Assembly (NCBI GenBank): GCA_029256575.1
Contig: JAQSXR010000015.1
Span: 1-64,000, forward strand
Reading direction: 5' to 3'
DNA length: 64,000 bases
Source: Clostridiales bacterium
GTDB lineage: Bacteria; Bacillota; Clostridia; Lachnospirales; JAQSXR01
Shown here piece by piece: positions 1 through 64,000 of this stretch (position 1 is the first letter of the stretch; every line of letters starts with the position of its first letter). The position numbers and the translations under genes were made by a program. The notes beneath the pieces were generated by a model. The model did no database searches, had not been told where the DNA came from, and saw nothing but the letters and a program-made list of their open reading frames with translations.

Positions 1-404
1 CTTGAAAAATAATATATCAACCCGTCAGTAACTCCACCCAAAGCCAATTCTTGTATCTTTTTTATATTATCTTCATTATTATTTAAGCTTGTTAGTAATA
101 TATTGTAATCATTTTTATATGCTGTTACACTCATTCCACCAATAATATCCATCGCTAATGGATGAAGAAATGACTTATATAAGGCCTTCTCTGTCCTACT
201 TGCCAAAACAACGCCTATTATCTTCGTTGAATTCTTCGCTAAAGAACGAGCCACAATATTGGGTTGAAATTTCATCTCATCCATAATTTCTAATACCTTT
301 TTGCGTGTTTCATCACTAATACTAGGATGATTGGATATCACTCTAGATACTGTTGATGGTGAAACTTTCGCCTTTTTGGCTATGTCTGCTAACGTTATTC
401 CCAT
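1..404 (-). CDS. LacI-family transcriptional regulator, 5' part only
   Basis: The gene reads leftward from the ATG at 404 and runs off the window, so only about 134 residues are visible. The N-terminus is a typical LacI helix-turn-helix (MGITLADIAKKAKVSPSTVS, then RVISNHPSISDETRKKV), followed by the hinge (PNIVARSLAKNSTKIIGVVL) and the start of the periplasmic-binding-protein-like sugar domain. The start is supported by GGAGGAATT directly upstream. A 16-bp perfect palindrome of the LacI/GalR type lies 12 bases upstream of the start, which suggests autoregulation. By family it should repress carbohydrate genes lying outside the window; the sugar cannot be told. Confidence 0.93.
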   Translation of the reverse strand, partial: MGITLADIAKKAKVSPSTVSRVISNHPSISDETRKKVLEIMDEMKFQPNIVARSLAKNSTKIIGVVLASRTEKALYKSFLHPLAMDIIGGMSVTAYKNDYNILLTSLNNNEDNIKKIQELALGGVTDGLIYYFS

Positions 405-415
405 AATTCCTCCTT

Positions 416-431
416 GTGCAAGCGCTTGCAC
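416..431. promoter_or_regulatory. LacI/GalR-type operator palindrome
   Basis: GTGCAAGCGCTTGCAC is a perfect 16-bp inverted repeat with the central CG typical of LacI/GalR operators and similar to the CcpA cre core. It sits between the promoter region and the ribosome binding site of the LacI-family gene, so autoregulation is the simplest reading. CcpA control is an alternative. Confidence 0.8.
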
Positions 432-524
432 TACTTGTAATAAATATAGCATTATATTAGTGGTATGTCAATCCGAATTTTTTAAGCAATCCAATTTATA
501 ATCATAAATACTTGTAATTATTGG

Positions 525-722
525 TCATTCAGTAGAATCATTAGATGTTAACTGTTCCCAAGTATCATGATATCCTTTTAAATATCCGTATTGATAAGCA
601 ATCAATCTAACTGCATGAAACAGTAAAAAAATAGTGAGGATAGCAATAATATAAATCAATCGTTTTTTCCTCTTGCTATTCTTCGTTACACATAACTCTT
701 CAGATTTTCTGTTGTTAATCAT
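525..722 (-). CDS. Small single-TM membrane protein, 65 aa
   Basis: The protein has a basic N-terminus (KNSKRKKR) followed by one hydrophobic segment of about 20 residues (LIYIIAILTIFLLFHAVRLI) and a short polar tail, so the N-terminus is probably cytoplasmic. A strong GGGGGAG ribosome binding site about 8 bases before the ATG supports translation. No family was recognised. It stands alone between the LacI-family gene and a decayed gene. Confidence 0.6.
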   Translation of the reverse strand: MINNRKSEELCVTKNSKRKKRLIYIIAILTIFLLFHAVRLIAYQYGYLKGYHDTWEQLTSNDSTE

Positions 723-1012
723 AAATACTCCCCCCTTGTAATGGTAGTGTTTAAAATCTTCGTTGTAGTCATTCCACAGGATTACTATCTTGTCATTTTT
801 AAACTACTTCACTATTATAATCCTGTTATTAAAAATTTTCAATAATTACTGTAGGGGAAGTTGCAGGAGCCATATAGGAGAAAGGGAGTCGGAAAGAAAC
901 TGTTTAGATTATAAATATGAAATTTGGGAGTTCCATCTCAATTACAAATAAATTACTTTCATGAAAATGTCCAGCAAAACGTCAACCCCTAAAATTTGGT
1001 GAAAATTAAAAC
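723..1012. other. Intergenic stretch without a recognisable gene
   Basis: Apart from the ribosome binding site of the small membrane protein at its left edge, no open frame, repeat or clear promoter was recognised here. Confidence 0.5.
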
Positions 1013-1056
1013 GGGTTGTTACCCCACTAACATAGTAGTTAGTGGGGTAACAACCC
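1013..1056 (-). terminator. Strong intrinsic terminator
   Basis: A perfect 19-bp inverted repeat (1013-1031 with 1038-1056, loop ATAGTA) lies just past the 3' end of the decayed PQQ propeller gene. Read on the minus strand it is followed by GTTTTAATTTT. It looks like the terminator of that former gene. Confidence 0.85.
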
Positions 1057-1061
1057 CAATT

Positions 1062-1930
1062 TTATTTCTTGTCTATTTCCGCCGCATGCAAGGATCCATC
1101 TTCACTACCGAAATATAACATGTTATTTAAGATAACTGGAGTTGTAAATACGGAACCGGTATCCACATCTATTTACCATTTACTTTTTCCGTCTCCATTT
1201 AATTCGAATGCTTGTACTTTACCGATACCTGGCACTTCATAAGCATCCCTTTGGCGATATAGATAAGATTATCAATGATAACTGATATTGAGAATGAATT
1301 TTTATATATAAAATATTTTTTTAAAGGTTTTCCACTTTCAACTTCCACAGCATATAATGATTTAGTATCTGAAGTAGAAATATAGAGTATCCCATTTACA
1401 GTAATTGGATCTACAGATAACTAAGAACCGACATAATAGTTCCATATATTTACTCCGGTTGCAAGCTCAACAGCATGAATTGCAGAAGTTCTTCCTCCAA
1501 AGACCAAAACATCTTCAAAGATAGCAGAGGAGCTTTGAAAAGGTCCTAAGAAATTCTTAGTCCAGATTGTTTGCTTCGTATTAATGTCGATTGCATAGTA
1601 ATTCCCATTCCAATCTCCAATATACATAACTCCCTCATGAATAAGTGGGGTATGGCGTACAATCGCCTCATTTTGCGTCGCGAATTCCCAAGCAATCTCT
1701 CCGGTGGTTACATCAAAGCCATAAATATATCCCACAGCACTACCAAAATATACAATATTATTATCAATTACTGGGGAGGAATCATGATAATCCCACTGAT
1801 CTTTTCTCTTCTTTTGAGCGTCATCTGCCTTAATTAACCTGATAATTAATTCCTCATTTTTATTACGGCACTGCCTAATCTTCTCTTTAATCTTAGCTTT
1901 TCTATTTGTTTTATTTCTACATATCGCATA
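1062..1930 (-). pseudogene. Decayed PQQ-type beta-propeller repeat protein
   Basis: The minus strand encodes PQQ/outer-membrane-assembly-like propeller blades: GGRTSAIHAVELATGVNIWN, GDWNGNYYAIDINTKQTIW, YGFDVTTGEIAWEF, and near the end SVFTTPVILNNMLYFGSEDG. The reading is broken by a TAG after WNYYVGS near 1421, a frame change around 1240-1300, and an in-frame TAA in the last blade (KSKW-stop-IDVDTG, near 1175). Upstream of 1735 the frame stays open to about 1930 with a basic helix (KADDAQKKRKDQW) but has no Met start or signal peptide, so the N-terminus is also lost. Intact relatives are usually secreted or lipid-anchored binding proteins. Confidence 0.75.
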
Positions 1931-1973
1931 CTATTTGGAAGTTCTAACAAACTAAAACATTGCAATTTACATA

Positions 1974-2585
1974 CTACTCAACTTGCCACAGAGTTCTTAC
2001 AAATTCCGCCAAACGCTCTGCCTCTAATTTTTTCATGTCTTGCGGAATGCTGATACTGATAGTGAAATTCGGCCTAAGTGGAAAAACTGCCTTCAGTGCA
2101 TTTCTCTCTACACTTAAGTTCTCAGCTCTTTTTATAAAATCTAATAGTTCTGGGGTTACAGGTAAACTCGTTACAGCTCTCGGCTTACGCAAAGAATTTC
2201 TGAAGCTTTCTGTGAGAGAATTTCTACTCTCATGTAACAACAGATCTACTTCTCTCACATGAGTTTTTGTTCGTCTGTCAAAAGAATAATTACTTGTTAT
2301 TTTTACTAAGGAAATGTAATTTTTTTCTTTTCGATTTGTAACTATAGCAAAGTCACCCACACTTATTCTTTCAACAAAATCCATTGCAACAGCCGTATTT
2401 ACCACTAAACGTGCTTCCTGTATTCCATTCCTGAGATTTTTCAGAATAAACGCTATATCTTTATTTGTGACACTTAAATCTTCCCGAGGTTCAAAATCGC
2501 AACGAATTTTGTTGCCACTTAATTTTTCCTTACTTCTTATTAACCAGATTTTTTCATTTATATTCATAATTGCATTTTTCTCCAT
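1974..2585 (-). CDS. Stand-alone PUA/EVE-like reader-type protein, 203 aa
   Basis: No database match is claimed. The central segment (ISVGDFAIVTNRKEKNYISL, then VKITSNYSFD and THVREVDLL) has the pattern of PUA/EVE-like domains found at the N-terminus of Mrr-type restriction enzymes: a GD turn, a strand ending in V/L-x-K-V/I-T-S-x-Y, then H-x-R-x-V. These domains are thought to read modified bases. The following segment (RNSLTESFRNSLRKPRAVTS) matches the usual RNSL end of the domain. No nuclease domain follows. The C-terminal 60 residues (TPELLDFIKRAENL onward) are unassigned. The start at 2585 lacks a clear ribosome binding site; ATG 2567 is an alternative. The gene is divergent from the nuclease gene at 2792, which suggests a functional pair. 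Confidence 0.6.
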   Translation of the reverse strand: MEKNAIMNINEKIWLIRSKEKLSGNKIRCDFEPREDLSVTNKDIAFILKNLRNGIQEARLVVNTAVAMDFVERISVGDFAIVTNRKEKNYISLVKITSNYSFDRRTKTHVREVDLLLHESRNSLTESFRNSLRKPRAVTSLPVTPELLDFIKRAENLSVERNALKAVFPLRPNFTISISIPQDMKKLEAERLAEFVRTLWQVE

Positions 2586-2697
2586 CCACTTAATATATTC
2601 CGTATATATTTACCACTACAGCTATTATACTTTCCGCTTTTTGATAAGTCAAGGATTTTTTAAAACTGCTCTTTCAAGGAATCTTTAAAAACAGTGC

Positions 2698-2726
2698 TTG
2701 ACTTTATGCTTTAGTTACATTAGAAT
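2698..2726 (+). promoter_or_regulatory. Sigma-A-type promoter of the EEP nuclease gene
   Basis: TTGACT (2698-2703), a 17-base spacer, and TAGAAT (2721-2726) form a near-consensus housekeeping promoter reading toward the nuclease gene at 2792. Confidence 0.75.
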
Positions 2727-2733
2727 TAAAGAG

Positions 2734-2763
2734 CGTATTTGGGTTTCACATACTCCAAATACG
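2734..2763 (+). promoter_or_regulatory. 5' UTR hairpin of the EEP nuclease gene
   Basis: CGTATTTGG (2734-2742) pairs with CCAAATACG (2755-2763) across a 12-base loop. It lies between the promoter and the GAGGAG ribosome binding site. It is followed by ACAATTTTT, so it could act as a weak attenuator, an operator, or an mRNA stabiliser. Confidence 0.5.
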
Positions 2764-2791
2764 ACAATTTTTAAGAGGAGATAATTAGAAA

Positions 2792-3772
2792 ATGAAAATT
2801 TTAGCTTGGAATATTAACCAACGGTCCAGTAGTCGCATCGAGGATATCCCACCATTTGTAGCAGAACAAATTTTACTAGAAGATCCTGAAATTTTTGTTA
2901 TTAGTGAATTTTGCAAAACAACAGAAAGTTGCCTTAAAATATCACATTTTTATAAAATACTTTCAGAGAAGTATATCATTCATATGAATTCAGAAAAAAA
3001 CACAGATGATAACAAAATTATGATAGGTGTCAATAAAACAATAGTAGACAAAGATTTTGAAAGAGTAATAAGGGTGGATGATGAGTTTGATAACTCTTCC
3101 TTCAACAATGGATGTTACCCTAATTATCTCCACGTTAATGTAAGTCTAGGAAATAAAGTTTTATCAATCATTGGCGTAAGAATTCGTGTGGGGAAAGGGG
3201 ATGTGAACGATTATCTCTTTCGTAAAATACAGATACAAAATTTACTCTCACATTTACAAGATCGTAAACTCGAAAGTGTCATTCTACTAGGGGATTTCAA
3301 CAACGGTAGGATAAAAGGAGACATAACCAAAACTTATTCCGAAGCAAGAGAACTCTATCATTTTAACGATAAGAGACAGAAGAGTGTTTTATTTGACACC
3401 TATAACTACCATATACTTAAAGATGACTTTACTAATAGCAATTATGAAATCAGCACTCCAACCCAAGATAATCAGTTTTCGTATTTTGATAAATTTACGG
3501 GATTTGGATATAAATTAGACCATATATTTTCTAAAGGATTAACTGTTTCAGAACCCACTTATTCTTGGGATTATATACACTGCATTCACGACTGCGATTG
3601 TGACAAAGCTACATATCATATCAATTATTGTCCAACCCCACCCTACCCAGATCATGCTATACTTATAGCTGATATTATTACAACCACTTACATCTGTACT
3701 AAATGCGGCAAGAATATTACCGAACTCGGCGGATACTCTATCCCCACTTTTTGCCAAGACTGTGACGACTAG
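2792..3772 (+). CDS. Endonuclease/exonuclease/phosphatase (EEP) family protein with C-terminal zinc ribbon
   Basis: The EEP catalytic signatures are all present in order: ILAWNINQ near residue 3, VISEF around 48, LLGDFNNG around 167, KLDHIF around 240, and YPDHAILIAD around 290. This makes an active metal-dependent phosphodiesterase or nuclease likely. The last ~25 residues carry CTKCG...FCQDC, a C-x2-C...C-x2-C zinc ribbon, and a Cys/His cluster (HCIHDCDCD) precedes it; both are unusual for the family. The start is fixed by AAGAGGAGAT upstream, and a near-consensus promoter lies 66 bases upstream. It is divergent from the reader-like gene. The substrate is not known; DNA, RNA and phospholipid head groups are all possible for EEP proteins. 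Confidence 0.85.
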   Translation: MKILAWNINQRSSSRIEDIPPFVAEQILLEDPEIFVISEFCKTTESCLKISHFYKILSEKYIIHMNSEKNTDDNKIMIGVNKTIVDKDFERVIRVDDEFDNSSFNNGCYPNYLHVNVSLGNKVLSIIGVRIRVGKGDVNDYLFRKIQIQNLLSHLQDRKLESVILLGDFNNGRIKGDITKTYSEARELYHFNDKRQKSVLFDTYNYHILKDDFTNSNYEISTPTQDNQFSYFDKFTGFGYKLDHIFSKGLTVSEPTYSWDYIHCIHDCDCDKATYHINYCPTPPYPDHAILIADIITTTYICTKCGKNITELGGYSIPTFCQDCDD

Positions 3773-4212
3773 TTTTAGCCGCACCAGTTGCCCTCTGCGC
3801 TAAGACTTTCGACTTGCAATCAACAAAGGATCGTCTAGGTTTTCAATGAATTCAAGTAGGTTGTGATTGAAGTATCTATGACAATGGGTGAAACAATAAG
3901 ACTTGCCTTGAAACAAAAAAATGATCATATCTACTTTAGTAGGTATGATCAGCACTCTCCGTCAGAGCTTAAGCAATAAGTTGAATGTTTCTTTATTGAA
4001 TAATATCAATATTTGATTGTGTTCTAGCTTAGGTTCTTTCGAATTGAAGAGAGCTTCATATACTTTAGATTCTAAATTATTTTAAATAATTTTTCCAAAA
4101 TTCCCTTCATTTCGTCTAGAATTGCCTTTTATCCACAGTAGTGTTCTTTATAAATTAAATCTATAATTGCTTAATCACCACTATCTATTCAGATATAGAA
4201 ATTACCAAACCT
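3773..4212. other. Intergenic stretch, no gene seen
   Basis: Between the EEP nuclease gene and the P-loop protein no convincing frame was found. It contains only the hairpin at 3922-3951. Confidence 0.5.
3911..3951 (-). terminator. Intrinsic terminator (minus strand)
   Basis: TGATCATATCTAC (3922-3934) pairs with GTAGGTATGATCA (3939-3951) with a 4-base loop and one G-U type position. On the minus strand the stem is followed by TTTTTTGTTT. It probably ends transcripts from the P-loop gene at 4213. Confidence 0.75.
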
Positions 4213-4689
4213 TTAATCAATCTCAATTACATCGCTAAGAAATTGATTAGACGCAAGGACGATATGCTTTCCATAAGTGTCCTTTTCTAACATAGTTAAA
4301 AAGATATCCCATCTATCACTAAATACTAACAAAAAATCCTCTGTGTTGCCTCTATCAATGTATCGCCTACGGTATTCCTCTTTAGCATTTCGTTGTGGGT
4401 AAGCTAAAACATAATCAATATTTTCTTCGCGCAACAATTGTAGTACGAACCTATCCGATGGAATAAGTATAATCTTATCCTCAGATAATATTTCTTTAAT
4501 CGAAGCAATATAATTATAGGGCCAGTCTAATTGAATCTCATTATTCGGATTAGCCTTGCCTGCTTCTCCAACGTAATGGTCATCTTCCAAATAATATTTA
4601 AATGGCATACACTCAAGATCAATGACTTTATCAGGATACATAGATGCAAATGTAGTTTTTCCGACACCCGCATAGGCTGCAATAATCAT
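4213..4689 (-). CDS. P-loop NTPase, nucleotide-kinase-like, 158 aa
   Basis: The protein opens with a Walker A motif almost at the N-terminus (AAYAGVGKTTFA, residues 4-15). The rest resembles small phage-type nucleotide kinase-like proteins: an Arg-rich lid-like segment (QRNAKEEYRRRYIDRGN, about residues 97-113) follows a hydrophobic strand (IDYVLAYP). No Walker B aspartate is obvious. GGAGGAAG nine bases upstream of the ATG supports the start. It stands alone between the EEP gene and the ABC-3C operon. The function is unknown; nucleotide phosphorylation is a guess from the fold. Confidence 0.6.
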   Translation of the reverse strand: MIIAAYAGVGKTTFASMYPDKVIDLECMPFKYYLEDDHYVGEAGKANPNNEIQLDWPYNYIASIKEILSEDKIILIPSDRFVLQLLREENIDYVLAYPQRNAKEEYRRRYIDRGNTEDFLLVFSDRWDIFLTMLEKDTYGKHIVLASNQFLSDVIEID

Positions 4690-5108
4690 TTCTATATCTT
4701 CCTCCTATTCTTACTAAATTTATAAACATTTCCACATATAGTTCAAAAATAAATTACAACATCTAGTCAAATCATCTAAAGGGAGCCCTTGCTCCCTGGT
4801 ACACTATCTGCTTAACCTATACGAATTAAAGCTCCACTATTTTCAAACGTCCTATTACAATATATCCAAACTCTGATAAATAGGGTGAGTAAAATTAACT
4901 GTATAAGCTGCAAGCCGATAGTAGCCAACTCCTGTTCTCTACTTCAGTAATTCGCGAAACCACGTAAAATTTCTGTATTCTGTCCATTACCCCATCTCTT
5001 TTCATCTTTTAATTTTAGATTCCCTTAAATATCAAAATATAAAATGCGGTGACAGGATATGACTCCCGCTTTGCTATCACATGGTGGCTACACCGCTATA
5101 TAAGAATG
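4690..5108. other. Intergenic stretch with two hairpins
   Basis: No gene was recognised. GGGAGC/GCTCCC (4781-4796) forms a short hairpin. GCGGTG near 5046 and CACCGC near 5091 enclose a second pair (GTGACAG/CTATCAC); on the minus strand this is followed by ATTTTATATTTT, so it may be the terminator of the ABC-3C operon. Confidence 0.4.
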
Positions 5109-6980
5109 CTAGTCATTCTTCAAAAGTTTGTCATCATCTGACAATTTGGAAAGAAAATCATTATCATCAAAAGCTTTTAAATATGATTCTTCATCTTTGT
5201 CACTACCTGTTAAGAAAATCTGCCCTACATCTGATTTTGATAAACATTTTAAAAATCTTTCATATTTATCTTTATCCAAATCCTTATCCTTTGGGGAATC
5301 AAAAACTACAAATCCAATATTATTTATTTTCTCTTTATCTAGATTCTTTTGTAGTTGAAACAACGATAAAATATATGATAATTGCACAACCAATTTCATA
5401 CTTTCTGATGAAACTTTACTCATTGGATTTTCACCAATTAACGGCATATAGTCTTCATCTGATATAGTAACTATATCTTCAGTTCCACTTATTTCTGTGT
5501 ACAATTTTTGAAAACATGTTTTCCATTTTGTTAGTACTATTAAATCATTTTCATTTTTCTTACTTGCTTCATCTAAACTTTCTCTTAATTCATCTATTTC
5601 TTTTACAAGAGATTCCTTTTTGGAATATATTTTGTTAAGCTCAATCAAATTCTTTTTCAGATCAGCTAGTTTATAGTATCTTCCTGTTATTAATTCAATT
5701 CGCTCCTTTATCTCCCGAATCAGAACTTCCATAGGTTGCTTAGAATCTGATAATTTTTCATAATATTTAATTTCTGTATCTTTTAGCTTTTTTTCTTTTT
5801 CATTTATTTGCTGTTTTAATTTTTTTAACTTTATATCGTTCTCTCGTTTTAGAGATTCTGTTTCTACAATGGACTCCTCTATCATTTTTTTATACATTGC
5901 TAGACTTTGTAAAATCTGCTCTGTATTATGTTCTTTACAATTATGACACAAACCCTCTTGAATATTCTCTTCCCCTAGCTCAGAAAAACAAACTGGACAA
6001 ATTGTAACTGGAATATTTTGAATAACTTTTTTTGCAGCGATATTATATTTTATATAAACTAATTCATTTTTAAGTTTACTTAGAATTCCTTCCACATCAA
6101 CTATTTCTAATTTATACTTAGCCTGTTGTTCTTTTAATTTATTCAGTTCCTTCCTATTTTCAATAATTATTTTTTCAAATGTTTTATCTCCTTGCTGTTC
6201 TAATCTAAGTAGCACTTTATACTTTTCCGAAGAAAGATTATCTCTTTCTTCGTCCAATTTATCCATCTCTTCTTTTACCTTTTCTAATTTTGTAGGCCAT
6301 TTATCATCTGACTGCTTAAATTCATTTACTAATTCCTTGAAAAATTTCTCTCGATTATTTAGTTCTGTTCTCTCTTTCTGCTTTGCATTTAATTCTAATC
6401 TAAGAGATTGTGCTTCCTCGTTATTCTGGCTTAAAATTTTTTCTATTATTGCTTTATTAATAAGAGTTTGATTGGCAATGTAATCATTTGAAGCACCCAT
6501 ATTTGCTAATATTTTTCTATGTTCAGTCGACTGATCTACCACTGCGGTTCTTAATAAAAATTTGTACCTTAAAGAAGCTTTACTATCCTTTCCATATGAG
6601 ATCATCCCACCATGATACTGTTCCTCATTCAAGAAAAAATCTGAATATTCATTCAGGTTAAATACCTGTATCTCTTCTTCCCGCATTACTTCATTTTGAT
6701 CATCATAAGGAATGACCATTACTATATCTGCATATGGCAATTTTCTTATACTTTGAAAGCGTTTGTTCTGTTTTGTTGTAAAGTTTATAACAACAGATTC
6801 ACAATATTTTTCCTTAATAATCTCGTCGATAAAATCTTGTATATCTACTCCGAGTGAATACATTAGCAATTTAACAAATGTCGATTTTCCAGTGTAATTT
6901 GAACCCAAGAGTACATTTTTATCTGTAAAATCATATTTCATATGGAGTTTTCCATTAACTACTAGCGAATTAATTTTCAT
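5109..6980 (-). CDS. Rad50/SMC-like ABC ATPase of an ABC-three-component (ABC-3C) type system
   Basis: Walker A is GSNYTGKSTF (residues ~27-36). It is followed by a long coiled coil (about 170-470) interrupted by a zinc-hook-like CPVC...GLCHNC near residue 330-350. The C-terminal half-domain has an ABC signature-like VSSESMKLVVQLSYIL and a Walker B strand FVVFDSPKDKDLD. This is the two-headed coiled-coil layout of Rad50/SbcC-type ATPases, and 623 aa is short for them. It is the last gene of a four-gene operon and starts by TAATG overlap with the upstream gene. The neighbours (small winged-helix-like middle gene, C-terminal-domain gene, TM gene) fit the ABC-3C defence architecture described by Aravind and colleagues. 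Assignment is from layout, not from a search. Confidence 0.75.
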   Translation of the reverse strand: MKINSLVVNGKLHMKYDFTDKNVLLGSNYTGKSTFVKLLMYSLGVDIQDFIDEIIKEKYCESVVINFTTKQNKRFQSIRKLPYADIVMVIPYDDQNEVMREEEIQVFNLNEYSDFFLNEEQYHGGMISYGKDSKASLRYKFLLRTAVVDQSTEHRKILANMGASNDYIANQTLINKAIIEKILSQNNEEAQSLRLELNAKQKERTELNNREKFFKELVNEFKQSDDKWPTKLEKVKEEMDKLDEERDNLSSEKYKVLLRLEQQGDKTFEKIIIENRKELNKLKEQQAKYKLEIVDVEGILSKLKNELVYIKYNIAAKKVIQNIPVTICPVCFSELGEENIQEGLCHNCKEHNTEQILQSLAMYKKMIEESIVETESLKRENDIKLKKLKQQINEKEKKLKDTEIKYYEKLSDSKQPMEVLIREIKERIELITGRYYKLADLKKNLIELNKIYSKKESLVKEIDELRESLDEASKKNENDLIVLTKWKTCFQKLYTEISGTEDIVTISDEDYMPLIGENPMSKVSSESMKLVVQLSYILSLFQLQKNLDKEKINNIGFVVFDSPKDKDLDKDKYERFLKCLSKSDVGQIFLTGSDKDEESYLKAFDDNDFLSKLSDDDKLLKND

Positions 6981-7306
6981 TATTTAATCAACTCCTTGTA
7001 TTCATTTAGTGCGGACTTTCCAAGTTCGGTTATAAATATCGTTTGTTGTCCATTTTTTTTATTCTCAAATGTAATTAAATTTCTCGAAACCAAAATACAT
7101 ATTGAATTATCTACCGCCGTAATCGCTTCTGCACTCTTTCTTTTTAATATTTCAAACGCCAAGTTTACTCTATCATATGTTAATCCTTGAATCGGCCGAC
7201 GATTCAACACATCCAATAATGTCATAGAAAGACTACATACATTTAATTCTACATCTTCGACTTGAAACCAATCAGTTAAACGATTAATTATCATTTTCGT
7301 TCTCAT
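6980..7306 (-). CDS. ABC-3C middle-component-like winged-helix protein
   Basis: About 108 residues. The predicted helix-rich start (RLTDWFQVEDVELN) and the end pattern (SRNLITFENKKNGQQTIFIT, then ELGKSALNEYKE) look like a winged helix with a beta wing. In ABC-3C operons a small protein of this kind sits between the effector gene and the ATPase gene. The start at 7306 is preferred because GGAGG lies 6 bases upstream of it; ATG 7312 is immediately after the GGAGG. It overlaps the upstream gene by about 23 bases and meets the ATPase gene by TAATG, so translation of the operon is coupled. Confidence 0.6.
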   Translation of the reverse strand: MRTKMIINRLTDWFQVEDVELNVCSLSMTLLDVLNRRPIQGLTYDRVNLAFEILKRKSAEAITAVDNSICILVSRNLITFENKKNGQQTIFITELGKSALNEYKELIK

Positions 7307-7838
7307 CGCCATCCTCCATTTTCCATTTTAACGCGCACCTAGATGTTGCAACATACAATAGCCCTTCCAAAAAGGCTTCATCGATATCAATTATATTTAT
7401 GTATTTTTCAACTATTCCGCCTAAATCATTTAAAATAGTAGTAATACTTGTTTTTAATGTATCTCCGTCATTTAGTGTAGCTATGTACTTCATATTGATG
7501 ACTGTAAGTAAATTATCATACACATCATTCAATATAGCCTTCCCATATTCTGTTTTTGTCATAGATACAATCAACGACATCGTTTGCATCTTTTTCACTT
7601 TTGCATTATGCTTAAAGACAGAATTGAACCCGCCATTAGTTAATTTTGTTATTAGTACAGTATTATCTTCATCAAAAATATCATCCATAAAACTTTTCAA
7701 TGAAATATTAGTTTTTCGTATTGGATTGATTGCAGGCGCTAATTTTTTTTCTACCTCAATCACATTCAAATTAATTTGATCTCTTCCAATTTGGTCTCTC
7801 CCAACTGTGCTTGAAGACTGGTTTATTCCCCCTATCAT
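7284..7838 (-). CDS. ABC-3C C-terminal-domain-like protein with GRDQIG tag, 184 aa
   Basis: The N-terminus carries a polar tag (INQSSSTVGRDQIGRDQINL) that is repeated almost exactly at the C-terminus of the preceding 65-aa membrane protein. The rest is helical (FMDDIFDEDNTVLITKL; MSLIVSMTKTEYGKAILNDV) and ends in FLEGLLYVATSRCALKWKM. Its position before the middle component and ATPase fits the effector or C-terminal-domain component of ABC-3C systems. Its ATG overlaps the stop of the upstream gene (ATGA). No catalytic motif was seen, so it may act through its membrane partner. Confidence 0.55.
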   Translation of the reverse strand: MIGGINQSSSTVGRDQIGRDQINLNVIEVEKKLAPAINPIRKTNISLKSFMDDIFDEDNTVLITKLTNGGFNSVFKHNAKVKKMQTMSLIVSMTKTEYGKAILNDVYDNLLTVINMKYIATLNDGDTLKTSITTILNDLGGIVEKYINIIDIDEAFLEGLLYVATSRCALKWKMEDGDENENDN

Positions 7839-8032
7839 TTTCTATCACCGCCAATTTGATCTCTTCCAACTGTACTTGAAGATTGATTCACTTTGCTTTT
7901 CCTTTTATCATTATGGTGAGAAGAATAGTTCACTTTAATCACAGTGCTTACTGTAATTGCGGTAGCAACTATTGTCAAAAAATAGCCTATAATATCTCCT
8001 AAAGTCACCTGCCAAAAATCCATAATATCCAC
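7835..8032 (-). CDS. Single-TM protein with GRDQIG tag, first gene of the ABC-3C-type operon
   Basis: 65 residues: a short N-terminus, one membrane helix (IIGYFLTIVATAITVSTVIK, residues ~14-33), a basic linker (HHNDKRKSK) and a C-terminal tag VNQSSSTVGRDQIGGD that matches the N-terminus of the next protein. GGAGGTG six bases upstream supports the ATG at 8032. The ATGA overlap with the next gene couples the two. A membrane-disrupting effector held off by the partner is one possible role; a membrane anchor for the complex is another. Confidence 0.6.
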   Translation of the reverse strand: MDIMDFWQVTLGDIIGYFLTIVATAITVSTVIKVNYSSHHNDKRKSKVNQSSSTVGRDQIGGDRK

Positions 8033-8103
8033 CTCCGCATTTTTATTCCCATTATATATAACTTTCCTCTATCATTATCTACATGTAAGTCAAATTTTAA
8101 AAG

Positions 8104-8888
8104 CTAATAATCACTACTCACTGCTACAATTTTCCACTTCACTTCCAGCCTTTCCTCATCAAACAAAACAATCTCCTCCACAAAAGTATCCACAATCTCC
8201 TTCGTCAATTACATCAACTTAATCCGTCTATCTAACATCTCTAGTCCTGCTGCCTTCGGCTCATCCATGTTTGAAATCTGTCTCACTGCAACCTGCTATT
8301 TGTCAATATTCTCCTGGATTTTCTCCATCATCTGCTCATACATTTTCTTCTGCTCCAGATAGGTGTCTTTATCTGTAACTTCCAAATTATATACTTCATA
8401 ACTGGCACGGAGATCTGTTGCAATAACGTCATTGTGTGTTCCATATCAAACAGATGTTTTTCTGCCGTAGCCAGTAGCTCTTTATTCTTAGCCCACTGTA
8501 CATCAATCACAGTTCTGGAATCCACCAGTGCATCCGCATATAAATTCATCGGAATCAAAATGGTCATTGACTGAAATAAACTGGATTCCCAGAAAGGGCA
8601 GAATCGTCTCAATATAATTGACTGACTCAATATAGGTTCTTCCAAATCTAGACAAGTCCTTTACAATAATACAGTTGATTTTCCCTGCCGTGGTATCTTC
8701 CATCATCTGCTGAAAAGTCGGTCTGTCTGCTTGTCCCAGATACCCCGTTATCAATATACTCAAATGTTTCCGTAAATTCTGGTTTATCCTTTATATAGTC
8801 ACGCATGATGGAAAGCTGATATGCGTCCGATGGCTTCATCTTCAATTCCACAGATAATCTGGCATAAATGGCAGTCCGAAAAGTTCTT
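8104..8888 (-). pseudogene. Large serine recombinase (TnpX/TndX type), broken remnant
   Basis: The catalytic start is readable at 8888-8850 (TFRTAIYARLSVE, with the serine in ARLS). It continues in other frames as FTETFEYIDNGVSGT, then KINCIIVKDLSRFGRTYIES and FISVNDHFDSDE. After that the recombinase/zinc-ribbon core is missing. The C-terminus returns as VEEIVLF-type DEERLEVKWKIVAVSSDY and ends at a TAG at 8104. At least three frame changes and in-frame stops are present. The remnant abuts the KAP fragment on its 5' side and the ABC-3C operon on its 3' side. Confidence 0.85.
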
Positions 8889-8892
8889 GTTT

Positions 8893-9190
8893 CTACACTG
8901 TTTTTGTTATCTCTTCAACTTTTGACACATCCTTCACTTTTTGTTTTAGTTTACTCACAATACTGTTAATAAATGATGTATATAGATTATCAGACATTTT
9001 AAATTGTGAATATTGCCATGTATTAAAATAAATTGTCGTTATGTTATTAATCTCTTCTAAGTCTTTCAACATAGCATTTAAAAATGAGGTTTTTCCCGTT
9101 CCACAATCCCCTTGCAATGCTATCGACATAGATGTTGGACATTCCGCCAATTTTTTGACAAGGTGTATCAGTTACTCCCATTATCTTCAT
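8893..9190 (-). pseudogene. KAP-family P-loop NTPase, truncated and frameshifted
   Basis: From the ATG at 9190 (AGAGG upstream) the frame reads MKIMGVTDTP. A one-base loss near 9170 shifts it to LVKKLAECPTSMSIALQGDC, followed by the Walker A part GTGKTSF. The signature IYFNTWQYSQF identifies the KAP family. The gene stops after about 100 residues at a TAG directly beside the serine recombinase remnant, while intact KAP NTPases are several hundred residues. KAP proteins occur in defence and plasmid-maintenance contexts. Confidence 0.8.
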
Positions 9191-9460
9191 GTATGTTTCC
9201 TCTTTCCATCTTAACTTTTTTATTTAATAAAAAACACATTATTAGCACATTTGCAAACACGTCTTTACTGTAACAATCTCATCCAATAAATTCTTTTTTC
9301 ATCAACCTTCCAATCACGATAAAAGAACTTACACAACATTTATTGTTTCTCCATGAATTATGTGCGCATTCTCGTGAAATAAGGTAATCAAAACTTTTTC
9401 TAATTGTCATGCATAGAACAAGTTATAATTTTATAACATGGTACTCTAATCTACTTCTCA

Positions 9461-12400
9461 TTACCACACTGAAACATCGATCTCGCTTAACAATAATTCA
9501 ATAACATCCTTTGCAAAAATTCTCTGCAATCTACTATGATGTAACTGATTATAATAATTTCTTAAGCAGTTATAGCAAGATGTCTTTTCATCGCAACACT
9601 GCTGCGACACTTTGTTATTAGCTGCTCGAAGAGAATTAACAATTGCTTTTCTATCCACAAGTCTTTTTACATGGCCAGCTCCACCTGGAACATTATCGTA
9701 AAGCAAAATATCATAACTATGCTCTTCCAAATTTAATTCCAATATACCATCAATATCATTTCGTTCTATATTAAGTGAATTACTAATACCCTCCAAAAAT
9801 GCATACATAAATGATAGAGCTCGTGAATAACTTATTTTATCCATTGATTCAAGTAATGGAATAGTAAATCGTGCCACATCTGTCTGGAATCGATGTCCTA
9901 ATTTCAACTGTTCAAGATCTTCATTTATACAGTCATATTGTCTAAAATTCTTATGCTTCTTAAGAATTTTTGGAATCATAACTCTTCTTTTTATGATATC
10001 GCTATATCCACAAACCGGACACATATAAAAGCCAGCTCGATTTATAACCAAAAGCTCGTCTTCCGTACTTGTTTCAACAACAATACCCTTTCCCACTTCA
10101 AGATGATTTTCATCCTTTATACCACCACCAAGATATGAAACTTCACCTGAGTAAGAACGTTTGGGCTTCATTCGAGTACTTTCCATTGTAATACCGGTCT
10201 TAAATCCATTAGTAGGTTCAATAAAGTATTCTGACTGCTCTACTGAGATAGTCTTTCCGCAATATTTACATTCACTAGTTGTTCTTGTGCTGACATATAC
10301 ATTAATCTTCTTACAATTAGAGCATGTACAAAAGTAATGCCGTGGAAACTGTGCCGCATTTGGTAATGAAATATACTTTGATGTGTACTTCTTGCCATCC
10401 ACAATAACTTCTGAGTCCGGTGCATATTCCGATAAGGCAATCTTTAAATCACGATTTAAATCATATCTGTTATCCAGAACTCCCTCTTTGTAAATCTGTA
10501 GCTCAACCACGTCAACCGGAAATCCATATTTAGGAATCACACAATATTTTGATAGCGATTCAATAACCTTCTTCTTATGGAGATTTTCTATTTGCTTCGT
10601 GTAATAATCAGCTTCTTTATATTTCTCCTCTATTAAGGCATTATTCTTAGCCTCTGAATATTCTTTAGCAATATTTTGTATGCTCTCAACAAAATGATCC
10701 ATTTTCTCGTCATTTCCATTGATTTCGTCAAACCATTTGAAATCATGGTATTCTGCATAAACACTTTCTGGTAGAATTTTATTCTTAATATAGTAGTTCA
10801 AATTTTCTGGATGACTAGCCACATATTCTTTGAATTTTTTAACTCCATCTTCGAAAACAAGTGCATCAATTGTCTTGAAATAACTTGGATTCTGTCTAAA
10901 GAAAAATCCTAAACAGGTCGCCATCAAATGACGTACTATAATTTTTTTATTCAATACATTAAAATATGGTGGTGTAATAAACCCTGAGATCATTTTCTCT
11001 GGGGACATGAAATATGTATAGTCATGTGATCCAATACCACAATAGGTGAGAATGTATGCCGCACAATCTTTTCTTCTTCCTGCACGACCTGCTCTCTGTA
11101 CATAATTTGCAGGTGTGGGGGGAACATTTCTCATTAATACTGTTTCTAAATCACCAATATCTATACCCATTTCAAATGTAGTCGAACAGCTCAAAATATT
11201 GATTTTCTTATTCTTGAAATCAAGCTGATACTTCTTTGCTGTTTTTCTGTCCAATTGAGCTGTATGTTCTTTAACGACAATACTCTCAATTTTCTTATAT
11301 TTGTATTGCTCTCTATAGTAATTAGATGCTAGAACAATATCTGGATCAATTTCACTTAAAGTGCCCTCACACTTATCCTGAACACATTCGCTATGCACGT
11401 TATAAGGCGTTAATCTTCCACACTTAGAACACTGATAATATTTTGAATTTCTGTAGTTTTTTACAATATATCTGCTGACATCTATCTGATATTCATCCTT
11501 AGTGTCATGCTTTTTTAGTAACCCACTTTGAACAGATAGATTATTAAAAATAACATCCAAAATCGCTTTTGCTTCTTGCTCATCGCAACCACAGACTTTT
11601 TTTATATATCTTACAACCATATTATCTTTGCTTTTTACAGGCAGAAAACTTCGGACGTTTTTAATCATTTTGGGGCCATTAAACATAATAAAGTTGTCAA
11701 ATCTTCTATATTCCAAGTGTTCTATCTTTTCATCTGGAGTCAAGGTGGATTTTACATAGTTTATAGCAGGAGTAACTTTAAATACCCCAAATACTACCTG
11801 CATGATTGTTCCCAAATCAGACTTAGTAATATTATACTTACCAAAAGCTTCTTCTACCTCTTCTTCATCAATGTTATTCATAATATCTGTGAGATCCAGA
11901 TCAAAATAGTAAAGCCCCAAACCCTCTCCATCATAAGCACCATCAACCCGGAGTAAATCCACAAGTAATGCAATCCATGCATTTTTATGTGCTGTTAAAT
12001 TATTAGCAAATAAATCTTTTGTTTTAATAATTGCTGTTAGGAAAGCTGCTAACTCATCTACAGATATATCTCTATAATTTTCATCCTCAATAATTTTCCA
12101 AATCAGACGTTTTTGAAGCATTCTTACATGATTAGAATCTAGAAATGCGGCTGCGAAACTTGCCTGCTGTCTGCTATCAGAAAATGACAAAAACTGTTTA
12201 ATCTTTGTATGTACAATCGGAGTCTCACTTTTGGTTTTCATTTTAAGAGACAGTTTTCCATGATTCTTTTTTTCGTTATCACCTTCATCAATGGCCTCTA
12301 ATAAAATCTGAGCAATTAAAGAGGTTCCTTCATCTTTACCAAGACTTAGACTCTTGACTACACCTGACTTACCTTTGTGACCGCAGCATGGACACTGATT

Positions 12401-14161
12401 AATATTATTAAAAGCAGACTCTTCTTCATCCCTAACCTGTTCAACTCTGTAGATAATGAATTGATATATATCACCACATTCACACTTCTTTGCATTCAAG
12501 TTTTGAGAATGATGAATGGAACCACATTTCGAACAAACATTAAATTCTCCCAGAGCAGACGTATCTATTTCTTCCTCATTTACCGAATTTTCCATAAGAA
12601 AATAATCAACTTTTACAAATTCATTATTACCATAATTTTCATATATATCGACTTCTTTATTCTGAAACAGATAATCTAATTGATTGGATTCATTATGTTG
12701 AATTTTGCCAATTATATAAGGGGAACTACAATACCTGCAGTTACCAACTTCAAAAGCTTTAAATTCACCTATCATATTTGTCTTTGTAAGGCTTAATCGA
12801 GGTTCTTTACCATATGCAATATATGCTCCAGACAACGGTCTAACAAAGTTATGATATTTCAAATCAAAAAGTCCAATGCCATTCTTTTCAGCGAGATTAA
12901 TCAAATCTATTAATGTTATCAGTTGTTCATCTGACAGCGTAGATCCAAGCTTCTCATGAATATCTCTAAAGTTCATGCTACCATCTTTTAATATGTTGTA
13001 AATTCCAAAAACATTTTTATCTCCTGTAAGTAGTTCATATAAACAAGTACGAATATCAATATCCGTAATATTAGTGTATTTAGAACAAGTCTGCTTAACA
13101 GAATCTAAATCCGTAATATTTTCTTTCATCTTCAAATAGTCGATTCCATCAACTCTGTATTGAAAGTTTGTAGCCTGCAATGGAATTCTTTTTGAAAATA
13201 TAATGTCATCAACATCAAATGTAGCTGATGTAAGATTTCTTGCAAAATCCACAATTCCTTTCTCGGATTTTCCTTGCTCACCTAAAGTAGCGCTAGTAAG
13301 AATGAATTTCGGTTTTATATCTGCCAAACCTGTAAGTCTACGCATCAAAAGAGAAAGTTCTATACCTAATGAACCATAATATGAGTGAGCTTCATCCAAT
13401 ACAACATATTTCCAATTAGCTAATTTACTCATTGTAAAAATTGAATAATCATTTGGTCTGATCAGCAAATACTCCAACATCGAATAATTGGTAAACAATA
13501 AATGTGGTGGATTCTCCCTTATTTCCTCTCTTGACACAAGCTCATTTTCTGGAATGGATGTATCATCCTCTTCACCATATTTTTTTCTATAATTTTTCGG
13601 AACAGACTCAGCTGTCTCACCTGTAAAAAAGCCGTATGTAATATCTGGGCACTTGTTCAAAATCTTCCTAACGCGATCCATCTGATCATTAACCAGCGCA
13701 TTCATAGGATATAGGAATATAGCACGAATTCCTATTTCATGATTCCCTTTCTCCACATCACTCATCAACTCATTCATGATAGGATAAAGGAAACTCTCTG
13801 TTTTACCGGAACCCGTACCTGTTGTTATAATTGCACTTCTCCCGGCACCAATTCGACGGATTGATTCCTCCTGGTGAGAATACAAAGGACGATCGAAATT
13901 GATATCTCCTAATCTTGAGAATGATCGGCATACTGCACCCTCATCCATCAATTCATTAAGACATTTCCCCCTTTGAAAAGGCAAGTTAAGATCTACATAT
14001 GGTCCCTTAAAAAGTACCTCTCTGTTAAGTTGCTCTTCAAAAAGTTTTTGTAACTTTCCATTTCCAAATTGGAAAGATGACCTTAAATATTCTTTGTACC
14101 TATCGTTTATGTACTTTGATCTTTCAATGGAATTTAATTTATTCAACTGTCTCAACTCCAT
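9461..14161 (-). CDS. Large DEAD/DEAH-box helicase with DUF1998-type C-terminus (Druantia DruE-like)
   Basis: 1566 aa. Helicase motifs are readable: TGTGSGKTESFLYPI (motif I, about residue 115), a DEAH box in VVLDEAHSYYG (~256), TSATLG (III), and later STTFEMGIDIGDLETVL with QRAGRAGRRKDCAAYILTY (V-VI). Zinc-ribbon Cys pairs occur around 480-600, 930 and 1310-1330 (CSNCKK, CKYCG). The C-terminus is of the DUF1998 type: DNVPGGAGHVKRLV and CYNCLRNYYNQLHHSRLQR. Its start lies inside the upstream 1071-aa gene (23-base overlap). A DUF1998 helicase of this size paired with one large protein of unknown function resembles Druantia type III (druH-druE). MrfA/DrmA-type helicases are alternatives. Confidence 0.75.
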   Translation of the reverse strand: MELRQLNKLNSIERSKYINDRYKEYLRSSFQFGNGKLQKLFEEQLNREVLFKGPYVDLNLPFQRGKCLNELMDEGAVCRSFSRLGDINFDRPLYSHQEESIRRIGAGRSAIITTGTGSGKTESFLYPIMNELMSDVEKGNHEIGIRAIFLYPMNALVNDQMDRVRKILNKCPDITYGFFTGETAESVPKNYRKKYGEEDDTSIPENELVSREEIRENPPHLLFTNYSMLEYLLIRPNDYSIFTMSKLANWKYVVLDEAHSYYGSLGIELSLLMRRLTGLADIKPKFILTSATLGEQGKSEKGIVDFARNLTSATFDVDDIIFSKRIPLQATNFQYRVDGIDYLKMKENITDLDSVKQTCSKYTNITDIDIRTCLYELLTGDKNVFGIYNILKDGSMNFRDIHEKLGSTLSDEQLITLIDLINLAEKNGIGLFDLKYHNFVRPLSGAYIAYGKEPRLSLTKTNMIGEFKAFEVGNCRYCSSPYIIGKIQHNESNQLDYLFQNKEVDIYENYGNNEFVKVDYFLMENSVNEEEIDTSALGEFNVCSKCGSIHHSQNLNAKKCECGDIYQFIIYRVEQVRDEEESAFNNINQCPCCGHKGKSGVVKSLSLGKDEGTSLIAQILLEAIDEGDNEKKNHGKLSLKMKTKSETPIVHTKIKQFLSFSDSRQQASFAAAFLDSNHVRMLQKRLIWKIIEDENYRDISVDELAAFLTAIIKTKDLFANNLTAHKNAWIALLVDLLRVDGAYDGEGLGLYYFDLDLTDIMNNIDEEEVEEAFGKYNITKSDLGTIMQVVFGVFKVTPAINYVKSTLTPDEKIEHLEYRRFDNFIMFNGPKMIKNVRSFLPVKSKDNMVVRYIKKVCGCDEQEAKAILDVIFNNLSVQSGLLKKHDTKDEYQIDVSRYIVKNYRNSKYYQCSKCGRLTPYNVHSECVQDKCEGTLSEIDPDIVLASNYYREQYKYKKIESIVVKEHTAQLDRKTAKKYQLDFKNKKINILSCSTTFEMGIDIGDLETVLMRNVPPTPANYVQRAGRAGRRKDCAAYILTYCGIGSHDYTYFMSPEKMISGFITPPYFNVLNKKIIVRHLMATCLGFFFRQNPSYFKTIDALVFEDGVKKFKEYVASHPENLNYYIKNKILPESVYAEYHDFKWFDEINGNDEKMDHFVESIQNIAKEYSEAKNNALIEEKYKEADYYTKQIENLHKKKVIESLSKYCVIPKYGFPVDVVELQIYKEGVLDNRYDLNRDLKIALSEYAPDSEVIVDGKKYTSKYISLPNAAQFPRHYFCTCSNCKKINVYVSTRTTSECKYCGKTISVEQSEYFIEPTNGFKTGITMESTRMKPKRSYSGEVSYLGGGIKDENHLEVGKGIVVETSTEDELLVINRAGFYMCPVCGYSDIIKRRVMIPKILKKHKNFRQYDCINEDLEQLKLGHRFQTDVARFTIPLLESMDKISYSRALSFMYAFLEGISNSLNIERNDIDGILELNLEEHSYDILLYDNVPGGAGHVKRLVDRKAIVNSLRAANNKVSQQCCDEKTSCYNCLRNYYNQLHHSRLQRIFAKDVIELLLSEIDVSVW

Positions 14162-17100
14162 TCATCTCTATTGTGTACAAAAAAATATCTGTTGCAGAAT
14201 CATCGTTTAATGTATTTTTAATACCATGATGCTCAAAATCAAGAAAAAGACCATCTCCATCTTTTGTGATCGATAACTCAATAATATTTTCAATGACATC
14301 ACTACAGATCTCAATAGATACTGGATTTATTGCTGTTAGCAGGTAATTTCCTTTTAATGTCTTTGTATATAATTCACCAATATATAGATCATCATCTTCC
14401 TTACTGATAAAAGTCAAATAGCTTTTATTAAAGTAATGACTTTTACGTATAAATTCTCCCCGAACAACCTGATCATAATATACTTTATTAATCTTAAATG
14501 TACGTGTGATAAAATCATCCCAGGCATAGAATACCTTGAAGTACTGTTTCATAAGCCGTTCTTTTTTAAGGGAAAGGCCCTTCTCTTTTTCATAAATACA
14601 AATATTATATTTTTCAAAAGATGTTAATCCATGAACACTAATCGTGATTTCATTTTCCAATATTTCACTCTTATAAACCTGTCCTCCACAGGAATCGCAA
14701 ATCGTCAAAAAGACTTTTCCCTTGCCATAATAATATGGTGTTACATCCAAAATTTTTGTAACAGGATCAAATACCAGCTCCGTTTCGCTATCATCCAGAA
14801 TGCACCGGTTATAGCAAAATATTGATTTCTTCCTAACCCCATCTTGCATAAATATCAGCATGACATAATCGTAAGATATTTTGTAAGACATAAGGAATCC
14901 AATTGACACCTGTTGAAATACGCCTTTATTTTTTAGCTTAAGCACCTCATCCAAGGACTCTCCTGTGCTAGCGTATACCTTCATTTCATTTACATCAGTT
15001 CCATAAATATCAAGTAAACTTTCCTGAGTAATATCGCCAATCCATAATATCTGATTCAGCAGCATCCATGATGATCCAGAAATCCGGTAAATATCAAAAT
15101 TGAATGGTATGCAATATCTAAATATCTTTCCATTGTATTCAACTTCAATCCAGTCCTCAGAAAACTCACTTACACTGATTTCTGTATTAATAGTAGTAGA
15201 ACATAGATCAGTTTTTACGGTGACCATATACCTCTCATCATTTATCTTCAAAGTATTAACTTCAAGTGACGGATCCAATGCCAGATTAAATGACATAATC
15301 TTCATACGCTTACCATTGGTGAGTTGATATACCACAATAGAATGCACCCCCGGCTGCTCTAGTTCAAGATAAACGACATATTTATTGACGCTTTCTCTTT
15401 CCGTAATTGTATATTTACAATCAATCAGTCTATGTGCATTACCATTGATCACAATTTCATAACTGGCTGATATTTTATCAGTTTCAAATACAATGAATTT
15501 CACTTGCTTATATACACGTATTTTAGCATCCGATACCCAGTCTATAAGGTAGTGATTTTCATATTCATCTCCAAATACGCCTGGTTTAATCAATGATGAA
15601 AAATTGAACACTGTATCTTCAATCATATATGTAGCACCCAGCTTTATATTAAGCGATGCAAGATTGTAAGTGGCAGAACTATAAAATAGTTTCAGCTGTT
15701 TATGCTCATTTATATAGCAAAATACCGCTGTCCCAGAGTAGTCACTGTTATTCTTAATTTCGTTACCATTTGTTTCAAATACAATAAATTTTCTATGCAG
15801 CTTTTCCCTGCTATCGTAAATAACTTCTTTGCCTGCCATTAACTTATAGGTAACCATTCCTAACGGGTTATCAATTTCAATTTGATCTATACTTACCTGA
15901 TATCCACCGATGATCTCTCGGATATCTGGCTCGTTATTTATGTAGATCTCATCCCCACCATTAATCACGACAACCCAAATATCCCAATAATTATATTCCG
16001 ATTTCACCTTATGCACTGGCGGAAAAATATATACCTTATTATCTTTAAGTACATACTTTGGCTCCCAGCGAGAGCGAATCTCAGAACGTGACCTACAATA
16101 ATTGCTATCAGGTGTATCATATTTCAAAGTTTCGATCCAGCCTTCATATCCAGTCTTCAAATATGGATTAAATATTTTTAATTCCTTATTCCATATCCGT
16201 ATATCTATCAGCTTTACAACGATGATACTGAGCTTAATAACAGTATCAATATAATTACCATTTGCAATTAACTGCTTAGTAGATCTGATTAGCTTATAAA
16301 TTTTCTTTGTTACATTCAGCTTTACATCATCACCTTCAGATATCATGTTTGTTCGCAATCCCTCGTAAACAAATTGAAACTCATCATAGAGATTATCCTC
16401 TAAAGCATATTCGAAGTTTAACTTATAGATGTCGTATATAAATTCAAAAAATGCTGGCAGGAAATGACTTGGCACAATCGCATTTGATAAAACTACATTG
16501 ATAATACGTGTTCTGCTAGTCCTGGTCTCTTCACCAGTTCTATATCGATTTAAAATAGTTCTAATGAGCCCTTCTATCTTTTGTTCTGGATAGCAAAGAT
16601 ACAAATTTGAATAGATTTTTTCTACATTTTCATAATAGTTTCCATCATATTTCAACATGGCAATTAACACCAACGAAATAAAAACAACCTCTACGTCACT
16701 TACATAACTTCCTGTATAAGAATCTAAAGTTTTTCTAAGCTGGGATGCTGCAAGCTTGTGAATTTCTTCAATTGCACCTTCATTATCCAGTATATCTATC
16801 AACTCAATACCTATATACTTCCGGGCCTTTACTAGCTTTCGTAAATATTCCAATTTAGTTTCAAATTGAGAACCACTTATTCGAGCAGACAGCATTTGCA
16901 ACAACTGTTCTTGCTCTGATTCTGTCACAATTCCATCCATCAAGATAACGTCCACTATTTTACAAAGAGCTTCACTTGGTTTGTGCCCTCTGATATCTTC
17001 ACCATAAACATTTATCCAGGCATTAAGACGATATATTTCTTGTTTATTTATTTCACCATCACAAATGATGCCTTCAATAATACCATTAAGCTCGTATATC

Positions 17101-17354
17101 TTTGCAGTATCATCGACAGTTTCTTTCAGAAATTTCTCGGAATGCAGGAGCATCAATTCACGTTCATCATTAGTTATGATACTATCCTTAAGCACCTTAT
17201 CCACAAACCTAATCAACTCTACGCATCGAGCTTCATAGGCAAGGTTGCGATTCTTATCAACCCAGGATTGAAGGCGCACTACTTCCCTTCTATTTATAAT
17301 GCCATCAAAATTAATACCTTTTATAATACCTATCAGTTCATTAATATTGTGCAC
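14139..17354 (-). CDS. Large protein with TerB-like N-terminal repeats, partner of the DUF1998 helicase (DruH-like candidate)
   Basis: 1071 aa, starting at a GTG behind a G-run. The first 160 residues contain two similar ~80-residue helical units: NELIGIIKGINFDGIINRRE and NGIIEGIICDGEINKQE, each followed by VRLQSWV or YRLNAWI. The DG...I...E pattern is typical of TerB/co-chaperone-like repeats. The rest is a long unrecognised region with many beta-like segments, possibly Ig- or propeller-like modules. No catalytic motif was found. It overlaps the helicase gene by 23 bases, so the two are translated together. By position it corresponds to DruH of Druantia III; that name is not claimed from sequence similarity. 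Confidence 0.65.
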   Translation of the reverse strand: MHNINELIGIIKGINFDGIINRREVVRLQSWVDKNRNLAYEARCVELIRFVDKVLKDSIITNDERELMLLHSEKFLKETVDDTAKIYELNGIIEGIICDGEINKQEIYRLNAWINVYGEDIRGHKPSEALCKIVDVILMDGIVTESEQEQLLQMLSARISGSQFETKLEYLRKLVKARKYIGIELIDILDNEGAIEEIHKLAASQLRKTLDSYTGSYVSDVEVVFISLVLIAMLKYDGNYYENVEKIYSNLYLCYPEQKIEGLIRTILNRYRTGEETRTSRTRIINVVLSNAIVPSHFLPAFFEFIYDIYKLNFEYALEDNLYDEFQFVYEGLRTNMISEGDDVKLNVTKKIYKLIRSTKQLIANGNYIDTVIKLSIIVVKLIDIRIWNKELKIFNPYLKTGYEGWIETLKYDTPDSNYCRSRSEIRSRWEPKYVLKDNKVYIFPPVHKVKSEYNYWDIWVVVINGGDEIYINNEPDIREIIGGYQVSIDQIEIDNPLGMVTYKLMAGKEVIYDSREKLHRKFIVFETNGNEIKNNSDYSGTAVFCYINEHKQLKLFYSSATYNLASLNIKLGATYMIEDTVFNFSSLIKPGVFGDEYENHYLIDWVSDAKIRVYKQVKFIVFETDKISASYEIVINGNAHRLIDCKYTITERESVNKYVVYLELEQPGVHSIVVYQLTNGKRMKIMSFNLALDPSLEVNTLKINDERYMVTVKTDLCSTTINTEISVSEFSEDWIEVEYNGKIFRYCIPFNFDIYRISGSSWMLLNQILWIGDITQESLLDIYGTDVNEMKVYASTGESLDEVLKLKNKGVFQQVSIGFLMSYKISYDYVMLIFMQDGVRKKSIFCYNRCILDDSETELVFDPVTKILDVTPYYYGKGKVFLTICDSCGGQVYKSEILENEITISVHGLTSFEKYNICIYEKEKGLSLKKERLMKQYFKVFYAWDDFITRTFKINKVYYDQVVRGEFIRKSHYFNKSYLTFISKEDDDLYIGELYTKTLKGNYLLTAINPVSIEICSDVIENIIELSITKDGDGLFLDFEHHGIKNTLNDDSATDIFLYTIEMNGVETVE

Positions 17355-17656
17355 TTCAACCGCCCCCCCATTTGTTTTATGTTTTTCTCATAAGATTTTT
17401 TTATAAACTGATCTTCGCTTTCCGCTATTGAATTATTCGTTCCTACCCCCTCAACTGCCACATTAGTCATATCCTTATCTATGATTAATTTCGAAAGTTT
17501 TTGTAACTAACAGCCATATTCATTTATCACGAATAAGTCTAGTTAATCATTACTTCAAATCAATTTTAAATTCAAATTATCAAATACTAAATTATCCTTG
17601 TATCCCCCCTTACCATAAGCTATACTTTCTATATCAAACAAAAATAGGAGTTTCTC
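17355..17656. other. Divergent promoter region between the Druantia-like genes and the NUDIX gene
   Basis: No gene was seen. It must carry the promoter of the minus-strand operon. A plus-strand promoter is recognisable at 17598-17626. Confidence 0.5.
17598..17626 (+). promoter_or_regulatory. Sigma-A-type promoter of the NUDIX gene
   Basis: TTGTAT (17598-17603), a 17-base spacer and TATACT (17621-17626) lie 31 bases upstream of the ATG at 17657. Confidence 0.6.
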
Positions 17657-18043
17657 ATGAAAACAATACAAGTTGCAGCTGCAATAATACTACAAGATAA
17701 TAAAGTGTTTACCACCCAGAGAGGCTATGGAGATTTTGAAGGCGGCTGGGAATTCCCTGGCGGTAAAATAGAACCAAATGAGCAACCGGAAGATGCTCTT
17801 ATTCGTGAAATTTACGAAGAACTAGCAACAGAAATTTCCGTAGATCGATTTATTACCACCGTAGAATATGATTATCCGACATTTCACCTAAGCATGCACT
17901 GTTACGTATGTTCTGTAAAAATGGGCAAGTTAACTTTACTAGAGCATAGTGATTCTAAATGGTTGGACAAATCCCAACTTGATTCTGTAGACTGGCTACC
18001 AGCTGATATAGAAGTAATAAATATACTTAAGCAGACATTATGA
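17657..18043 (+). CDS. NUDIX (deoxy)nucleoside triphosphate pyrophosphohydrolase, MutT-like
   Basis: 128 aa, the usual size for MutT-type enzymes. The Nudix box is complete: GGKIEPNEQPEDALIREIYE followed by ELATEI, matching G-x5-E-x7-R-E-x2-E-E-x-G/A-U. GGWEFPGG before it is the 8-oxo-dGTP-type signature. The start has AGGAG upstream. It is convergent with the PLD-helicase-DUF3427 gene, with only 60 bases between them. NUDIX genes are often seen beside such helicases in defence islands, so it may not be a housekeeping mutT. Confidence 0.85.
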   Translation: MKTIQVAAAIILQDNKVFTTQRGYGDFEGGWEFPGGKIEPNEQPEDALIREIYEELATEISVDRFITTVEYDYPTFHLSMHCYVCSVKMGKLTLLEHSDSKWLDKSQLDSVDWLPADIEVINILKQTL

Positions 18044-18103
18044 TTTCTACTATCTCAAATATTTTTATTACTTCCACATCTTTTTATAAATGCTTAACGC
18101 AAC

Positions 18104-21016
18104 CTACTTAATCAAATATTCATACACATCTTCTTGAACCTGAGCCTTCATTTTATAAACAATGCTTACAATCGGCAGCTTTTCCCCTTTGTCATTTGTG
18201 ATAGTAGTTTCCTTGCACTCCTCGATTATTGGTTCAATTTTACCTAAATAGTAGAAATCTCTTCCTTCTCCATCAGCTTTTTTTACAAACAGATGAATAC
18301 TAAGGCCATTTTCTTTATACCCCATTATACTTTGTACATCACTACTGCTAAAAGTACGATTGTTCTTTGTCATCCAACTGAATGTCTTTCTATCCAAAAA
18401 TTGATCTTCATATTTTGTGCTTCCATTAATATTATCACTTTTATGATATGTAACAAAAATTGGGCAAGTGTTATGTTTAATTTTATACCCATACATAACG
18501 GATGACTCATCTGAATCCCAATTCAAAAGTCTACATGCATCTTTTCTAGAATATTTCTTAAAAAGGGCAAGGTTCGTATCATCATATCTATTCGCAAAAT
18601 TATCCTCATATACGTTAAGTGCATAGTCTACAACATCTTGCAACAGTGCCCTAAATTCTTGTTTTTGTATTCCATTATAATACGATACCGCCCTCTTAAT
18701 AAGTCCTCTTTCGTCCACTTTTTCTGATTGAAACGGTACATTTTCTATGAAACTGCAATCTCCATATTTTACTTTGTCACTTCCACTAACAAATCCACTT
18801 TGAAGAATGTTGAGAGATTTTACTAGCGTTATATCATCATCTTCTATATTATAGCTATCAGCTAACTGTTCTTTGATGACGTCTAAATTGACTTGATCTT
18901 TTTCCATAAGTTGTTTCAAAATCATTAGTTCATGTGGTCGTTTTCCAGATGCTAATTGAGTCGAAACAAATTCTAAAAGCAACTCATTTTCTTTTGACAA
19001 TTTAACTGTGTAATCTTTTTCTACCTTCAATAAAAAATTATGGTAGTTTTTAGAGTATTCTAAAATAAGTGCAGGATCAATTGCTCCATTTTGATAAAAC
19101 TCTACAAGTGTTGGGATATGCCCAACCTTATTTTTCAAACTAACATATTCATCTTTTAATAGCTTCAAGGTTGTAAAACTTGTATTATTAATAGAATCAT
19201 AAATTCGTTCCTTTGCTATTGCATCAAAATTAATGGTTGAACAACCTGGTATTACACGATTCCCCTCAGCTACATATTTGCGTATTGTATCTTTATTAAA
19301 TGTTTTATCACCGGATAGTGCTATCGGGATCAAAAAATTCTTTTGATAGTTTCCAATGAAATCAATTAATACTACATATTCCTTATCTGTATATTTTCGA
19401 AGTCCTCGACCAAGCTGCTGAATAAAAATGATTGAAGATTCAGTCGGACGTAGCATGACGATCTGGTTTACACTTGGAATATCCACGCCTTCGTTAAATA
19501 TATCTACTGTAAATATATAGTCTAGTCCTCCTTCCCTATCCTCTTGTTCCAGCTTGACTAATGAAGCTTCTCTTGCTTCTTGACTGTCATCCCCACATAA
19601 AGCAACGGTCTGGTATCCTCTATTATTAAATAATCTAGAAAGCTCTCTTGCCTCTTCTTTTCTACTGCAAAATACTAATCCCCTTACTCTATTTCCACTG
19701 TACCCATAAAAATTAATTTTTTCAATTATATAGTCAACACGAATATCAGATACAAGTTTTGAGAATTCTGTTGTATCATCAATAATTACCCCATTTACTG
19801 TAAGCTCTGTAATTCCAAAATAGTGAAATGGGCACAATAAATCATTTTCCATTGCCTGTTGCAATCGAATCTCATAAGCAATGTTATGATCAAATAGTTT
19901 ATAAATGTTAATCCCATCAGTTCTCTCAGGTGTTGCTGTCATACCAAGTAAAAACTTAGGTTTAAAATAATCCAATATTTTTATGTAGCTACTCGCACCG
20001 GCCTTGTGTGTTTCATCTATTATTATGTAATCAAAATAATCTGGAGAAAATTCACTGTATACGCTCTCTTTTGACATCATTTGAACAGTAGAAAATAAGT
20101 AGTCTGTATCTATTTCTTTCATACTTCCTGATAACAAGCCCATTGAAATGTTTTCACCCAGAACATCTTTAAAACTTGCTATTGCCTGTTTCAGTATCTG
20201 TTCACGGTGAACCAAGAACAAAAGTTTCTTTGGCTTAACATTACGAACATCAAAAGCAGATAAATAAGTCTTACCTGTACCGGTTGCACTAATTATCAAA
20301 GCTTTATTCTTACTTTCACCTCTTAATTTATCCAAAGCCCTTGTAGCAGATATTTGCATTTTGTTTGGCTTTAGTATATATGACTTCATACTAATTAATT
20401 TCTGCTTGTCCCTTACTTTTTTGCTCTCCATATACAGCTGTTCATACTTTATTAGCCATTCTTCATTGAGTTCATCCGCTCGATTCCACATTGACTCAAA
20501 TTCATTCAGAGTTTCTTTAATCAATTCACCCTTTTCCAAAGAGGTAACCTTTAGACTCCACTCTTTATTGGACTTCAACGCTTGTTGTGTCATATTTGAA
20601 CTGCCTACTACAAAGGTATACTTTTCTTCATTCTTGAACATATATCCTTTTGTATGAAAATTCTCCTTTGTAAATACACGCACCTCTAAATTAGCGAAAC
20701 CTAGTAACTCTCGTAATGCACGTGGTTCACTAAATAGTTGATAATCAGTTGTTAATATTTTTCCATGTATGCCTTTTTCACGTAATTCTTTTAAAGTTTC
20801 TTTTAATACAATCAATCCGCCTCTTGTAATAAAAGCAACCGAAAACCAAAATGTCTTACAGTCTTGTAATTCATTTTGGATATTTGCAAGGACAGTATTG
20901 CCTTTATGGTAATCATTGTAAAGTAATTTTGGGCGTAGTTCTTCAGCTGATTCATAACTACTATCGACTAAACTTGTTCTTACTGACTCAAGTATCTTTT
21001 TTGTTAAATTATTCAT
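18104..21016 (-). CDS. PLD nuclease - DEAD/DEAH helicase - DUF3427 protein
   Basis: About 970 aa. The N-terminal phospholipase-D-like domain shows HTKGYMF (HxK, ~residue 125) and VVGSSNMTQQALKSNKEW (GSxN). A superfamily 2 helicase core follows: ATGTGKTYLSAFD (I), IIDETHKAG (DEAH-like DETH), MTATPERTDG (III), DIFNEGVDIPSVNQIVM (V) and QQLGRGLRK (VI). The C-terminal ~350 residues are of the DUF3427 type (FLDRKTFSWMTKNNRTFSS). The start at 21016 is preferred over 21031 because AAAGGGG precedes it at good spacing. The architecture is that of helicase-nucleases from restriction and defence loci; it probably cleaves or remodels foreign DNA. Confidence 0.88.
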   Translation of the reverse strand: MNNLTKKILESVRTSLVDSSYESAEELRPKLLYNDYHKGNTVLANIQNELQDCKTFWFSVAFITRGGLIVLKETLKELREKGIHGKILTTDYQLFSEPRALRELLGFANLEVRVFTKENFHTKGYMFKNEEKYTFVVGSSNMTQQALKSNKEWSLKVTSLEKGELIKETLNEFESMWNRADELNEEWLIKYEQLYMESKKVRDKQKLISMKSYILKPNKMQISATRALDKLRGESKNKALIISATGTGKTYLSAFDVRNVKPKKLLFLVHREQILKQAIASFKDVLGENISMGLLSGSMKEIDTDYLFSTVQMMSKESVYSEFSPDYFDYIIIDETHKAGASSYIKILDYFKPKFLLGMTATPERTDGINIYKLFDHNIAYEIRLQQAMENDLLCPFHYFGITELTVNGVIIDDTTEFSKLVSDIRVDYIIEKINFYGYSGNRVRGLVFCSRKEEARELSRLFNNRGYQTVALCGDDSQEAREASLVKLEQEDREGGLDYIFTVDIFNEGVDIPSVNQIVMLRPTESSIIFIQQLGRGLRKYTDKEYVVLIDFIGNYQKNFLIPIALSGDKTFNKDTIRKYVAEGNRVIPGCSTINFDAIAKERIYDSINNTSFTTLKLLKDEYVSLKNKVGHIPTLVEFYQNGAIDPALILEYSKNYHNFLLKVEKDYTVKLSKENELLLEFVSTQLASGKRPHELMILKQLMEKDQVNLDVIKEQLADSYNIEDDDITLVKSLNILQSGFVSGSDKVKYGDCSFIENVPFQSEKVDERGLIKRAVSYYNGIQKQEFRALLQDVVDYALNVYEDNFANRYDDTNLALFKKYSRKDACRLLNWDSDESSVMYGYKIKHNTCPIFVTYHKSDNINGSTKYEDQFLDRKTFSWMTKNNRTFSSSDVQSIMGYKENGLSIHLFVKKADGEGRDFYYLGKIEPIIEECKETTITNDKGEKLPIVSIVYKMKAQVQEDVYEYLIK

Positions 21017-21460
21017 TTTATCCCCTTTCATCGAATCATTTCTTTAGTAATTTATATAATTATTTACTTCATTAATCATCCCTATAATCATAAGCATTTG
21101 AATTCCCTTTGTTCAATAAAACTCTCTCCCGAATCTAATATTTAACTTACTTAATTTACTTAACCTCTTGTTTTGCATCAACACAACATCATTCTAGGAT
21201 TTAGTGATTAAATATAAATCTAAAACCCCCGAATAAGCCACTGATCAATCTGTAATATTTCATTACAAATTCCCAATAACCTACCGAGGGTAATTTTACA
21301 AGAATATTTATTTAATATAAAATTATAGTTTTTACTTAGAAGTCATAATACACAAGATGCCAATACTCTCCCCAATTTGTTACCTATTAATCTCTCTAAG
21401 GAAATTATATAACAAATATATCCATGCTACAAGCATAATATAATAAAACAGGACTATTTT
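21017..21460. other. Intergenic stretch without a recognisable gene
   Basis: No open frame of note. A small perfect hairpin TGTAAT/ATTACA lies near 21250-21267, within a longer weak pairing of ACCCCCG (~21222) and CGAGGGT (~21285). It could be a structured leader or a terminator, but there is no clear T-run. Confidence 0.4.
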
Positions 21461-21585
21461 CTACATTATTCTTATTCAAGCATTGTGCAGATTATCCAAA
21501 TAATCGTGCTCTTTTTAACTATGATTTTTCATCACTTTATAATTCAATACTCGCAAAAGATATGCAAAAAAGAACCTCATACTTA
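21461..21585 (+). pseudogene. 5' fragment of a PEBP lipoprotein gene copy, left border of the inserted island
   Basis: This segment closely matches the leader and first codons of the intact lipoprotein gene (28603-28755). Both contain ATTGTGCAGATTATCC, ATGATTTTTCATCACTTTAT and the coding start ATGCAAAAAA-AGAACCTCATACTTA. A deletion of about 27 bases just before the ATG has removed the ribosome binding site. Similarity stops abruptly at 21585, where the island begins; the 3' part of the same gene copy reappears at 28330. Confidence 0.8.
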
Positions 21586-21639
21586 GGGCTGTGTTCATAG
21601 GGATACTTTCTGAACCTACCTAATGAATGGTGGCATTAA

Positions 21640-21670
21640 GCGGACAGTTAATGCTGTCCGCTTTTGTTTT
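21640..21670 (+). terminator. Intrinsic terminator at the left end of the island
   Basis: GCGGACAG (21640-21647) pairs with CTGTCCGC (21654-21661), loop TTAATG, followed by TTTTGTTTT on the plus strand. It would stop transcription entering from the interrupted lipoprotein gene. Confidence 0.8.
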
Positions 21671-21736
21671 GCCTAAATTACAAGCCTTAGCTCTCCGCTA
21701 CCATCGGCAACGAATTCATAATCAGGTTCTGAAATA

Positions 21737-22772
21737 TCATTCCTTAGTGACATCATCAAGAATTTCGATGTCGTGATAGTAAATCCAGACGCATTGTTCA
21801 GCTGTCCTTGAATATCTTTCAGCCTTTTCACCCACAACAATCCTGTCTATAAAAAGGTGTAATAGTTCTGACGTCACTTCTGTGATATCTGTATACCGTT
21901 TCGCTTTTTCAATAAACAGTTCTACATTCGTGAGGGAGTTTTTCATCTTTTCCATTTTTTCTTCTGCTTTTGGTATGTTTATTCTCAGAATTTTTTGTTC
22001 ATCCGTATACTCTGAAGACAACATCCGAAGGTGTTCATCTGGAATTCTTCCAAGGACATTATCCTCGTAAAGTCTTTTGAATAAGATTGTAAGCTCTGAG
22101 TCTCTGCGTTTCATATTATCCAATTCACGCTGAAGTCTTGTGAGCTCTTTTCTTGTTTCAAATGAATTTCGTTGATTGATATGTTCTGCAAATAATTTTT
22201 CTTGCTGTCTAGCAAAATGCGTCACACGTTTTAAATCATCAAGAATGATCGCTGTTAGCTGACTTTCCCTTGTATAATGGGAGTACATTCTTCTTTGCCA
22301 CGCTTTTTATAGGTGGAGCACATGAAGTTGTTTTAGTGTATTCCATCGTATGAGCTCGATGTTGCACTAAAGTACCACCGCAATCTTCACAAAATACCAG
22401 TCCAGAGAACATATTTGGCGTATCCATTTTCTTTGGTGGACGCTTTTTATGCTTTCGAATGCTTTGAACAATATCCCACAGTTCCTGAGTAATTAAAGGT
22501 TCATGGGTATTTTTAAAGACTAGCCATTCGGATTCAGGTCTTACAATCTGCCTTTTGATTTTGTAAGAAACAGTCGTGTGCTTCATATTTACGGCATGCA
22601 CAATATAGGTGATATCTTCTAAAATATTTGAGATGCTATTACCATTCCAATTATAAGGTCTTGTAGTATCAAGATTTGTAAGGGCAACACCTGTTTGCTT
22701 ATAATAGTAATTGGACGGTGTGATGATCTGATCTTCTTTTAATTTCCTTGCAATTTGTTTTGGAATACGGTA
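21737..22772 (-). pseudogene. Large serine recombinase (TnpX type, DUF4368), N-terminus missing
   Basis: The readable order is IPKQIARKLKEDQIITPSNY, then YNWNGNSISNILEDITYIV (recombinase domain), SEWLVFKNTHEPLIT, a zinc ribbon (MFSGLVFCEDCGGTLVQHR), and the coiled-coil C-terminus (TAIILDDLKRVTHFARQQEK; SELLHLFIDRIVVGE). The catalytic N-terminal domain (about 170 residues) is absent upstream of 22772. A one-base frame change near 22290 breaks the zinc-ribbon region. It lies just inside the left island border and is the likely former integrase of the element. Confidence 0.88.
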
Positions 22773-22871
22773 CTACACACAATACCGTAAGCGTTGCCAC
22801 AAAGCTACTGAAATCAAGCCTTTTTCAAAGTTCTTCAAGGGTATTATCAATTCCAAATTAGAAAAAAGTAC

Positions 22872-23185
22872 CTCTACTTATTTCCACGATGAAACGTGTG
22901 GTTGGACGAGAAATAATTTTTTCCCTCACTACTAAAAGGAAAAATTCGGCTACCCTACAAAATTTTATTCTCATATACTTTCACGACGGTAGTTGTACGG
23001 AATGAATTTTGCTCTTACTTACTTCCACGATGAAATGGGTAGTCTACAAAAAAATCTTAATGATATTACACCGTAAAAAATAATATTGAGAACAAGAAAA
23101 TTTATGCCCTCACTTATTTCAACGATGGGAAGTCCTATTGTGCGGAAAATTTGCAACAAAAAAGATGCCCTCATAAACTTTCACG
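22872..23185. repeat. Degenerate array of a ~17-20-base repeat upstream of the HTH gene
   Basis: Five related copies follow the pattern CTCAYTTAYTTYCACGATG: 22872-22891, 22969-22988, 23012-23032, 23108-23127 and a shorter one at 23169-23185. A partial sixth copy (CCCTCACTACT) lies near 22923. Spacing is irregular, about 43-97 bases, often with A-rich sequence such as GAAAATTT between copies. Copy 1 can fold (CACG ATGAAA CGTG). The copies lie in the same orientation and end about 90 bases before the HTH gene. Possible readings are an operator/iteron array, repeats of a small RNA, or a worn CRISPR-like array. Confidence 0.6.
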
Positions 23186-23274
23186 TTTAGAAGATCAACT
23201 ACACACCTAAAACTATTCAAAGACAATTAAATCTGATATAATTATTTTGTGCTATTAAAAGGAGGTTTTTTCTT

Positions 23275-23475
23275 ATGAGCGAAAAGAACGATATAAATGA
23301 ACCTTGGGTAGGAACAAAAGAGATAGCCGAACATTTAGGGGTTACAAAGAATACTGTTCACAAATGGATAAAAGCTGGATCTATACCATGCAGCAGAGTC
23401 GGAAAGTTGTGGAAGTTTAAGAAATCAGAAATTGACGCTTGGGTAAAATCTGGCGGAGCTGTGGAGGAAAAATAA
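23275..23475 (+). CDS. Excisionase-type helix-turn-helix protein, 66 aa
   Basis: The protein is almost entirely one MerR/excisionase-like domain (EIAEHLGVTKNTVHKWIKAG, then SRVGKLWKFKKSEIDAWV), as in helix_turn_helix_17 proteins. It has an ideal AAAGGAGG ribosome binding site and a TATAAT -10 box at 23237-23242; no good -35 was seen. The methylase gene begins one base after its stop, so it is the first gene of the operon. It is likely the local regulator and may bind the repeat array just upstream. Confidence 0.88.
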   Translation: MSEKNDINEPWVGTKEIAEHLGVTKNTVHKWIKAGSIPCSRVGKLWKFKKSEIDAWVKSGGAVEEK

Positions 23476-23476
23476 T

Positions 23477-25294
23477 ATGGAAATGACTTATTTACAAAGA
23501 GCAATCAAAGATGGGTATGCTTTTATCTCAGGTGAAGATAAGACTGCAAAAATCACCTATGTTTCCTCTGACAATTTTAGTGCAAAATGGGGAAATCCAG
23601 AAGAAAACGTGCGTTCAGAATTTTGGGCAGAGCTTATTTATAAATATGATTATCCAGCTACACGAATAAGGCTTGAGGTAGTTATTCCCGATAGATTACC
23701 CACAGATAGAGCCGACATCGTTATATTCCGTGATGAAGAATGCAAGCGTCCTTATGCCATTGTTGAGTGTAAAAAAGACGGTATAACTGATGCAGAGTTT
23801 AACCAAGCAATTGAGCAAGGTGTAGGAAATGCTACATGGATTAAGTCACGTGCCGACTATGTAGTAACTATAGCAGGTGCAACACGCAGAGTATTGGATG
23901 TAACCGATACATATGGAATATATGAGCGTGAAACCAATATTGTGGCTGACCTACCAAAAGCCTATGGCAAACCACAAGAATACCGTTTTTATAAAGGTGA
24001 TAAGGATAATGATATTAAAATTATCTCCAGAGATGACTTAATAACAACGATTAAAAAATGCCATCAAACCCTTTGGGGTGGCGGAAGACTTTCACCACCT
24101 ACTGCCTTTGGTGAACTATGCAAACTGATATTTGTTAAGATTAGCGATGAGCAAAAACCACGAAGAAATGGTGAGCCTTATGAGTTCCAAATAAAAACCC
24201 ATGAGCCATCAAGCAAACTGGCAGAACGCATCAACAAGCTTTATGATGAGCAAAAGGTAAAAGATCCAGAAATTTTTACTGAAAGCATTAAGGTAGATGA
24301 CAGAGTTTTAAGAACAGTAGTTTCTCACTTGGAGAGTATAAACCTAAATAAAACAGATCTTGATGTTAAAGGTGTTGCCTTTGAGAAGTTTATGGATAGC
24401 TTTTTCAAGGGCGATTTTGGTCAGTACTTTACACCACGACCAATTATTGAATTTGCAGTTAAAATGATGAAACCTAAACATGATGATTATGTGCTCGATA
24501 CTTCTTGCGGTAGTGGCGGTTTCTTACTTCATGCTCTTGATTATATTAGACACGAAGCAAATGATTATCACATTAAAGGAACTCCGGAACACTATAAACA
24601 CTGGCATGATTTTGCGGAAAAATATCTATTTGGAATTGAAATAAATGACGAAATTGCACGTGTTGCTAAAATGAATATGATTGTCCATGATGATGGGCAC
24701 ACCAATGTTATCAGCCATGATGCACTAGAAAGCATTGATAAAATGTACGAACACAATAGAGGTTTTAAGAAAGAGCATTTTGATTTAATTCTGACAAATC
24801 CACCATTTGGTTCACAGATAAATCTTGCTGAGAAGCCTTATTTATCCACGTATCAATTGGGTAATAATTATGATGCAAAAGGCAAGGCAAAAGCACGTAA
24901 AAACCAAAAAACAGAAATTCTTTTCTTGGAGCGTATTTGGGAGTTTTTGAAATATGGAACAGGCAAAGCTGCTGTGGTTCTCCCTGATGGAATTTTAACC
25001 AATAGCTCTCTACAATATGTGCGTGGCTATATCATGGAGAAATTTCAATTATTGGCTGTTGTCAGCTTTCCGCAAACTGCTTTTGCACACTTTGGTGCAG
25101 GTGTTAAGTCCTCTATCATCTTCTTGCGAAAGCGTGGCAAAGATGAATTAATGAGTAATGACGAAGTTATTTTTATGGCAGCACCAGAACTCATTGGGTA
25201 TGACGCAACAGGAAGAGAAACAGAAAACCAATTTGATGAGGTTGTGAAACAATACGAAGCTTTTTTAGAAGATGCTACCCCTTTTTTTGTCTAA
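23477..25294 (+). CDS. PD-(D/E)XK nuclease fused to N6-adenine methyltransferase (type IIG/BcgI-A-like)
   Basis: 605 aa. Residues 1-170 look like a type I HsdR N-terminal nuclease domain: DRADIVIFRDEE with AIVECKK gives the D...ExK active site. From ~290 on it is an HsdM-like methyltransferase: FGQYFTPRPIIEFAV, motif I LDTSCGSGGFLLHAL and the adenine motif IV LILTNPPFGS. No helicase is present here or next to it, so cleavage would rely on the N-terminal nuclease, as in BcgI-type and other type IIG enzymes. The gene ends in a T7 run followed by GTC TAA; a -1 shift there would continue into the specificity gene. It begins one base after the HTH gene. Confidence 0.85.
   Translation: MEMTYLQRAIKDGYAFISGEDKTAKITYVSSDNFSAKWGNPEENVRSEFWAELIYKYDYPATRIRLEVVIPDRLPTDRADIVIFRDEECKRPYAIVECKKDGITDAEFNQAIEQGVGNATWIKSRADYVVTIAGATRRVLDVTDTYGIYERETNIVADLPKAYGKPQEYRFYKGDKDNDIKIISRDDLITTIKKCHQTLWGGGRLSPPTAFGELCKLIFVKISDEQKPRRNGEPYEFQIKTHEPSSKLAERINKLYDEQKVKDPEIFTESIKVDDRVLRTVVSHLESINLNKTDLDVKGVAFEKFMDSFFKGDFGQYFTPRPIIEFAVKMMKPKHDDYVLDTSCGSGGFLLHALDYIRHEANDYHIKGTPEHYKHWHDFAEKYLFGIEINDEIARVAKMNMIVHDDGHTNVISHDALESIDKMYEHNRGFKKEHFDLILTNPPFGSQINLAEKPYLSTYQLGNNYDAKGKAKARKNQKTEILFLERIWEFLKYGTGKAAVVLPDGILTNSSLQYVRGYIMEKFQLLAVVSFPQTAFAHFGAGVKSSIIFLRKRGKDELMSNDEVIFMAAPELIGYDATGRETENQFDEVVKQYEAFLEDATPFFV
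25282..25288 (+). promoter_or_regulatory. Candidate -1 slippery heptamer (T7) at the methylase/specificity junction
   Basis: The seven T residues are phased as T TTT TTT in the methylase frame, the canonical X XXY YYZ form. After a -1 slip the frame avoids the TAA at 25292 and reads CLTPNSQELQIFT before entering the specificity frame at the GTG of 25327. The same run could also vary in length by slipped-strand replication. No downstream stimulatory structure was established. Confidence 0.55.
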
Positions 25295-25326
25295 CCCCCA
25301 ACTCGCAGGAGCTTCAAATTTTTACG

Positions 25327-26673
25327 GTGAAATTGGGGGAAATACAAAGCAGACTTGATGTTAATTACAATTTACCAGAATATCAATTCTTAGAGAGAGA
25401 ATTGCGCAGTAAATTTAATAATATCAAAACTATTAGTGATTATTCTGATGTTGTTTGTGGACCATTTGGAAGTTCTATTACTGATAAGGACTATTGTGAT
25501 GAAGGTGTCCCGTTATTAAGAATAACAAATATTACTCGTGAAGGTAAACTTGACTTCGTAGACCTAAAATACATAAGTGAAGAATTATCAAATAAACTAT
25601 CAAGCACACAGGTTTTTAACGGGGATATCGTTATTTCTCAAAGGGGAACATTAGGGCAATGTGCGATTGTAGACGATGCATTCAATGTTTACAATATTTC
25701 TGCAAACTTAATCGCAGTGAAAAATATCAAAAATATGTCTGCAAAATATATTAGAAATTATGTGCTTTCATCAATTGGCATTAAATTTTTAGAACGAGCC
25801 CAAAGCGGACAGGTTCAAGGCAAAATAACAACTACGGATATTTCATCAATGCCTATTCCAAAGATTGAAAATGAAGAATTATTAAATTCGATAATGGAAA
25901 AAGGGTTTTTGACTTATCAAAATAAAATCACACAAGCTGAAGAATTACTAAAAGGTATGGACTTGTATGTACTGTCTACATTAGGTCTTGAAATTCCTGA
26001 TTATACGCAAAGGCTTTGTAATGCAGTAAAGCTCAGGACGGTAAAAACTGACAACACATTAAACGCAGATTTCTATCATCCAGAACGAATTGGAATAATC
26101 AGAATGATGGAACAAAACACGCATATAAAGACAAAAAGGTTGGTTGACACAGTAGATTTCTGCCGTGATATCGTATCCGCTAATAATGAAAATCTTCGGT
26201 ATATAGGTCTTGCAAGCGTTCAAAGTCATACGGGAGAATTATTAAATATAGAGGAAGAAGCAAGTGGCCAAGCATTTGCATTTTTAAAAAATGACGTATT
26301 GTATGGCAGATTGAGACCATATCTCAATAAAGTATTTGTAGCGGAAGAGAATGGTGTTTGTTCAACGGAGTTTCATGTAATGAGAATGAAAACTGAAGAT
26401 ATACTACCCAATTATTTATCAGTAATCATGCGAACTCTTATTATTCTTGGACAAACACGACACATGATGACGGGTAACACACATCCTCGTATAGCAAACG
26501 CAGAAGTAGAAAATTTGCATATTCCTATTCCAAGCAAAGAGATACAACAACAGATAGCGGATGAAGCTATTCGCCGACGAACTATTGCAAGGAAGTTAAA
26601 GGAAGAGGCTGAAATTGACTGGAAAACGGCAAAAGAACAGTTTGAGAAAGAGTTATTTGGGGGTGATAAATAA
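25327..26673 (+). CDS. Type I-like specificity (S) subunit
   Basis: 448 aa with two target-recognition halves. The first is around residues 30-215 (VVCGPFGSSITDKDY, GDIVISQRGTLGQCAIVDDA, GQVQGKITTTDISSMPIP). The second is around 245-448 (VLYGRLRPYLNKVFVA, MTGNTHPRIANAEVENLHIP), each ending in a helix, as in HsdS. The annotated GTG at 25327 has no ribosome binding site at proper distance, and the frame is open upstream with plausible coding (NSQELQIFTVKLGEI). It may therefore be made mainly as an extension of the methylase by frameshifting. Its stop overlaps the next start (TAATG). Confidence 0.85.
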   Translation: MKLGEIQSRLDVNYNLPEYQFLERELRSKFNNIKTISDYSDVVCGPFGSSITDKDYCDEGVPLLRITNITREGKLDFVDLKYISEELSNKLSSTQVFNGDIVISQRGTLGQCAIVDDAFNVYNISANLIAVKNIKNMSAKYIRNYVLSSIGIKFLERAQSGQVQGKITTTDISSMPIPKIENEELLNSIMEKGFLTYQNKITQAEELLKGMDLYVLSTLGLEIPDYTQRLCNAVKLRTVKTDNTLNADFYHPERIGIIRMMEQNTHIKTKRLVDTVDFCRDIVSANNENLRYIGLASVQSHTGELLNIEEEASGQAFAFLKNDVLYGRLRPYLNKVFVAEENGVCSTEFHVMRMKTEDILPNYLSVIMRTLIILGQTRHMMTGNTHPRIANAEVENLHIPIPSKEIQQQIADEAIRRRTIARKLKEEAEIDWKTAKEQFEKELFGGDK

Positions 26674-28124
26674 TGAAACTGAGTGGAATTGTTGATTATA
26701 CAATGGGTAATTTTCTATGTTTAAGGGGTTATGCATCATTTAAAGACTTGTCTCGCATTTCCCAGCCAAACCCTGATTATCAACGCCCCTTAATAGATAA
26801 TCATAAAGGGGACATGGCACGTTTTTTAAATCAAGGAGAATATCTTTTTTTCCCAGAAGTGATTTTATCATTATCCTTAGCAACAAATGGTAATTACGAT
26901 GAAATTAGAAATATACAAACCATCATTTCAGCAGGTGATACTTGGAATGGGTCTTTAGGTGATTTTAAGATTGATATGTCTAAAAACGAAACTAAGTCGC
27001 ATAGTGGTGGAGTTAATAGAGTACGGCTTGGTCACATTACGTTTGACGAATCTAAAATAAAGCTTAATAGAATTGATGGAAATCACCGAATGAGTGCTGC
27101 TGATGAAACAATCAGTGACTTCAAAACCCCCTTTTGTATTTTGCTATTTGCAAACGAACAGGAGAATGAAAAATTTTCTCGAGCAATATTTCACAACGTG
27201 AACGCAAAACAAATTCCGTTAAAGTTAGAAGAAAACTTGAAAGTTATTTTAGATAACGATCTTGTTTATTCCGATACTTCACTGACTAGCTCATTTGGTT
27301 ATAATTACTATTTGGCACGGAAAACATTAAAAAGTATAGATTTGGCATATTTCGCCAATTTCAACACCTACATAGGAACTTCGAAATACACTTTTTTTGT
27401 GGCATTATTTGAATACCTCATTAGTAACAATAGCATTCCAAATACTGATGAATCAATTGAAATAATTAAAGGACAACTTGTAGATATAGAAACTGCTCTT
27501 GCTGAATCACAAGTTGTTGCAACAACTACCAATATTGCTATTATAGGTGCACTGGCTTATTACAAATTGACTAATCAGCTAAAATACCGTGGTTTTATGT
27601 CTTGGATTAAGAAAAATAACCTTGGAAATGTTCAAATGTTGCATATAGGTGATGTAATAAAACTCTATGATGAAATAGCTGCACATACTCCTAAAAGAGC
27701 TTTCTTGGCAAGGTGGTACCCATCAGAAACAGATTCAGCATATACTAAGTCAAAGCATCGAATAGATGCGATGAAACAGGTGGCTGATGAACTCAATCTT
27801 GATTTGACGGATCTTGGAACAAAAGATACAGGTGCATTTGATATCAGAGAAGTTATGTATCACGATATACGTGAATGTGATGTATTTATTGCAGACTTAA
27901 CGGGGGCGCGCCACAATGTAATGATTGAAGTTGGATATGCTTTAAAGCATATCGGAACTGGACGAATGGTATTCTATTTTCAAGAAACTGAAAATTGCAA
28001 AGCTGTTCCATTTGATATCAGTCATCTAGCGTACGACCTTATTGTTGATTCAGCAGAGATAAAGAGTAAAACAAAAACAAGAATTCAAAAGGTCATTTTG
28101 CAAGCAATGAATGGAGAAATATAG
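26673..28124 (+). CDS. DGQHR-like domain fused to NDT/TIR-like nucleotide-binding domain
   Basis: 483 aa. Residues ~100-200 resemble the DGQHR/DndB-type ParB-like fold: IKLNRIDGNHRMSAADE gives DGNHR in place of DGQHR, followed by TPFCILLFANEQENEKF and FHNVNAKQIPL. The C-terminal ~130 residues resemble nucleoside deoxyribosyltransferase/TIR-like effector domains: ECDVFIADLTGARHNVMIEV-GYA with a conserved Glu in the NVMxE turn, and VPFDISHLAYD later. The gene starts inside the S stop codon (TAATG) and is the last of the island. A damage- or invasion-triggered NAD/nucleotide-cleaving effector tied to modification status is an inference. Confidence 0.7.
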   Translation: MKLSGIVDYTMGNFLCLRGYASFKDLSRISQPNPDYQRPLIDNHKGDMARFLNQGEYLFFPEVILSLSLATNGNYDEIRNIQTIISAGDTWNGSLGDFKIDMSKNETKSHSGGVNRVRLGHITFDESKIKLNRIDGNHRMSAADETISDFKTPFCILLFANEQENEKFSRAIFHNVNAKQIPLKLEENLKVILDNDLVYSDTSLTSSFGYNYYLARKTLKSIDLAYFANFNTYIGTSKYTFFVALFEYLISNNSIPNTDESIEIIKGQLVDIETALAESQVVATTTNIAIIGALAYYKLTNQLKYRGFMSWIKKNNLGNVQMLHIGDVIKLYDEIAAHTPKRAFLARWYPSETDSAYTKSKHRIDAMKQVADELNLDLTDLGTKDTGAFDIREVMYHDIRECDVFIADLTGARHNVMIEVGYALKHIGTGRMVFYFQETENCKAVPFDISHLAYDLIVDSAEIKSKTKTRIQKVILQAMNGEI

Positions 28125-28236
28125 GCAATTTTAGGATTGACTTGAGTAAATCAATCTTGATATGAAAACTACAGAGTAATAAATATCTGTTATACTTTCA
28201 GATTACAGTATCACATACTAATTCAGTTTTAAGTAA

Positions 28237-28275
28237 AAATGCACCTTAGGATAATCAATGTCCTAAGGTGCATTT
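28237..28275. terminator. Bidirectional hairpin terminator after the R-M operon
   Basis: AAATGCACCTTAGGA (28237-28251) pairs perfectly with TCCTAAGGTGCATTT (28261-28275), loop of 9. The minus-strand side is followed by TTTACTT; the plus side has only a weak T-run. Confidence 0.75.
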
Positions 28276-28329
28276 CTTCGTATTCAGTTTACCTTTGACC
28301 TTCAGTTCACAAGTTGTCTTTATGACCAC

Positions 28330-28590
28330 TTTTTATTGTAACATTATCAATTACTGCTTGTTCCAATTCAACTATTTCGAAAGAAGAATCTCAAACATTC
28401 ACAACTAGTTCTCCTGAAATCGATAAGGAGGACATTGTAACACTGAAGAAAGTACTACAGAAGAAGAACTTACGACCGAAGAAGACACATTCGCTTATGA
28501 AGATAATTTAATCGAATTTGATATCACCTCTTCATCACTTCGAGATGGCGGAAAATGGCTTTCGATCATAACAAAATCAAAGGGTGAAAA
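28330..28590 (+). pseudogene. 3' fragment of the first PEBP lipoprotein copy, right border of the island
   Basis: From 28330 the sequence resumes as TTTTTATTGTAACATTATCA..., matching the intact gene from about 28766 with scattered substitutions and small deletions that break the frame. It ends at GGGTGAAAA (28590), where the leader of the second, intact copy begins almost at once. Together with 21461-21585 it makes up one interrupted copy, lacking about ten bases at the insertion point. Confidence 0.8.
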
Positions 28591-28602
28591 TCAGACTTAT
28601 AT

Positions 28603-28727
28603 CTACATTATTTTTATTCATGCATTGTGCAGATTATCCAACTAATCGTGCACATTTTAACTATGATTTTTCATCACTTTATAATACAATACTCGCAAAA
28701 GACAATATATTTATAAAAGGAGAATTT
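28603..28727 (+). repeat. Leader of the intact PEBP lipoprotein, duplicated at 21461
   Basis: This leader segment is about 90% identical to 21461-21565 by eye, with an extra ~27 bases carrying the AAAAGGAG ribosome binding site. The two copies flank the island and show that the whole gene had been tandemly duplicated before insertion. Confidence 0.75.
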
Positions 28728-29402
28728 ATGCAAAAAAAAAGAACCTCATACTTATCATTATTAGTTTTTATTGTTACATTATCAATTACTGCTTGTTCCA
28801 ATTCAACAACTATTTCGAAAGAAGAATCTCAAACAATCACTACTAGTTCTCCTGAAATAGATAAGGAGGACATTGTGACCACTGAAGAAAGTAATACAGA
28901 AGAAGAACTTAAGACCGAAGAAGGCACATTCGCTTATGAAAATAATTTAATCGAATTTGATATCACCTCTACATCACTTCGAGATGACGGAAAATGGCTT
29001 TCGATCATAACAAAATCAAAGGGTGAAAACAAGTCACCTCAACTATCTTGGACGCCTGTTGAAAATGCGACCTGCTATGGCATTTATATGTTTGATACAA
29101 GTGCAGGAAACTGGCTACATTGGATTGCCAAAGATGTCACTGAAACAGAACTCGAGATGGGCGTCGAAATTGAAAACAGCAAATACGTTGGCCCATATCC
29201 ACCAGGTGGAACCCATACTTACGAAATAACTATTTTTGCATTTAAAGCATCACCGGATTCCTACCCCGGAACATTTGACAGTTCTAATTCTAATCTTGAT
29301 ACGATTATTAGCAAATTAGACACGTCTAATGGAGTGTCAGGGAATATTATCGCAATAAGCGTATTGTCCGGAACTTACAAAAGTGGCGACATCGTTGAAT
29401 AG
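28728..29402 (+). CDS. Secreted lipoprotein with YbhB/PEBP-like domain
   Basis: 224 aa. The start at 28728 is chosen because AAAAGGAG precedes it; a longer in-frame extension to 28584 runs through the duplicated leader. MQKKRTSYLSLLVFIVTLSI then TAC is a lipoprotein signal with the Cys near residue 24. An acidic linker follows, then a phosphatidylethanolamine-binding-protein-like domain: SPQLSWTPV, HWIAKDVTE, KYVGPYPPGGTHTYEI. The ligand is unknown. The last 28 bases overlap the convergent AraC-family gene. Confidence 0.85.
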   Translation: MQKKRTSYLSLLVFIVTLSITACSNSTTISKEESQTITTSSPEIDKEDIVTTEESNTEEELKTEEGTFAYENNLIEFDITSTSLRDDGKWLSIITKSKGENKSPQLSWTPVENATCYGIYMFDTSAGNWLHWIAKDVTETELEMGVEIENSKYVGPYPPGGTHTYEITIFAFKASPDSYPGTFDSSNSNLDTIISKLDTSNGVSGNIIAISVLSGTYKSGDIVE

Positions 29403-30301
29403 TTACGGTAATCACTTGGCGTTTTTCCAAAATGTAATTTTATAGCTCTAGAAAAATAACCGACATCGGAATACCCAACACGCAGAGCAACTTCTGTCAA
29501 AGGTATTTCGGTGTCCCTTAATATAGCGCCAGCTAATTGCATACGCATCCATACAAAATATTTCATTACAGTCGTATTCATTTCTCTTTGAAATTCGCTG
29601 TTTATCAAATTTCTATTGCATGCAAATTTCTTCTCCAACATATTCAACGTAATCTTTTTATTGATATTTTGATTTAAATATTGAATAATATCGTAAGTTA
29701 ATTTATTTGTATTTTTTTCATTGATCACACAAATTGTTTCCATATTTCCCTCTGTCTTCGCTCCATCGATAAAGAAAAGCAACTCAATAAAATAGGATCT
29801 ACTTCTACATGGCCAGTAGCCATCTTTTTGCTCTTCCAATTCCATTTTGACCTTTTCAACAAGATTATTCAATACAATTGATGACGAAGCCTCTAGCAAA
29901 ATAAGAGTCCGCTTCATACAATTAATTCCATAAAAAGAACTTAATAATGACAAATCCTGAAAATTTGTAGTCCCGGCCATTTCATTATAATATTTCACAT
30001 TGAAGATTTCATAGGACAAATGATCATTTAGCGCGATTGGTCTAAAAAATAACACCCTCATATGGAAAGCATTGAAGTCTTCAGATGAAATGGCATCCTC
30101 GTGATTGAGACACAATAAAGCCGGAGCCATTACATATAGTAGGTTATTATTGCATTTTACCATGCCATTTCCATTCAAAATTAAAACTATTTTACACGTC
30201 TCTCGATCATTTAAGACACTAATTGCTTCTTTGCCTTCCAATACCTTGAGAAATACAATCCTATTCCAATCTTTGTCATGACTTTTCACAAATAATTCCA
30301 T
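29375..30301 (-). CDS. AraC-family transcriptional regulator
   Basis: About 308 aa. The C-terminal 100 residues are two AraC helix-turn-helix units: KITLNMLEKKFACNRNLINS and PLTEVALRVGYSDVGYFSRA, ending FGKTPSDYRNY. The N-terminal two thirds would be the cupin-like ligand/dimerisation part (CKIVLILNGNGMVKCNNNLL). The ATG at 30301 has GAGGA close by, and the GTG at 30310 has none. Its 3' end overlaps that of the PEBP lipoprotein, so the two are convergent rather than an operon. Confidence 0.88.
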   Translation of the reverse strand: MELFVKSHDKDWNRIVFLKVLEGKEAISVLNDRETCKIVLILNGNGMVKCNNNLLYVMAPALLCLNHEDAISSEDFNAFHMRVLFFRPIALNDHLSYEIFNVKYYNEMAGTTNFQDLSLLSSFYGINCMKRTLILLEASSSIVLNNLVEKVKMELEEQKDGYWPCRSRSYFIELLFFIDGAKTEGNMETICVINEKNTNKLTYDIIQYLNQNINKKITLNMLEKKFACNRNLINSEFQREMNTTVMKYFVWMRMQLAGAILRDTEIPLTEVALRVGYSDVGYFSRAIKLHFGKTPSDYRNYSTMSPLL

Positions 30302-30457
30302 TGTCCTCACATAATCTAGATATCTGAGTTCGATACCAAGATTACTATCCTCCTCAACGTAATAATTTTACTTTATATTTGAAAAGTGGGTGCACTCTGC
30401 CCTATTGCAATGACCTTACCCATCTATTAGCATATTTACACTGCTCCTATCCCAATT

Positions 30458-31222
30458 TCACTCAACCTCAATATCCACAAAATCTCCAATCGCATGCGGT
30501 ACACCCAAATAAATATGTAACTTCCCATCTTTATAATACGAATACCCTTCCGCCCAACTATTCGTCTCTATATCGATATCAAATCCACTTAATTCCTCTA
30601 CCAATCTTTCTTTCGTATACATAGATAAATAATCATCCACAGCATCTTTGAAAATACCCTCAATCACATTTCCATCGATATCACGAATAACTAACCCAGT
30701 ATTATCAATTATCTTTTGTGCAATTTCATCCACATTCTCAATGTCCGCTAATCTAACTATTTTCCCGTTCACTAAATCAACATTCAGGCTTCCTACAAAT
30801 GCACTAGGATGTGCAGCTCCTACAACATTTTGGTAACCTCGCATGATGATTGAAATCATCTCATTTGTTTGTGTTACTACTTCGAAATCCATTTCATAAG
30901 TGTCATCTTCACTATAATTTTCTATGTTTTTAGTTGCAAATTCTTCTAGAACTCGGTTAACCTGTTCTTCAAGTTCAACATTCTCTAACCCACTAATTCT
31001 AGGATAAACAACCCTAATTTGATCTTTACTATAAGTTTTATTTTCTATTTTATAGTCAACCTCATCCGGTGTTTTGGTTATCGTCTCTTCAGGTTCTTTT
31101 TCTATTGTTGTTGTTACTGTATTTTGTGGTTCTTTATCAATAATCTCTGGCTTACCTTTACAGCCAGTCATACCAATTACTAGTGCAACTGTGCAAACTA
31201 ACATCACTAATTTATGTTTCAT
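30458..31222 (-). CDS. Lipoprotein with DUF4163/DUF3298-like domain
   Basis: 254 aa. MKHKLVMLVCTVALVIGMTG-C is a lipoprotein signal (MTGC lipobox). The mature part has the two-part layout of DUF4163/DUF3298 proteins such as the RsiV/PdaC extracellular regions: YPRISGLENVELEEQVNRVL, then GAAHPSAFVGSLNVDLVNGK and a C-terminal YLGVPHAIGDFVDIEV. The start at 31222 is favoured since GGAG lies nine bases upstream. Its role is unknown; cell-envelope binding is likely by analogy. Confidence 0.8.
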   Translation of the reverse strand: MKHKLVMLVCTVALVIGMTGCKGKPEIIDKEPQNTVTTTIEKEPEETITKTPDEVDYKIENKTYSKDQIRVVYPRISGLENVELEEQVNRVLEEFATKNIENYSEDDTYEMDFEVVTQTNEMISIIMRGYQNVVGAAHPSAFVGSLNVDLVNGKIVRLADIENVDEIAQKIIDNTGLVIRDIDGNVIEGIFKDAVDDYLSMYTKERLVEELSGFDIDIETNSWAEGYSYYKDGKLHIYLGVPHAIGDFVDIEVE

Positions 31223-31432
31223 ACAAATCATCTCCTCTATTTGAACATTGCTACCTACCCCTATTATATATTCTTAAAGGCAGTATGTCATTCTTATTTT
31301 AATTTGTGTTATAGATATGATAAATCATAATTTTATGCTTTAATTGTCATATTATCAACTTGTTTTAAACTAATTATGACACAGTCTTTTCATTACATCT
31401 ACTATGGTTGTATCATGTTAAGTGATTATAAA

Positions 31433-31477
31433 AAATAACCTTTGCCACCTTCAATAAGAAAGTAGATAAGGTTATTT
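31433..31477 (-). terminator. Intrinsic terminator (minus strand)
   Basis: AAATAACCTT (31433-31442) pairs with AAGGTTATTT (31468-31477) and the interior is partly paired (CCACCTTC with GAAAGTAG). On the minus strand the stem runs into TTATTTTTTATAAT. It lies just past the lgt-like pseudogene. Confidence 0.7.
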
Positions 31478-31493
31478 CCCCCAGCATAATTCT

Positions 31494-32074
31494 TTAATTT
31501 GAGTTTTCAGTATTGGTCCCCATATCATTACTTTTAAGAAAGCAAAAAACATACATACCGATAAAGAGCATAAAAATACAAATAAACTGTGAAGTTGATA
31601 AATTCCCAACAGTCCCTCTCTGGTCCTCTCTGAATATCTCAATTACAAATCTACCTATACTATACAGAATCATATATAACCCTGCAACTCATTTGGAGCA
31701 TTTAAGGAATTATGAAATATGATACCGAAGGCATGATTCGTTTCTCTGCCATAACAACAACCTGCTTCATAACACCCAATTCTTCCAAATCCTTGCGCAA
31801 GCGCAATTGCAGGTACTATTAAGTCTATATATAATAAGAAATCTAAATGCTTTATTTTGCAGTAAAAATATCCCGCTGCAAACCCACCAATAATTCCTCC
31901 ATATACTACAAACCCACTGCTTAATGTTTCAATTATGTAACTTGGATTGTCAATTATATTTGGGAATTCTGTTATCCAAAATAAAAGCTTCGCTCCAACG
32001 AATCCTCCTATTAGTCCATAAATAATAAACCCTAATTCAAATAAAACTGGATGCATTCTTAATCTCCTATTCAT
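31494..32074 (-). pseudogene. Prolipoprotein diacylglyceryl transferase (lgt)-like, internally deleted
   Basis: The N-terminal half is recognisable as Lgt (MHPVLFELG; GFVVYGGIIGGFAAGYFYCK; AQGFGRIGCYEAGCCYGRET). After NSLNAPNELQ the frame stops at 31670. The Lgt C-terminus appears in another frame from ~31668: ILYSIGRFVIEIFREDQRGT then VGNLSTSQFI. The segment that should join them (about 50-60 residues with membrane helices) is missing, so both a deletion and a frameshift have occurred. It may be a spare paralogue rather than the essential lgt. Confidence 0.82.
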
Positions 32075-32088
32075 ATTAAATTACTTTT

Positions 32089-32696
32089 CTATAAATTATC
32101 CCCATTTATCACACAAACTGCTTTTCCGTTATTCCCTCTACTCTTCCTTGCCTTCTCAATAATTTTACTATAAATACCAATCAAGTATGGCTCATTGGAA
32201 TATTCACTTAACCTTCTTACCTCAACCCAGCCAACCCCACTTGTTTCCTCTTGATTCAAACCAATGCTTCTTTTTCATCTGCAATCAAGATATAGGATGT
32301 ATTCAAATGCAAGTGAGAGGATACATACTTACCTCTTTTTACATGTCCATATACCGGTATAATGTCAATTGACGCCAAGTTTTGCGTTAGCGAAACTATA
32401 TTCATTACTCCTGTCTCTTCTTTTGCTTCCTTTAATGCCACACCTAACATGTCGCTATCTCCTTCGGCATGACCACCCGTCCAAGTCCAAGTTTTATATA
32501 TATTATGATGAATCATGAGTATTTTATCGAGCGATTCATTTAGAATCAATCCGGAACTTGTCATATGTGCGATTTGGTTTTCTCTCGTTAAGATATCCTC
32601 ATAAAAATACTCAATATAATCCAATATTACCTTCTTATCATTCATTTCTTGTTCATTCACTGGTTGATACTTTCGTATTTCTTCTCGATAATTCAT
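32089..32696 (-). pseudogene. NUDIX hydrolase, frameshifted near the C-terminus
   Basis: Residues 1-146 read cleanly (Nudix box GGHAEGDSDMLGVALKEAKE then ETGV) and end at a TGA at 32256. Downstream the expected C-terminus continues in other frames: NQEETSGVG, then AEVRRLSEYSNEPYLIGIYS and KIIEKARKSRG. Two small indels near 32250 and 32225 therefore separate it. The ATG has a weak site but overlaps the stop of the upstream membrane protein gene (ATGA). A 146-aa truncated protein might still be made; the last strand and helix would be missing. Confidence 0.65.
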
Positions 32697-33154
32697 TGGT
32701 TCTCCTTAACATATCTAAATTTGATAGCCTTAGGTGTTTTAATTGCAATATAGATTGATGTAATCAAGCACATAACGATTGCACAAATAGTAATGATCAA
32801 TAATAATGTATTCGTCATAATAACTACTCTCCAAATCCACAACAATATCAGTTGAATAATATTGCATACGCTCAAAATAATTGCTGAATTGCGAGTATAC
32901 TTAAAGCTCATTGCAAGTCCAACAATTAATGCAATAATATTTGCAGAGCCAATCAACAAATAGACCCATAGTATTAAATAACTAGATTCTGAGATTATGG
33001 GTGCGTTAGTGAACCATAGACTAATCTCATCAAAGAGATGTAATAACATTCCCCCAAATATTCCATACCAACAAATTCTATAAAAAACCAAACCAAAAAT
33101 GATAAGAGAAATGATTGATATTGCTATCTGTGTCTTTTTTAACTTTATATTCAT
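32693..33154 (-). CDS. Four-TM membrane protein, unknown function
   Basis: 153 aa with about four hydrophobic helices: ISIISLIIFGLVFYRICWYG, YLILWVYLLIGSANIIALIV, IILSVCNIIQLILLWIWRVV and LLLIITICAIVMCLITSIYI. The C-terminus is basic. GAGGAGAAT upstream of the ATG is a good ribosome binding site. It is translationally coupled to the NUDIX gene. No family was recognised. Confidence 0.7.
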   Translation of the reverse strand: MNIKLKKTQIAISIISLIIFGLVFYRICWYGIFGGMLLHLFDEISLWFTNAPIISESSYLILWVYLLIGSANIIALIVGLAMSFKYTRNSAIILSVCNIIQLILLWIWRVVIMTNTLLLIITICAIVMCLITSIYIAIKTPKAIKFRYVKENQ

Positions 33155-33350
33155 AAATTATTCTCCTCAATATAAGATTTCTAGTAACATTGTAACGCTA
33201 TATACAATTATTGTCATTATACTACTATCCCATGATTTTTCCAATTAAATTCAGGGTTAAGGAACAATACATCTTCTATTTCATAAAATCAGTTCTCCCT
33301 TTATTACTTCAATTAATTCTCTAGTTAAAATTATTACCCCGATAAAACAC

Positions 33351-33378
33351 AAAAAAGTCGCCTTTAAAAGACGACTTT
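33351..33378 (-). terminator. Intrinsic terminator of the YggT operon
   Basis: On the minus strand AAAGTCG(T)CTTT pairs with AAAGGCGACTT and is followed by TTTTTTGTGTTTT. It lies ten bases past the YggT-like gene. Confidence 0.85.
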
Positions 33379-33387
33379 AAATCTATA

Positions 33388-33867
33388 TTATAATGTTTCT
33401 GATTCCTTACGATTGGTACTAATTTCGATTAATTTAACAATTCCCCAAGCTATTGCTGCATATACAATCATAGCAATAATGAGACTTGGTTCTAGAACCG
33501 CTTGTGTTTCTATCCCAGTTGTTTTGGCTGTTCTGAATATTCCAGCAAATGGTGCTATGAACAGATTAGTAAGTGAGTATAACAAATCTACGAAAGGACT
33601 TTCGGGATTTGCCCCTAATACTTTGAAGATGAACCTAAATGCGAACAATACTTCTATAACACCAAGAATATAATAAATTATTCGTCGACCCTTTTTGTTT
33701 GTTTGGTCCTTTTTAATCATATTCTTATTAGCTTCCTTGCCTTGTCGAATTTCACCTTCTTGGATAGTCCGTTGTTGCAGTTCATGTTCTTGAACGCGTT
33801 GTTGGGTATTGTTTTCTTGTAAATTAATATCTTTATTTGTGTTTTCTTGTATTTTATTTTCGTTCAT
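33388..33867 (-). CDS. YggT-family membrane protein with long polar N-terminal tail
   Basis: 159 aa. The start at 33867 (MNENKIQ) is set by GAGGAGGGT; longer in-frame readings run through the upstream small gene. Residues 1-70 are Gln/Glu/Asn-rich and polar. Residues ~75-155 are a YggT-like unit: RIIYYILGVIEVLFAFRFIF, then SPFVDLLYSLTNLFIAPFAG and a last helix IIAMIVYAAIAWGIVKLIEI. YggT proteins are small integral membrane proteins linked to cell-envelope or osmotic functions. It forms an operon with the DUF5670-like gene 14 bases upstream. Confidence 0.82.
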   Translation of the reverse strand: MNENKIQENTNKDINLQENNTQQRVQEHELQQRTIQEGEIRQGKEANKNMIKKDQTNKKGRRIIYYILGVIEVLFAFRFIFKVLGANPESPFVDLLYSLTNLFIAPFAGIFRTAKTTGIETQAVLEPSLIIAMIVYAAIAWGIVKLIEISTNRKESETL

Positions 33868-33881
33868 ATTATTACCCTCCT

Positions 33882-34031
33882 CTAAAGAATTCTTTTTCCT
33901 TTTATAACTCGAACTAGTACTACAATTATTGCGATTACTAGTAAAATATGTATTAATCCACCCATAGCATTCGCAGTAACAACACCTAGAAGCCACAATA
34001 TGATAAGAATTACAACTATTGTTGATAACAT
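33882..34031 (-). CDS. DUF5670 (lmo0937-like) small membrane protein, 49 aa
   Basis: This small gene is read from the ATG at 34031 with GGGAGGGTGAAGG upstream. It encodes MLSTIVVILIILWLLGVVTA, then MGGLIHILLVIAIIVVLVRV and IKGKRIL. The LIHILLVIAI core and basic tail are hallmarks of the lmo0937 family, usually stress-induced. The YggT gene follows it closely, so both are probably co-transcribed from the region before 34031. Confidence 0.85.
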   Translation of the reverse strand: MLSTIVVILIILWLLGVVTANAMGGLIHILLVIAIIVVLVRVIKGKRIL

Positions 34032-34572
34032 ATTCCTTCACCCTCCCTATATTAAATATGAACACACGTGTTCACATACTGCATCTAGTTGGTTATTTTC
34101 AAAACAAATACCTTACCTACACTCTCTGCCTTATCTCTACATGTCTTATAATTTTTAATCATATCAGAATTCGAAATTATTGCATTTGTCGAAATATTCA
34201 TTTTATATATCCAACCTTTCTTTTAATATATTTACATTTTACACTATTTCACATAATTTGTCAATTAATTGTTATATTTAATATTTAATATAATGTTCAA
34301 TATATTATTGTCATTATACGCAACGCACTATAGAATATGGTCTGACAAATATTTATTGGTTCAGATTATTTCCCATAGAATAAATACTTGAGACTACTAT
34401 TTGTTTTTTTATTTTTAGACCTAAGTAACTTCTTCCTACTTCATGATTTTACTGATTTCATTGACAGTACTCCGTAAAAATGCTAACTTTTATATAGCAA
34501 AGAAACAATCCAATATAAAATCCAATGTCGAACAAAGACATATTATTTTGGAGATACTCAAGGAGACTTACA
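34032..34572. other. Divergent intergenic stretch between the DUF5670 gene and mutY
   Basis: No gene was seen. It is very AT-rich and must hold the promoters of both directions; an AAGGAG site for mutY lies at its right end. Confidence 0.5.
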
Positions 34573-35673
34573 ATGAATTACGATTATTCGTTAACAATAG
34601 ATTATTTATTAGATTGGTATGATTTAAATGCTAGAATCTTAGCTTGGAGAGAAGATCCGAACCCCTATTATGTATGGGTCTCAGAGATTATGTTGCAGCA
34701 AACTAGAGTTGAGGCCGTGAAGTTTTATTTTGAGCGGTTTGTAAATACTTTGCCCAATATTGAGGCATTGGCGATGGTAGAGGAAGAAAAGCTTCACAAA
34801 TTGTGGGAAGGTCTCGGCTATTATACACGTGTGCGAAATCTTCAAAAAGCAGCCAAGATTATTATGAATGAATATAATGGTGTGATGCCAGCAAACTATG
34901 AGGAGCTTCTGAAGTTACCTGGTATTGGTTCTTATACCGCTGGTGCAATTGCTTCAATCGCTTTTCATATTACACAACCAGCAGTAGATGGAAATGTGCT
35001 TCGAGTGATGAAGAGAGTCGCAGGAAGCTATGATGATATCATGAAATCAAGTGTGAAGAAAGAATTGGAGCAGGATTTAAGAGAAATTATTCCGAGTGAT
35101 CGTCCAGGTGACTATAATCAAGCCATTATGGAACTAGGCGCAACTGTTTGTATCCCAAATGGTAAGCCCCTCTGCGAGAAATGCCCCATCATGCATTTGT
35201 GTAATGCGTATCAGCAAGGAATTGAGATGGACATCCCTGTCAAGACTGCTAAGAAACCTCGAAAAATTGAGGATAAGACCATTCTCTTAATGGAACGAAA
35301 TGGTGAATATGCGATTCATAAACGTGAGAGCAAAGGCTTACTCGCTGGCTTATGGGAATTCCCTAACATAGAAGGAAAATTAACTGCTTCCGCTTTGGAA
35401 GAAATGTTAAATAAACAGGGACTGCAGAATTTTACAATCGAAAATCTAGGTGAAGGCAAACATATCTTCTCTCATATTGAGTGGCATATGGTAGGATATC
35501 TGATTCGAATGAACGAAGCAATGACGGTAAAGGAACCAAGTTTTGATGGATACTTACCGGAAAATAACATTGCATCGAAAGAAAAATATATCTGGGCAAG
35601 CGTAAAAAAGATTGATAAGGAATATACTTTACCAACTGCCTTTAAGACTTACCGACAATGTATGACAAATTAA
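34573..35673 (+). CDS. mutY: A/G-specific adenine glycosylase
   Basis: 366 aa. The start at 34573 has AAGGAG at good spacing; the longer frame to 34525 does not. Catalytic features: EIMLQQTRVEAV with the MutY glutamate, helix-hairpin-helix LPGIGSYTAGAIASIA, and the aspartate in AVDGNVLRV. The iron-sulphur ligands are C-x7-C-x2-C-x5-C (CIPNGKPLCEKCPIMHLC), with seven rather than the common six residues in the first gap. The C-terminal ~120 residues (GLLAGLWEFPNIEG) form the NUDIX-like 8-oxoG reader. It removes A paired with 8-oxoG. Confidence 0.95.
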   Translation: MNYDYSLTIDYLLDWYDLNARILAWREDPNPYYVWVSEIMLQQTRVEAVKFYFERFVNTLPNIEALAMVEEEKLHKLWEGLGYYTRVRNLQKAAKIIMNEYNGVMPANYEELLKLPGIGSYTAGAIASIAFHITQPAVDGNVLRVMKRVAGSYDDIMKSSVKKELEQDLREIIPSDRPGDYNQAIMELGATVCIPNGKPLCEKCPIMHLCNAYQQGIEMDIPVKTAKKPRKIEDKTILLMERNGEYAIHKRESKGLLAGLWEFPNIEGKLTASALEEMLNKQGLQNFTIENLGEGKHIFSHIEWHMVGYLIRMNEAMTVKEPSFDGYLPENNIASKEKYIWASVKKIDKEYTLPTAFKTYRQCMTN

Positions 35674-35787
35674 TGTTATCCATCTGCCTATCTACTTTAA
35701 TGTTATTTATCAAACTTACAGCAATGGCCTATTGTACGAGAACGGTGTAAGTGGTACAATATCAAAAGAATTGTGAGGCGATTACAT

Positions 35788-37539
35788 TTGAACACTTTTA
35801 AGAAATCTTTTTTACAAGTGAAAGAACATTTTCTACAATATTTTATTTTTGAAGCTATCATAACGACCATTACCTCTTCCGTGGTATTGCCTTTTATATT
35901 AAAAATATATCAATGGGTATTGGTTTTTGTGGGAACACCATATGTCTTAAATGACTCTTTTTATAAAGTTCGATTATCGTCAGCGAGACTGTGGACTTTC
36001 ATATTTGGGATTATCGTAGTGGCGTTATTTTTACTCCTTGAATATATTATTTTAATGATATTAACGGTAAAGCACATAAATAAAGAGCCCGTTAGAATAA
36101 TTGATGCCTTTATCACGGGTATTTTAAATATTAGGAGATTACTGATTCCTGGAATCGTACATGTGATTAGTATGGCATTGTTTTTCATTCCACTTTTCTT
36201 AATCAGTTCCAATTTTAATCCAATTAATATACCTATTTCAATCTATGATTTTATAAATGGATCTTTTAGAAATCAGTTATTTGCCTTTATTGCACTAATT
36301 GCTTGGCTATATATTCATATACATACCCTATATTTACTATATTTTATGCTTATTAAGAATGATCGATTAAGGGAAGCACTCATAAAGAGTTTTTATGTGG
36401 TGAAGAAAAATCAAAAGAAGATGATATTAATTTGGCTTCCAGTATTGTTTGGTTGTATATTTCTTTTGGTTTTAATAAATTTTGGTATTCAAAGCACAAT
36501 ATATTGGATATCTGGTCTAGCTATTTATATGACGTTTAAGAAGGTTATCCTGTTTTGCTTGGGTGTTGTCGTATATGGGGTCGTCCTCTTAACTTTCCCT
36601 TTCTATGTTAATTATATGGTAACTGTTTTTCAAGAAATTACCACTAAAAATGATTCCCCACATCATAATCGGAAAATCGAAATTGAATTAGTCGTTTACC
36701 GTACGAAGTTTCCAAAGCTTCTAAACCGTCTACAAAAAAGTCGTTTTGTTCGGTTTGGGCTTGTTATAGTAGGTTTCTTTACAATCTTTAGTTTGAATTA
36801 TAACCTTACTAAATCCTCCGTCAGATGGGATGTAAATATTGCAGCTCATAGAGGTGATTCAAGTACTGCCCCAGAAAACACTTTAGCAAGCATTCAAATG
36901 GCGATTGATAAACAAGTTGAATTTGTGGAATTGGATGTTAAACTCACTCAGGATAGTATTGCTGTGCTCCATCATGACACAACTTTGAAGCGTACTGCAG
37001 GGGTATCCTATAAAATAACAGATTTAACCTATCAAGACATCCTTATGTATGATGTGGGTGAGAATTTTTCAACTGAATTTACTGGAACACGAGTTCCTAC
37101 TTTATATGAGGCTTTAGAATTATGTAAGAATCGCATTAATGTTATCCTAGATATTAAAGATTCAAAAAATAGCAAGCAGCTAATACCAATCGTACTTCAA
37201 ATAATTAATGAATTAGAATTAAACGAAACTGTTTACATCCAATCTTTTAATTCCGCCGTGTTAACGCAAGTTCGAAGGCTTCAACCTGATATTAAGATTG
37301 GGCAAATCATGTACTACTCTTCAGGGGATTTGAGTCAATTAGATGTAGATTTCTATGCTATTAAATACAGTATGATAACGGAACATTTTGTTAAGCAGGC
37401 AAAAGACTTGAATCGAGAAGTATGGGTATGGACTGTTAATTCCAGTGCTATGCTAAAAGAAGTCTTGAAATATGATATCGATGGAATAATTACTGATTAT
37501 CCAGAACGTGCTCAGTTGATCCGAAGTACATCACATTGA
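35788..37539 (+). CDS. Glycerophosphodiester phosphodiesterase with N-terminal membrane domain
   Basis: About 583 aa. The first ~330 residues contain about six membrane helices with long loops (membrane-anchored GDPD domain). The catalytic domain starts at AAHRGDSSTAPENTLASIQM and has VEFVELDVKLTQD, VLHHDTTLKRT and the C-terminal strand VWVWTVNS...GIITDYPE, all standard GDPD residues (HRG, PENT, E-x-D, HD). It would hydrolyse glycerophosphodiesters or a lipoteichoic acid-type substrate at the membrane. The TTG at 35788 has GAGG at proper spacing and is preferred; the GTG at 35773 overlaps that site. Confidence 0.9.
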   Translation: MNTFKKSFLQVKEHFLQYFIFEAIITTITSSVVLPFILKIYQWVLVFVGTPYVLNDSFYKVRLSSARLWTFIFGIIVVALFLLLEYIILMILTVKHINKEPVRIIDAFITGILNIRRLLIPGIVHVISMALFFIPLFLISSNFNPINIPISIYDFINGSFRNQLFAFIALIAWLYIHIHTLYLLYFMLIKNDRLREALIKSFYVVKKNQKKMILIWLPVLFGCIFLLVLINFGIQSTIYWISGLAIYMTFKKVILFCLGVVVYGVVLLTFPFYVNYMVTVFQEITTKNDSPHHNRKIEIELVVYRTKFPKLLNRLQKSRFVRFGLVIVGFFTIFSLNYNLTKSSVRWDVNIAAHRGDSSTAPENTLASIQMAIDKQVEFVELDVKLTQDSIAVLHHDTTLKRTAGVSYKITDLTYQDILMYDVGENFSTEFTGTRVPTLYEALELCKNRINVILDIKDSKNSKQLIPIVLQIINELELNETVYIQSFNSAVLTQVRRLQPDIKIGQIMYYSSGDLSQLDVDFYAIKYSMITEHFVKQAKDLNREVWVWTVNSSAMLKEVLKYDIDGIITDYPERAQLIRSTSH

Positions 37540-37920
37540 TTTTGTGTTGCACACAAACAAAGTTGCATCATAATCATATATTACTTACAAGTAAATGTTC
37601 TTCTCTAATATACATTGATTTACCAACAAATATTGCATCACCTGATAGAGCGCTAAGATAAATTTATCTAAGCGCTCTTTGTTATCTTTATTTACTAATT
37701 TATAACTTAATTAAACTACATTCCCTATTCACATAACAAACATAATTTATTCACAATCCAATGATATAATTATCAAAATCAGTCCTCAAGCATACATATT
37801 ATCTATTTTTATTTACCTATAATTTAAATTTGCTTTCGTATTTTTACAACTATTTTACTTTATTTTTTACCACAATTTAACTTCGATTTCAAATTTTTAT
37901 TATGCTATAATTACCAAATC
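37540..37920. other. Intergenic stretch with one terminator
   Basis: Apart from the hairpin at 37647-37678 no gene or clear promoter was recognised before the MCP-like frame. Confidence 0.5.
37647..37690 (+). terminator. Intrinsic terminator of the GDPD gene
   Basis: A 32-base near-perfect palindrome (AGAGCGCTAAGATAAA with TTTATCTAAGCGCTCT, one mismatched pair) is followed by TTGTTATCTTTATTT on the plus strand. Confidence 0.8.
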
Positions 37921-37989
37921 AAAATTGTTGTACTGTCTATCTTTAACTCCCTCCTTATCACCCTTCTGATAACGATTGCTTCCACCACT

Positions 37990-39273
37990 TTGAACGATCA
38001 AGGAGCGGCTCCAGCTAATTCTTCAGTCGTTACTTCCGTTGAAGGTACGAATGAAAGTACAACTAATGAAGATGCATCAGTTGTTATGGCTCCTCCGCAA
38101 GCATCTTTTCTTCCACCAACACCTGTATTATTAGGTATGTTAGCTGCAATGGCTATTGGAATATTTAACTCTTTTCTTCTAGGAAGATATATTGCAAAAC
38201 CAATAAAAAAATTAACTGAAATCACGAAAAAAACAGCACAATTTGACTTAACTCCAGATACTTCATATGAATACATACTAAAATACAAAGATGAAAGCGG
38301 AGCTATGGCAAAAGCACTTTGGGATACAAGAAAATCGTTTAGTGAACTTATCACAAGTGTTAAAATAATCTCCGATAACTTAGCTTCACATTCAGAAGAA
38401 CTCACTACTTCTACTGATGCAAATACAAAAACAATTGGTCAAGTCGTTTCCGCAATAAATGAAATTGCACAAGGGAATATTCACCAAGCTGATATGGTAA
38501 ACAATACAAATCTAGCTATAACTGAGGTAGTTAACACAATTGAAGAAGTAAATCAGGCTACCGATAATAATGCTCAAAATGCAGTAAAATCATTAGAGAT
38601 GGTTGAAATGGGTCAACAAGCAGTTGAAATAGCAATACAAAGAATGCAAGAAAACTTTAACATTACGCAAGAAGTTGGTACTTCTATTAATGAATTAGGT
38701 GAAATGGTTTCAAAGGTTGAGAGTATTGTTTCCGTTATTACCTCAATTGCATCACAGACAAATCTTCTCGCTCTCAATGCAGCCATTGAAGCAGCAAGAG
38801 CAGGGGAAGCTGGAAAAGGATTTTCAGTTGTTTCAGAAGAAATCAGAAAACTTGCAGAAGGTTCGTCATCTGCTGCAAAAGAAATAGCAGTTATTGTTAA
38901 GGAAACGTCCGAAAAAAGCATTCAAGCTTCTGATAATATGGCTTCATCAAAAGCATCCGTTGATTCTCAAGTAAGTGCAGTTAATAATACCAAAGAAGCT
39001 TTTGACAAAATAAAATTATCCGTAGAAGATATCGTTATGCGTTCCCAACAGTCAGCTCAAATGCTTAAGAATGTTGATTCAAGAGCAAAGGAAATAGAAG
39101 ATCAAACAAGAGAAATGTCTGCTGTCGCACAACAATCAGCAGCAAGCTCAGAAGAGATCTCCGCTTCCGGTGAAGAACAATTAGCAAACATAGAAATAAT
39201 AGCACAATCAGCAGTTGGATTATTTAACTTAGCAGAACAGCTAAATAGTGAAGTAGGTAAATTCAACATTTAA
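37990..39273 (+). CDS. Methyl-accepting chemotaxis protein with short sensor region; start uncertain
   Basis: The frame reads a short extracytoplasmic segment, a membrane helix ([20 protein letters not shown]), HAMP ([16 protein letters not shown]) and a full signalling domain with the hairpin tip ([20 protein letters not shown]). The TTG at 37990 has no ribosome binding site. The same frame continues upstream to at least 37921 and encodes a good first membrane helix ([20 protein letters not shown]), but with no ATG, GTG or TTG before it. The real start may use a rare codon or may have been lost. The sensor loop is only about 45 residues, too short for a ligand-binding domain. Confidence 0.7.
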
Positions 39274-39322
39274 TAATACATAAAAGCTTATAATCATTCC
39301 AGATTGAAGTGAATATCGTAAT

Positions 39323-39360
39323 AAAGTGGTCTGTTGCAAATGCAACAGACCACTTTTGTA
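39323..39360. terminator. Bidirectional intrinsic terminator between converging genes
   Basis: AAAGTGGTCTGTTGC (39323-39337) pairs perfectly with GCAACAGACCACTTT (39342-39356) with loop AAAT. It lies between the converging MCP and CheY-like genes. Confidence 0.9.
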
Positions 39361-39386
39361 TTAGGTTTTGCCTATATTTTAAATTC

Positions 39387-39692
39387 CTATATCGATCCTA
39401 TTTGTTTCAGTATTTGAACAACTGTATCTTCTTTAAAAGGTTTCACTATAAAAGTTATTGCCCCATTTATAACAGATTCTTTCTGCTTAATTAGCTTTAA
39501 GGCTTCTATCCCTGTCATTCCTGGCATAGTAATATCCATTGTAACAATGTCAGGTTTACATTCAAAATATCTTTTAATTGCTTCAACTCCGTTTTCTGCC
39601 TCACCTACGATTTGAAACCCGTTGTGTTCTAACATTCGTTTTAATGCTAATCGCATAAATGACGCATCATCAACAATCAATACTTTTATCAT
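39387..39692 (-). CDS. CheY-like receiver, shortened by ~20 residues
   Basis: 101 aa against the usual ~120. The acidic pair (IVDDASFMRLALKRML), the phosphoacceptor Asp in IVTMDITMPGMTGIEALKLI and the lysine in FIVKPF are all there. Between KLIKQ and VINGAITFIVKPF the usual strand 4 with its conserved Ser/Thr (the MVSAMG-type segment) is missing. The deletion keeps the frame. Phosphorylation-induced switching through the Thr/Tyr coupling would be lost or changed. GGAG lies upstream of the ATG. It lies downstream of a broken MCP gene on the same strand. Confidence 0.78.
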   Translation of the reverse strand: MIKVLIVDDASFMRLALKRMLEHNGFQIVGEAENGVEAIKRYFECKPDIVTMDITMPGMTGIEALKLIKQKESVINGAITFIVKPFKEDTVVQILKQIGSI

Positions 39693-39918
39693 ATTTTTAC
39701 TCCTCCTGTATTAAGTTAAAATATACTTGCCCTCAGATAATAAATATTTTAACATTTATGTCACTTTTTGTCAATTAATGCAACATTACAAAATATTCCA
39801 TCTAATAGTTGTAACTATTTTCCAGTAGTGAATTAAATGCATTATCTATTTCTATGTATCTTTTCTTCGTATCATCTTATCTATATATGATCTAACTTAT
39901 CTATCTATCCTAAATCCC

Positions 39919-41314
39919 CTATCTCACTACTTCTCTTAATTGTTCAACCAGAATAAACATATCTTGAATTGATTTTGAGAATGTAGTTACTTTATCGAGG
40001 ATTGCTGTGCTTGTTTCTAGACTTGCATTTGTAGTAGACGCAACCTCTTCTGAAGAAGCGGATAATTCACTAATACTATCAACAATGTCATTGTTTGCTT
40101 TAATAACATTCTGAATGTCACTAAAAATATCATTTACATAATTTCTTAGTTTATCAATCTCTTCTCTTGTATTAACGAAGCTGTCATTTACGGAACCTAC
40201 CATTTTATCTTGCTTCTGTATACTGTTGATTGAGTTATCAAGACTATCTGTTGTTTCCTTGCCTACAGTCTTAACATCATTAATTATCTCTTGCTCTTGC
40301 CGCTTCTATCGAAGCATTCAATGCAAGTAAATTAGTTTGTTTCGAAATATTTAATATTGCATTAGTAATATTAGACATTTCTTCAATTCTTTTCGTAAGG
40401 TTGACTACAGAAGCTGATGTTTTGTTCGTAGAAATATTAACCATATTGGATTGATCCCTTAACTCTTCTACTAATTCAAAAGCATTTTTCACAACTTGTA
40501 CAATATCAATCGTAGAAGCCATTACATTTTGCGCGTTGCTGTCTGCTTTAATTATGAACTCTTGTATGTCGTGAGTCATATTCATTTGAAGTTGAGTTGA
40601 TTCTGCTGTACTTTCTGTACTCGCCGCTATATTTTCCATAGAGAAATTATTGTTTTCCACTTGTTTCTTGATTGTTGATAATTGTCCATTAATTAAATCA
40701 AAACTCTCGCTAATCTTGTCTGCAACAATAATAACCTCATCCGTCGTTTTCTGCTGCAATTCAACCTTCTCAAGTACTTCCTTTTGACTTTCTCCAATAA
40801 ATTTGAGAAGTAATCTGGTTCCAATAATTGCTGCAATTCCTGAAATAATAAATATAATTATCTGCATTGAGTATTCAATTTTCATCTCTTGACTAATTAT
40901 GTCAGCTTTAGAAGACTCTGTAAATATATGTACTATGTTAATCATAAATGCTGTAGCCGTTCCAATAATAATGAGTCTTACATTAATATATACCATAATT
41001 ATCATTAAGACTGGAAATGTAAATGCAAAAATTGATGTATTGCTTAAAAATGTAATAAGTCCATAAGTAATTACCCACATCGTACACATTAATCGCATTG
41101 TGAATTCTGTAGTACTATACTTAATCATAAAAAATAGATCAATCGCCAATGGAATATATATTGATGCTAATTGTATCCCTAATTTATCCTGTCCCCCAGA
41201 ATTATTAGCATCGATTATAATTCCTAAAGTTAATAGCAAACTTAATATTACCATTGTAAACATTACTACTGTGTTACACCTTTTATACTGATCCTTATTC
41301 ATTTTCGCCTTCAT
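39919..41314 (-). pseudogene. Methyl-accepting chemotaxis protein with six-TM N-terminus, broken at the signalling tip
   Basis: From the ATG at 41314 (AGGAGG upstream) the frame encodes about six membrane helices (TVVMFTMVILSLLLTLGIII to IIIFIISGIAAIIGTRLLLK) and then a coiled coil up to [17 protein letters not shown]. The following GEAGKGF-type tip is missing and the frame ends at 40280 (RDN-stop). The descending helix continues in another frame (EIINDVKTVGKETTDS; VGSVNDSFVNTREEIDKLRN) to the end at 39919. About 30 residues around the CheA/CheW-binding tip are deleted, so the receptor cannot signal normally. Confidence 0.82.
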
Positions 41315-41628
41315 CTGTTTCCTCCTAGCAATGTATTACCATTATGTATTACAATCTATATTTACACAAATATAGCAATAAATCAATATACTTTGTAAAT
41401 TTTGTAAAAATACCTTATATTATGATAGCAATCCTGATTTTTTAATACTAAAAAAGAAATTTTATTGTTCTTAAAATTGATAATACACATACAAATATTA
41501 TTGATAAATAATCTTAGCAGCTCTATAAAATATTCGTAATAGCTCTTCAAATATTTGTTTCTTTATTTACAAAACAATTTATTTCTGAATAGCTGTAAAA
41601 TATTAAAGGCAGCAAGGAGAAGTATACT
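41315..41628. other. AT-rich intergenic stretch
   Basis: No gene was recognised. It separates the divergent MCP remnant from the membrane protein/microprotein pair and should hold their promoters. Confidence 0.5.
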
Positions 41629-42114
41629 ATGCCAGAACGATATTGGAAAATGCTTACCAATAAAAAGTATACACTATTGTATATTAACGAGCATTTCAAT
41701 TGTAGCGTTAAGATGCAAAGAAAATTAAATATGTTTTTAGCAGTTGCCACTTCAGGTTCAATAGCCGCCTGGGCAGTTTGGAGTAAGTTCCCCTTATTAT
41801 GGGCTGGAATTATTGCAGTCTCACAAGTTATATCTGTAATAAAACCCTATTTACCTTATGAACGAAGGATTAATGAAATAAATAAACTAAATATACAATT
41901 AACCAGTTTATACAATGAAATAGAGGCAAAGTGGTATTATTTCGCAAATGGCCTCTTATCCGACGAGGAAATGAATAACGTTTATTATGAATATAATAAA
42001 CGATGGATCGAAAATGAAACGCAATACTTCAGCAATGATAGTTTGCCAGTAAATGAAAGTTTCATTGAAACTGCTAATGAACTATGCGAACTATATTTCG
42101 AGGAATATTTTTAA
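41629..42114 (+). CDS. Two-helix membrane protein (SLATT-like layout), unknown function
   Basis: 161 aa: ~35 polar residues, then two close hydrophobic helices (MFLAVATSGSIAAWAVWSKF; LLWAGIIAVSQVISVIKPYL), then a ~90-residue helical cytoplasmic tail (NKLNIQLTSLYNEIEAKWYY...). A hairpin of two TMs plus helical tail is the general layout of SLATT-type effector membrane proteins, but no specific match is claimed. AAGGAG precedes the ATG. A 44-aa Pro-rich gene follows after 27 bases. Confidence 0.65.
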   Translation: MPERYWKMLTNKKYTLLYINEHFNCSVKMQRKLNMFLAVATSGSIAAWAVWSKFPLLWAGIIAVSQVISVIKPYLPYERRINEINKLNIQLTSLYNEIEAKWYYFANGLLSDEEMNNVYYEYNKRWIENETQYFSNDSLPVNESFIETANELCELYFEEYF

Positions 42115-42141
42115 CTTATTAAATAGGTAAGGAGTGAGTCT

Positions 42142-42276
42142 ATGATTAATATCTTCAAAAAAAATAACGAATCTAGAATAAAAGAAAGTTCTACTGCAAG
42201 AGGGATAAATATACCGATTCAACCTACTATTCCAAAGATGCCTGAGACGAAACCACCTAAAGATGCTACTAAATAA
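42142..42276 (+). CDS. Proline/lysine-rich microprotein, 44 aa
   Basis: The small frame has a strong GGTAAGGAG site and reads MINIFKKNNESRIKESSTAR, then GINIPIQPTIPKMPETKPPK and DATK. It is hydrophilic, probably unstructured, with PxxP-type spacing. It follows the two-helix membrane protein gene and precedes a terminator, so the two genes form a unit. A partner or antidote role is conceivable; nothing in the sequence proves it. Confidence 0.6.
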   Translation: MINIFKKNNESRIKESSTARGINIPIQPTIPKMPETKPPKDATK

Positions 42277-42307
42277 AAACCAAAATATTATCTTAAAAAT
42301 TAAATTA

Positions 42308-42376
42308 AAGCATTACTATTTTATATAGTAATGCTTCTTTCAAGCTGTCAACATTCTTTTTGTTGATGGTTTTTTT
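42308..42376 (+). terminator. Tandem intrinsic terminators after the microprotein gene
   Basis: AAGCATTACTAT (42308-42319) pairs with ATAGTAATGCTT (42325-42336). A second hairpin (TCAACA ... TGTTGA near 42348-42366) is followed by TGGTTTTTTTA. Confidence 0.75.
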
Positions 42377-42457
42377 ATATTAGTCATGTTATAATACAGA
42401 TAAATATTTGTCAGATAATGTAAAGAATCGAAAATTATAAAGGCATGGGAGGTAAAT

Positions 42458-43060
42458 ATGCAAGTAGGAGATAAAATATCATTAGGCAGTTACGATTGGC
42501 GAGTGCTTGACATACAAAACAATACGGCTTTGATTATTACCGAATGTATTATCGAACAGCGTGCTTACCATGACGCTTATATAGATATAACATGGGCTGA
42601 CTGCTCATTAAGAAAATATCTTAATGGTGAATTTTATAACACATTCACCGCAACTGATAAATCAAGAATAATTCCGGTATTAAATAAAAATCCTGACAAT
42701 CAGTGGTATGGTTCAAAGGGCGGGGTAGATACGCAAGACTGTATATTTTTATTAAGCCTTGAGGAAGTGTGCAAATATTTTGGTGATAGCCGATCAAAAC
42801 TGCAAAACCCAGGAAAAAATCAAAGATATTGGTTTGAAAGAAAAGATGAAAACAATAGTAAACGATTAGCAAGACTTCAAGATAAAGAATGGTGTTGGTG
42901 GTGGTGGCTTCGATCGCCCGGCCGCGTTAATGTAAAAGCCGTGTACATCTTCGGGACTGACGGTAATATAGGTATTCAAGGCAACAATATATTGAAAGGC
43001 AACCTAAGCGATGGCAAATGTACAGGCGGCGTTCGTCCTGCTTTATGGCTAAAGCTGTAA
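42458..43060 (+). CDS. DUF6273-type (C-type-lectin/FGE-like fold) protein
   Basis: 200 aa. The family features are ISLGSYDWRVLDIQNNTALI at the start, the SLRKYLNGEFYNTF segment (~residue 50), and the late WWWWLRSPGR ... GGVRPALWLKL. There is no signal peptide, so it is probably cytoplasmic. A good GGGAGG site precedes the ATG. Such domains are common in Clostridia and are related to folds used as variable proteins in diversity-generating retroelements, but no reverse transcriptase or template repeat is nearby. Confidence 0.82.
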   Translation: MQVGDKISLGSYDWRVLDIQNNTALIITECIIEQRAYHDAYIDITWADCSLRKYLNGEFYNTFTATDKSRIIPVLNKNPDNQWYGSKGGVDTQDCIFLLSLEEVCKYFGDSRSKLQNPGKNQRYWFERKDENNSKRLARLQDKEWCWWWWLRSPGRVNVKAVYIFGTDGNIGIQGNNILKGNLSDGKCTGGVRPALWLKL

Positions 43061-43166
43061 TGTAATTTATTTTCAAATATGACACGTTGTTGTCCAATTT
43101 GTCATGTTATAATGATGAAAAATTTTAAATATCATTTTCTTTCTTACATATTACACCATAAATATT

Positions 43167-43203
43167 CAGCACATACATAATTAAAAGGTATGTGCTGTTT
43201 TTG
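43167..43203 (+). terminator. Intrinsic terminator of the DUF6273 gene
   Basis: CAGCACATAC (43167-43176) pairs with GTATGTGCTG (43188-43197), followed by TTTTTGTT on the plus strand. Confidence 0.85.
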
Positions 43204-43212
43204 TTACCTATA

Positions 43213-44103
43213 TTAATTCTTCAATACTTTTCTTCTTCCTGATACTGCAACCCCACATACAATTAACACTGCACCTACAACACTTATAATTGAAACTTTT
43301 TCATTCAACATAATCCCTGCTGCAATCAGTGTAACAAATGGAATCACATAAATATAATTATTTGCAGTTACGATTCCTATTCTCCTACTAACCGTGTTCC
43401 ATGCAACATAGCAAATTGCACTTCCCACTATCCCTAAGAATAAAATACTAATAATATACTTTGGTTGTTCTAGTGCAGACAAAGCAAACGGTGCATTCTC
43501 AAAAATTGCAAGTGGTACAGTAGTTAATATGGCATAGAAAGTTGTTTTCCTTGCTAAGTAAACACTATCATATTTCACTAAATAGCGTTTTAGATTTATA
43601 GAATATATTGCCCAACTTAATGCCGCAAGAAATGATAAAAGATCTCCTACTGGACTCAATTTGAGTATAAATGTTCCATTGAATACAACAAAAGCTACTC
43701 CAGTAAATGCTATTAAAAATCCTAAAATTATATTTAAACTTATTTTCTCATCTTTTGTAAAGAAATGCGCCAATATCGCTGTTAGTATAGGTGCTGAAGC
43801 GACTATAATGCTGACATTAGAAGCAAATGTATATGTAAGTGCCACATTCTCAGAAATGAAGTAGATTGTACAACCCGTTAATGCTAATAGTAAAAAACCT
43901 GCTTCCTCCTTTAATCTCAATTTCTCCCTTTTGTGGTTAAGAATTAGCAGTACCACATATGCTATAGTAAACCGCATTATCATAATTTGGATTGGTGTAA
44001 ATACCTCGAGTAAAAATTTGCTTGCAATAAATGTTGTTCCCCAAATTACAATCGTAAATAGAGCAATTAAATGTCCTATCGTCTTCTTTGATGTTTCTTT
44101 CAT
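43213..44103 (-). CDS. EamA/DMT-family transporter
   Basis: 296 aa from the ATG at 44103 (AGAGAG upstream; the longer start at 44121 lacks a site). About ten membrane helices form two EamA repeats. The first begins HLIALFTIVIWGTTFIASKF and the second LLSFLAALSWAIYSINLKRY, with the typical IVASAPILTAILAHFF and IYVIPFVTLIAAGIMLNEKV end-of-repeat helices. It is probably a metabolite or amino-acid exporter; the substrate is unknown. It stands alone. Confidence 0.9.
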   Translation of the reverse strand: MKETSKKTIGHLIALFTIVIWGTTFIASKFLLEVFTPIQIMIMRFTIAYVVLLILNHKREKLRLKEEAGFLLLALTGCTIYFISENVALTYTFASNVSIIVASAPILTAILAHFFTKDEKISLNIILGFLIAFTGVAFVVFNGTFILKLSPVGDLLSFLAALSWAIYSINLKRYLVKYDSVYLARKTTFYAILTTVPLAIFENAPFALSALEQPKYIISILFLGIVGSAICYVAWNTVSRRIGIVTANNYIYVIPFVTLIAAGIMLNEKVSIISVVGAVLIVCGVAVSGRRKVLKN

Positions 44104-44216
44104 GTTTTCTCTCTTTCTCATTGTACTATAACAAGGATGTGTATCGATTCATTTTGAATGCATATACAATATTACTATTCTTTTATAACTTTTACAAGAG
44201 ATGTATTTATAACAAA

Positions 44217-44254
44217 AAAATAGCTCTACTGCTTAAAACAGTTTTGCTATTTTA
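44217..44254 (-). terminator. Hairpin terminator after the GlsB/YeaQ gene
   Basis: AAAATAGC pairs with GCTATTTT with an inner ACTG/CAGT pairing; on the minus strand it runs into a T-run (TTTTTTTGTT). It lies 23 bases past the GlsB/YeaQ stop. Confidence 0.75.
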
Positions 44255-44276
44255 AAATATTATACTTTTTTATATA

Positions 44277-44540
44277 TTATGCTTTTTTAAATAAGTTAAT
44301 TAACCATATCAATACTACTGCTCCAAGGATGGATACAATAAAGCTCCATAGGTTAAGCCCTGTTGCTGGCCCCCAGCCAATTAATCCTACAAGCCATCCT
44401 CCAATAAATGCTCCTAAAATACCAACAATTATATTCGCTCCAATACCCATTTTAGAGTCTTTTCCTGTGAATTTACTAGCAATCCATCCTGATATTCCTC
44501 CAAGAATTAACCATACGATAATATTACTTATTTCTGGCAT
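44277..44540 (-). CDS. GlsB/YeaQ/YmgE-family stress-response membrane protein
   Basis: 87 aa, the usual size. It has three hydrophobic helices with the family's glycine motifs: IIVWLILGGISGWIASKFTG, MGIGANIIVGILGAFIGGWL and WSFIVSILGAVVLIWLINLF. TAAGGAG precedes the ATG. Members are small integral membrane proteins usually induced by stress. Confidence 0.92.
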   Translation of the reverse strand: MPEISNIIVWLILGGISGWIASKFTGKDSKMGIGANIIVGILGAFIGGWLVGLIGWGPATGLNLWSFIVSILGAVVLIWLINLFKKA

Positions 44541-44799
44541 ACGATATCTCCTTAATAAAACTGCAAAAATTAATGTTTACATATTTAAATTATCTCCAAA
44601 AGCAGGTTTAATATTCTATTATTAGGATACTCGAGAATAAACCATATATTTACATGTGTCTCATATGATACTTAATTGTATAAATACTCTGTATAGTGTA
44701 AAATAGGATTTACTTTAAATTATGTATATTTATAAATTTTATTATATAATACTCTTTTATATTAGATTAAATTTTGATACTTTTGAAAAGGATGGCAAC

Positions 44800-45693
44800 A
44801 TGAATTTACGACAATTATATTATTTCAAAAAATCAGCTGAACTTCAACATTTTACAAAAACAGCTTCCGAATTATTCATAAGTCAACCAAGTCTTAGTTA
44901 TGCAGTCTCTAGTCTAGAAAATGAATTAGGCACAGCATTATTCCAAAAGCAAGGCAGAAACGTCGTATTAACCAAATCCGGAAAAGAATTTTACCCATAT
45001 ATTGAAACAGCATTGCAAAGCATTGAAGCTGGTGTTGCTTTATTAAAGCAACGTTCTGTTTGTAATACCGGTAAAATTGATATTGGAACAGTTCCTGCTT
45101 TAGCAGGTGATTTTGTATCCCAAATAATTCATGATTATATGACAATATCCCCTGATATTTCTTTTAATTTATTGACTAATGATACTAAAAATATTATCCC
45201 CGGAATTAAAAGTGGTATATATGACATTGGGTTTTGTTCTAAAATCGATAACGAGGATGAATTAGAATTTGTTCCAGTCCTTACACAAGAAATAGTTGTA
45301 ATATCTAAAAATGACCATGAATTAGCGAAAAGAAAGAAGTTCGATTTGTCTGCACTCAAAGATTATCCACTTATTACCTATCATGAAAACATACCAATTG
45401 GTCAGACCATTCGTAATATTCTTTATAAAAATAATATAACTCCAAAAATAAAGCATACTTTTGATGATGAAGCATCGATTGCTGGAATGGTTTCTCGAGA
45501 CTTTGGGATTGCTATTGTTGTTAATACCCCTTTATTAAAGCTTTATAATTTTTCTATTATGCCACTTCCTATACCGATACATCCTCGTGTCGTGTACTTA
45601 GCGTACCTTAATGAACGCTCACATACTGAAATAGTGAGTAATTTCATTGATTTTATCTTAAAAAATAATTATATTGATACTTTAAAAATATAG
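44800..45693 (+). CDS. LysR-family transcriptional regulator
   Basis: 297 aa from the ATG at 44800 (AAGGATGG upstream). The frame extends to 44722 but the extra residues are not LysR-like. The N-terminal helix-turn-helix is typical (MNLRQLYYFKKSAELQHFTK; SELFISQPSLSYAVSSLENE), followed by the GTALFQKQGRNVVLT linker and a substrate-binding domain of the CynR/GltC kind (IDIGTVPALAGDFVSQII). Its targets are not evident, as both neighbours are oriented away or isolated. Confidence 0.93.
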   Translation: MNLRQLYYFKKSAELQHFTKTASELFISQPSLSYAVSSLENELGTALFQKQGRNVVLTKSGKEFYPYIETALQSIEAGVALLKQRSVCNTGKIDIGTVPALAGDFVSQIIHDYMTISPDISFNLLTNDTKNIIPGIKSGIYDIGFCSKIDNEDELEFVPVLTQEIVVISKNDHELAKRKKFDLSALKDYPLITYHENIPIGQTIRNILYKNNITPKIKHTFDDEASIAGMVSRDFGIAIVVNTPLLKLYNFSIMPLPIPIHPRVVYLAYLNERSHTEIVSNFIDFILKNNYIDTLKI

Positions 45694-45729
45694 AGATCCA
45701 AATATATTTATCTGTTAATAACCCCAAAC

Positions 45730-45768
45730 GAGAGGGAGGAAAATAAAATAATTATTTCCCTCCCTCTC
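45730..45768. terminator. Long hairpin between converging LysR and MCP genes
   Basis: GAGAGGGAGGAAAATAA (45730-45746) pairs with TTATTTCCCTCCCTCTC (45752-45768) with one mismatch. There is no clear T-run on either side, but the site between convergent genes suggests bidirectional termination. Confidence 0.65.
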
Positions 45769-45822
45769 ATTCACGGAATACACTGAATAAATAGAATTAA
45801 CTCACTTCTTTTTAATTTCTAA

Positions 45823-47652
45823 CTAATATTTACCAAACTCTTTATCACTTAATACAATTTGAGGTTTTGATGTCCCATAATCTTCATGATGTTTATTTCC
45901 TACTTTACTACTCCCTCTAGACATTTTCTCAAGCATTCTTAATACTTCTGGATTAAATTCATCATATTTATTAAAATCATTTGCTATTTTCTTTAATTTG
46001 AACTTTCCAACTGTTTGTTTTAATAGATCAGCCTGACTTGATAATTCTTCACTTGCTGCTGCACTTTCTTCTGAGGTTGCTGAGTTTGCTTGTACAACTT
46101 GAGAAACTTGCATAATCCCTTGATTAATTTGTTCCACACCAACTGCTTGTTCATTAGAGGCTGTCGCAATATCGCCAACAAGTTTTGCAGCTTTTTCAAT
46201 TCCCGTCACGATTTTACCTAATGCTTCAGCGGTCTCGCGTGCAATCTTTGTTCCACCTTCCGCTTTACGAATAGAACCTTCGATCATATCTGTTGTCTCT
46301 TTTGCCGCATTAGCTGATCGTGCCGCAAGATTACGTACTTCTTCTGCAACGACTGCAAATCCCTTTCCATGTTGTCCTGCTCTTGCAGCTTCAACAGCAG
46401 CATTTAAAGCTAGTATATTTGTTTGAAATGCGATTTCATCAATTACTTTAATAATCTTAGATATATTTGTAGAGGATTCATTTATCTCCTCCATCGCCTT
46501 AAGCATTCCTTGCATCTGCTCGTTACCCCTAATTGCATTTTCTTTTGCATTTTCAGCTAAATCATTTGCTTGACTAGAGTTCTTTGCATTCATTTGTATT
46601 TGTGAAGAAATTTCTTCAATTGAGGCAGTAAGTTCTTCGATAGAACTTGCTTGTTCTGTCGCCCCCTCTGAAAGAGTAATACTTGCATCTGATACTTGTT
46701 TTGCTCCTACTGCCACTTGTTCTGATGCATTTGCTATATCTGATAAGAGCTCATTATTATTATTTACCATCTCTGCTAACTTCTTGCCAAGAAGATCAGC
46801 CTCTGATCTAACTTCTACGTCAATCGTAAGATCTCCTGCAGCAATTCTTTCCGCTGCATAAGCTTGTCCTCGAATGTTGTTAATCATTTTCTCAAAAGAA
46901 GTTAATAACATTCCTAATTCGTCTTTTCTATCATTATTAATGTTGACCCCTACATCTCCAACTGCTAACTTATCTGCAGCATCAATTAACACTTTAATTG
47001 GAGTACTAATTGTACGAGCAACAAATAGGCCAAGAATAATTGACACAATTATTCCTATGATTATTGTAATAACCATCATCGTCACTGATGTATTTGCTAG
47101 ATCCGTATTACCATCTGATCTTTGTTTTGCCTCTAACGCATCATTCGCCATTAAAGCAGAGAAACTATCATTCAAAATATTTTCTAATTCTACTGCTTCT
47201 TCAATTATAAGACGTCTTGCCTGTTCATACTGATTTGTATTTACTAATTTAATCGCTTCGTCAATATAAGGTTCATACTGTTCCCATTGTGAAGTCAATG
47301 TATTATACATCTTTTGAACATCATCAGATGATATAGTGGTATCATACTTTAATAGTAAATCATCAACGTTTAAGCGATAATCTCCGATTTTCTTTACTGC
47401 TGCTTCTCTTTCAACTTCTGTTTCTATCGTAACTAACTTCATTGCATTAACTCGAATTCTCTGAAATTCTGTTGAAGCACTTCCAGAATAAGCTAACCCT
47501 AATGTATTCTCTGTATAAAGCAATGTATCTGCATTGTCTATTTCTCTTATATTAACTATTCCCACAACACCAATCACGCCAGCAATTGCAGCAATAATTA
47601 AGAACCCCATAATTAATCTCACTGATATTTTCATGTTATTAAACCATTTCAT
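45823..47652 (-). CDS. Methyl-accepting chemotaxis protein (four-helix-bundle sensor)
   Basis: 609 aa. First TM at residues ~11-32 (LIMGFLIIAAIAGVIGVVGI), then a 4HB_MCP-type extracytoplasmic domain to ~185, second TM (VTMMVITIIIGIIVSIILGL), HAMP (ARTISTPIKVLIDAADKLAV), and a signalling domain with the tip QTNILALNAAVEAARAGQHG. The last ~35 residues extend past the coiled coil and lack a CheR pentapeptide. GGAG precedes the ATG. It is the third gene of the cheA-cheW-mcp operon, so it probably feeds this CheA specifically. Confidence 0.94.
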   Translation of the reverse strand: MKWFNNMKISVRLIMGFLIIAAIAGVIGVVGIVNIREIDNADTLLYTENTLGLAYSGSASTEFQRIRVNAMKLVTIETEVEREAAVKKIGDYRLNVDDLLLKYDTTISSDDVQKMYNTLTSQWEQYEPYIDEAIKLVNTNQYEQARRLIIEEAVELENILNDSFSALMANDALEAKQRSDGNTDLANTSVTMMVITIIIGIIVSIILGLFVARTISTPIKVLIDAADKLAVGDVGVNINNDRKDELGMLLTSFEKMINNIRGQAYAAERIAAGDLTIDVEVRSEADLLGKKLAEMVNNNNELLSDIANASEQVAVGAKQVSDASITLSEGATEQASSIEELTASIEEISSQIQMNAKNSSQANDLAENAKENAIRGNEQMQGMLKAMEEINESSTNISKIIKVIDEIAFQTNILALNAAVEAARAGQHGKGFAVVAEEVRNLAARSANAAKETTDMIEGSIRKAEGGTKIARETAEALGKIVTGIEKAAKLVGDIATASNEQAVGVEQINQGIMQVSQVVQANSATSEESAAASEELSSQADLLKQTVGKFKLKKIANDFNKYDEFNPEVLRMLEKMSRGSSKVGNKHHEDYGTSKPQIVLSDKEFGKY

Positions 47653-47695
47653 ATTTACTTCTCCTTTTTATACTAACGATAAATTTTTGTCTACT

Positions 47696-48190
47696 TTATA
47701 GTTCTTCAGAAAAATTCTCCATATCTTTTTCAGAAAGCAACTCTTCACAATCTAATAAAAGTTTTACTTCATTTCCAACTTTACCAATATTCTTTATGTA
47801 ATGATTATTATTTCCGGTATTCATTTGTGGAGGGTCTACTATATCCTGTTCTGGGATTGTAAGTACCTCTGATACACTATCAACGATAAGCCCGATTGAA
47901 ATATTTAAGATATCGACCACAATAACACAAGTCCTGTCATTATATTCTCTTGGTTCTTTTTTAAAACGTACCCTAACATCTATAACTGGAATTATCTTTC
48001 CTCTCAAATTGATAATGCCTCTCACATATTCAGGAAGTTCTGGTATTTCTGTAATAGATTGTATCCCTATAATCTCAATTACATATTTGATTTCTATCCC
48101 GTAACTTTCTTTGCCCAGGGAGAAAGTCAAATATCTGTCTTTTTGTGTATCTTCTTCTAACTCTACCGTACTTTCAACTACATCCGCCAT
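47696..48190 (-). CDS. cheW: Chemotaxis coupling protein CheW
   Basis: 164 aa from the ATG at 48190, which has AAGGTGG nine bases upstream; a GTG at 48202 overlaps that site. The two SH3-like subdomains are clear: YLTFSLGKESYGIEIKYVIE, ITEIPELPEYVRGIINLRGK with IIPVIDVR, and IGLIVDSVSEVLTIP. It links the MCP downstream to the CheA encoded 28 bases upstream. Confidence 0.95.
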   Translation of the reverse strand: MADVVESTVELEEDTQKDRYLTFSLGKESYGIEIKYVIEIIGIQSITEIPELPEYVRGIINLRGKIIPVIDVRVRFKKEPREYNDRTCVIVVDILNISIGLIVDSVSEVLTIPEQDIVDPPQMNTGNNNHYIKNIGKVGNEVKLLLDCEELLSEKDMENFSEEL

Positions 48191-48218
48191 GATTTTATCC
48201 ACCTTTCTTATATTTTGA

Positions 48219-50261
48219 CTACATATTAATCATACCTGCTACATCTAGAATTAAGCTAATGCTTCCATCCCCCAACAAGGTACATCCAGCCAGTCCTCTA
48301 ATCGTTTTAAATGTCTGTATGTATTCAGGTAATGCCTTTACCACAACTTGTTGCTGCCCAATCAGTTCATCTGCAAATATACAGATAGTCTTATCGCCAT
48401 GTTCAATCATGATAATAATTCCATTATATAGTTCTGTAATTTGTGTTTTAACTTTATAAACTTCATGGATTCGTAGTATTTTGTAACATTGCCCTCTTAC
48501 CAAAATCATTTCATTTCCATCAGGGTCAGAAATAATATCTTTTTTACTCGGTCTAAATGATTCTTTTATTGAGATGATTGGAATTGTATATCTAGAATTA
48601 CCTACTTTTATATTCATTCCATCAATAATCGCAAGAGTTAGTGGTATTTTCAGTGTTATCTCAGTTCCTTTTCCAGGCATACTATCAACATATACGGTCC
48701 CACCAACCGCCTCGATATTCCTAGCAACCACATCCATCCCAACTCCACGACCAGAAAATTCTGTTACATTGTCATTGGTTGAAAATCCCGGAAGAATGAT
48801 TAGGTTATATACTTCTCTATCTGACATATCCTCTTCCCTTTTTATGAGAAGATTTTGTTGACTTGCCTTACTTAATATTTTATCTCTATCGAGCCCACCC
48901 CCATCATCACTAACGATAATCAATACATCACTTCCAGAATTACGAGCAGTTAAAGTAACTGTCCCAACTTTGGTTTTACCATTTTCTCCTCTTTCTTCTG
49001 AGGATTCTATTCCATGGTCAATTGAATTTCTAACTAAATGCATAAGGGGATCTGAAATATGTTCAATAATATTCTTATCTACTTCAGTATCTTCCCCTAT
49101 AATCTTTAATCTGACTTCCTTTTCCAACTTCTTACACATATCCCGAACGATTCGATTCATTTTGTTAAAAGTTGTAGAAAGAGGAACCATCCGTATTGAC
49201 ATGACTGTATTCTGCATTTCCGTTGTAATTTTATTTAACTGTCTCGCTGCCTTCCGAAAGTTATCTAATTCTAGACCCACTAAATCAGGATTTTGTATAA
49301 CCATTGCTTCTGCAATAACCATCTCTCCAACTAAATCCATTAGTTGATCTAATTTTGCTACGTTAACGCTGATAATACTTTGAGCAGTTGATCCATTCGT
49401 TTTATCTTTTTCTTCATCTTTGTCTTTATCTTTGTCTTTGTCTTTATTTTTATCTTTGTCTTTTTTTACATTGAGTAAATTATTATTTTTATCTCGTTCA
49501 CTAATAATGTCTTCAAATTCTGTAGCCTCACTATCCTCCATCTGTTGCATATACACTACGTCGTTTTCCAGTTGATTTAGCTCCATATCTTTAAGAAATA
49601 TTGTCTGCATAAAAAACTCATTTAACTTTGCATATGTATAATCTGACTCAAAATATAACTTGAGACCATCTTTACGGATTATCTCTACACTTTCATCATT
49701 ATCCATAATATCCTTTGGTATGCAAGAAATCTTCTTAGCAAATCCGTTTAGATTACGAATAATGGTGTAAGCACGAATATTCTCCATTTCGCATCCTTCT
49801 TGAAAGAATATAACTGCCTCAAAAACTTTATTCATTGGTTCTGTAATATTGCTTTGCTTTATCATAGATAGATATTCATTGATATTACTAATTATTGAGG
49901 ATGATGCTCCATCAACTGTATTTCCGTTTTCGAGCTTTTTCACTTCCACCTTTATAAAATCAACTCCATCTAAAACCAAATCAGAAATAGTAGAAGTATC
50001 AATATTATTAGGTTTTATATCTCGAAGGTAATAAAATAAATCTTCAATTGCATGTGCCAGTAATGATATATCATTTAACATCATCATTGCAGAGGAACCC
50101 TTAATCGTATGCATTATTCGAAATATCTCATTGATTGAAGTTTCCGTATAAGTACTTATGCTTTCACTATTTAATATAGCCTGTTCAAGTTGTTCTAACA
50201 GTTGTGTTGTTTCAAATATAAACATATCCATTAATGGTTCATGTATGTGTTGTTCTGACAT
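48219..50261 (-). CDS. cheA: Chemotaxis histidine kinase CheA
   Basis: About 680 aa from the ATG at 50261, chosen because AGGGGGTG precedes it. P1/Hpt: IFRIMHTIKGSSAMM with the phospho-His at ~51. A weak P2-like region (residues ~160-250) and a striking Lys-Asp repeat linker (~270-290) follow. P3 dimerisation and the kinase domain come next: N box HLVRNSIDHGIESSEE, G1 VSDDGGGLDRD, G2 GRGVGMDVVARN. P5 (CheW-like) runs from ~550 (IPIISIKESFRPSKKDII). It is the first gene of cheA-cheW-mcp; no cheB, cheR, cheC or cheD lies nearby. Confidence 0.95.
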   Translation of the reverse strand: MSEQHIHEPLMDMFIFETTQLLEQLEQAILNSESISTYTETSINEIFRIMHTIKGSSAMMMLNDISLLAHAIEDLFYYLRDIKPNNIDTSTISDLVLDGVDFIKVEVKKLENGNTVDGASSSIISNINEYLSMIKQSNITEPMNKVFEAVIFFQEGCEMENIRAYTIIRNLNGFAKKISCIPKDIMDNDESVEIIRKDGLKLYFESDYTYAKLNEFFMQTIFLKDMELNQLENDVVYMQQMEDSEATEFEDIISERDKNNNLLNVKKDKDKNKDKDKDKDKDEEKDKTNGSTAQSIISVNVAKLDQLMDLVGEMVIAEAMVIQNPDLVGLELDNFRKAARQLNKITTEMQNTVMSIRMVPLSTTFNKMNRIVRDMCKKLEKEVRLKIIGEDTEVDKNIIEHISDPLMHLVRNSIDHGIESSEERGENGKTKVGTVTLTARNSGSDVLIIVSDDGGGLDRDKILSKASQQNLLIKREEDMSDREVYNLIILPGFSTNDNVTEFSGRGVGMDVVARNIEAVGGTVYVDSMPGKGTEITLKIPLTLAIIDGMNIKVGNSRYTIPIISIKESFRPSKKDIISDPDGNEMILVRGQCYKILRIHEVYKVKTQITELYNGIIIMIEHGDKTICIFADELIGQQQVVVKALPEYIQTFKTIRGLAGCTLLGDGSISLILDVAGMINM
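49396..49468 (-). repeat. Hexanucleotide microsatellite coding (Lys-Asp)n in cheA
   Basis: The plus strand shows repeated TCTTTG/TCTTTA units, coding KDKDKNKDKDKDKDKDEEKD on the minus strand, in the linker before the dimerisation domain. Length changes in units of six bases would lengthen or shorten the linker without breaking the frame. Confidence 0.8.
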
Positions 50262-50424
50262 ATTACACCCCCTATTCATTTTTAGTACTTTTCACGTTTA
50301 TTTTACTTTTTTAATTATAAGTTTTAGTAAAAACAATAACCAATACTATTTTATGACATAATTCATAGTTTCTTTTTATAGGTTATACATAATTGATATA
50401 CATTTATATAAATAAATAGGACAT

Positions 50425-50596
50425 CCTACAATATCTGCGTTGCCAATTTATCCCACCTATGCTATCCTTAATTTTTGGAGCAAGAATAAATCGAACTCCA
50501 TTACGAAGGAATATTGCTTGCACTTTTGACATAAGCTTTAATAATGTTATGAAAGTTGTGAGGTATCTTGATGACGTATTTACAACCAGAAAGTAG
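50425..50596 (+). pseudogene. Rrf2-like winged-helix fragment
   Basis: A short plus-strand frame ends at the TAG of 50594-50596 and encodes RRNIACTFDISFNNVMKVVR then YLDDVFTTRK. This resembles the recognition-helix segment of Rrf2 regulators (IAExFDISxNxxMKVVxxL). The rest of a regulator is absent and the frame lacks a good start. Its end overlaps the first codons of the next gene. It could be chance similarity. Confidence 0.35.
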
Positions 50597-51383
50597 GGAT
50601 AAAATGGGCTACTCTTTTTACGAATTGTTATGGTTTTTTGCAATTTATTCGTTTTGGGGTTGGTGTGGTGAAGTTATATACAAAGCCGCAAGCACTGGAA
50701 AGTTCGTTAATAGAGGATTCTTAAATGGTCCTATCTGTCCAATATATGGATTTGGTGTAGTGATTGTAGTTGTTTGCTTAACTCCTGTTAAAGATAATCT
50801 AATCATTCTATTCACAACTTCAATAATACTCACCTCGACATTAGAATTCATTACGGGTTATGCGTTAGAGAAGGTATTTAATGAAAAGTGGTGGGACTAT
50901 TTACAAGAGCCCTTTAACATTAAAGGATATGTATGTTTAAAAGCATCTTTGATATGGGGAGTTGGATGTGTTCTTGTTATGTATGTCCTACATCCTCTTG
51001 TTATGTATTTTATTATTAAACTACCAGAGCATCTTGGTATCATTTCATTAATCATCTTTTTCGTATTACTAGCAATCGATCTTAACTTTACCGTTTCAAC
51101 TTTATTGAAGTTCAAGCAGCGGATACATATATTATCAGAAATCGAAGTAAAGATAACACAGGTTTCGGAAACCATAGGAGAAAATTTATCCGATAAAGTA
51201 CTCGCCACAATAAAGGCAAAAGAAAATCATATGCAAGAATTAGAAGAACTACGAGCGAAATACAAAAAACTCAAAAGAGAAACGCATTTTGTATACAACC
51301 GAATAACCCATGCCTTTCCTAAATTAAATTCTCTGAAAAGCAAGGAATTTCTTGAGAAAATAAAACACTTTCGAACGAAATAA
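50571..51383 (+). CDS. CmpB-type 'putative ABC transporter permease' membrane protein
   Basis: 270 aa from the ATG at 50571 (GAGG upstream); ATG 50604 is an alternative with AGGG upstream. The family signature is clear: FAIYSFWGWCGEVIYKAAST, GKFVNRGFLNGPICPIYGFG and EFITGYALEKVFNEKWWDY. About five membrane helices are followed by a ~85-residue coiled-coil tail (from residue ~185: KQRIHILSEIEVKITQVSET). No ATP-binding partner is nearby, so a transport role is unproven. Confidence 0.85.
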   Translation: MTYLQPESRDKMGYSFYELLWFFAIYSFWGWCGEVIYKAASTGKFVNRGFLNGPICPIYGFGVVIVVVCLTPVKDNLIILFTTSIILTSTLEFITGYALEKVFNEKWWDYLQEPFNIKGYVCLKASLIWGVGCVLVMYVLHPLVMYFIIKLPEHLGIISLIIFFVLLAIDLNFTVSTLLKFKQRIHILSEIEVKITQVSETIGENLSDKVLATIKAKENHMQELEELRAKYKKLKRETHFVYNRITHAFPKLNSLKSKEFLEKIKHFRTK

Positions 51384-51426
51384 CCTAATATAATATTTTT
51401 AATAAGATAAAAATCGATTAAAAAAA

Positions 51427-51473
51427 GAGTGGCGTTATGAGAAATAACTTAAAGTATTCTCAGATAGCCACTC
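51427..51473. terminator. Long imperfect hairpin between converging genes
   Basis: GAGTGGC (51427-51433) pairs with GCCACTC (51467-51473), with inner TGAGAAATA/TATTCTCA pairing. It sits nine bases from the alcohol dehydrogenase stop and probably ends both transcripts. Confidence 0.65.
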
Positions 51474-51481
51474 AATAATCA

Positions 51482-52609
51482 TCAGGGTTTTAAGATAACT
51501 TTTATACAATTGTCTTGCTTTTTATCAAAGATTTCATACGCATGCTCCCCTTTATCCAAAGTAAGCTTATGGGTAATAATATCTGTCGCATCAAATTTGC
51601 CTGTTTTAATTAAAGTCATTATTCTATTTACATAAGATTGTGCTGGACATTGTCCCATTTTTAGAGTGATGTTTCTTGCAAAGAAATCTCCTAATGGGAA
51701 GTTGTTATATCTAGCACCGTAAACACCTACCATTGAAACGGTTCCACCTTTTCTAACTGCTTGAGTTGCTATTTCTATAGCAGATTTGGAACCACCTTGA
51801 AGTTTTAATGCAGTTTCTACCATTTCAATTGCTGTCATCTTTCCATCCATTCCAACGCAATCAATTACTACATCGGCTCCACCATGAGTTATTTCTTTTA
51901 TATATTCACCGGCATTATCATGTTCTTCAAAATTGACCACTTCTACACCGTATTTCTTAGCATGTTCTAATCGATATCCAACATAATCGACTGCAATTAT
52001 ACGCTTTGCACCTTGAAATGCCGCCCATTTTATTGTTAATAGTCCTACCGGACCACAACCTAATACGACTACTGTATCCCCACTTTTTACTCCTCCATTC
52101 TCAACTCCCCAATATGAGGTTGGTAGAATATCAGTCAGAAAAAGCACTTGTTCATCCGCTAATTCTTCCGGGACTATTGTAGGACCTATATTTGCATAAG
52201 GAACTCTAAGGTATTCTGCTTGTCCCCCATCATAACCGCCGTACGTGTTGCTATATCCAAATATTGCACCTACTTCTCCATTTTCATTTGAATTATCGCA
52301 CTGACTCCACAAATCATGTTGGCAAAACCAACAGTGTCCACAAGAAATCGGGAAAGGTACAATAACTCTGTCCCCTTTTTTCACTTTATGAACATCCTTT
52401 CCTATTTCTTCAACAATACCCATGGTTTCATGACCCAATACAAAACCTTTTGGCATATTTGGAACCATTCCATGAATAAGATGCAAATCGGAACCGCAGA
52501 TTGCTGTTGATGTTACCTTCACTATAATATCATCTGCTTTTTCTATGGATGGATCACTAACTTCTTTTACTTTTACATTTTTTATTCCCTCATATACAAT
52601 CGCCTTCAT
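51482..52609 (-). CDS. Zinc-dependent alcohol dehydrogenase (MDR family, formaldehyde-dehydrogenase-like)
   Basis: 375 aa. Catalytic zinc site: TAICGSDLHLIHG (Cys38) with GHETMGIVEEIG (His-Glu). Structural zinc: CGHCWFCQHDLWSQC. The Rossmann fold has VVVLGCGPVGLLTIKWAAF and IIAVDYVGYRLEHAKKYG. The GGQAEYLRVPYAN segment and the insert around residues 255-285 place it with the glutathione-independent formaldehyde dehydrogenase/ threonine dehydrogenase-like branch. It probably oxidises or reduces a small alcohol/aldehyde with NAD(P). It is in an operon with the DUF2892 gene 24 bases upstream. Confidence 0.93.
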   Translation of the reverse strand: MKAIVYEGIKNVKVKEVSDPSIEKADDIIVKVTSTAICGSDLHLIHGMVPNMPKGFVLGHETMGIVEEIGKDVHKVKKGDRVIVPFPISCGHCWFCQHDLWSQCDNSNENGEVGAIFGYSNTYGGYDGGQAEYLRVPYANIGPTIVPEELADEQVLFLTDILPTSYWGVENGGVKSGDTVVVLGCGPVGLLTIKWAAFQGAKRIIAVDYVGYRLEHAKKYGVEVVNFEEHDNAGEYIKEITHGGADVVIDCVGMDGKMTAIEMVETALKLQGGSKSAIEIATQAVRKGGTVSMVGVYGARYNNFPLGDFFARNITLKMGQCPAQSYVNRIMTLIKTGKFDATDIITHKLTLDKGEHAYEIFDKKQDNCIKVILKP

Positions 52610-52633
52610 ATTAACCTCCCGCAGTTTTACTCT

Positions 52634-53119
52634 CTATTTTTCTACCATCCTAAGCATATCTACTACATTTATTATTTTATTTTTATTGTTATTATTTTTC
52701 TTATTTTGGGTAAAGTCTTTACGAAGCATTTTTAATACTGTTCTTTCATTGTTTATTTCTTCGGCAGTCCGAACTCCCATCATTCTTATGAGCGGTAGTG
52801 GAGGACACCATCCTGTCAATGCATGTTGAAGTAGGAAAAATCCAACTGTCCCTGTTACGAAAAACCAACACTTACTAAATTTTAATCCTAAGATGGAACT
52901 AATAAAAATAATAGAAGCAGCATTTGTTTCAAGTACTCTTTCTGTATCCCATTCAAATTTTAACATACTAATTCGTTTGGATTTTTCCTCATCACTGCAA
53001 TTTTTATAAATATTTAAATTTAAAATAGTTTGATTTCGAATCTGTGCATTTACATTTGGGTTAGTTCGAATAACGACGCGATGTGTTGTCGATGGTAATT
53101 TATTAAATAAATTTATCAT
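52634..53119 (-). CDS. DUF2892 (YgaP-TM-like) membrane protein
   Basis: 161 aa from the ATG at 53119 (GGAGTGAG upstream). A polar ~65-residue N-terminus precedes one or two hydrophobic helices (ASIIFISSILGLKF; FFVTGTVGFFLLQHALTG), then the family ending WCPPLPLIRMMGVRTAEEIN and VLKMLRKDF. A Lys/Asn-rich tail follows. The WCPPLP-x-R-x-x-G-x-R-T motif is characteristic of the domain found fused to rhodaneses in YgaP. Its pairing with an alcohol dehydrogenase is of unknown meaning. Confidence 0.82.
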   Translation of the reverse strand: MINLFNKLPSTTHRVVIRTNPNVNAQIRNQTILNLNIYKNCSDEEKSKRISMLKFEWDTERVLETNAASIIFISSILGLKFSKCWFFVTGTVGFFLLQHALTGWCPPLPLIRMMGVRTAEEINNERTVLKMLRKDFTQNKKNNNNKNKIINVVDMLRMVEK

Positions 53120-53192
53120 TTTTCTCACTCCTATAATATTTTTATTAGTATGCATTAAAATATATTTACTATGCGAATGAAGTTTTAAAATA

Positions 53193-53219
53193 AAAAAGAA
53201 CGGCTTTCGCCGTTCTTTT
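53193..53219 (-). terminator. Intrinsic terminator of the transglutaminase-like gene
   Basis: AAAAAGAACGGC pairs with GCCGTTCTTTT around loop TTTC; the minus strand continues with TTTTTTATTTT. Confidence 0.9.
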
Positions 53220-53230
53220 ACATTAAGAAC

Positions 53231-54952
53231 TTAATTTTCTAGAATAATACGAATTATTTTTCCATCATCATAATAAATCAGTGCATCATTACATCCAGCA
53301 TTACGAAGCATCTGTATTGTAATGTCTGAATAATTTTCGTCTTTACTAATACTAAATCCACAATATGCCATTAATTCAGTTTTTCCACTATATATGAATT
53401 TTTGTACTATCGTTTGAAGTTGCTCTTTTGTTTCCGCATATACTCCAGACATTCTATAATAATCGTATTTGGTACTATTACATTTTACATATTTTGATGT
53501 ATCCCATGTATGATCGATTGCCATTCTCTCATCTGTAATATTAAAATAGTTATATCTTACAAAATCTTTAGTATCTGGTACAGGGTCATTCCATGTTGCA
53601 TCTACTTGGTAATATTCTCCGTCTATCTTCACAATATTCCAAACATGACCTTCCCCATTTGTAACCCCACTTATCATATGACACTCTATCCCCATAATAT
53701 TCATAAACATATTAAACGCTTCTGCATATGCTTGACATACTCCAGTTTTATATTTCAGCAATCCCCATACGGTATAAGAATCCTCTGGAAGTGTTCCATT
53801 TAAATAGTTATCATAATCATATTCGTAGGTTAAGACTATATAATCATGTATGGCTTTTTCTTTTTCATAATCGGTCATATCAACAGTGATGTTATCTACG
53901 ATAATCTTACTCACTATATCTATTAATTCTTTTGCTTTGTCTGAACTATTCATAGCGGCTGTCGCACTTTTGAAACTTTGTGTAACCATATGAGATATCG
54001 TATATTTATAATTAATTTCTGTATCTTCTTTATTTCCCTTAACTACATATCCCGTAAATATTGTTCCGTCTTCAAAGTATTTAAATACATCTTCATTGCT
54101 TACATTATTACTCGTGTACTCCACATGAATAATTGGTTGTATGTTATAAACCATTTTATCTAATACAGCATATAATTCTGCAACCGTTGCAACCTTTTCT
54201 TTCTTTGTTATCGGTTCCAATTTATTCTCTTGAAGAGTCGCTAGGATTGTCAAAGCTTTTGGCTGTAATTTCGCTGCCACGATAAGATCCTTATCCCCTG
54301 TTGCTTGAAGCTGTTCTTCTGTAAATACACCTTTTCTTAATAGATAAGCTATTAAGGTTTCATCTGTGTTTTTTAATTTCGCAAATAATGTTTTATAGCA
54401 TATCTTTACTACGAGATCTCTGGTAAAAATTTTATTATTATTAATTTCATCCACATCTGCTTGTGTTAGAATTCCAAGTTCTAACATCTTGTCAAAAGGA
54501 GCTTTCCAGGAAAATTCCCCAGCTACATCCGAATACCCTAAAGCACGAAGTATAAATGTTGCAAATTGCGTTGCGGGCATTTCTCCAACTCCAAAAGTTT
54601 TATCCGAACTACCAAATGCTAGTTTTTTTGTATATGCAAACGCAATATATGGGCTTGCCCAATTTGCTGATGTCGTAACATCTTTGAAATTGTGGCTATA
54701 GCCTGCTGTTTTTGCAACTGCTTCTTCTCCAATCAGTCTTAAAAACACTACTGTTCCATCTACTCGACTACAACTTTTATCTAATTCAAATCCTTTTGTT
54801 GTTCCGTAGAATAAATTAATTTGCTTTAAAACTTGTGCTTTGTTATAGTAATTTGCTGTAGTAGTGGCGGCCTCAACTGTATTTACATTGCCAATCACTG
54901 TTAAACATAGCATCAAAAGTGCCAAAAATAAACTCAATACCCTCTTCTTCAT
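53231..54952 (-). CDS. Secreted transglutaminase-like protein with SLH-like N-terminal region
   Basis: 573 aa. Signal peptide: MKKRVLSLFLALLMLCLTVI ... VEAA. Residues ~40-220 resemble S-layer-homology units (HNFKDVTTSANWASPYIAFA; KTFGVGEMPATQFATFILRA), suggesting cell-wall attachment. The papain/transglutaminase core is at ~400-460 with Cys in KTGVCQAYAEAFN, His in GHVWNIVKIDGEYY and Asp in QVDATWNDP. The C-terminal ~80 residues are unassigned. GGGGAG precedes the ATG. It is likely an extracellular peptidase-like or crosslinking protein. Confidence 0.9.
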   Translation of the reverse strand: MKKRVLSLFLALLMLCLTVIGNVNTVEAATTTANYYNKAQVLKQINLFYGTTKGFELDKSCSRVDGTVVFLRLIGEEAVAKTAGYSHNFKDVTTSANWASPYIAFAYTKKLAFGSSDKTFGVGEMPATQFATFILRALGYSDVAGEFSWKAPFDKMLELGILTQADVDEINNNKIFTRDLVVKICYKTLFAKLKNTDETLIAYLLRKGVFTEEQLQATGDKDLIVAAKLQPKALTILATLQENKLEPITKKEKVATVAELYAVLDKMVYNIQPIIHVEYTSNNVSNEDVFKYFEDGTIFTGYVVKGNKEDTEINYKYTISHMVTQSFKSATAAMNSSDKAKELIDIVSKIIVDNITVDMTDYEKEKAIHDYIVLTYEYDYDNYLNGTLPEDSYTVWGLLKYKTGVCQAYAEAFNMFMNIMGIECHMISGVTNGEGHVWNIVKIDGEYYQVDATWNDPVPDTKDFVRYNYFNITDERMAIDHTWDTSKYVKCNSTKYDYYRMSGVYAETKEQLQTIVQKFIYSGKTELMAYCGFSISKDENYSDITIQMLRNAGCNDALIYYDDGKIIRIILEN

Positions 54953-54982
54953 AATTCTCCCCCTTATATTACCTATAATTAT

Positions 54983-55966
54983 TTATTCTTTATCCGCTGG
55001 GAAAACAATCCCTATTTGTTTTCTTGCCTCATCTAGGAGATTTATTTCCATGATTGAATACTGGTTATGGTCTTGTGCATGTTCTGAATTCTCAATTAAT
55101 CGTACCATTTCTTCAACTTCATAATACATATTATTCTTATTCTTATTTTCCATACTTATTCTTTCTTCCTGTCCATCTCGGTAAAGAATAACTAATTCTT
55201 TTGGACTAACAATCTCATCAATAAGCATGGTTGCCTTCTCTCCCTGGATCTCGCTTTGAATATATGACACTGCAATCTTTGAATATAAAAGTTCTGCCTG
55301 CATATATCCGTAATCTGCAATTATCGTACCAGCTCCATCAATTCCATTCTCTAATAATATACCCATTGCATTTATTCCATTTGGTAAGCCAAATAGTTTA
55401 ACTAATGAATGTATGCAGTAAACTCCAATATCTGTTAGTGCCCCATTTGAATAAATTGGGTCAAAAGCATTCTCGATAATTCCTTTTTTAAAGTTATCAT
55501 ATCTACTCGAATATTTACAATACTGAAATGTTGCTCTACGAATCGTTCCTAATTTATATAGATTATTGGCAATTTCTAAAAATCCAGGGTCAAAAACAGT
55601 TCTCATTGCCTCCAATAAAATCACATTGTTTTCTTCTGCGGTTTGTAACATGAGCGCTAATTCTCTACTGTTTGATGCAATTGGTTTTTCACATAACACA
55701 TGCTTACCCTTTTGAAGCATTTGCATACTATGACTAAAATGAAAGCTGTTTGGACTCGCAATATATACCAAATCAACCTCCTCGGAATTCGCTAAATCTT
55801 CAAGCTTATCAAATACTAAGCTTGCTCCATGCATATTTGCATATTCTTTTGCTCGATCCATGGTTCTAGAATATACCCCTACTAATTCAATATTATTAAG
55901 TTGTTTCACAACCTCTATAAATCTATCTGTAATAAAATTCGTACCGATCACTGCACACTTTATCAT
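54983..55966 (-). CDS. Gfo/Idh/MocA-family oxidoreductase
   Basis: About 327 aa, starting MIKCAVIGTNFITDRFIEVV with GAGGG upstream. The Rossmann start has IGTNFIT instead of the common G-x-G-x-x-G. The dinucleotide-domain signature KHVLCEKPIASNSRE contains the catalytic EKP lysine (~residue 93). SNGALTDIGVYCIHSLVKLF carries the D-x-G-x-x-x-x-H motif of the family. It would be an NAD(P)-dependent sugar or diol oxidoreductase. It lies 30 bases past nothing obvious and is separated by 31 bases from the transglutaminase-like gene downstream, so the two may share a transcript. Confidence 0.9.
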   Translation of the reverse strand: MIKCAVIGTNFITDRFIEVVKQLNNIELVGVYSRTMDRAKEYANMHGASLVFDKLEDLANSEEVDLVYIASPNSFHFSHSMQMLQKGKHVLCEKPIASNSRELALMLQTAEENNVILLEAMRTVFDPGFLEIANNLYKLGTIRRATFQYCKYSSRYDNFKKGIIENAFDPIYSNGALTDIGVYCIHSLVKLFGLPNGINAMGILLENGIDGAGTIIADYGYMQAELLYSKIAVSYIQSEIQGEKATMLIDEIVSPKELVILYRDGQEERISMENKNKNNMYYEVEEMVRLIENSEHAQDHNQYSIMEINLLDEARKQIGIVFPADKE

Positions 55967-56140
55967 ATAAACCCTCATCCTATCTGTATTGTATTTTTTA
56001 TATATTACCTTTTATCTTTATTATCTTTTATCTATATTATTAACTAACAAAATGCTAATAAAGCGCAAATAAGTTAATTGCCAATACATAATATTATACC
56101 ATACAAGTGTAAATAATAACCTTATTTTTAGTACAAAAAA

Positions 56141-56173
56141 AGAACCTAATAGTCTGAAAGCCCTAAAGGTTCC
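56141..56173 (-). terminator. Intrinsic terminator of the rhodanese gene
   Basis: On the minus strand AGGAACCT pairs with AGGTTCT, followed by TTTTTTTGTAC. It lies 20 bases past the rhodanese-like stop. Confidence 0.75.
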
Positions 56174-56193
56174 TACTTTGAAAAGATTTCATT

Positions 56194-56514
56194 TTACTTT
56201 CTCTTTGTACCTACATATGAGCCTACCCCACCTGCTACGTTTACCACGTTAAAGCCTTGCTTTACTAATAATCCACAGGCTCTTTTGCTTCTTGCTCCAG
56301 AGTGGCACACAATGTAGTATTCTTTCTCTTTCTTTAAATACTTACTAGGTTCACTTAATAATTCACCCATTGGAATATTCTTAGCACTTCGAATACTTCC
56401 ATCTTTATATTCATATGGTTCTCTAATATCAATTAACTCAACTTTACCTATTAAATTATCAATATCATTTACATTAATAACCTTTATATTTTCTTTTCTA
56501 AATAAATCAAACAT
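56194..56514 (-). CDS. Rhodanese-like domain protein
   Basis: 106 aa from the ATG at 56514, which has AGGAGGAG upstream; the longer in-frame reading to 56589 has none. The single rhodanese domain is complete: VELIDIREPYEYKDGSIRSA, then KNIPMGEL and the active loop VCHSGARSKRA with the catalytic Cys. GFNVVNVAGGVGSYVGTKRK ends it. It is likely a cytoplasmic sulphurtransferase. It lies downstream of, and may be controlled with, the two-component system. Confidence 0.92.
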   Translation of the reverse strand: MFDLFRKENIKVINVNDIDNLIGKVELIDIREPYEYKDGSIRSAKNIPMGELLSEPSKYLKKEKEYYIVCHSGARSKRACGLLVKQGFNVVNVAGGVGSYVGTKRK

Positions 56515-56632
56515 TTTATCTCCTCCTAGACATTTATAATATGATTTTATTATATTCAATATCTTACTTATTATCTGTGACCTTATCACAGAGTTGAGTA
56601 TACATCAGAGGATATATTAGTTCCTTTTATTT

Positions 56633-57994
56633 CTATAATTTCAGAGGAATATTCACGATGAATTTGCTTCCCTTATTTCGTTCAGATTCAACCATAACGG
56701 AACCATTAATATGCTTTAGATTTTCTTTAACAACATATAACCCAATGCCTTCTCCTGATGAATTCACACCCTTATTCCCTTTATAGTAGGCATCAAATAT
56801 CTTAAGTTGATCCTCTTTCGTAATACCCACTCCATCATCTTCTATTGTTATTGTTAATCCATCGGTATTAGCAAAATAATTAATACTAACTTTTCCATTT
56901 TCCTCGGTAAATTTATATGCATTCGTTAAAATATTGTAAATTGCTTGACTTAACTTATATTTATCTGTTCGTAATATAATTTTTTTGTGTTCCATGATTT
57001 TCAGATCGATATCTTTTTTCTCAAATTGAACTTTAAGTCCATTTACAATTTGCCTCATCAATTGACTTAATTCAAATTCTTCAATCTTTAATGTATCAAT
57101 ATCTTTCTCAGCATCTATCATTCCGCTCATGTTTGAGATTATCGAAGTAATATTCTCTATTTGGTCTTCACAAATTCTTATTTCCTCTGGCGTCATATCA
57201 ATTACACCATCCTCAATTCCTTCTAAATGTGTTTTTAGAATTGTAAGTGGAGTTCGAGTCTGATGAACGAGTTCGTCAGTTAGTGTTTTTCTACTTTTTT
57301 GCTTAAGCTTTAAACTAGTTCTTAATGATTCAAGGCTTTGCTGTATTACTCTTATTTCTTTCACTTTTGATTGAAGTATTGTAGTTGTATTTCCCATATC
57401 TATATTCTGCGCCATATCAGCAGTATTAATTAAGTCCTTGCTCATCTTCTTACTTACTAGTATTCCTATTATTATTGCAAAAATTAGTACAATTCCGATC
57501 GAATACATACTGTTTTTGATAAGTGAAGATTTAAACATCCATGTCGCTAGTGAATTTTCTGCAGAACTATATTTTACTATATTTATTTGTCCGATCACTT
57601 TATTTCCATCCATTATCTTTGCATGATCGACTTCTTCAACCTGAGTATCTTGCATTCTTCGCATCATACCCTTATTCATCATTCCCATACCCATCGCATA
57701 TCCAGCAGTTACATCAACAATTAAAATACCATTTTCGTTATATACTTTTATTCGATTGATTGGATCAACTAGATGTGTCTCTAGCTCAATCGCCATTTGA
57801 GTTGCAGAAAATTCTTCCGTTGCCAATGCTTTGGTTGAATAGTCTACAATCTCTTTAAAATGCATCTCATAATTTTGCTTCACATAATCCGTAAAATATT
57901 TGTCCGTTAATGTACTTAATACGAATGCATTGATACTTACAGAAAAGACAGCAATCAATATCAGTACAAGAAGCCATTGTTTTCTTATCGTCAT
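56633..57994 (-). CDS. Sensor histidine kinase with Met-rich extracytoplasmic loop
   Basis: 453 aa. TM1 (LLVLILIAVFSVSINAFVLS), an extracytoplasmic domain of ~125 residues, TM2 (MYSIGIVLIFAIIIGILVSK), then HAMP-like and HisKA (LVHQTRTPLTILKTHLEGIE, phospho-His). HATPase_c follows with N box IYNILTNAYKFTEENG, G1 IEDDGVGITKEDQ and G2 GEGIGLYVVKENL. The sensor loop contains MGMGMMNKGMMRRM (seven Met in 14), which suggests metal, perhaps copper, sensing. Its ATG overlaps the response regulator stop by 4 bases. Confidence 0.93.
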   Translation of the reverse strand: MTIRKQWLLVLILIAVFSVSINAFVLSTLTDKYFTDYVKQNYEMHFKEIVDYSTKALATEEFSATQMAIELETHLVDPINRIKVYNENGILIVDVTAGYAMGMGMMNKGMMRRMQDTQVEEVDHAKIMDGNKVIGQINIVKYSSAENSLATWMFKSSLIKNSMYSIGIVLIFAIIIGILVSKKMSKDLINTADMAQNIDMGNTTTILQSKVKEIRVIQQSLESLRTSLKLKQKSRKTLTDELVHQTRTPLTILKTHLEGIEDGVIDMTPEEIRICEDQIENITSIISNMSGMIDAEKDIDTLKIEEFELSQLMRQIVNGLKVQFEKKDIDLKIMEHKKIILRTDKYKLSQAIYNILTNAYKFTEENGKVSINYFANTDGLTITIEDDGVGITKEDQLKIFDAYYKGNKGVNSSGEGIGLYVVKENLKHINGSVMVESERNKGSKFIVNIPLKL

Positions 57995-58677
57995 AGCTCC
58001 TCACCTCCAAATACATAACCTGCCCCATATTTCGTAATTAGAATCTCTGGACGTTTTGGGTTATCCTCGATTTTTTGCCTAATTCTCTTAATGTAACTAT
58101 CAACATTTCTATCATACCCTTCATAATCATCGCCATAGGCAAGGGTTATAAGTTGTTCTCTCGTTAAGACTTGTCCTTTATTCTTAAATAAAACAAATAA
58201 AAGCTTGTACTCCGCAGCAGTGATAGAAACTTCCTTATCACCCTTAATTAGCTTCATACTCTTAGTTTGTAAGCTCAAATCCTTAAAATTATATTTAATC
58301 TCATCCGTTTCATGATAGATTCTTTTTAAAAATACATTAATACGTTTCATCAGTTCTCTTGGACTAAAGGGCTTAACAACATAATCATCTGCCCCTATAT
58401 CAAACCCCTTTATCCGATCAACCTCTTCTTGTTTCGCAGTCAACATAATAACTGGTACATCTGATATCTTACGAAGCTCCCTCAGAACTTCAAAGCCATT
58501 GATACCCGGCATCATAACATCTAATAAAACGAGGTGAAACTCATGTTGATTAAAACATTCTAATGCTTCAAACCCATTATTAGCTATATATGCGCTGTAC
58601 CCTTCTTTCACTAGATACTTCGAAACAATATCACTAATATCTTTTTGGTCTTCTACAACTAAAATATTATATCTCAT
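57991..58677 (-). CDS. OmpR-family response regulator
   Basis: 228 aa. Receiver: ILVVEDQKDISDIVSKYLVK, phospho-Asp in LVLLDVMMPGINGFEVLREL, and the Lys in DDYVVKPFSPRE. The C-terminal winged helix is typical (ITAAEYKLLFVLFKNKGQVL; YDRNVDSYIKRIRQKIEDNP). It is translationally coupled to the histidine kinase gene (ATGA overlap) and forms the cognate pair. Confidence 0.96.
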   Translation of the reverse strand: MRYNILVVEDQKDISDIVSKYLVKEGYSAYIANNGFEALECFNQHEFHLVLLDVMMPGINGFEVLRELRKISDVPVIMLTAKQEEVDRIKGFDIGADDYVVKPFSPRELMKRINVFLKRIYHETDEIKYNFKDLSLQTKSMKLIKGDKEVSITAAEYKLLFVLFKNKGQVLTREQLITLAYGDDYEGYDRNVDSYIKRIRQKIEDNPKRPEILITKYGAGYVFGGEEL

Positions 58678-58742
58678 CAGCTCACCTCGTTCTTATTTAT
58701 TATGCTTACTTAACATAACAAATATTTACTTGATCAAAGTCT

Positions 58743-59030
58743 TTATCTTTTTCCTAATACTTCCTTACGTTTTAAATATTCTTCATCTGTAATTTCACCT
58801 TGTGCATATTTCATCCTCAAAAGTTCAAGTGAAGATTGTTTTGATATTTTGCTATTCTTATGAACCAATAAATAAATAACAAAAGCTACAACAAGTAAAA
58901 TTGTTAGTGCAATAAATATGTTCCAGCCATTATTCATAAACCCATAACCGCCATTACCAAAACATCCATTTCTAAAATTGTCACCACCAAAATTACCACC
59001 GTTTCCATAGAAACCTCTACCATACATCAT
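58743..59030 (-). CDS. SHOCT-domain membrane protein with Gly/Asn-rich N-terminus
   Basis: 95 aa: a Gly/Asn/Phe-rich N-terminus (GRGFYGNGGNFGGDNFRNGC), one TM (IFIALTILLVVAFVIYLLVH) and a C-terminal SHOCT domain (LELLRMKYAQGEITDEEYLK then RKEVL). It lies directly upstream of the response regulator gene on the same strand, 65 bases away, with AGGAGGAAA before its ATG. SHOCT proteins of this shape often accompany Met-rich two-component systems in Clostridia. Confidence 0.88.
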   Translation of the reverse strand: MMYGRGFYGNGGNFGGDNFRNGCFGNGGYGFMNNGWNIFIALTILLVVAFVIYLLVHKNSKISKQSSLELLRMKYAQGEITDEEYLKRKEVLGKR

Positions 59031-59173
59031 AATGTTTTCCTCCTTTTTTTTATGTTAACTTTATTATAGGAGGAGAATATGACTCAAATATGACTAAAGC
59101 TCATTCAGCTAAATATTGTTTCTTATTATTTATTGCTTTATTATTTTTCTTGCTTATTATTTCTTCACTTTAT

Positions 59174-60157
59174 CTATATTTCAAATACTAATTTAATATC
59201 TGTTATGTTTTGCATCATTTGAATCGCATTTTCTGCGATGCCCTTGATAAACTTTCTAAAGTTCTCTACATCGCCTTCTCTAAGATTTTCACCAGATCTT
59301 ATGGAAACCGTTACGTTCAAAATCCATCGAAGAGTAGCAAGTACTCTAAAGTATTCAAAATCCTGCATCGGACTATTCATTAATGCTAAATATTGGTTAT
59401 AAACTTCTGCTGCAAATTGCTCAAATCCACTGCGTTCCATTAAAGTGACTGTCCAAGCTAGATCAAATCTATAATCGCCAATCCCCCATACCCAATCAAT
59501 GACATATGGATTACTTGTTTCATCTACCAATACATTCCAAGGATGATAATCTCTATGCATAATAGAAGGCTTTAAATCCGATAGGAATGTCTTTTTATCT
59601 TGAAGCCATTGATAAATTTCTTCAAATTCAAATATCTTATATTGACGAATAATTTGTGAGATTTCATCAAGCTCACGATCAATTAAAGTGATAGGAGCTG
59701 TAACTTCGAAATCAGGTTGGATATGCTTCACATCAAGTGAATGTAGATCAAATAAAAGTTTAGTGAACTGCTGCATATGCTGACTTTGGTGTTCTTTATC
59801 TTGCATATAAACATCCCATAAAAGTTTGCCTTCTATTCTTTCCATAATTAAAAATGGCTTATCAAACTCTATTAAGGAAATATCATATGAAAACAATTCT
59901 GGTACTGGGTATCCTACTTTTCTGAGACTAGCAAGTGCTTTACATTCTTTCTCAATACTAGAAACTCCATTTTGGGTACCCTCGTATATTTTTAATATTA
60001 ATCTGTTTTGGATCTTTTCATCTACTATTACATTAAATGAAAAAATATCCCCTGCCCAACCTGATTTTAATTGAGTAATGTCTTGGATTTTGAACTCTTT
60101 CGTTTTAAACTGATTTCTTAAATGCAAACTTAGTAGATTATGAATATCCTGCATCAT
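59174..60157 (-). CDS. Aminoglycoside phosphotransferase (APH)/choline kinase-family protein
   Basis: About 327 aa from the ATG at 60157 (AGAAGGG upstream); a GTG at 60193 overlapping the upstream stop is an alternative. Kinase-like fold: LILKIYEG (ATP-binding Lys), PFLIMERIEGKLLWDVYMQ (hinge), the catalytic loop MHRDYHPWNVLVD and the metal-binding DWVWGIGDYRFDLAWT. This is the Brenner motif of APH enzymes, but the substrate may be a small metabolite rather than an antibiotic. It lies just downstream of the YczE-like gene and probably in one transcript. Confidence 0.88.
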   Translation of the reverse strand: MMQDIHNLLSLHLRNQFKTKEFKIQDITQLKSGWAGDIFSFNVIVDEKIQNRLILKIYEGTQNGVSSIEKECKALASLRKVGYPVPELFSYDISLIEFDKPFLIMERIEGKLLWDVYMQDKEHQSQHMQQFTKLLFDLHSLDVKHIQPDFEVTAPITLIDRELDEISQIIRQYKIFEFEEIYQWLQDKKTFLSDLKPSIMHRDYHPWNVLVDETSNPYVIDWVWGIGDYRFDLAWTVTLMERSGFEQFAAEVYNQYLALMNSPMQDFEYFRVLATLRWILNVTVSIRSGENLREGDVENFRKFIKGIAENAIQMMQNITDIKLVFEI

Positions 60158-60192
60158 CTTAACCCTTCTTTCCAAATAAGTATGGTTTACCA

Positions 60193-60837
60193 CTATATCT
60201 TCAATTTATCTATTATCTTTCGAACTGGTTTTTTATACAAGTCTAGTAATGGCCCAAAAATTATCATACATATAAGAGTTCCTTCTCTAATAGCAATTTC
60301 CTCTTTGAATACAAATGACAAGAGTAAAACTACTGCAATAAAAACAATGTCTAATAGCTGTCTAAACCTACCCATTGTGATTTTTTGTAATCTTTCCGCA
60401 ACTAGTAGGCAAACTCCCTCTAGTGGATTTCTTATAAATTTCGATTCAAGTACTATGGTAACTCCGAAGGCACATACAGCAAATCCAACTACTCCCACCA
60501 ACAGTCTTACTGCATAATATGTAATTTCCCAATTATTAAATATATTATAAATAAACATATTAATGAAAGTCCCAATTAAAAATACATTTAAGAATTGAAA
60601 TAATTCAATAGGCCGAAACTTCTTTTTCTCCATTAACATTTGTACAAAAATACAAGAACCGTTGAAAAAGATAGTTACTGTACCTATTTTGATTTTGATA
60701 ATCTTTGATACTGTAACTCCCATTGCATCCCAAGCACTTAACCCGATTGCTGCTTTAATTGTAAGACTTGCTCCTAATGAAATTATTAGTACTCCTACAA
60801 TGAGTGTAATTATTTTCTTTGCATATTTTGCTATCAT
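60193..60837 (-). CDS. YczE/YitT-like membrane protein (DUF6198 type)
   Basis: 214 aa with about five or six hydrophobic helices. The N-terminal part has the YczE pattern: VLIISLGASLTIKAAIGLSA then WDAMGVTVSK and KIGTVTIFFNG. Later helices include IGTFINMFIYNIF and LVGVVGFAVCAFGVTIVLES. The function is unknown; in Firmicutes such proteins sit near transporters and regulators. It precedes the APH-type gene on the same strand. Confidence 0.85.
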   Translation of the reverse strand: MIAKYAKKIITLIVGVLIISLGASLTIKAAIGLSAWDAMGVTVSKIIKIKIGTVTIFFNGSCIFVQMLMEKKKFRPIELFQFLNVFLIGTFINMFIYNIFNNWEITYYAVRLLVGVVGFAVCAFGVTIVLESKFIRNPLEGVCLLVAERLQKITMGRFRQLLDIVFIAVVLLLSFVFKEEIAIREGTLICMIIFGPLLDLYKKPVRKIIDKLKI

Positions 60838-60973
60838 CTCTTATTAAACCTTTCTGTTCCTAAAATATCGCCTTACAAATAATTTTATCATAATATTATA
60901 TAAAATCATACATTATTATTTATATAGAGGGTAAGCCGTGCAATGCTTGCAAATAAATCCTCCCAATTATAGC

Positions 60974-61005
60974 AACAGCCTACCACTAAGACGTGGCAGG
61001 CTGTT
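60974..61005. terminator. Hairpin terminator after the S41 peptidase gene
   Basis: AACAGCCTACCAC (60974-60986) pairs with GTGGCAGGCTGTT (60993-61005) with one mismatch. The plus strand continues CTCTTAATTTT. It lies just past the stop at 61027 of the minus-strand gene. Confidence 0.7.
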
Positions 61006-61026
61006 CTCTTAATTTTATAATAATCT

Positions 61027-62367
61027 TTATTTATTATCCAGAAAAGCAATCGCCCGTTGTAAGCTATCTTCTCCTACGTCAGTCACAATATCAGGAGTAA
61101 GCGTATTCTGGTCCGCTTTTGTGTCTGGTCTGTCGAGTTTAAGATATGAAATACTCATAAATATTTCACTATTCTTTGTTTCATATTGAACTACATCTGA
61201 GTAGCAGCTTGGTGCATTTATACTTGTACGTCCTATTATTGTTCCAAGTTTACCATCCTGAACATATACTCCTAGCATTGTTGCGGAACTAAATGTATAT
61301 TCATTTGTTAGAATTACTAAATTAATATTGTCGTTTCTAACTACATTTGTATTAACGGGATTTTGTTCAATTCCGCTTGTCTCGGTCCATCCCCTTAATT
61401 TAGAGGATAATGGAGAACGCCGAAAAGTTGATCCATATTCAGGAGCAGTCATACCAAGCGTCTTTAGAAGTTGCCTGCAATATTCCGCATTTCCACCACC
61501 ATTATTACGTACATCAATTATTACTTTACTAATTCCATTATGAATAGCATCCTTTAATTTCTCATTTTCTTCATTAAATTTATGATTATCAAGTGCGCAT
61601 GTATTCAGGTCAATATAATAAATATCACCCATTAACTCTGATTGTATTTCTGTGGTATATGAATATGCATCATAATATAACTTTTCCATAAATTTAATTC
61701 GTTTTTCTACCATTGTTCCATTTTCATCAATCGTAACCTTTATAGATTCTTTACTAACATCGCAACCTGCAAACTGCAGCATCGGTTTATACACTGACCA
61801 TACTGAATGATTAAAGTTAATTCCTGTTGGATTTTCAGCTGAAAAATACAAATCTACTGTTTTAAATATATTCTGTATCGGAATCCCATCAATATTAATA
61901 ATACTATTTTTTGTAACTTTACCGTCATCATCCAACAAATACAATTTATCTCCATCCGCATAACAATTAATATTCATAAAGTACCAGCTTTGTTGGCCAT
62001 TAACCCCTGTATGTAAATCTCCTAAGACCGAGAGATATTTTCTTGTTAAAAATGCAAAATCATATGGTGTTGTTTCCTTCGTAATAGCACCTAAATATTC
62101 TTGCTTTTCGTCTTCATAGGACTTGGGTATTTTCCCTATAGCAAAGGCAGGATGTGTTATTTCCACTGTTTCAATAACATCCATTGCATCTTGGTAATAT
62201 ATATTTTCTTTTAGCTCAGTAGCCGGCTCATCTGTAATCGAATTATTAATCTCTACCGGTTTGTTTGACGTTGCTCTATTATTATCATTTTTTTTGGAAC
62301 AACCTGTGATCAATAACAAAGATAAAGATAAAGTCAATAATAATGTTATGTATTTTCTCTTTTTCAT
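61027..62367 (-). CDS. S41-family (tail-specific-protease-like) lipoprotein
   Basis: 446 aa. Lipoprotein signal MKKRKYITLLLTLSLSLLLI then TGC. An Asn-rich linker precedes the folded part. The S41 core is recognisable: a PDZ-like segment (SIINIDGIPIQNIF, ~residue 155), KVIIDVRNNGGGNAEYCRQL (~280) and NLVILTNEYTFSSATMLGVY with the candidate nucleophile Ser in FSSA. The Lys of the Ser/Lys dyad is likely in QDGKLGTIIG. It would act outside the membrane. AGGAAC precedes the ATG. Confidence 0.88.
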   Translation of the reverse strand: MKKRKYITLLLTLSLSLLLITGCSKKNDNNRATSNKPVEINNSITDEPATELKENIYYQDAMDVIETVEITHPAFAIGKIPKSYEDEKQEYLGAITKETTPYDFAFLTRKYLSVLGDLHTGVNGQQSWYFMNINCYADGDKLYLLDDDGKVTKNSIINIDGIPIQNIFKTVDLYFSAENPTGINFNHSVWSVYKPMLQFAGCDVSKESIKVTIDENGTMVEKRIKFMEKLYYDAYSYTTEIQSELMGDIYYIDLNTCALDNHKFNEENEKLKDAIHNGISKVIIDVRNNGGGNAEYCRQLLKTLGMTAPEYGSTFRRSPLSSKLRGWTETSGIEQNPVNTNVVRNDNINLVILTNEYTFSSATMLGVYVQDGKLGTIIGRTSINAPSCYSDVVQYETKNSEIFMSISYLKLDRPDTKADQNTLTPDIVTDVGEDSLQRAIAFLDNK

Positions 62368-62642
62368 ATCTTATGTTCCTCTTTTCTTATGTATATAAAC
62401 TGTTAAAGAATATGAATTTATGCTCATGCCAATATTTTGTATGAAATAATCCTACGTAAATAATATATACGCTTATTGCCATGTTTTGTCAAGTTCCTAG
62501 TTGTTATATATGGATCCGGTTATTTAATCAAAAAGGGTGCTCCCGTAGATGAATTATGGTACAATTAAGTATAACAACGAGAATTGCATACAAGTCACTA
62601 ATAATAATCTATATAGCTTAAGGCTTTGAAGGGTAGGTAAAT

Positions 62643-64000
62643 TTGAATAATAAGTATCAGGTATTAAAGAAGTATTTCGGTTATGATGAATTTAGAGAAG
62701 GTCAAGAATTACTAATTGATAGTATATTAGATGGAAATGATACCTTGGGAATTATGCCAACAGGAGCAGGAAAATCAATTTGTTTCCAGATCCCCGCTTT
62801 GATGCTAGAAGGAATTACTTTAGTAGTATCGCCCCTTATCTCATTAATGAAGGATCAAGTAAGTGCATTGAATCAATCGGGAATTCATGCAGCATTCTTA
62901 AATAGTTCACTTACGCAAAATCAATATAAGCTTGCTTTGCAGTATGCGAAGGAAGGTCGTTACAAAATTATTTACATAGCTCCAGAAAGATTAATGACGG
63001 AGGATTTCTTAGATCTTGCCCTAAATAGTAATATATCCATGATTAGTATTGATGAGGCTCATTGCGTTTCACAGTGGGGCCAAGATTTCCGTCCTAGTTA
63101 CTTAAAAATAGTAGAATTCATTGAAAGTTTACCAAGCAGACCTATTGTAAGTGCATTTACTGCAACTGCAACGACTGAAGTAAAAGACGATATCATACGT
63201 ATGCTAAAGCTTCAAGACCCAACTACATTAACAACTGGATTCGACCGTAAAAATCTTCATTTCTCAGTTCAAACCCCAAAGGATAAATATGCAGTTGTAA
63301 GTAAATATATTAAAGAAAATGAAGATAAAAGTGGAATAATTTATTGCCTAACTCGAAAAATCGTCGAAGAAGTATGTGAGAGATTGGATCGAGAAGGTGT
63401 TGCTGTAACTCGTTATCATGCTGGCCTTAGTGATGCAGAACGACACAAGAATCAAGATGATTTTATCTATGATGTTAAGCCTATTATGGTGGCGACAAAT
63501 GCTTTTGGTATGGGAATTGATAAATCAAATGTAAGCTTTGTTATTCATTATAATATGCCAAAAAATATAGAAAGTTATTATCAGGAAGCTGGTCGTTCCG
63601 GAAGAGATGGTGAACCTGCTGAGTGTATTTTACTATATGCTGGACAAGATGTCGTTACCAATCAATTTTTTATTGAGAATAATAGTGATAACGAAGGCCT
63701 CGATCGGGAAACGTTTGAAGTGGTAAAACAGCGTGATCGTGAAAGACTTAAGAAAATGACTTTTTATTGTTTTACCAATGAATGCTTAAGAGATTATATC
63801 TTAAGATATTTTGGTGAATATGGTACTAATTATTGTGGAAATTGTTCAAACTGTATGACTCAATTTGATACGCTAGATGTCACTGATATTGCACAGGGCA
63901 TTATTGGTTGTATTCTTGACTGCAGACAAAGATACGGGATTACCGTAATTATTGATACGGTTCACGGAAGTAATTCTGCGAAGATTCGTCAATATAGAAT
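62643..64000 (+). CDS. recQ: ATP-dependent DNA helicase RecQ, 5' part (runs off the window)
   Basis: The frame starts at a TTG at 62643 (GAAGGGTAGG upstream) and is open to the end of the window, about 452 residues. It shows the RecQ motif 0 (YFGYDEFREGQE), motif I MPTGAGKSICFQIP, DEAH box SIDEAHCVSQWGQDFRPSY, III FTATAT, and VI YYQEAGRSGRDGEPAECIL. The RQC zinc ligands follow (CFTNECLRDYILRYFGE, then NYCGNCSNC). The winged helix begins near the window edge and any HRDC domain lies outside. It unwinds DNA during recombinational repair. Confidence 0.96.
   Translation, partial: MNNKYQVLKKYFGYDEFREGQELLIDSILDGNDTLGIMPTGAGKSICFQIPALMLEGITLVVSPLISLMKDQVSALNQSGIHAAFLNSSLTQNQYKLALQYAKEGRYKIIYIAPERLMTEDFLDLALNSNISMISIDEAHCVSQWGQDFRPSYLKIVEFIESLPSRPIVSAFTATATTEVKDDIIRMLKLQDPTTLTTGFDRKNLHFSVQTPKDKYAVVSKYIKENEDKSGIIYCLTRKIVEEVCERLDREGVAVTRYHAGLSDAERHKNQDDFIYDVKPIMVATNAFGMGIDKSNVSFVIHYNMPKNIESYYQEAGRSGRDGEPAECILLYAGQDVVTNQFFIENNSDNEGLDRETFEVVKQRDRERLKKMTFYCFTNECLRDYILRYFGEYGTNYCGNCSNCMTQFDTLDVTDIAQGIIGCILDCRQRYGITVIIDTVHGSNSAKIRQYR

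What the first reader, a model, noticed from the sequence alone, without database searches (positions are those of the whole stretch)
25282..25326. Slippery T7 run phased to fuse the nuclease-methylase to its specificity subunit
The sequence directly shows T TTT TTT in the methylase zero frame, two codons before the methylase stop. A -1 slip avoids that stop and reads in the specificity frame through CLTPNSQELQIFT and on into the S protein. The S gene's GTG start lacks a properly spaced ribosome binding site. By known -1 frameshift rules (X XXY YYZ) this is a candidate for programmed production of both a free methylase and an M-S fusion, or for phase variation by homopolymer slippage.
Basis: partly seen in the sequence, partly recalled or inferred. 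Interest (0 to 1): 0.8.

Follow-up and report, generated by a model that had tools for sequence, protein, structure and literature searches.

The report
Conserved frameshift fusing methylase to specificity
A restriction-modification gene pair carries a conserved "slippery" RNA signal that should make some ribosomes slip back one base, so the same message yields both the free nuclease-methylase and a longer version fused to its DNA-recognition subunit; the same signal recurs in relatives from very different bacteria, which shows that selection maintains it.

Summary
T_TTT_TTT (25282-25288) lies in the nuclease-methylase (RM) frame one codon before its stop. The -1 frame runs into a two-TRD specificity (S) gene without a good start. 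Twenty-two homologous RM-S junctions (down to ~30% RM identity) keep an in-phase slippery heptamer (U_UUU_UUY, once C_CCU_UUU, once degenerate), a 6-nt spacer and a hairpin whose arms covary (permutation p = 5e-5). They come from Clostridia, Lentisphaerota and Synergistota assemblies, viral contigs, a Klebsiella plasmid and E. coli chromosomes. S starts are not conserved; the -1-frame linker is the best-conserved part of S. Some relatives are in-frame RM-S fusions. A cyanobacterial in-frame fusion keeps heptamer and hairpin, but there a -1 slip gives an immediate stop, i.e. free RM (dnaX-like logic). Best explanation: -1 ribosomal frameshifting makes RM plus RM-S, probably to assemble (RM)2S as in BsaXI-type enzymes. 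Phase variation and transcriptional slippage are poorly supported. I found no earlier report of this in R-M systems (open-access library only). The same signal links portal and MuF genes in many phages. No bench proof exists.

The parts
23275..23475 (+). small HTH (excisionase/MAD1-like) gene at the head of the operon
   Evidence: HTH_17 1.8e-16; MAD1 61 bits, below cut-off 80
23477..25294 (+). RM gene: N-terminal HSDR_N_2 nuclease + N6 adenine methylase, 605 aa, zero-frame product
   Evidence: PF13588 9.9e-13, PF02384 1.6e-41; best solved relative RM.BsaXI 8w0p, E 6.9e-38
25279..25285 (+). overlapping second in-phase heptamer C_CCT_TTT
   Evidence: also in L032 and L034
25282..25288 (+). slippery heptamer T_TTT_TTT in the RM frame
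   Evidence: in phase in all RM-S homologues of this type (L060 degenerate)
25289..25294 (+). 6-nt spacer GTCTAA holding the zero-frame stop
   Evidence: 6 nt in all tabulated junctions
25295..25301 (+). 5' arm of the stimulatory hairpin, CCCCCAA
25333..25339 (+). 3' arm of the stimulatory hairpin, TTGGGGG
   Evidence: arms covary across homologues
25288..26673 (+). -1-frame ORF: linker CLTPNSQELQIFTVKLGEI... plus S subunit (TRD1-CR1-TRD2-CR2), 461 codons; with RM gives a 1065-aa fusion
25327..25329 (+). GTG usually taken as S start; aligns with a conserved V/I of the linker, not with a conserved start
26673..28124 (+). DGQHR-domain protein with TIR/deoxyribosyltransferase-like C-terminus, same operon
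   Evidence: directly downstream of S in L031, L032, L033, L060, L061
28237..28275 (+). terminator-like hairpin closing the operon

Best explanation
A -1 programmed ribosomal frameshift signal. Ribosomes translating the nuclease-methylase mRNA reach U_UUU_UUU while a hairpin 6 nt downstream impedes them. Most read GTC-UAA and release the 605-aa RM protein. A fraction re-pair both tRNAs one base back, miss the stop and continue through the linker into the specificity subunit, giving a ~1065-aa RM-S fusion. S has no reliable start of its own, so the fusion is probably its main or only source. Shown here: anatomy, phase, conservation, covariation, linker conservation, in-frame and inverted relatives. 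Inferred: that the ribosome slips (not measured), its efficiency, and that the purpose is to supply RM and RM-S together so that one of each assembles a BsaXI-like (RM)2S enzyme (this last step perhaps 60% likely).
For: 22 junctions from three clades keep the heptamer in phase, 6-nt spacer and hairpin. Arm permutation test: 7.81 of 9 pairs formed by own arms against 5.95 swapped, p = 5e-5; helix position 5 shows C-G, A-U, G-C, U-G and G-U. L219 replaces the heptamer by C_CCU_UUU, also a shift-prone heptamer (PMC4066793), with spacing kept. No conserved ATG/GTG/TTG: L031 has none in 240 nt past the RM stop, L032 none in 130. Linker identity 0.56 against 0.33 for the rest of S, higher in 21 of 21 pairs; only the -1 frame is free of stops. 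Stem codons are rare ones kept (Gly GGG 7/7, Arg CGG 6/6; log10 P about -6 each if the loci were independent). Natural in-frame RM-S proteins: L035, L059, L077, L079, PCC 7002. PCC 7002 keeps AGT TTT TTT GAA + hairpin, where -1 reading gives TGA at once. Pattern control: 105 of 120 pattern hits have the frameshift ORF layout, 0 of 587 other TTTTTTC sites. An engineered EcoKI M-S fusion needed extra free HsdM to cut in vitro (PMC3510504); BsaXI is (RM)2S (PMC11997821).
Against: No protein, ribosome-profiling or reporter data. The window's own hairpin is modest (z -1.0 to -1.6) and it lacks the SD-like AGGA found 11 nt upstream in many homologues. L060 has a degenerate heptamer. A properly spaced ATT (25318) could give some free S in this genome, and L033, L038 and L216 have an ATG overlapping the RM stop. 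Single-chain two-TRD RMS enzymes are known (PMC11997821), so a separate RM supply is not strictly required for such architectures. Homologues are related by descent, so tests that treat them as independent are optimistic.
Confidence: 0.88

Rival explanations
1. Two separate genes with translational coupling: ribosomes finishing RM re-initiate on S at a nearby weak start (ATT 25318, GTG 25327, or a codon overlapping the stop).
For: AGGAG 25307-25311 in this window; ATG overlapping the stop in L033, L038, L216; other relatives L078, L089, L220, L226 do use ordinary ATG starts.
Against: No start or SD is conserved; L031 has no ATG/GTG/TTG in reach. In Klebsiella/E. coli the zero-frame stop lies ten codons after the heptamer and in PCC 7002 there is none, yet heptamer, spacer and hairpin stay. 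The conserved linker lies upstream of any start. It does not explain the slippery site.
Confidence: 0.07
2. Transcriptional slippage: RNA polymerase adds or drops a U on the run and a mixed mRNA pool gives the fusion.
For: Homopolymer T6-T7; such slippage is known in bacteria (PMC5009743).
Against: Most homologues have only T6C, one has CCCTTTT; exact 6-nt spacing to a covarying hairpin fits a ribosome stimulator; reading phase of the run is fixed.
Confidence: 0.04
3. Phase variation: replication slippage changes run length and switches S fusion on or off in the population.
For: Homopolymer-based phase variation is common in R-M genes (general knowledge; PMC3711429 cites type III mod genes).
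Against: Run length never varies to restore frame among same-type homologues; three E. coli and one Klebsiella isolate identical at the junction; T6-T7 is short.
Confidence: 0.02
4. Recent inactivating or sequencing indel in a once in-frame RM-S fusion.
For: In-frame fusions exist (L035, L059, L221).
Against: Same junction in 22 loci including complete genomes; covarying hairpin; no decay of the linker.
Confidence: 0.01

Closest known systems
E. coli dnaX -1 frameshift (tau/gamma)
   Same: in-phase heptamer, hairpin about 6 nt downstream, two products in fixed proportion; in PCC 7002 the shift product is the short one, as in dnaX (dnaX details from general knowledge)
   Different: dnaX uses A_AAA_AAG with a strong SD; here U_UUU_UUY and usually the long form is the shift product; the gene family is R-M
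IS3-family / phage tail-chaperone -1 frameshifts
   Same: the shift makes a C-terminally extended fusion of two neighbouring ORFs
   Different: not a transposase or tail gene; no long ORF overlap, the shift site is usually one codon from the stop
Type IIB R-M enzymes BcgI and BsaXI
   Same: nuclease and methylase in one RM chain, S with two TRDs; RM.BsaXI is the best solved relative, S of BsaXI is among the best fold matches of S
   Different: BsaXI RM and S are separate subunits; here an RM-S fusion made by frameshift is inferred
EcoKI engineered M-S fusion (type IMS, PMC3510504)
   Same: M joined to two-TRD S; active in vivo, needs additional M in vitro
   Different: made by mutagenesis; no natural frameshift signal, separate HsdR
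MADS (MAD1/MAD2/MAD5)
   Same: HTH, methylase and S genes score with MAD1, MAD2, MAD5 models
   Different: all below curated cut-offs; the other MADS genes were not looked for

Membership tests
-1 programmed ribosomal frameshift site | X_XXY_YYZ heptamer in the zero frame | tested here: met
-1 programmed ribosomal frameshift site | downstream RNA structure at 5-9 nt, supported by covariation | tested here: met
-1 programmed ribosomal frameshift site | heptamer and phase conserved in divergent homologues | tested here: met
   (L060 degenerate)
-1 programmed ribosomal frameshift site | suppressed synonymous change around the site | tested here: met
   rare GGG and CGG codons fixed in the stem
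-1 programmed ribosomal frameshift site | upstream SD-like stimulator (optional, not defining) | tested here: inconclusive
   absent in the window, present in 13 of 21 homologues
-1 programmed ribosomal frameshift site | measured frameshift product | not testable with these tools
   needs reporter, mass spectrometry or ribosome profiling
Type IIB R-M (BcgI/BsaXI) | nuclease + methylase in one chain | tested here: met
Type IIB R-M (BcgI/BsaXI) | S with two TRDs | tested here: met
   (mean pLDDT 69)
Type IIB R-M (BcgI/BsaXI) | (RM)2S assembly and double cleavage around the site | not testable with these tools
   biochemistry needed
MADS | MAD1, MAD2, MAD5 above curated cut-off | tested here: not met
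   61/80, 311.8/720, 96.6/400 bits
Phase-variable R-M | repeat tract that varies in length between close relatives | tested here: not met

The most novel reading that the evidence does not exclude
A portable frameshift cassette (U_UUU_UUY, 6-nt spacer with a stop, [G/C]CCC hairpin), shared by phage portal-MuF genes and R-M genes, sets the RM to RM-S ratio and lets translational conditions (for example during phage infection) shift the balance between methylase and sequence-specific restriction enzyme.
Probability: 0.12. Interest if true: 0.92.

Novelty: new variant of a known kind. Interest (0 to 1): 0.8.

Why it matters
Frameshifting in bacteria is best known from dnaX, prfB, insertion sequences and phage tails. 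A deeply conserved case in restriction-modification systems would mean that enzyme stoichiometry in a defence system is set by an RNA signal, that S start sites in such operons are misannotated, and that RM-S fusions are missing from protein databases. It explains how a nuclease-bearing methylase can be made in a set proportion to its specificity subunit, and gives testable systems in E. coli and in the laboratory cyanobacterium PCC 7002. The sequence signature (FF[RSC][ILMV][ST]P in the -1 frame) finds further frameshift genes directly from DNA.

Tried and rejected
Random sampling of the class gave no further close relatives, and the families of three relatives gave none beyond those known. 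'of' with locus ids failed. A strict split 'two-TRD S = frameshift, one-TRD S = in-frame fusion' looked exact at first but is broken by PCC 7002, a two-TRD in-frame fusion, which however keeps the slippery site. Considered and rejected: indel or assembly error (complete genomes share the junction), intrinsic terminator (no U tract after the hairpin), phase variation, transcriptional slippage. Within clade A alone the arm-swap test is not informative (p 0.6) because the stem is nearly invariant; the signal comes from comparison between clades and within clade C. L217's S frame holds an extra stop, so that copy may be decayed. Literature: GeneTack clusters (PMC3711429) and the part held of the recoding review (PMC5009743) show no R-M case; PRFect (PMC10885494) mentions methyltransferases and MuF-like genes only in passing; PMC3850674 tested a suspected frameshift in a C-protein/REase fusion and saw none.

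Full report
OBSERVATION. The window reads ...GAT GCT ACC CCT TTT TTT GTC TAA in the RM frame; T7 is 25282-25288, the stop 25292-25294. One base back the reading is TTT TTT TGT CTA ACC CCC AAC TCG CAG GAG CTT CAA ATT TTT ACG GTG AAA..., i.e. FF-CLTPNSQELQIFTVKLGEIQSRLDV, open to 26673. The -1 frame is open from 25240. GTG 25327 has an AGGAG 15 nt away. Alone this is not beyond chance.

PROTEINS. RM (605 aa) has HSDR_N_2 and N6_Mtase domains; the best solved relative by sequence is RM.BsaXI. S has two Methylase_S stretches; an AlphaFold model from six homologues (mean pLDDT 69, so moderate) shows TRD1-helix-TRD2-helix, and its best fold matches are type I S subunits and S of BsaXI. A DGQHR/TIR-like gene follows in the same operon and a terminator-like hairpin follows that.

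CLOSE HOMOLOGUES. Scans of genome and viral contigs gave eight RM relatives at 74-79% identity from Clostridia, Ruminococcaceae, Lentisphaeria, Synergistales and a viral contig. Six of the seven that reach the junction (L031-L034, L036, L038) keep CCT TTT TTY GNN TRA CCC CC in the same phase; the seventh, L035, is an in-frame fusion. The -1 frame reads [CR][ILM]TP....L..FA[IV]..G.I..R.D in nearly the same form in all. Start codons for S are not conserved and are absent within reach in L031 and L032. A hairpin of CCCCC(G/A).. with ..(C/T)GGGGG begins 6 nt after the heptamer.

DEEPER HOMOLOGUES. At 45-47% identity, L060-L062 end RM in FL*, FFL* or FFR* and S opens in the -1 frame with FFSLSP; heptamer T_TTT_TTT (L061, L062; degenerate T_TCT_TTT in L060), spacer 6 nt, hairpin GCCC.../...GGGGC. 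At about 30-33%, a third clade (L087, L088, L090, L213, L215, L216, L217, L139, L219, L222, L231) has AGT TTT TTY ... with GCCC-type hairpins of up to about 18 bp. L219 uses C_CCT_TTT instead, at the same 6-nt spacing. L222 is a Klebsiella plasmid whose junction is identical in three E. coli chromosomes; public annotation starts S there at a TTG inside the conserved GLLEGLEA.

INVERTED CASE. Picosynechococcus PCC 7002 plasmid pAQ6 (L221) encodes RM and S as one 1179-aa chain, but at the junction keeps AGT TTT TTT GAA CAA followed by a long hairpin; a -1 slip there reads TTT TTT TGA and stops. Conservation of heptamer and hairpin when the frame relation is reversed argues that making both RM and RM-S is what is selected.

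TESTS. (i) Swapping hairpin arms among loci: own arms form 7.81 of 9 pairs, swapped 5.95, p = 5e-5; within the third clade p = 1.5e-4; within the first clade no power. Compensatory types are seen at helix positions 1, 4, 5 and 6. (ii) Linker residues are more conserved than the rest of S in 21 of 21 and 20 of 21 pairs, and only the -1 frame lacks stops. (iii) Gly GGG and Arg CGG, rare in these genes, are fixed in the stem. (iv) A tree of RM places in-frame fusions L059 and L035 inside the frameshift group (L059 beside L034, 99/99), so fusion and frameshift interconvert. Those checked are phage portal genes joined to MuF-type head genes; one, L139, is an RM-S pair.

MECHANISM. U_UUU_UUC, U_UUU_UUU and C_CCU_UUU are among heptamers shifting above 0.1% in E. 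coli without any stimulator (PMC4066793). An engineered EcoKI M-S fusion required additional HsdM for cleavage in vitro (PMC3510504) and BsaXI is (RM)2S (PMC11997821). Hence the proposal that RM and RM-S from one mRNA assemble as RM:RM-S = (RM)2S. In-frame relatives whose S part is short, about one TRD (L035, L059, L077, L079), could dimerise instead, and one search found no frameshift-type site in them; this is consistent with the model, but known single-chain two-TRD type IIB enzymes show it is not the only solution.

LIMITS. Nothing here measures translation. Efficiency, product ratio and enzyme activity are unknown. Many homologues come from metagenome assemblies, but the E. coli, Klebsiella and PCC 7002 records are complete replicons. 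The literature search covered an open-access library only, so absence of a prior report is provisional.

Noticed in passing
L057:2760-4205; L093-L211 (viral contigs pattern hits): The same signal (T_TTT_TTC GNN TRA [G/C]CCC-hairpin) sits between portal and MuF/head-morphogenesis ORFs of many phages, with MuF in the -1 frame; PHROG 35074 covers both parts as one protein. Looks like a widespread portal-MuF frameshift.
   Followed up: partly
window 26673-28124: DGQHR-domain protein with a TIR/deoxyribosyltransferase-like C-terminus follows S and is conserved there in L031, L032, L033, L060, L061 (and after RM in L076, which lacks S): probably a third component or effector of the system.
   Followed up: partly
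window 18104-21031: Divergent gene for a type IV-like restriction helicase (PADLOC mREase_IV, 4.8e-248), so the locus lies in a defence island.
   Followed up: no
window 21737-22601: Two overlapping minus-strand ORFs look like pieces of one broken serine recombinase (judged by eye).
   Followed up: no
L222:5998-7389; NZ_CP076272.1, NZ_CP133811.1, NZ_CM169500.1: Public annotation starts the S gene at a TTG inside the conserved linker peptide with no ribosome binding site; the true N-terminus is probably the RM-S fusion.
   Followed up: yes
L078:6700-7476: Relative with RM followed by an ATG-started single-TRD half S in the other frame: a split, non-frameshift arrangement in the same family.
   Followed up: partly
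L076:4661-7817: RM followed directly by the DGQHR gene with no S between them.
   Followed up: no
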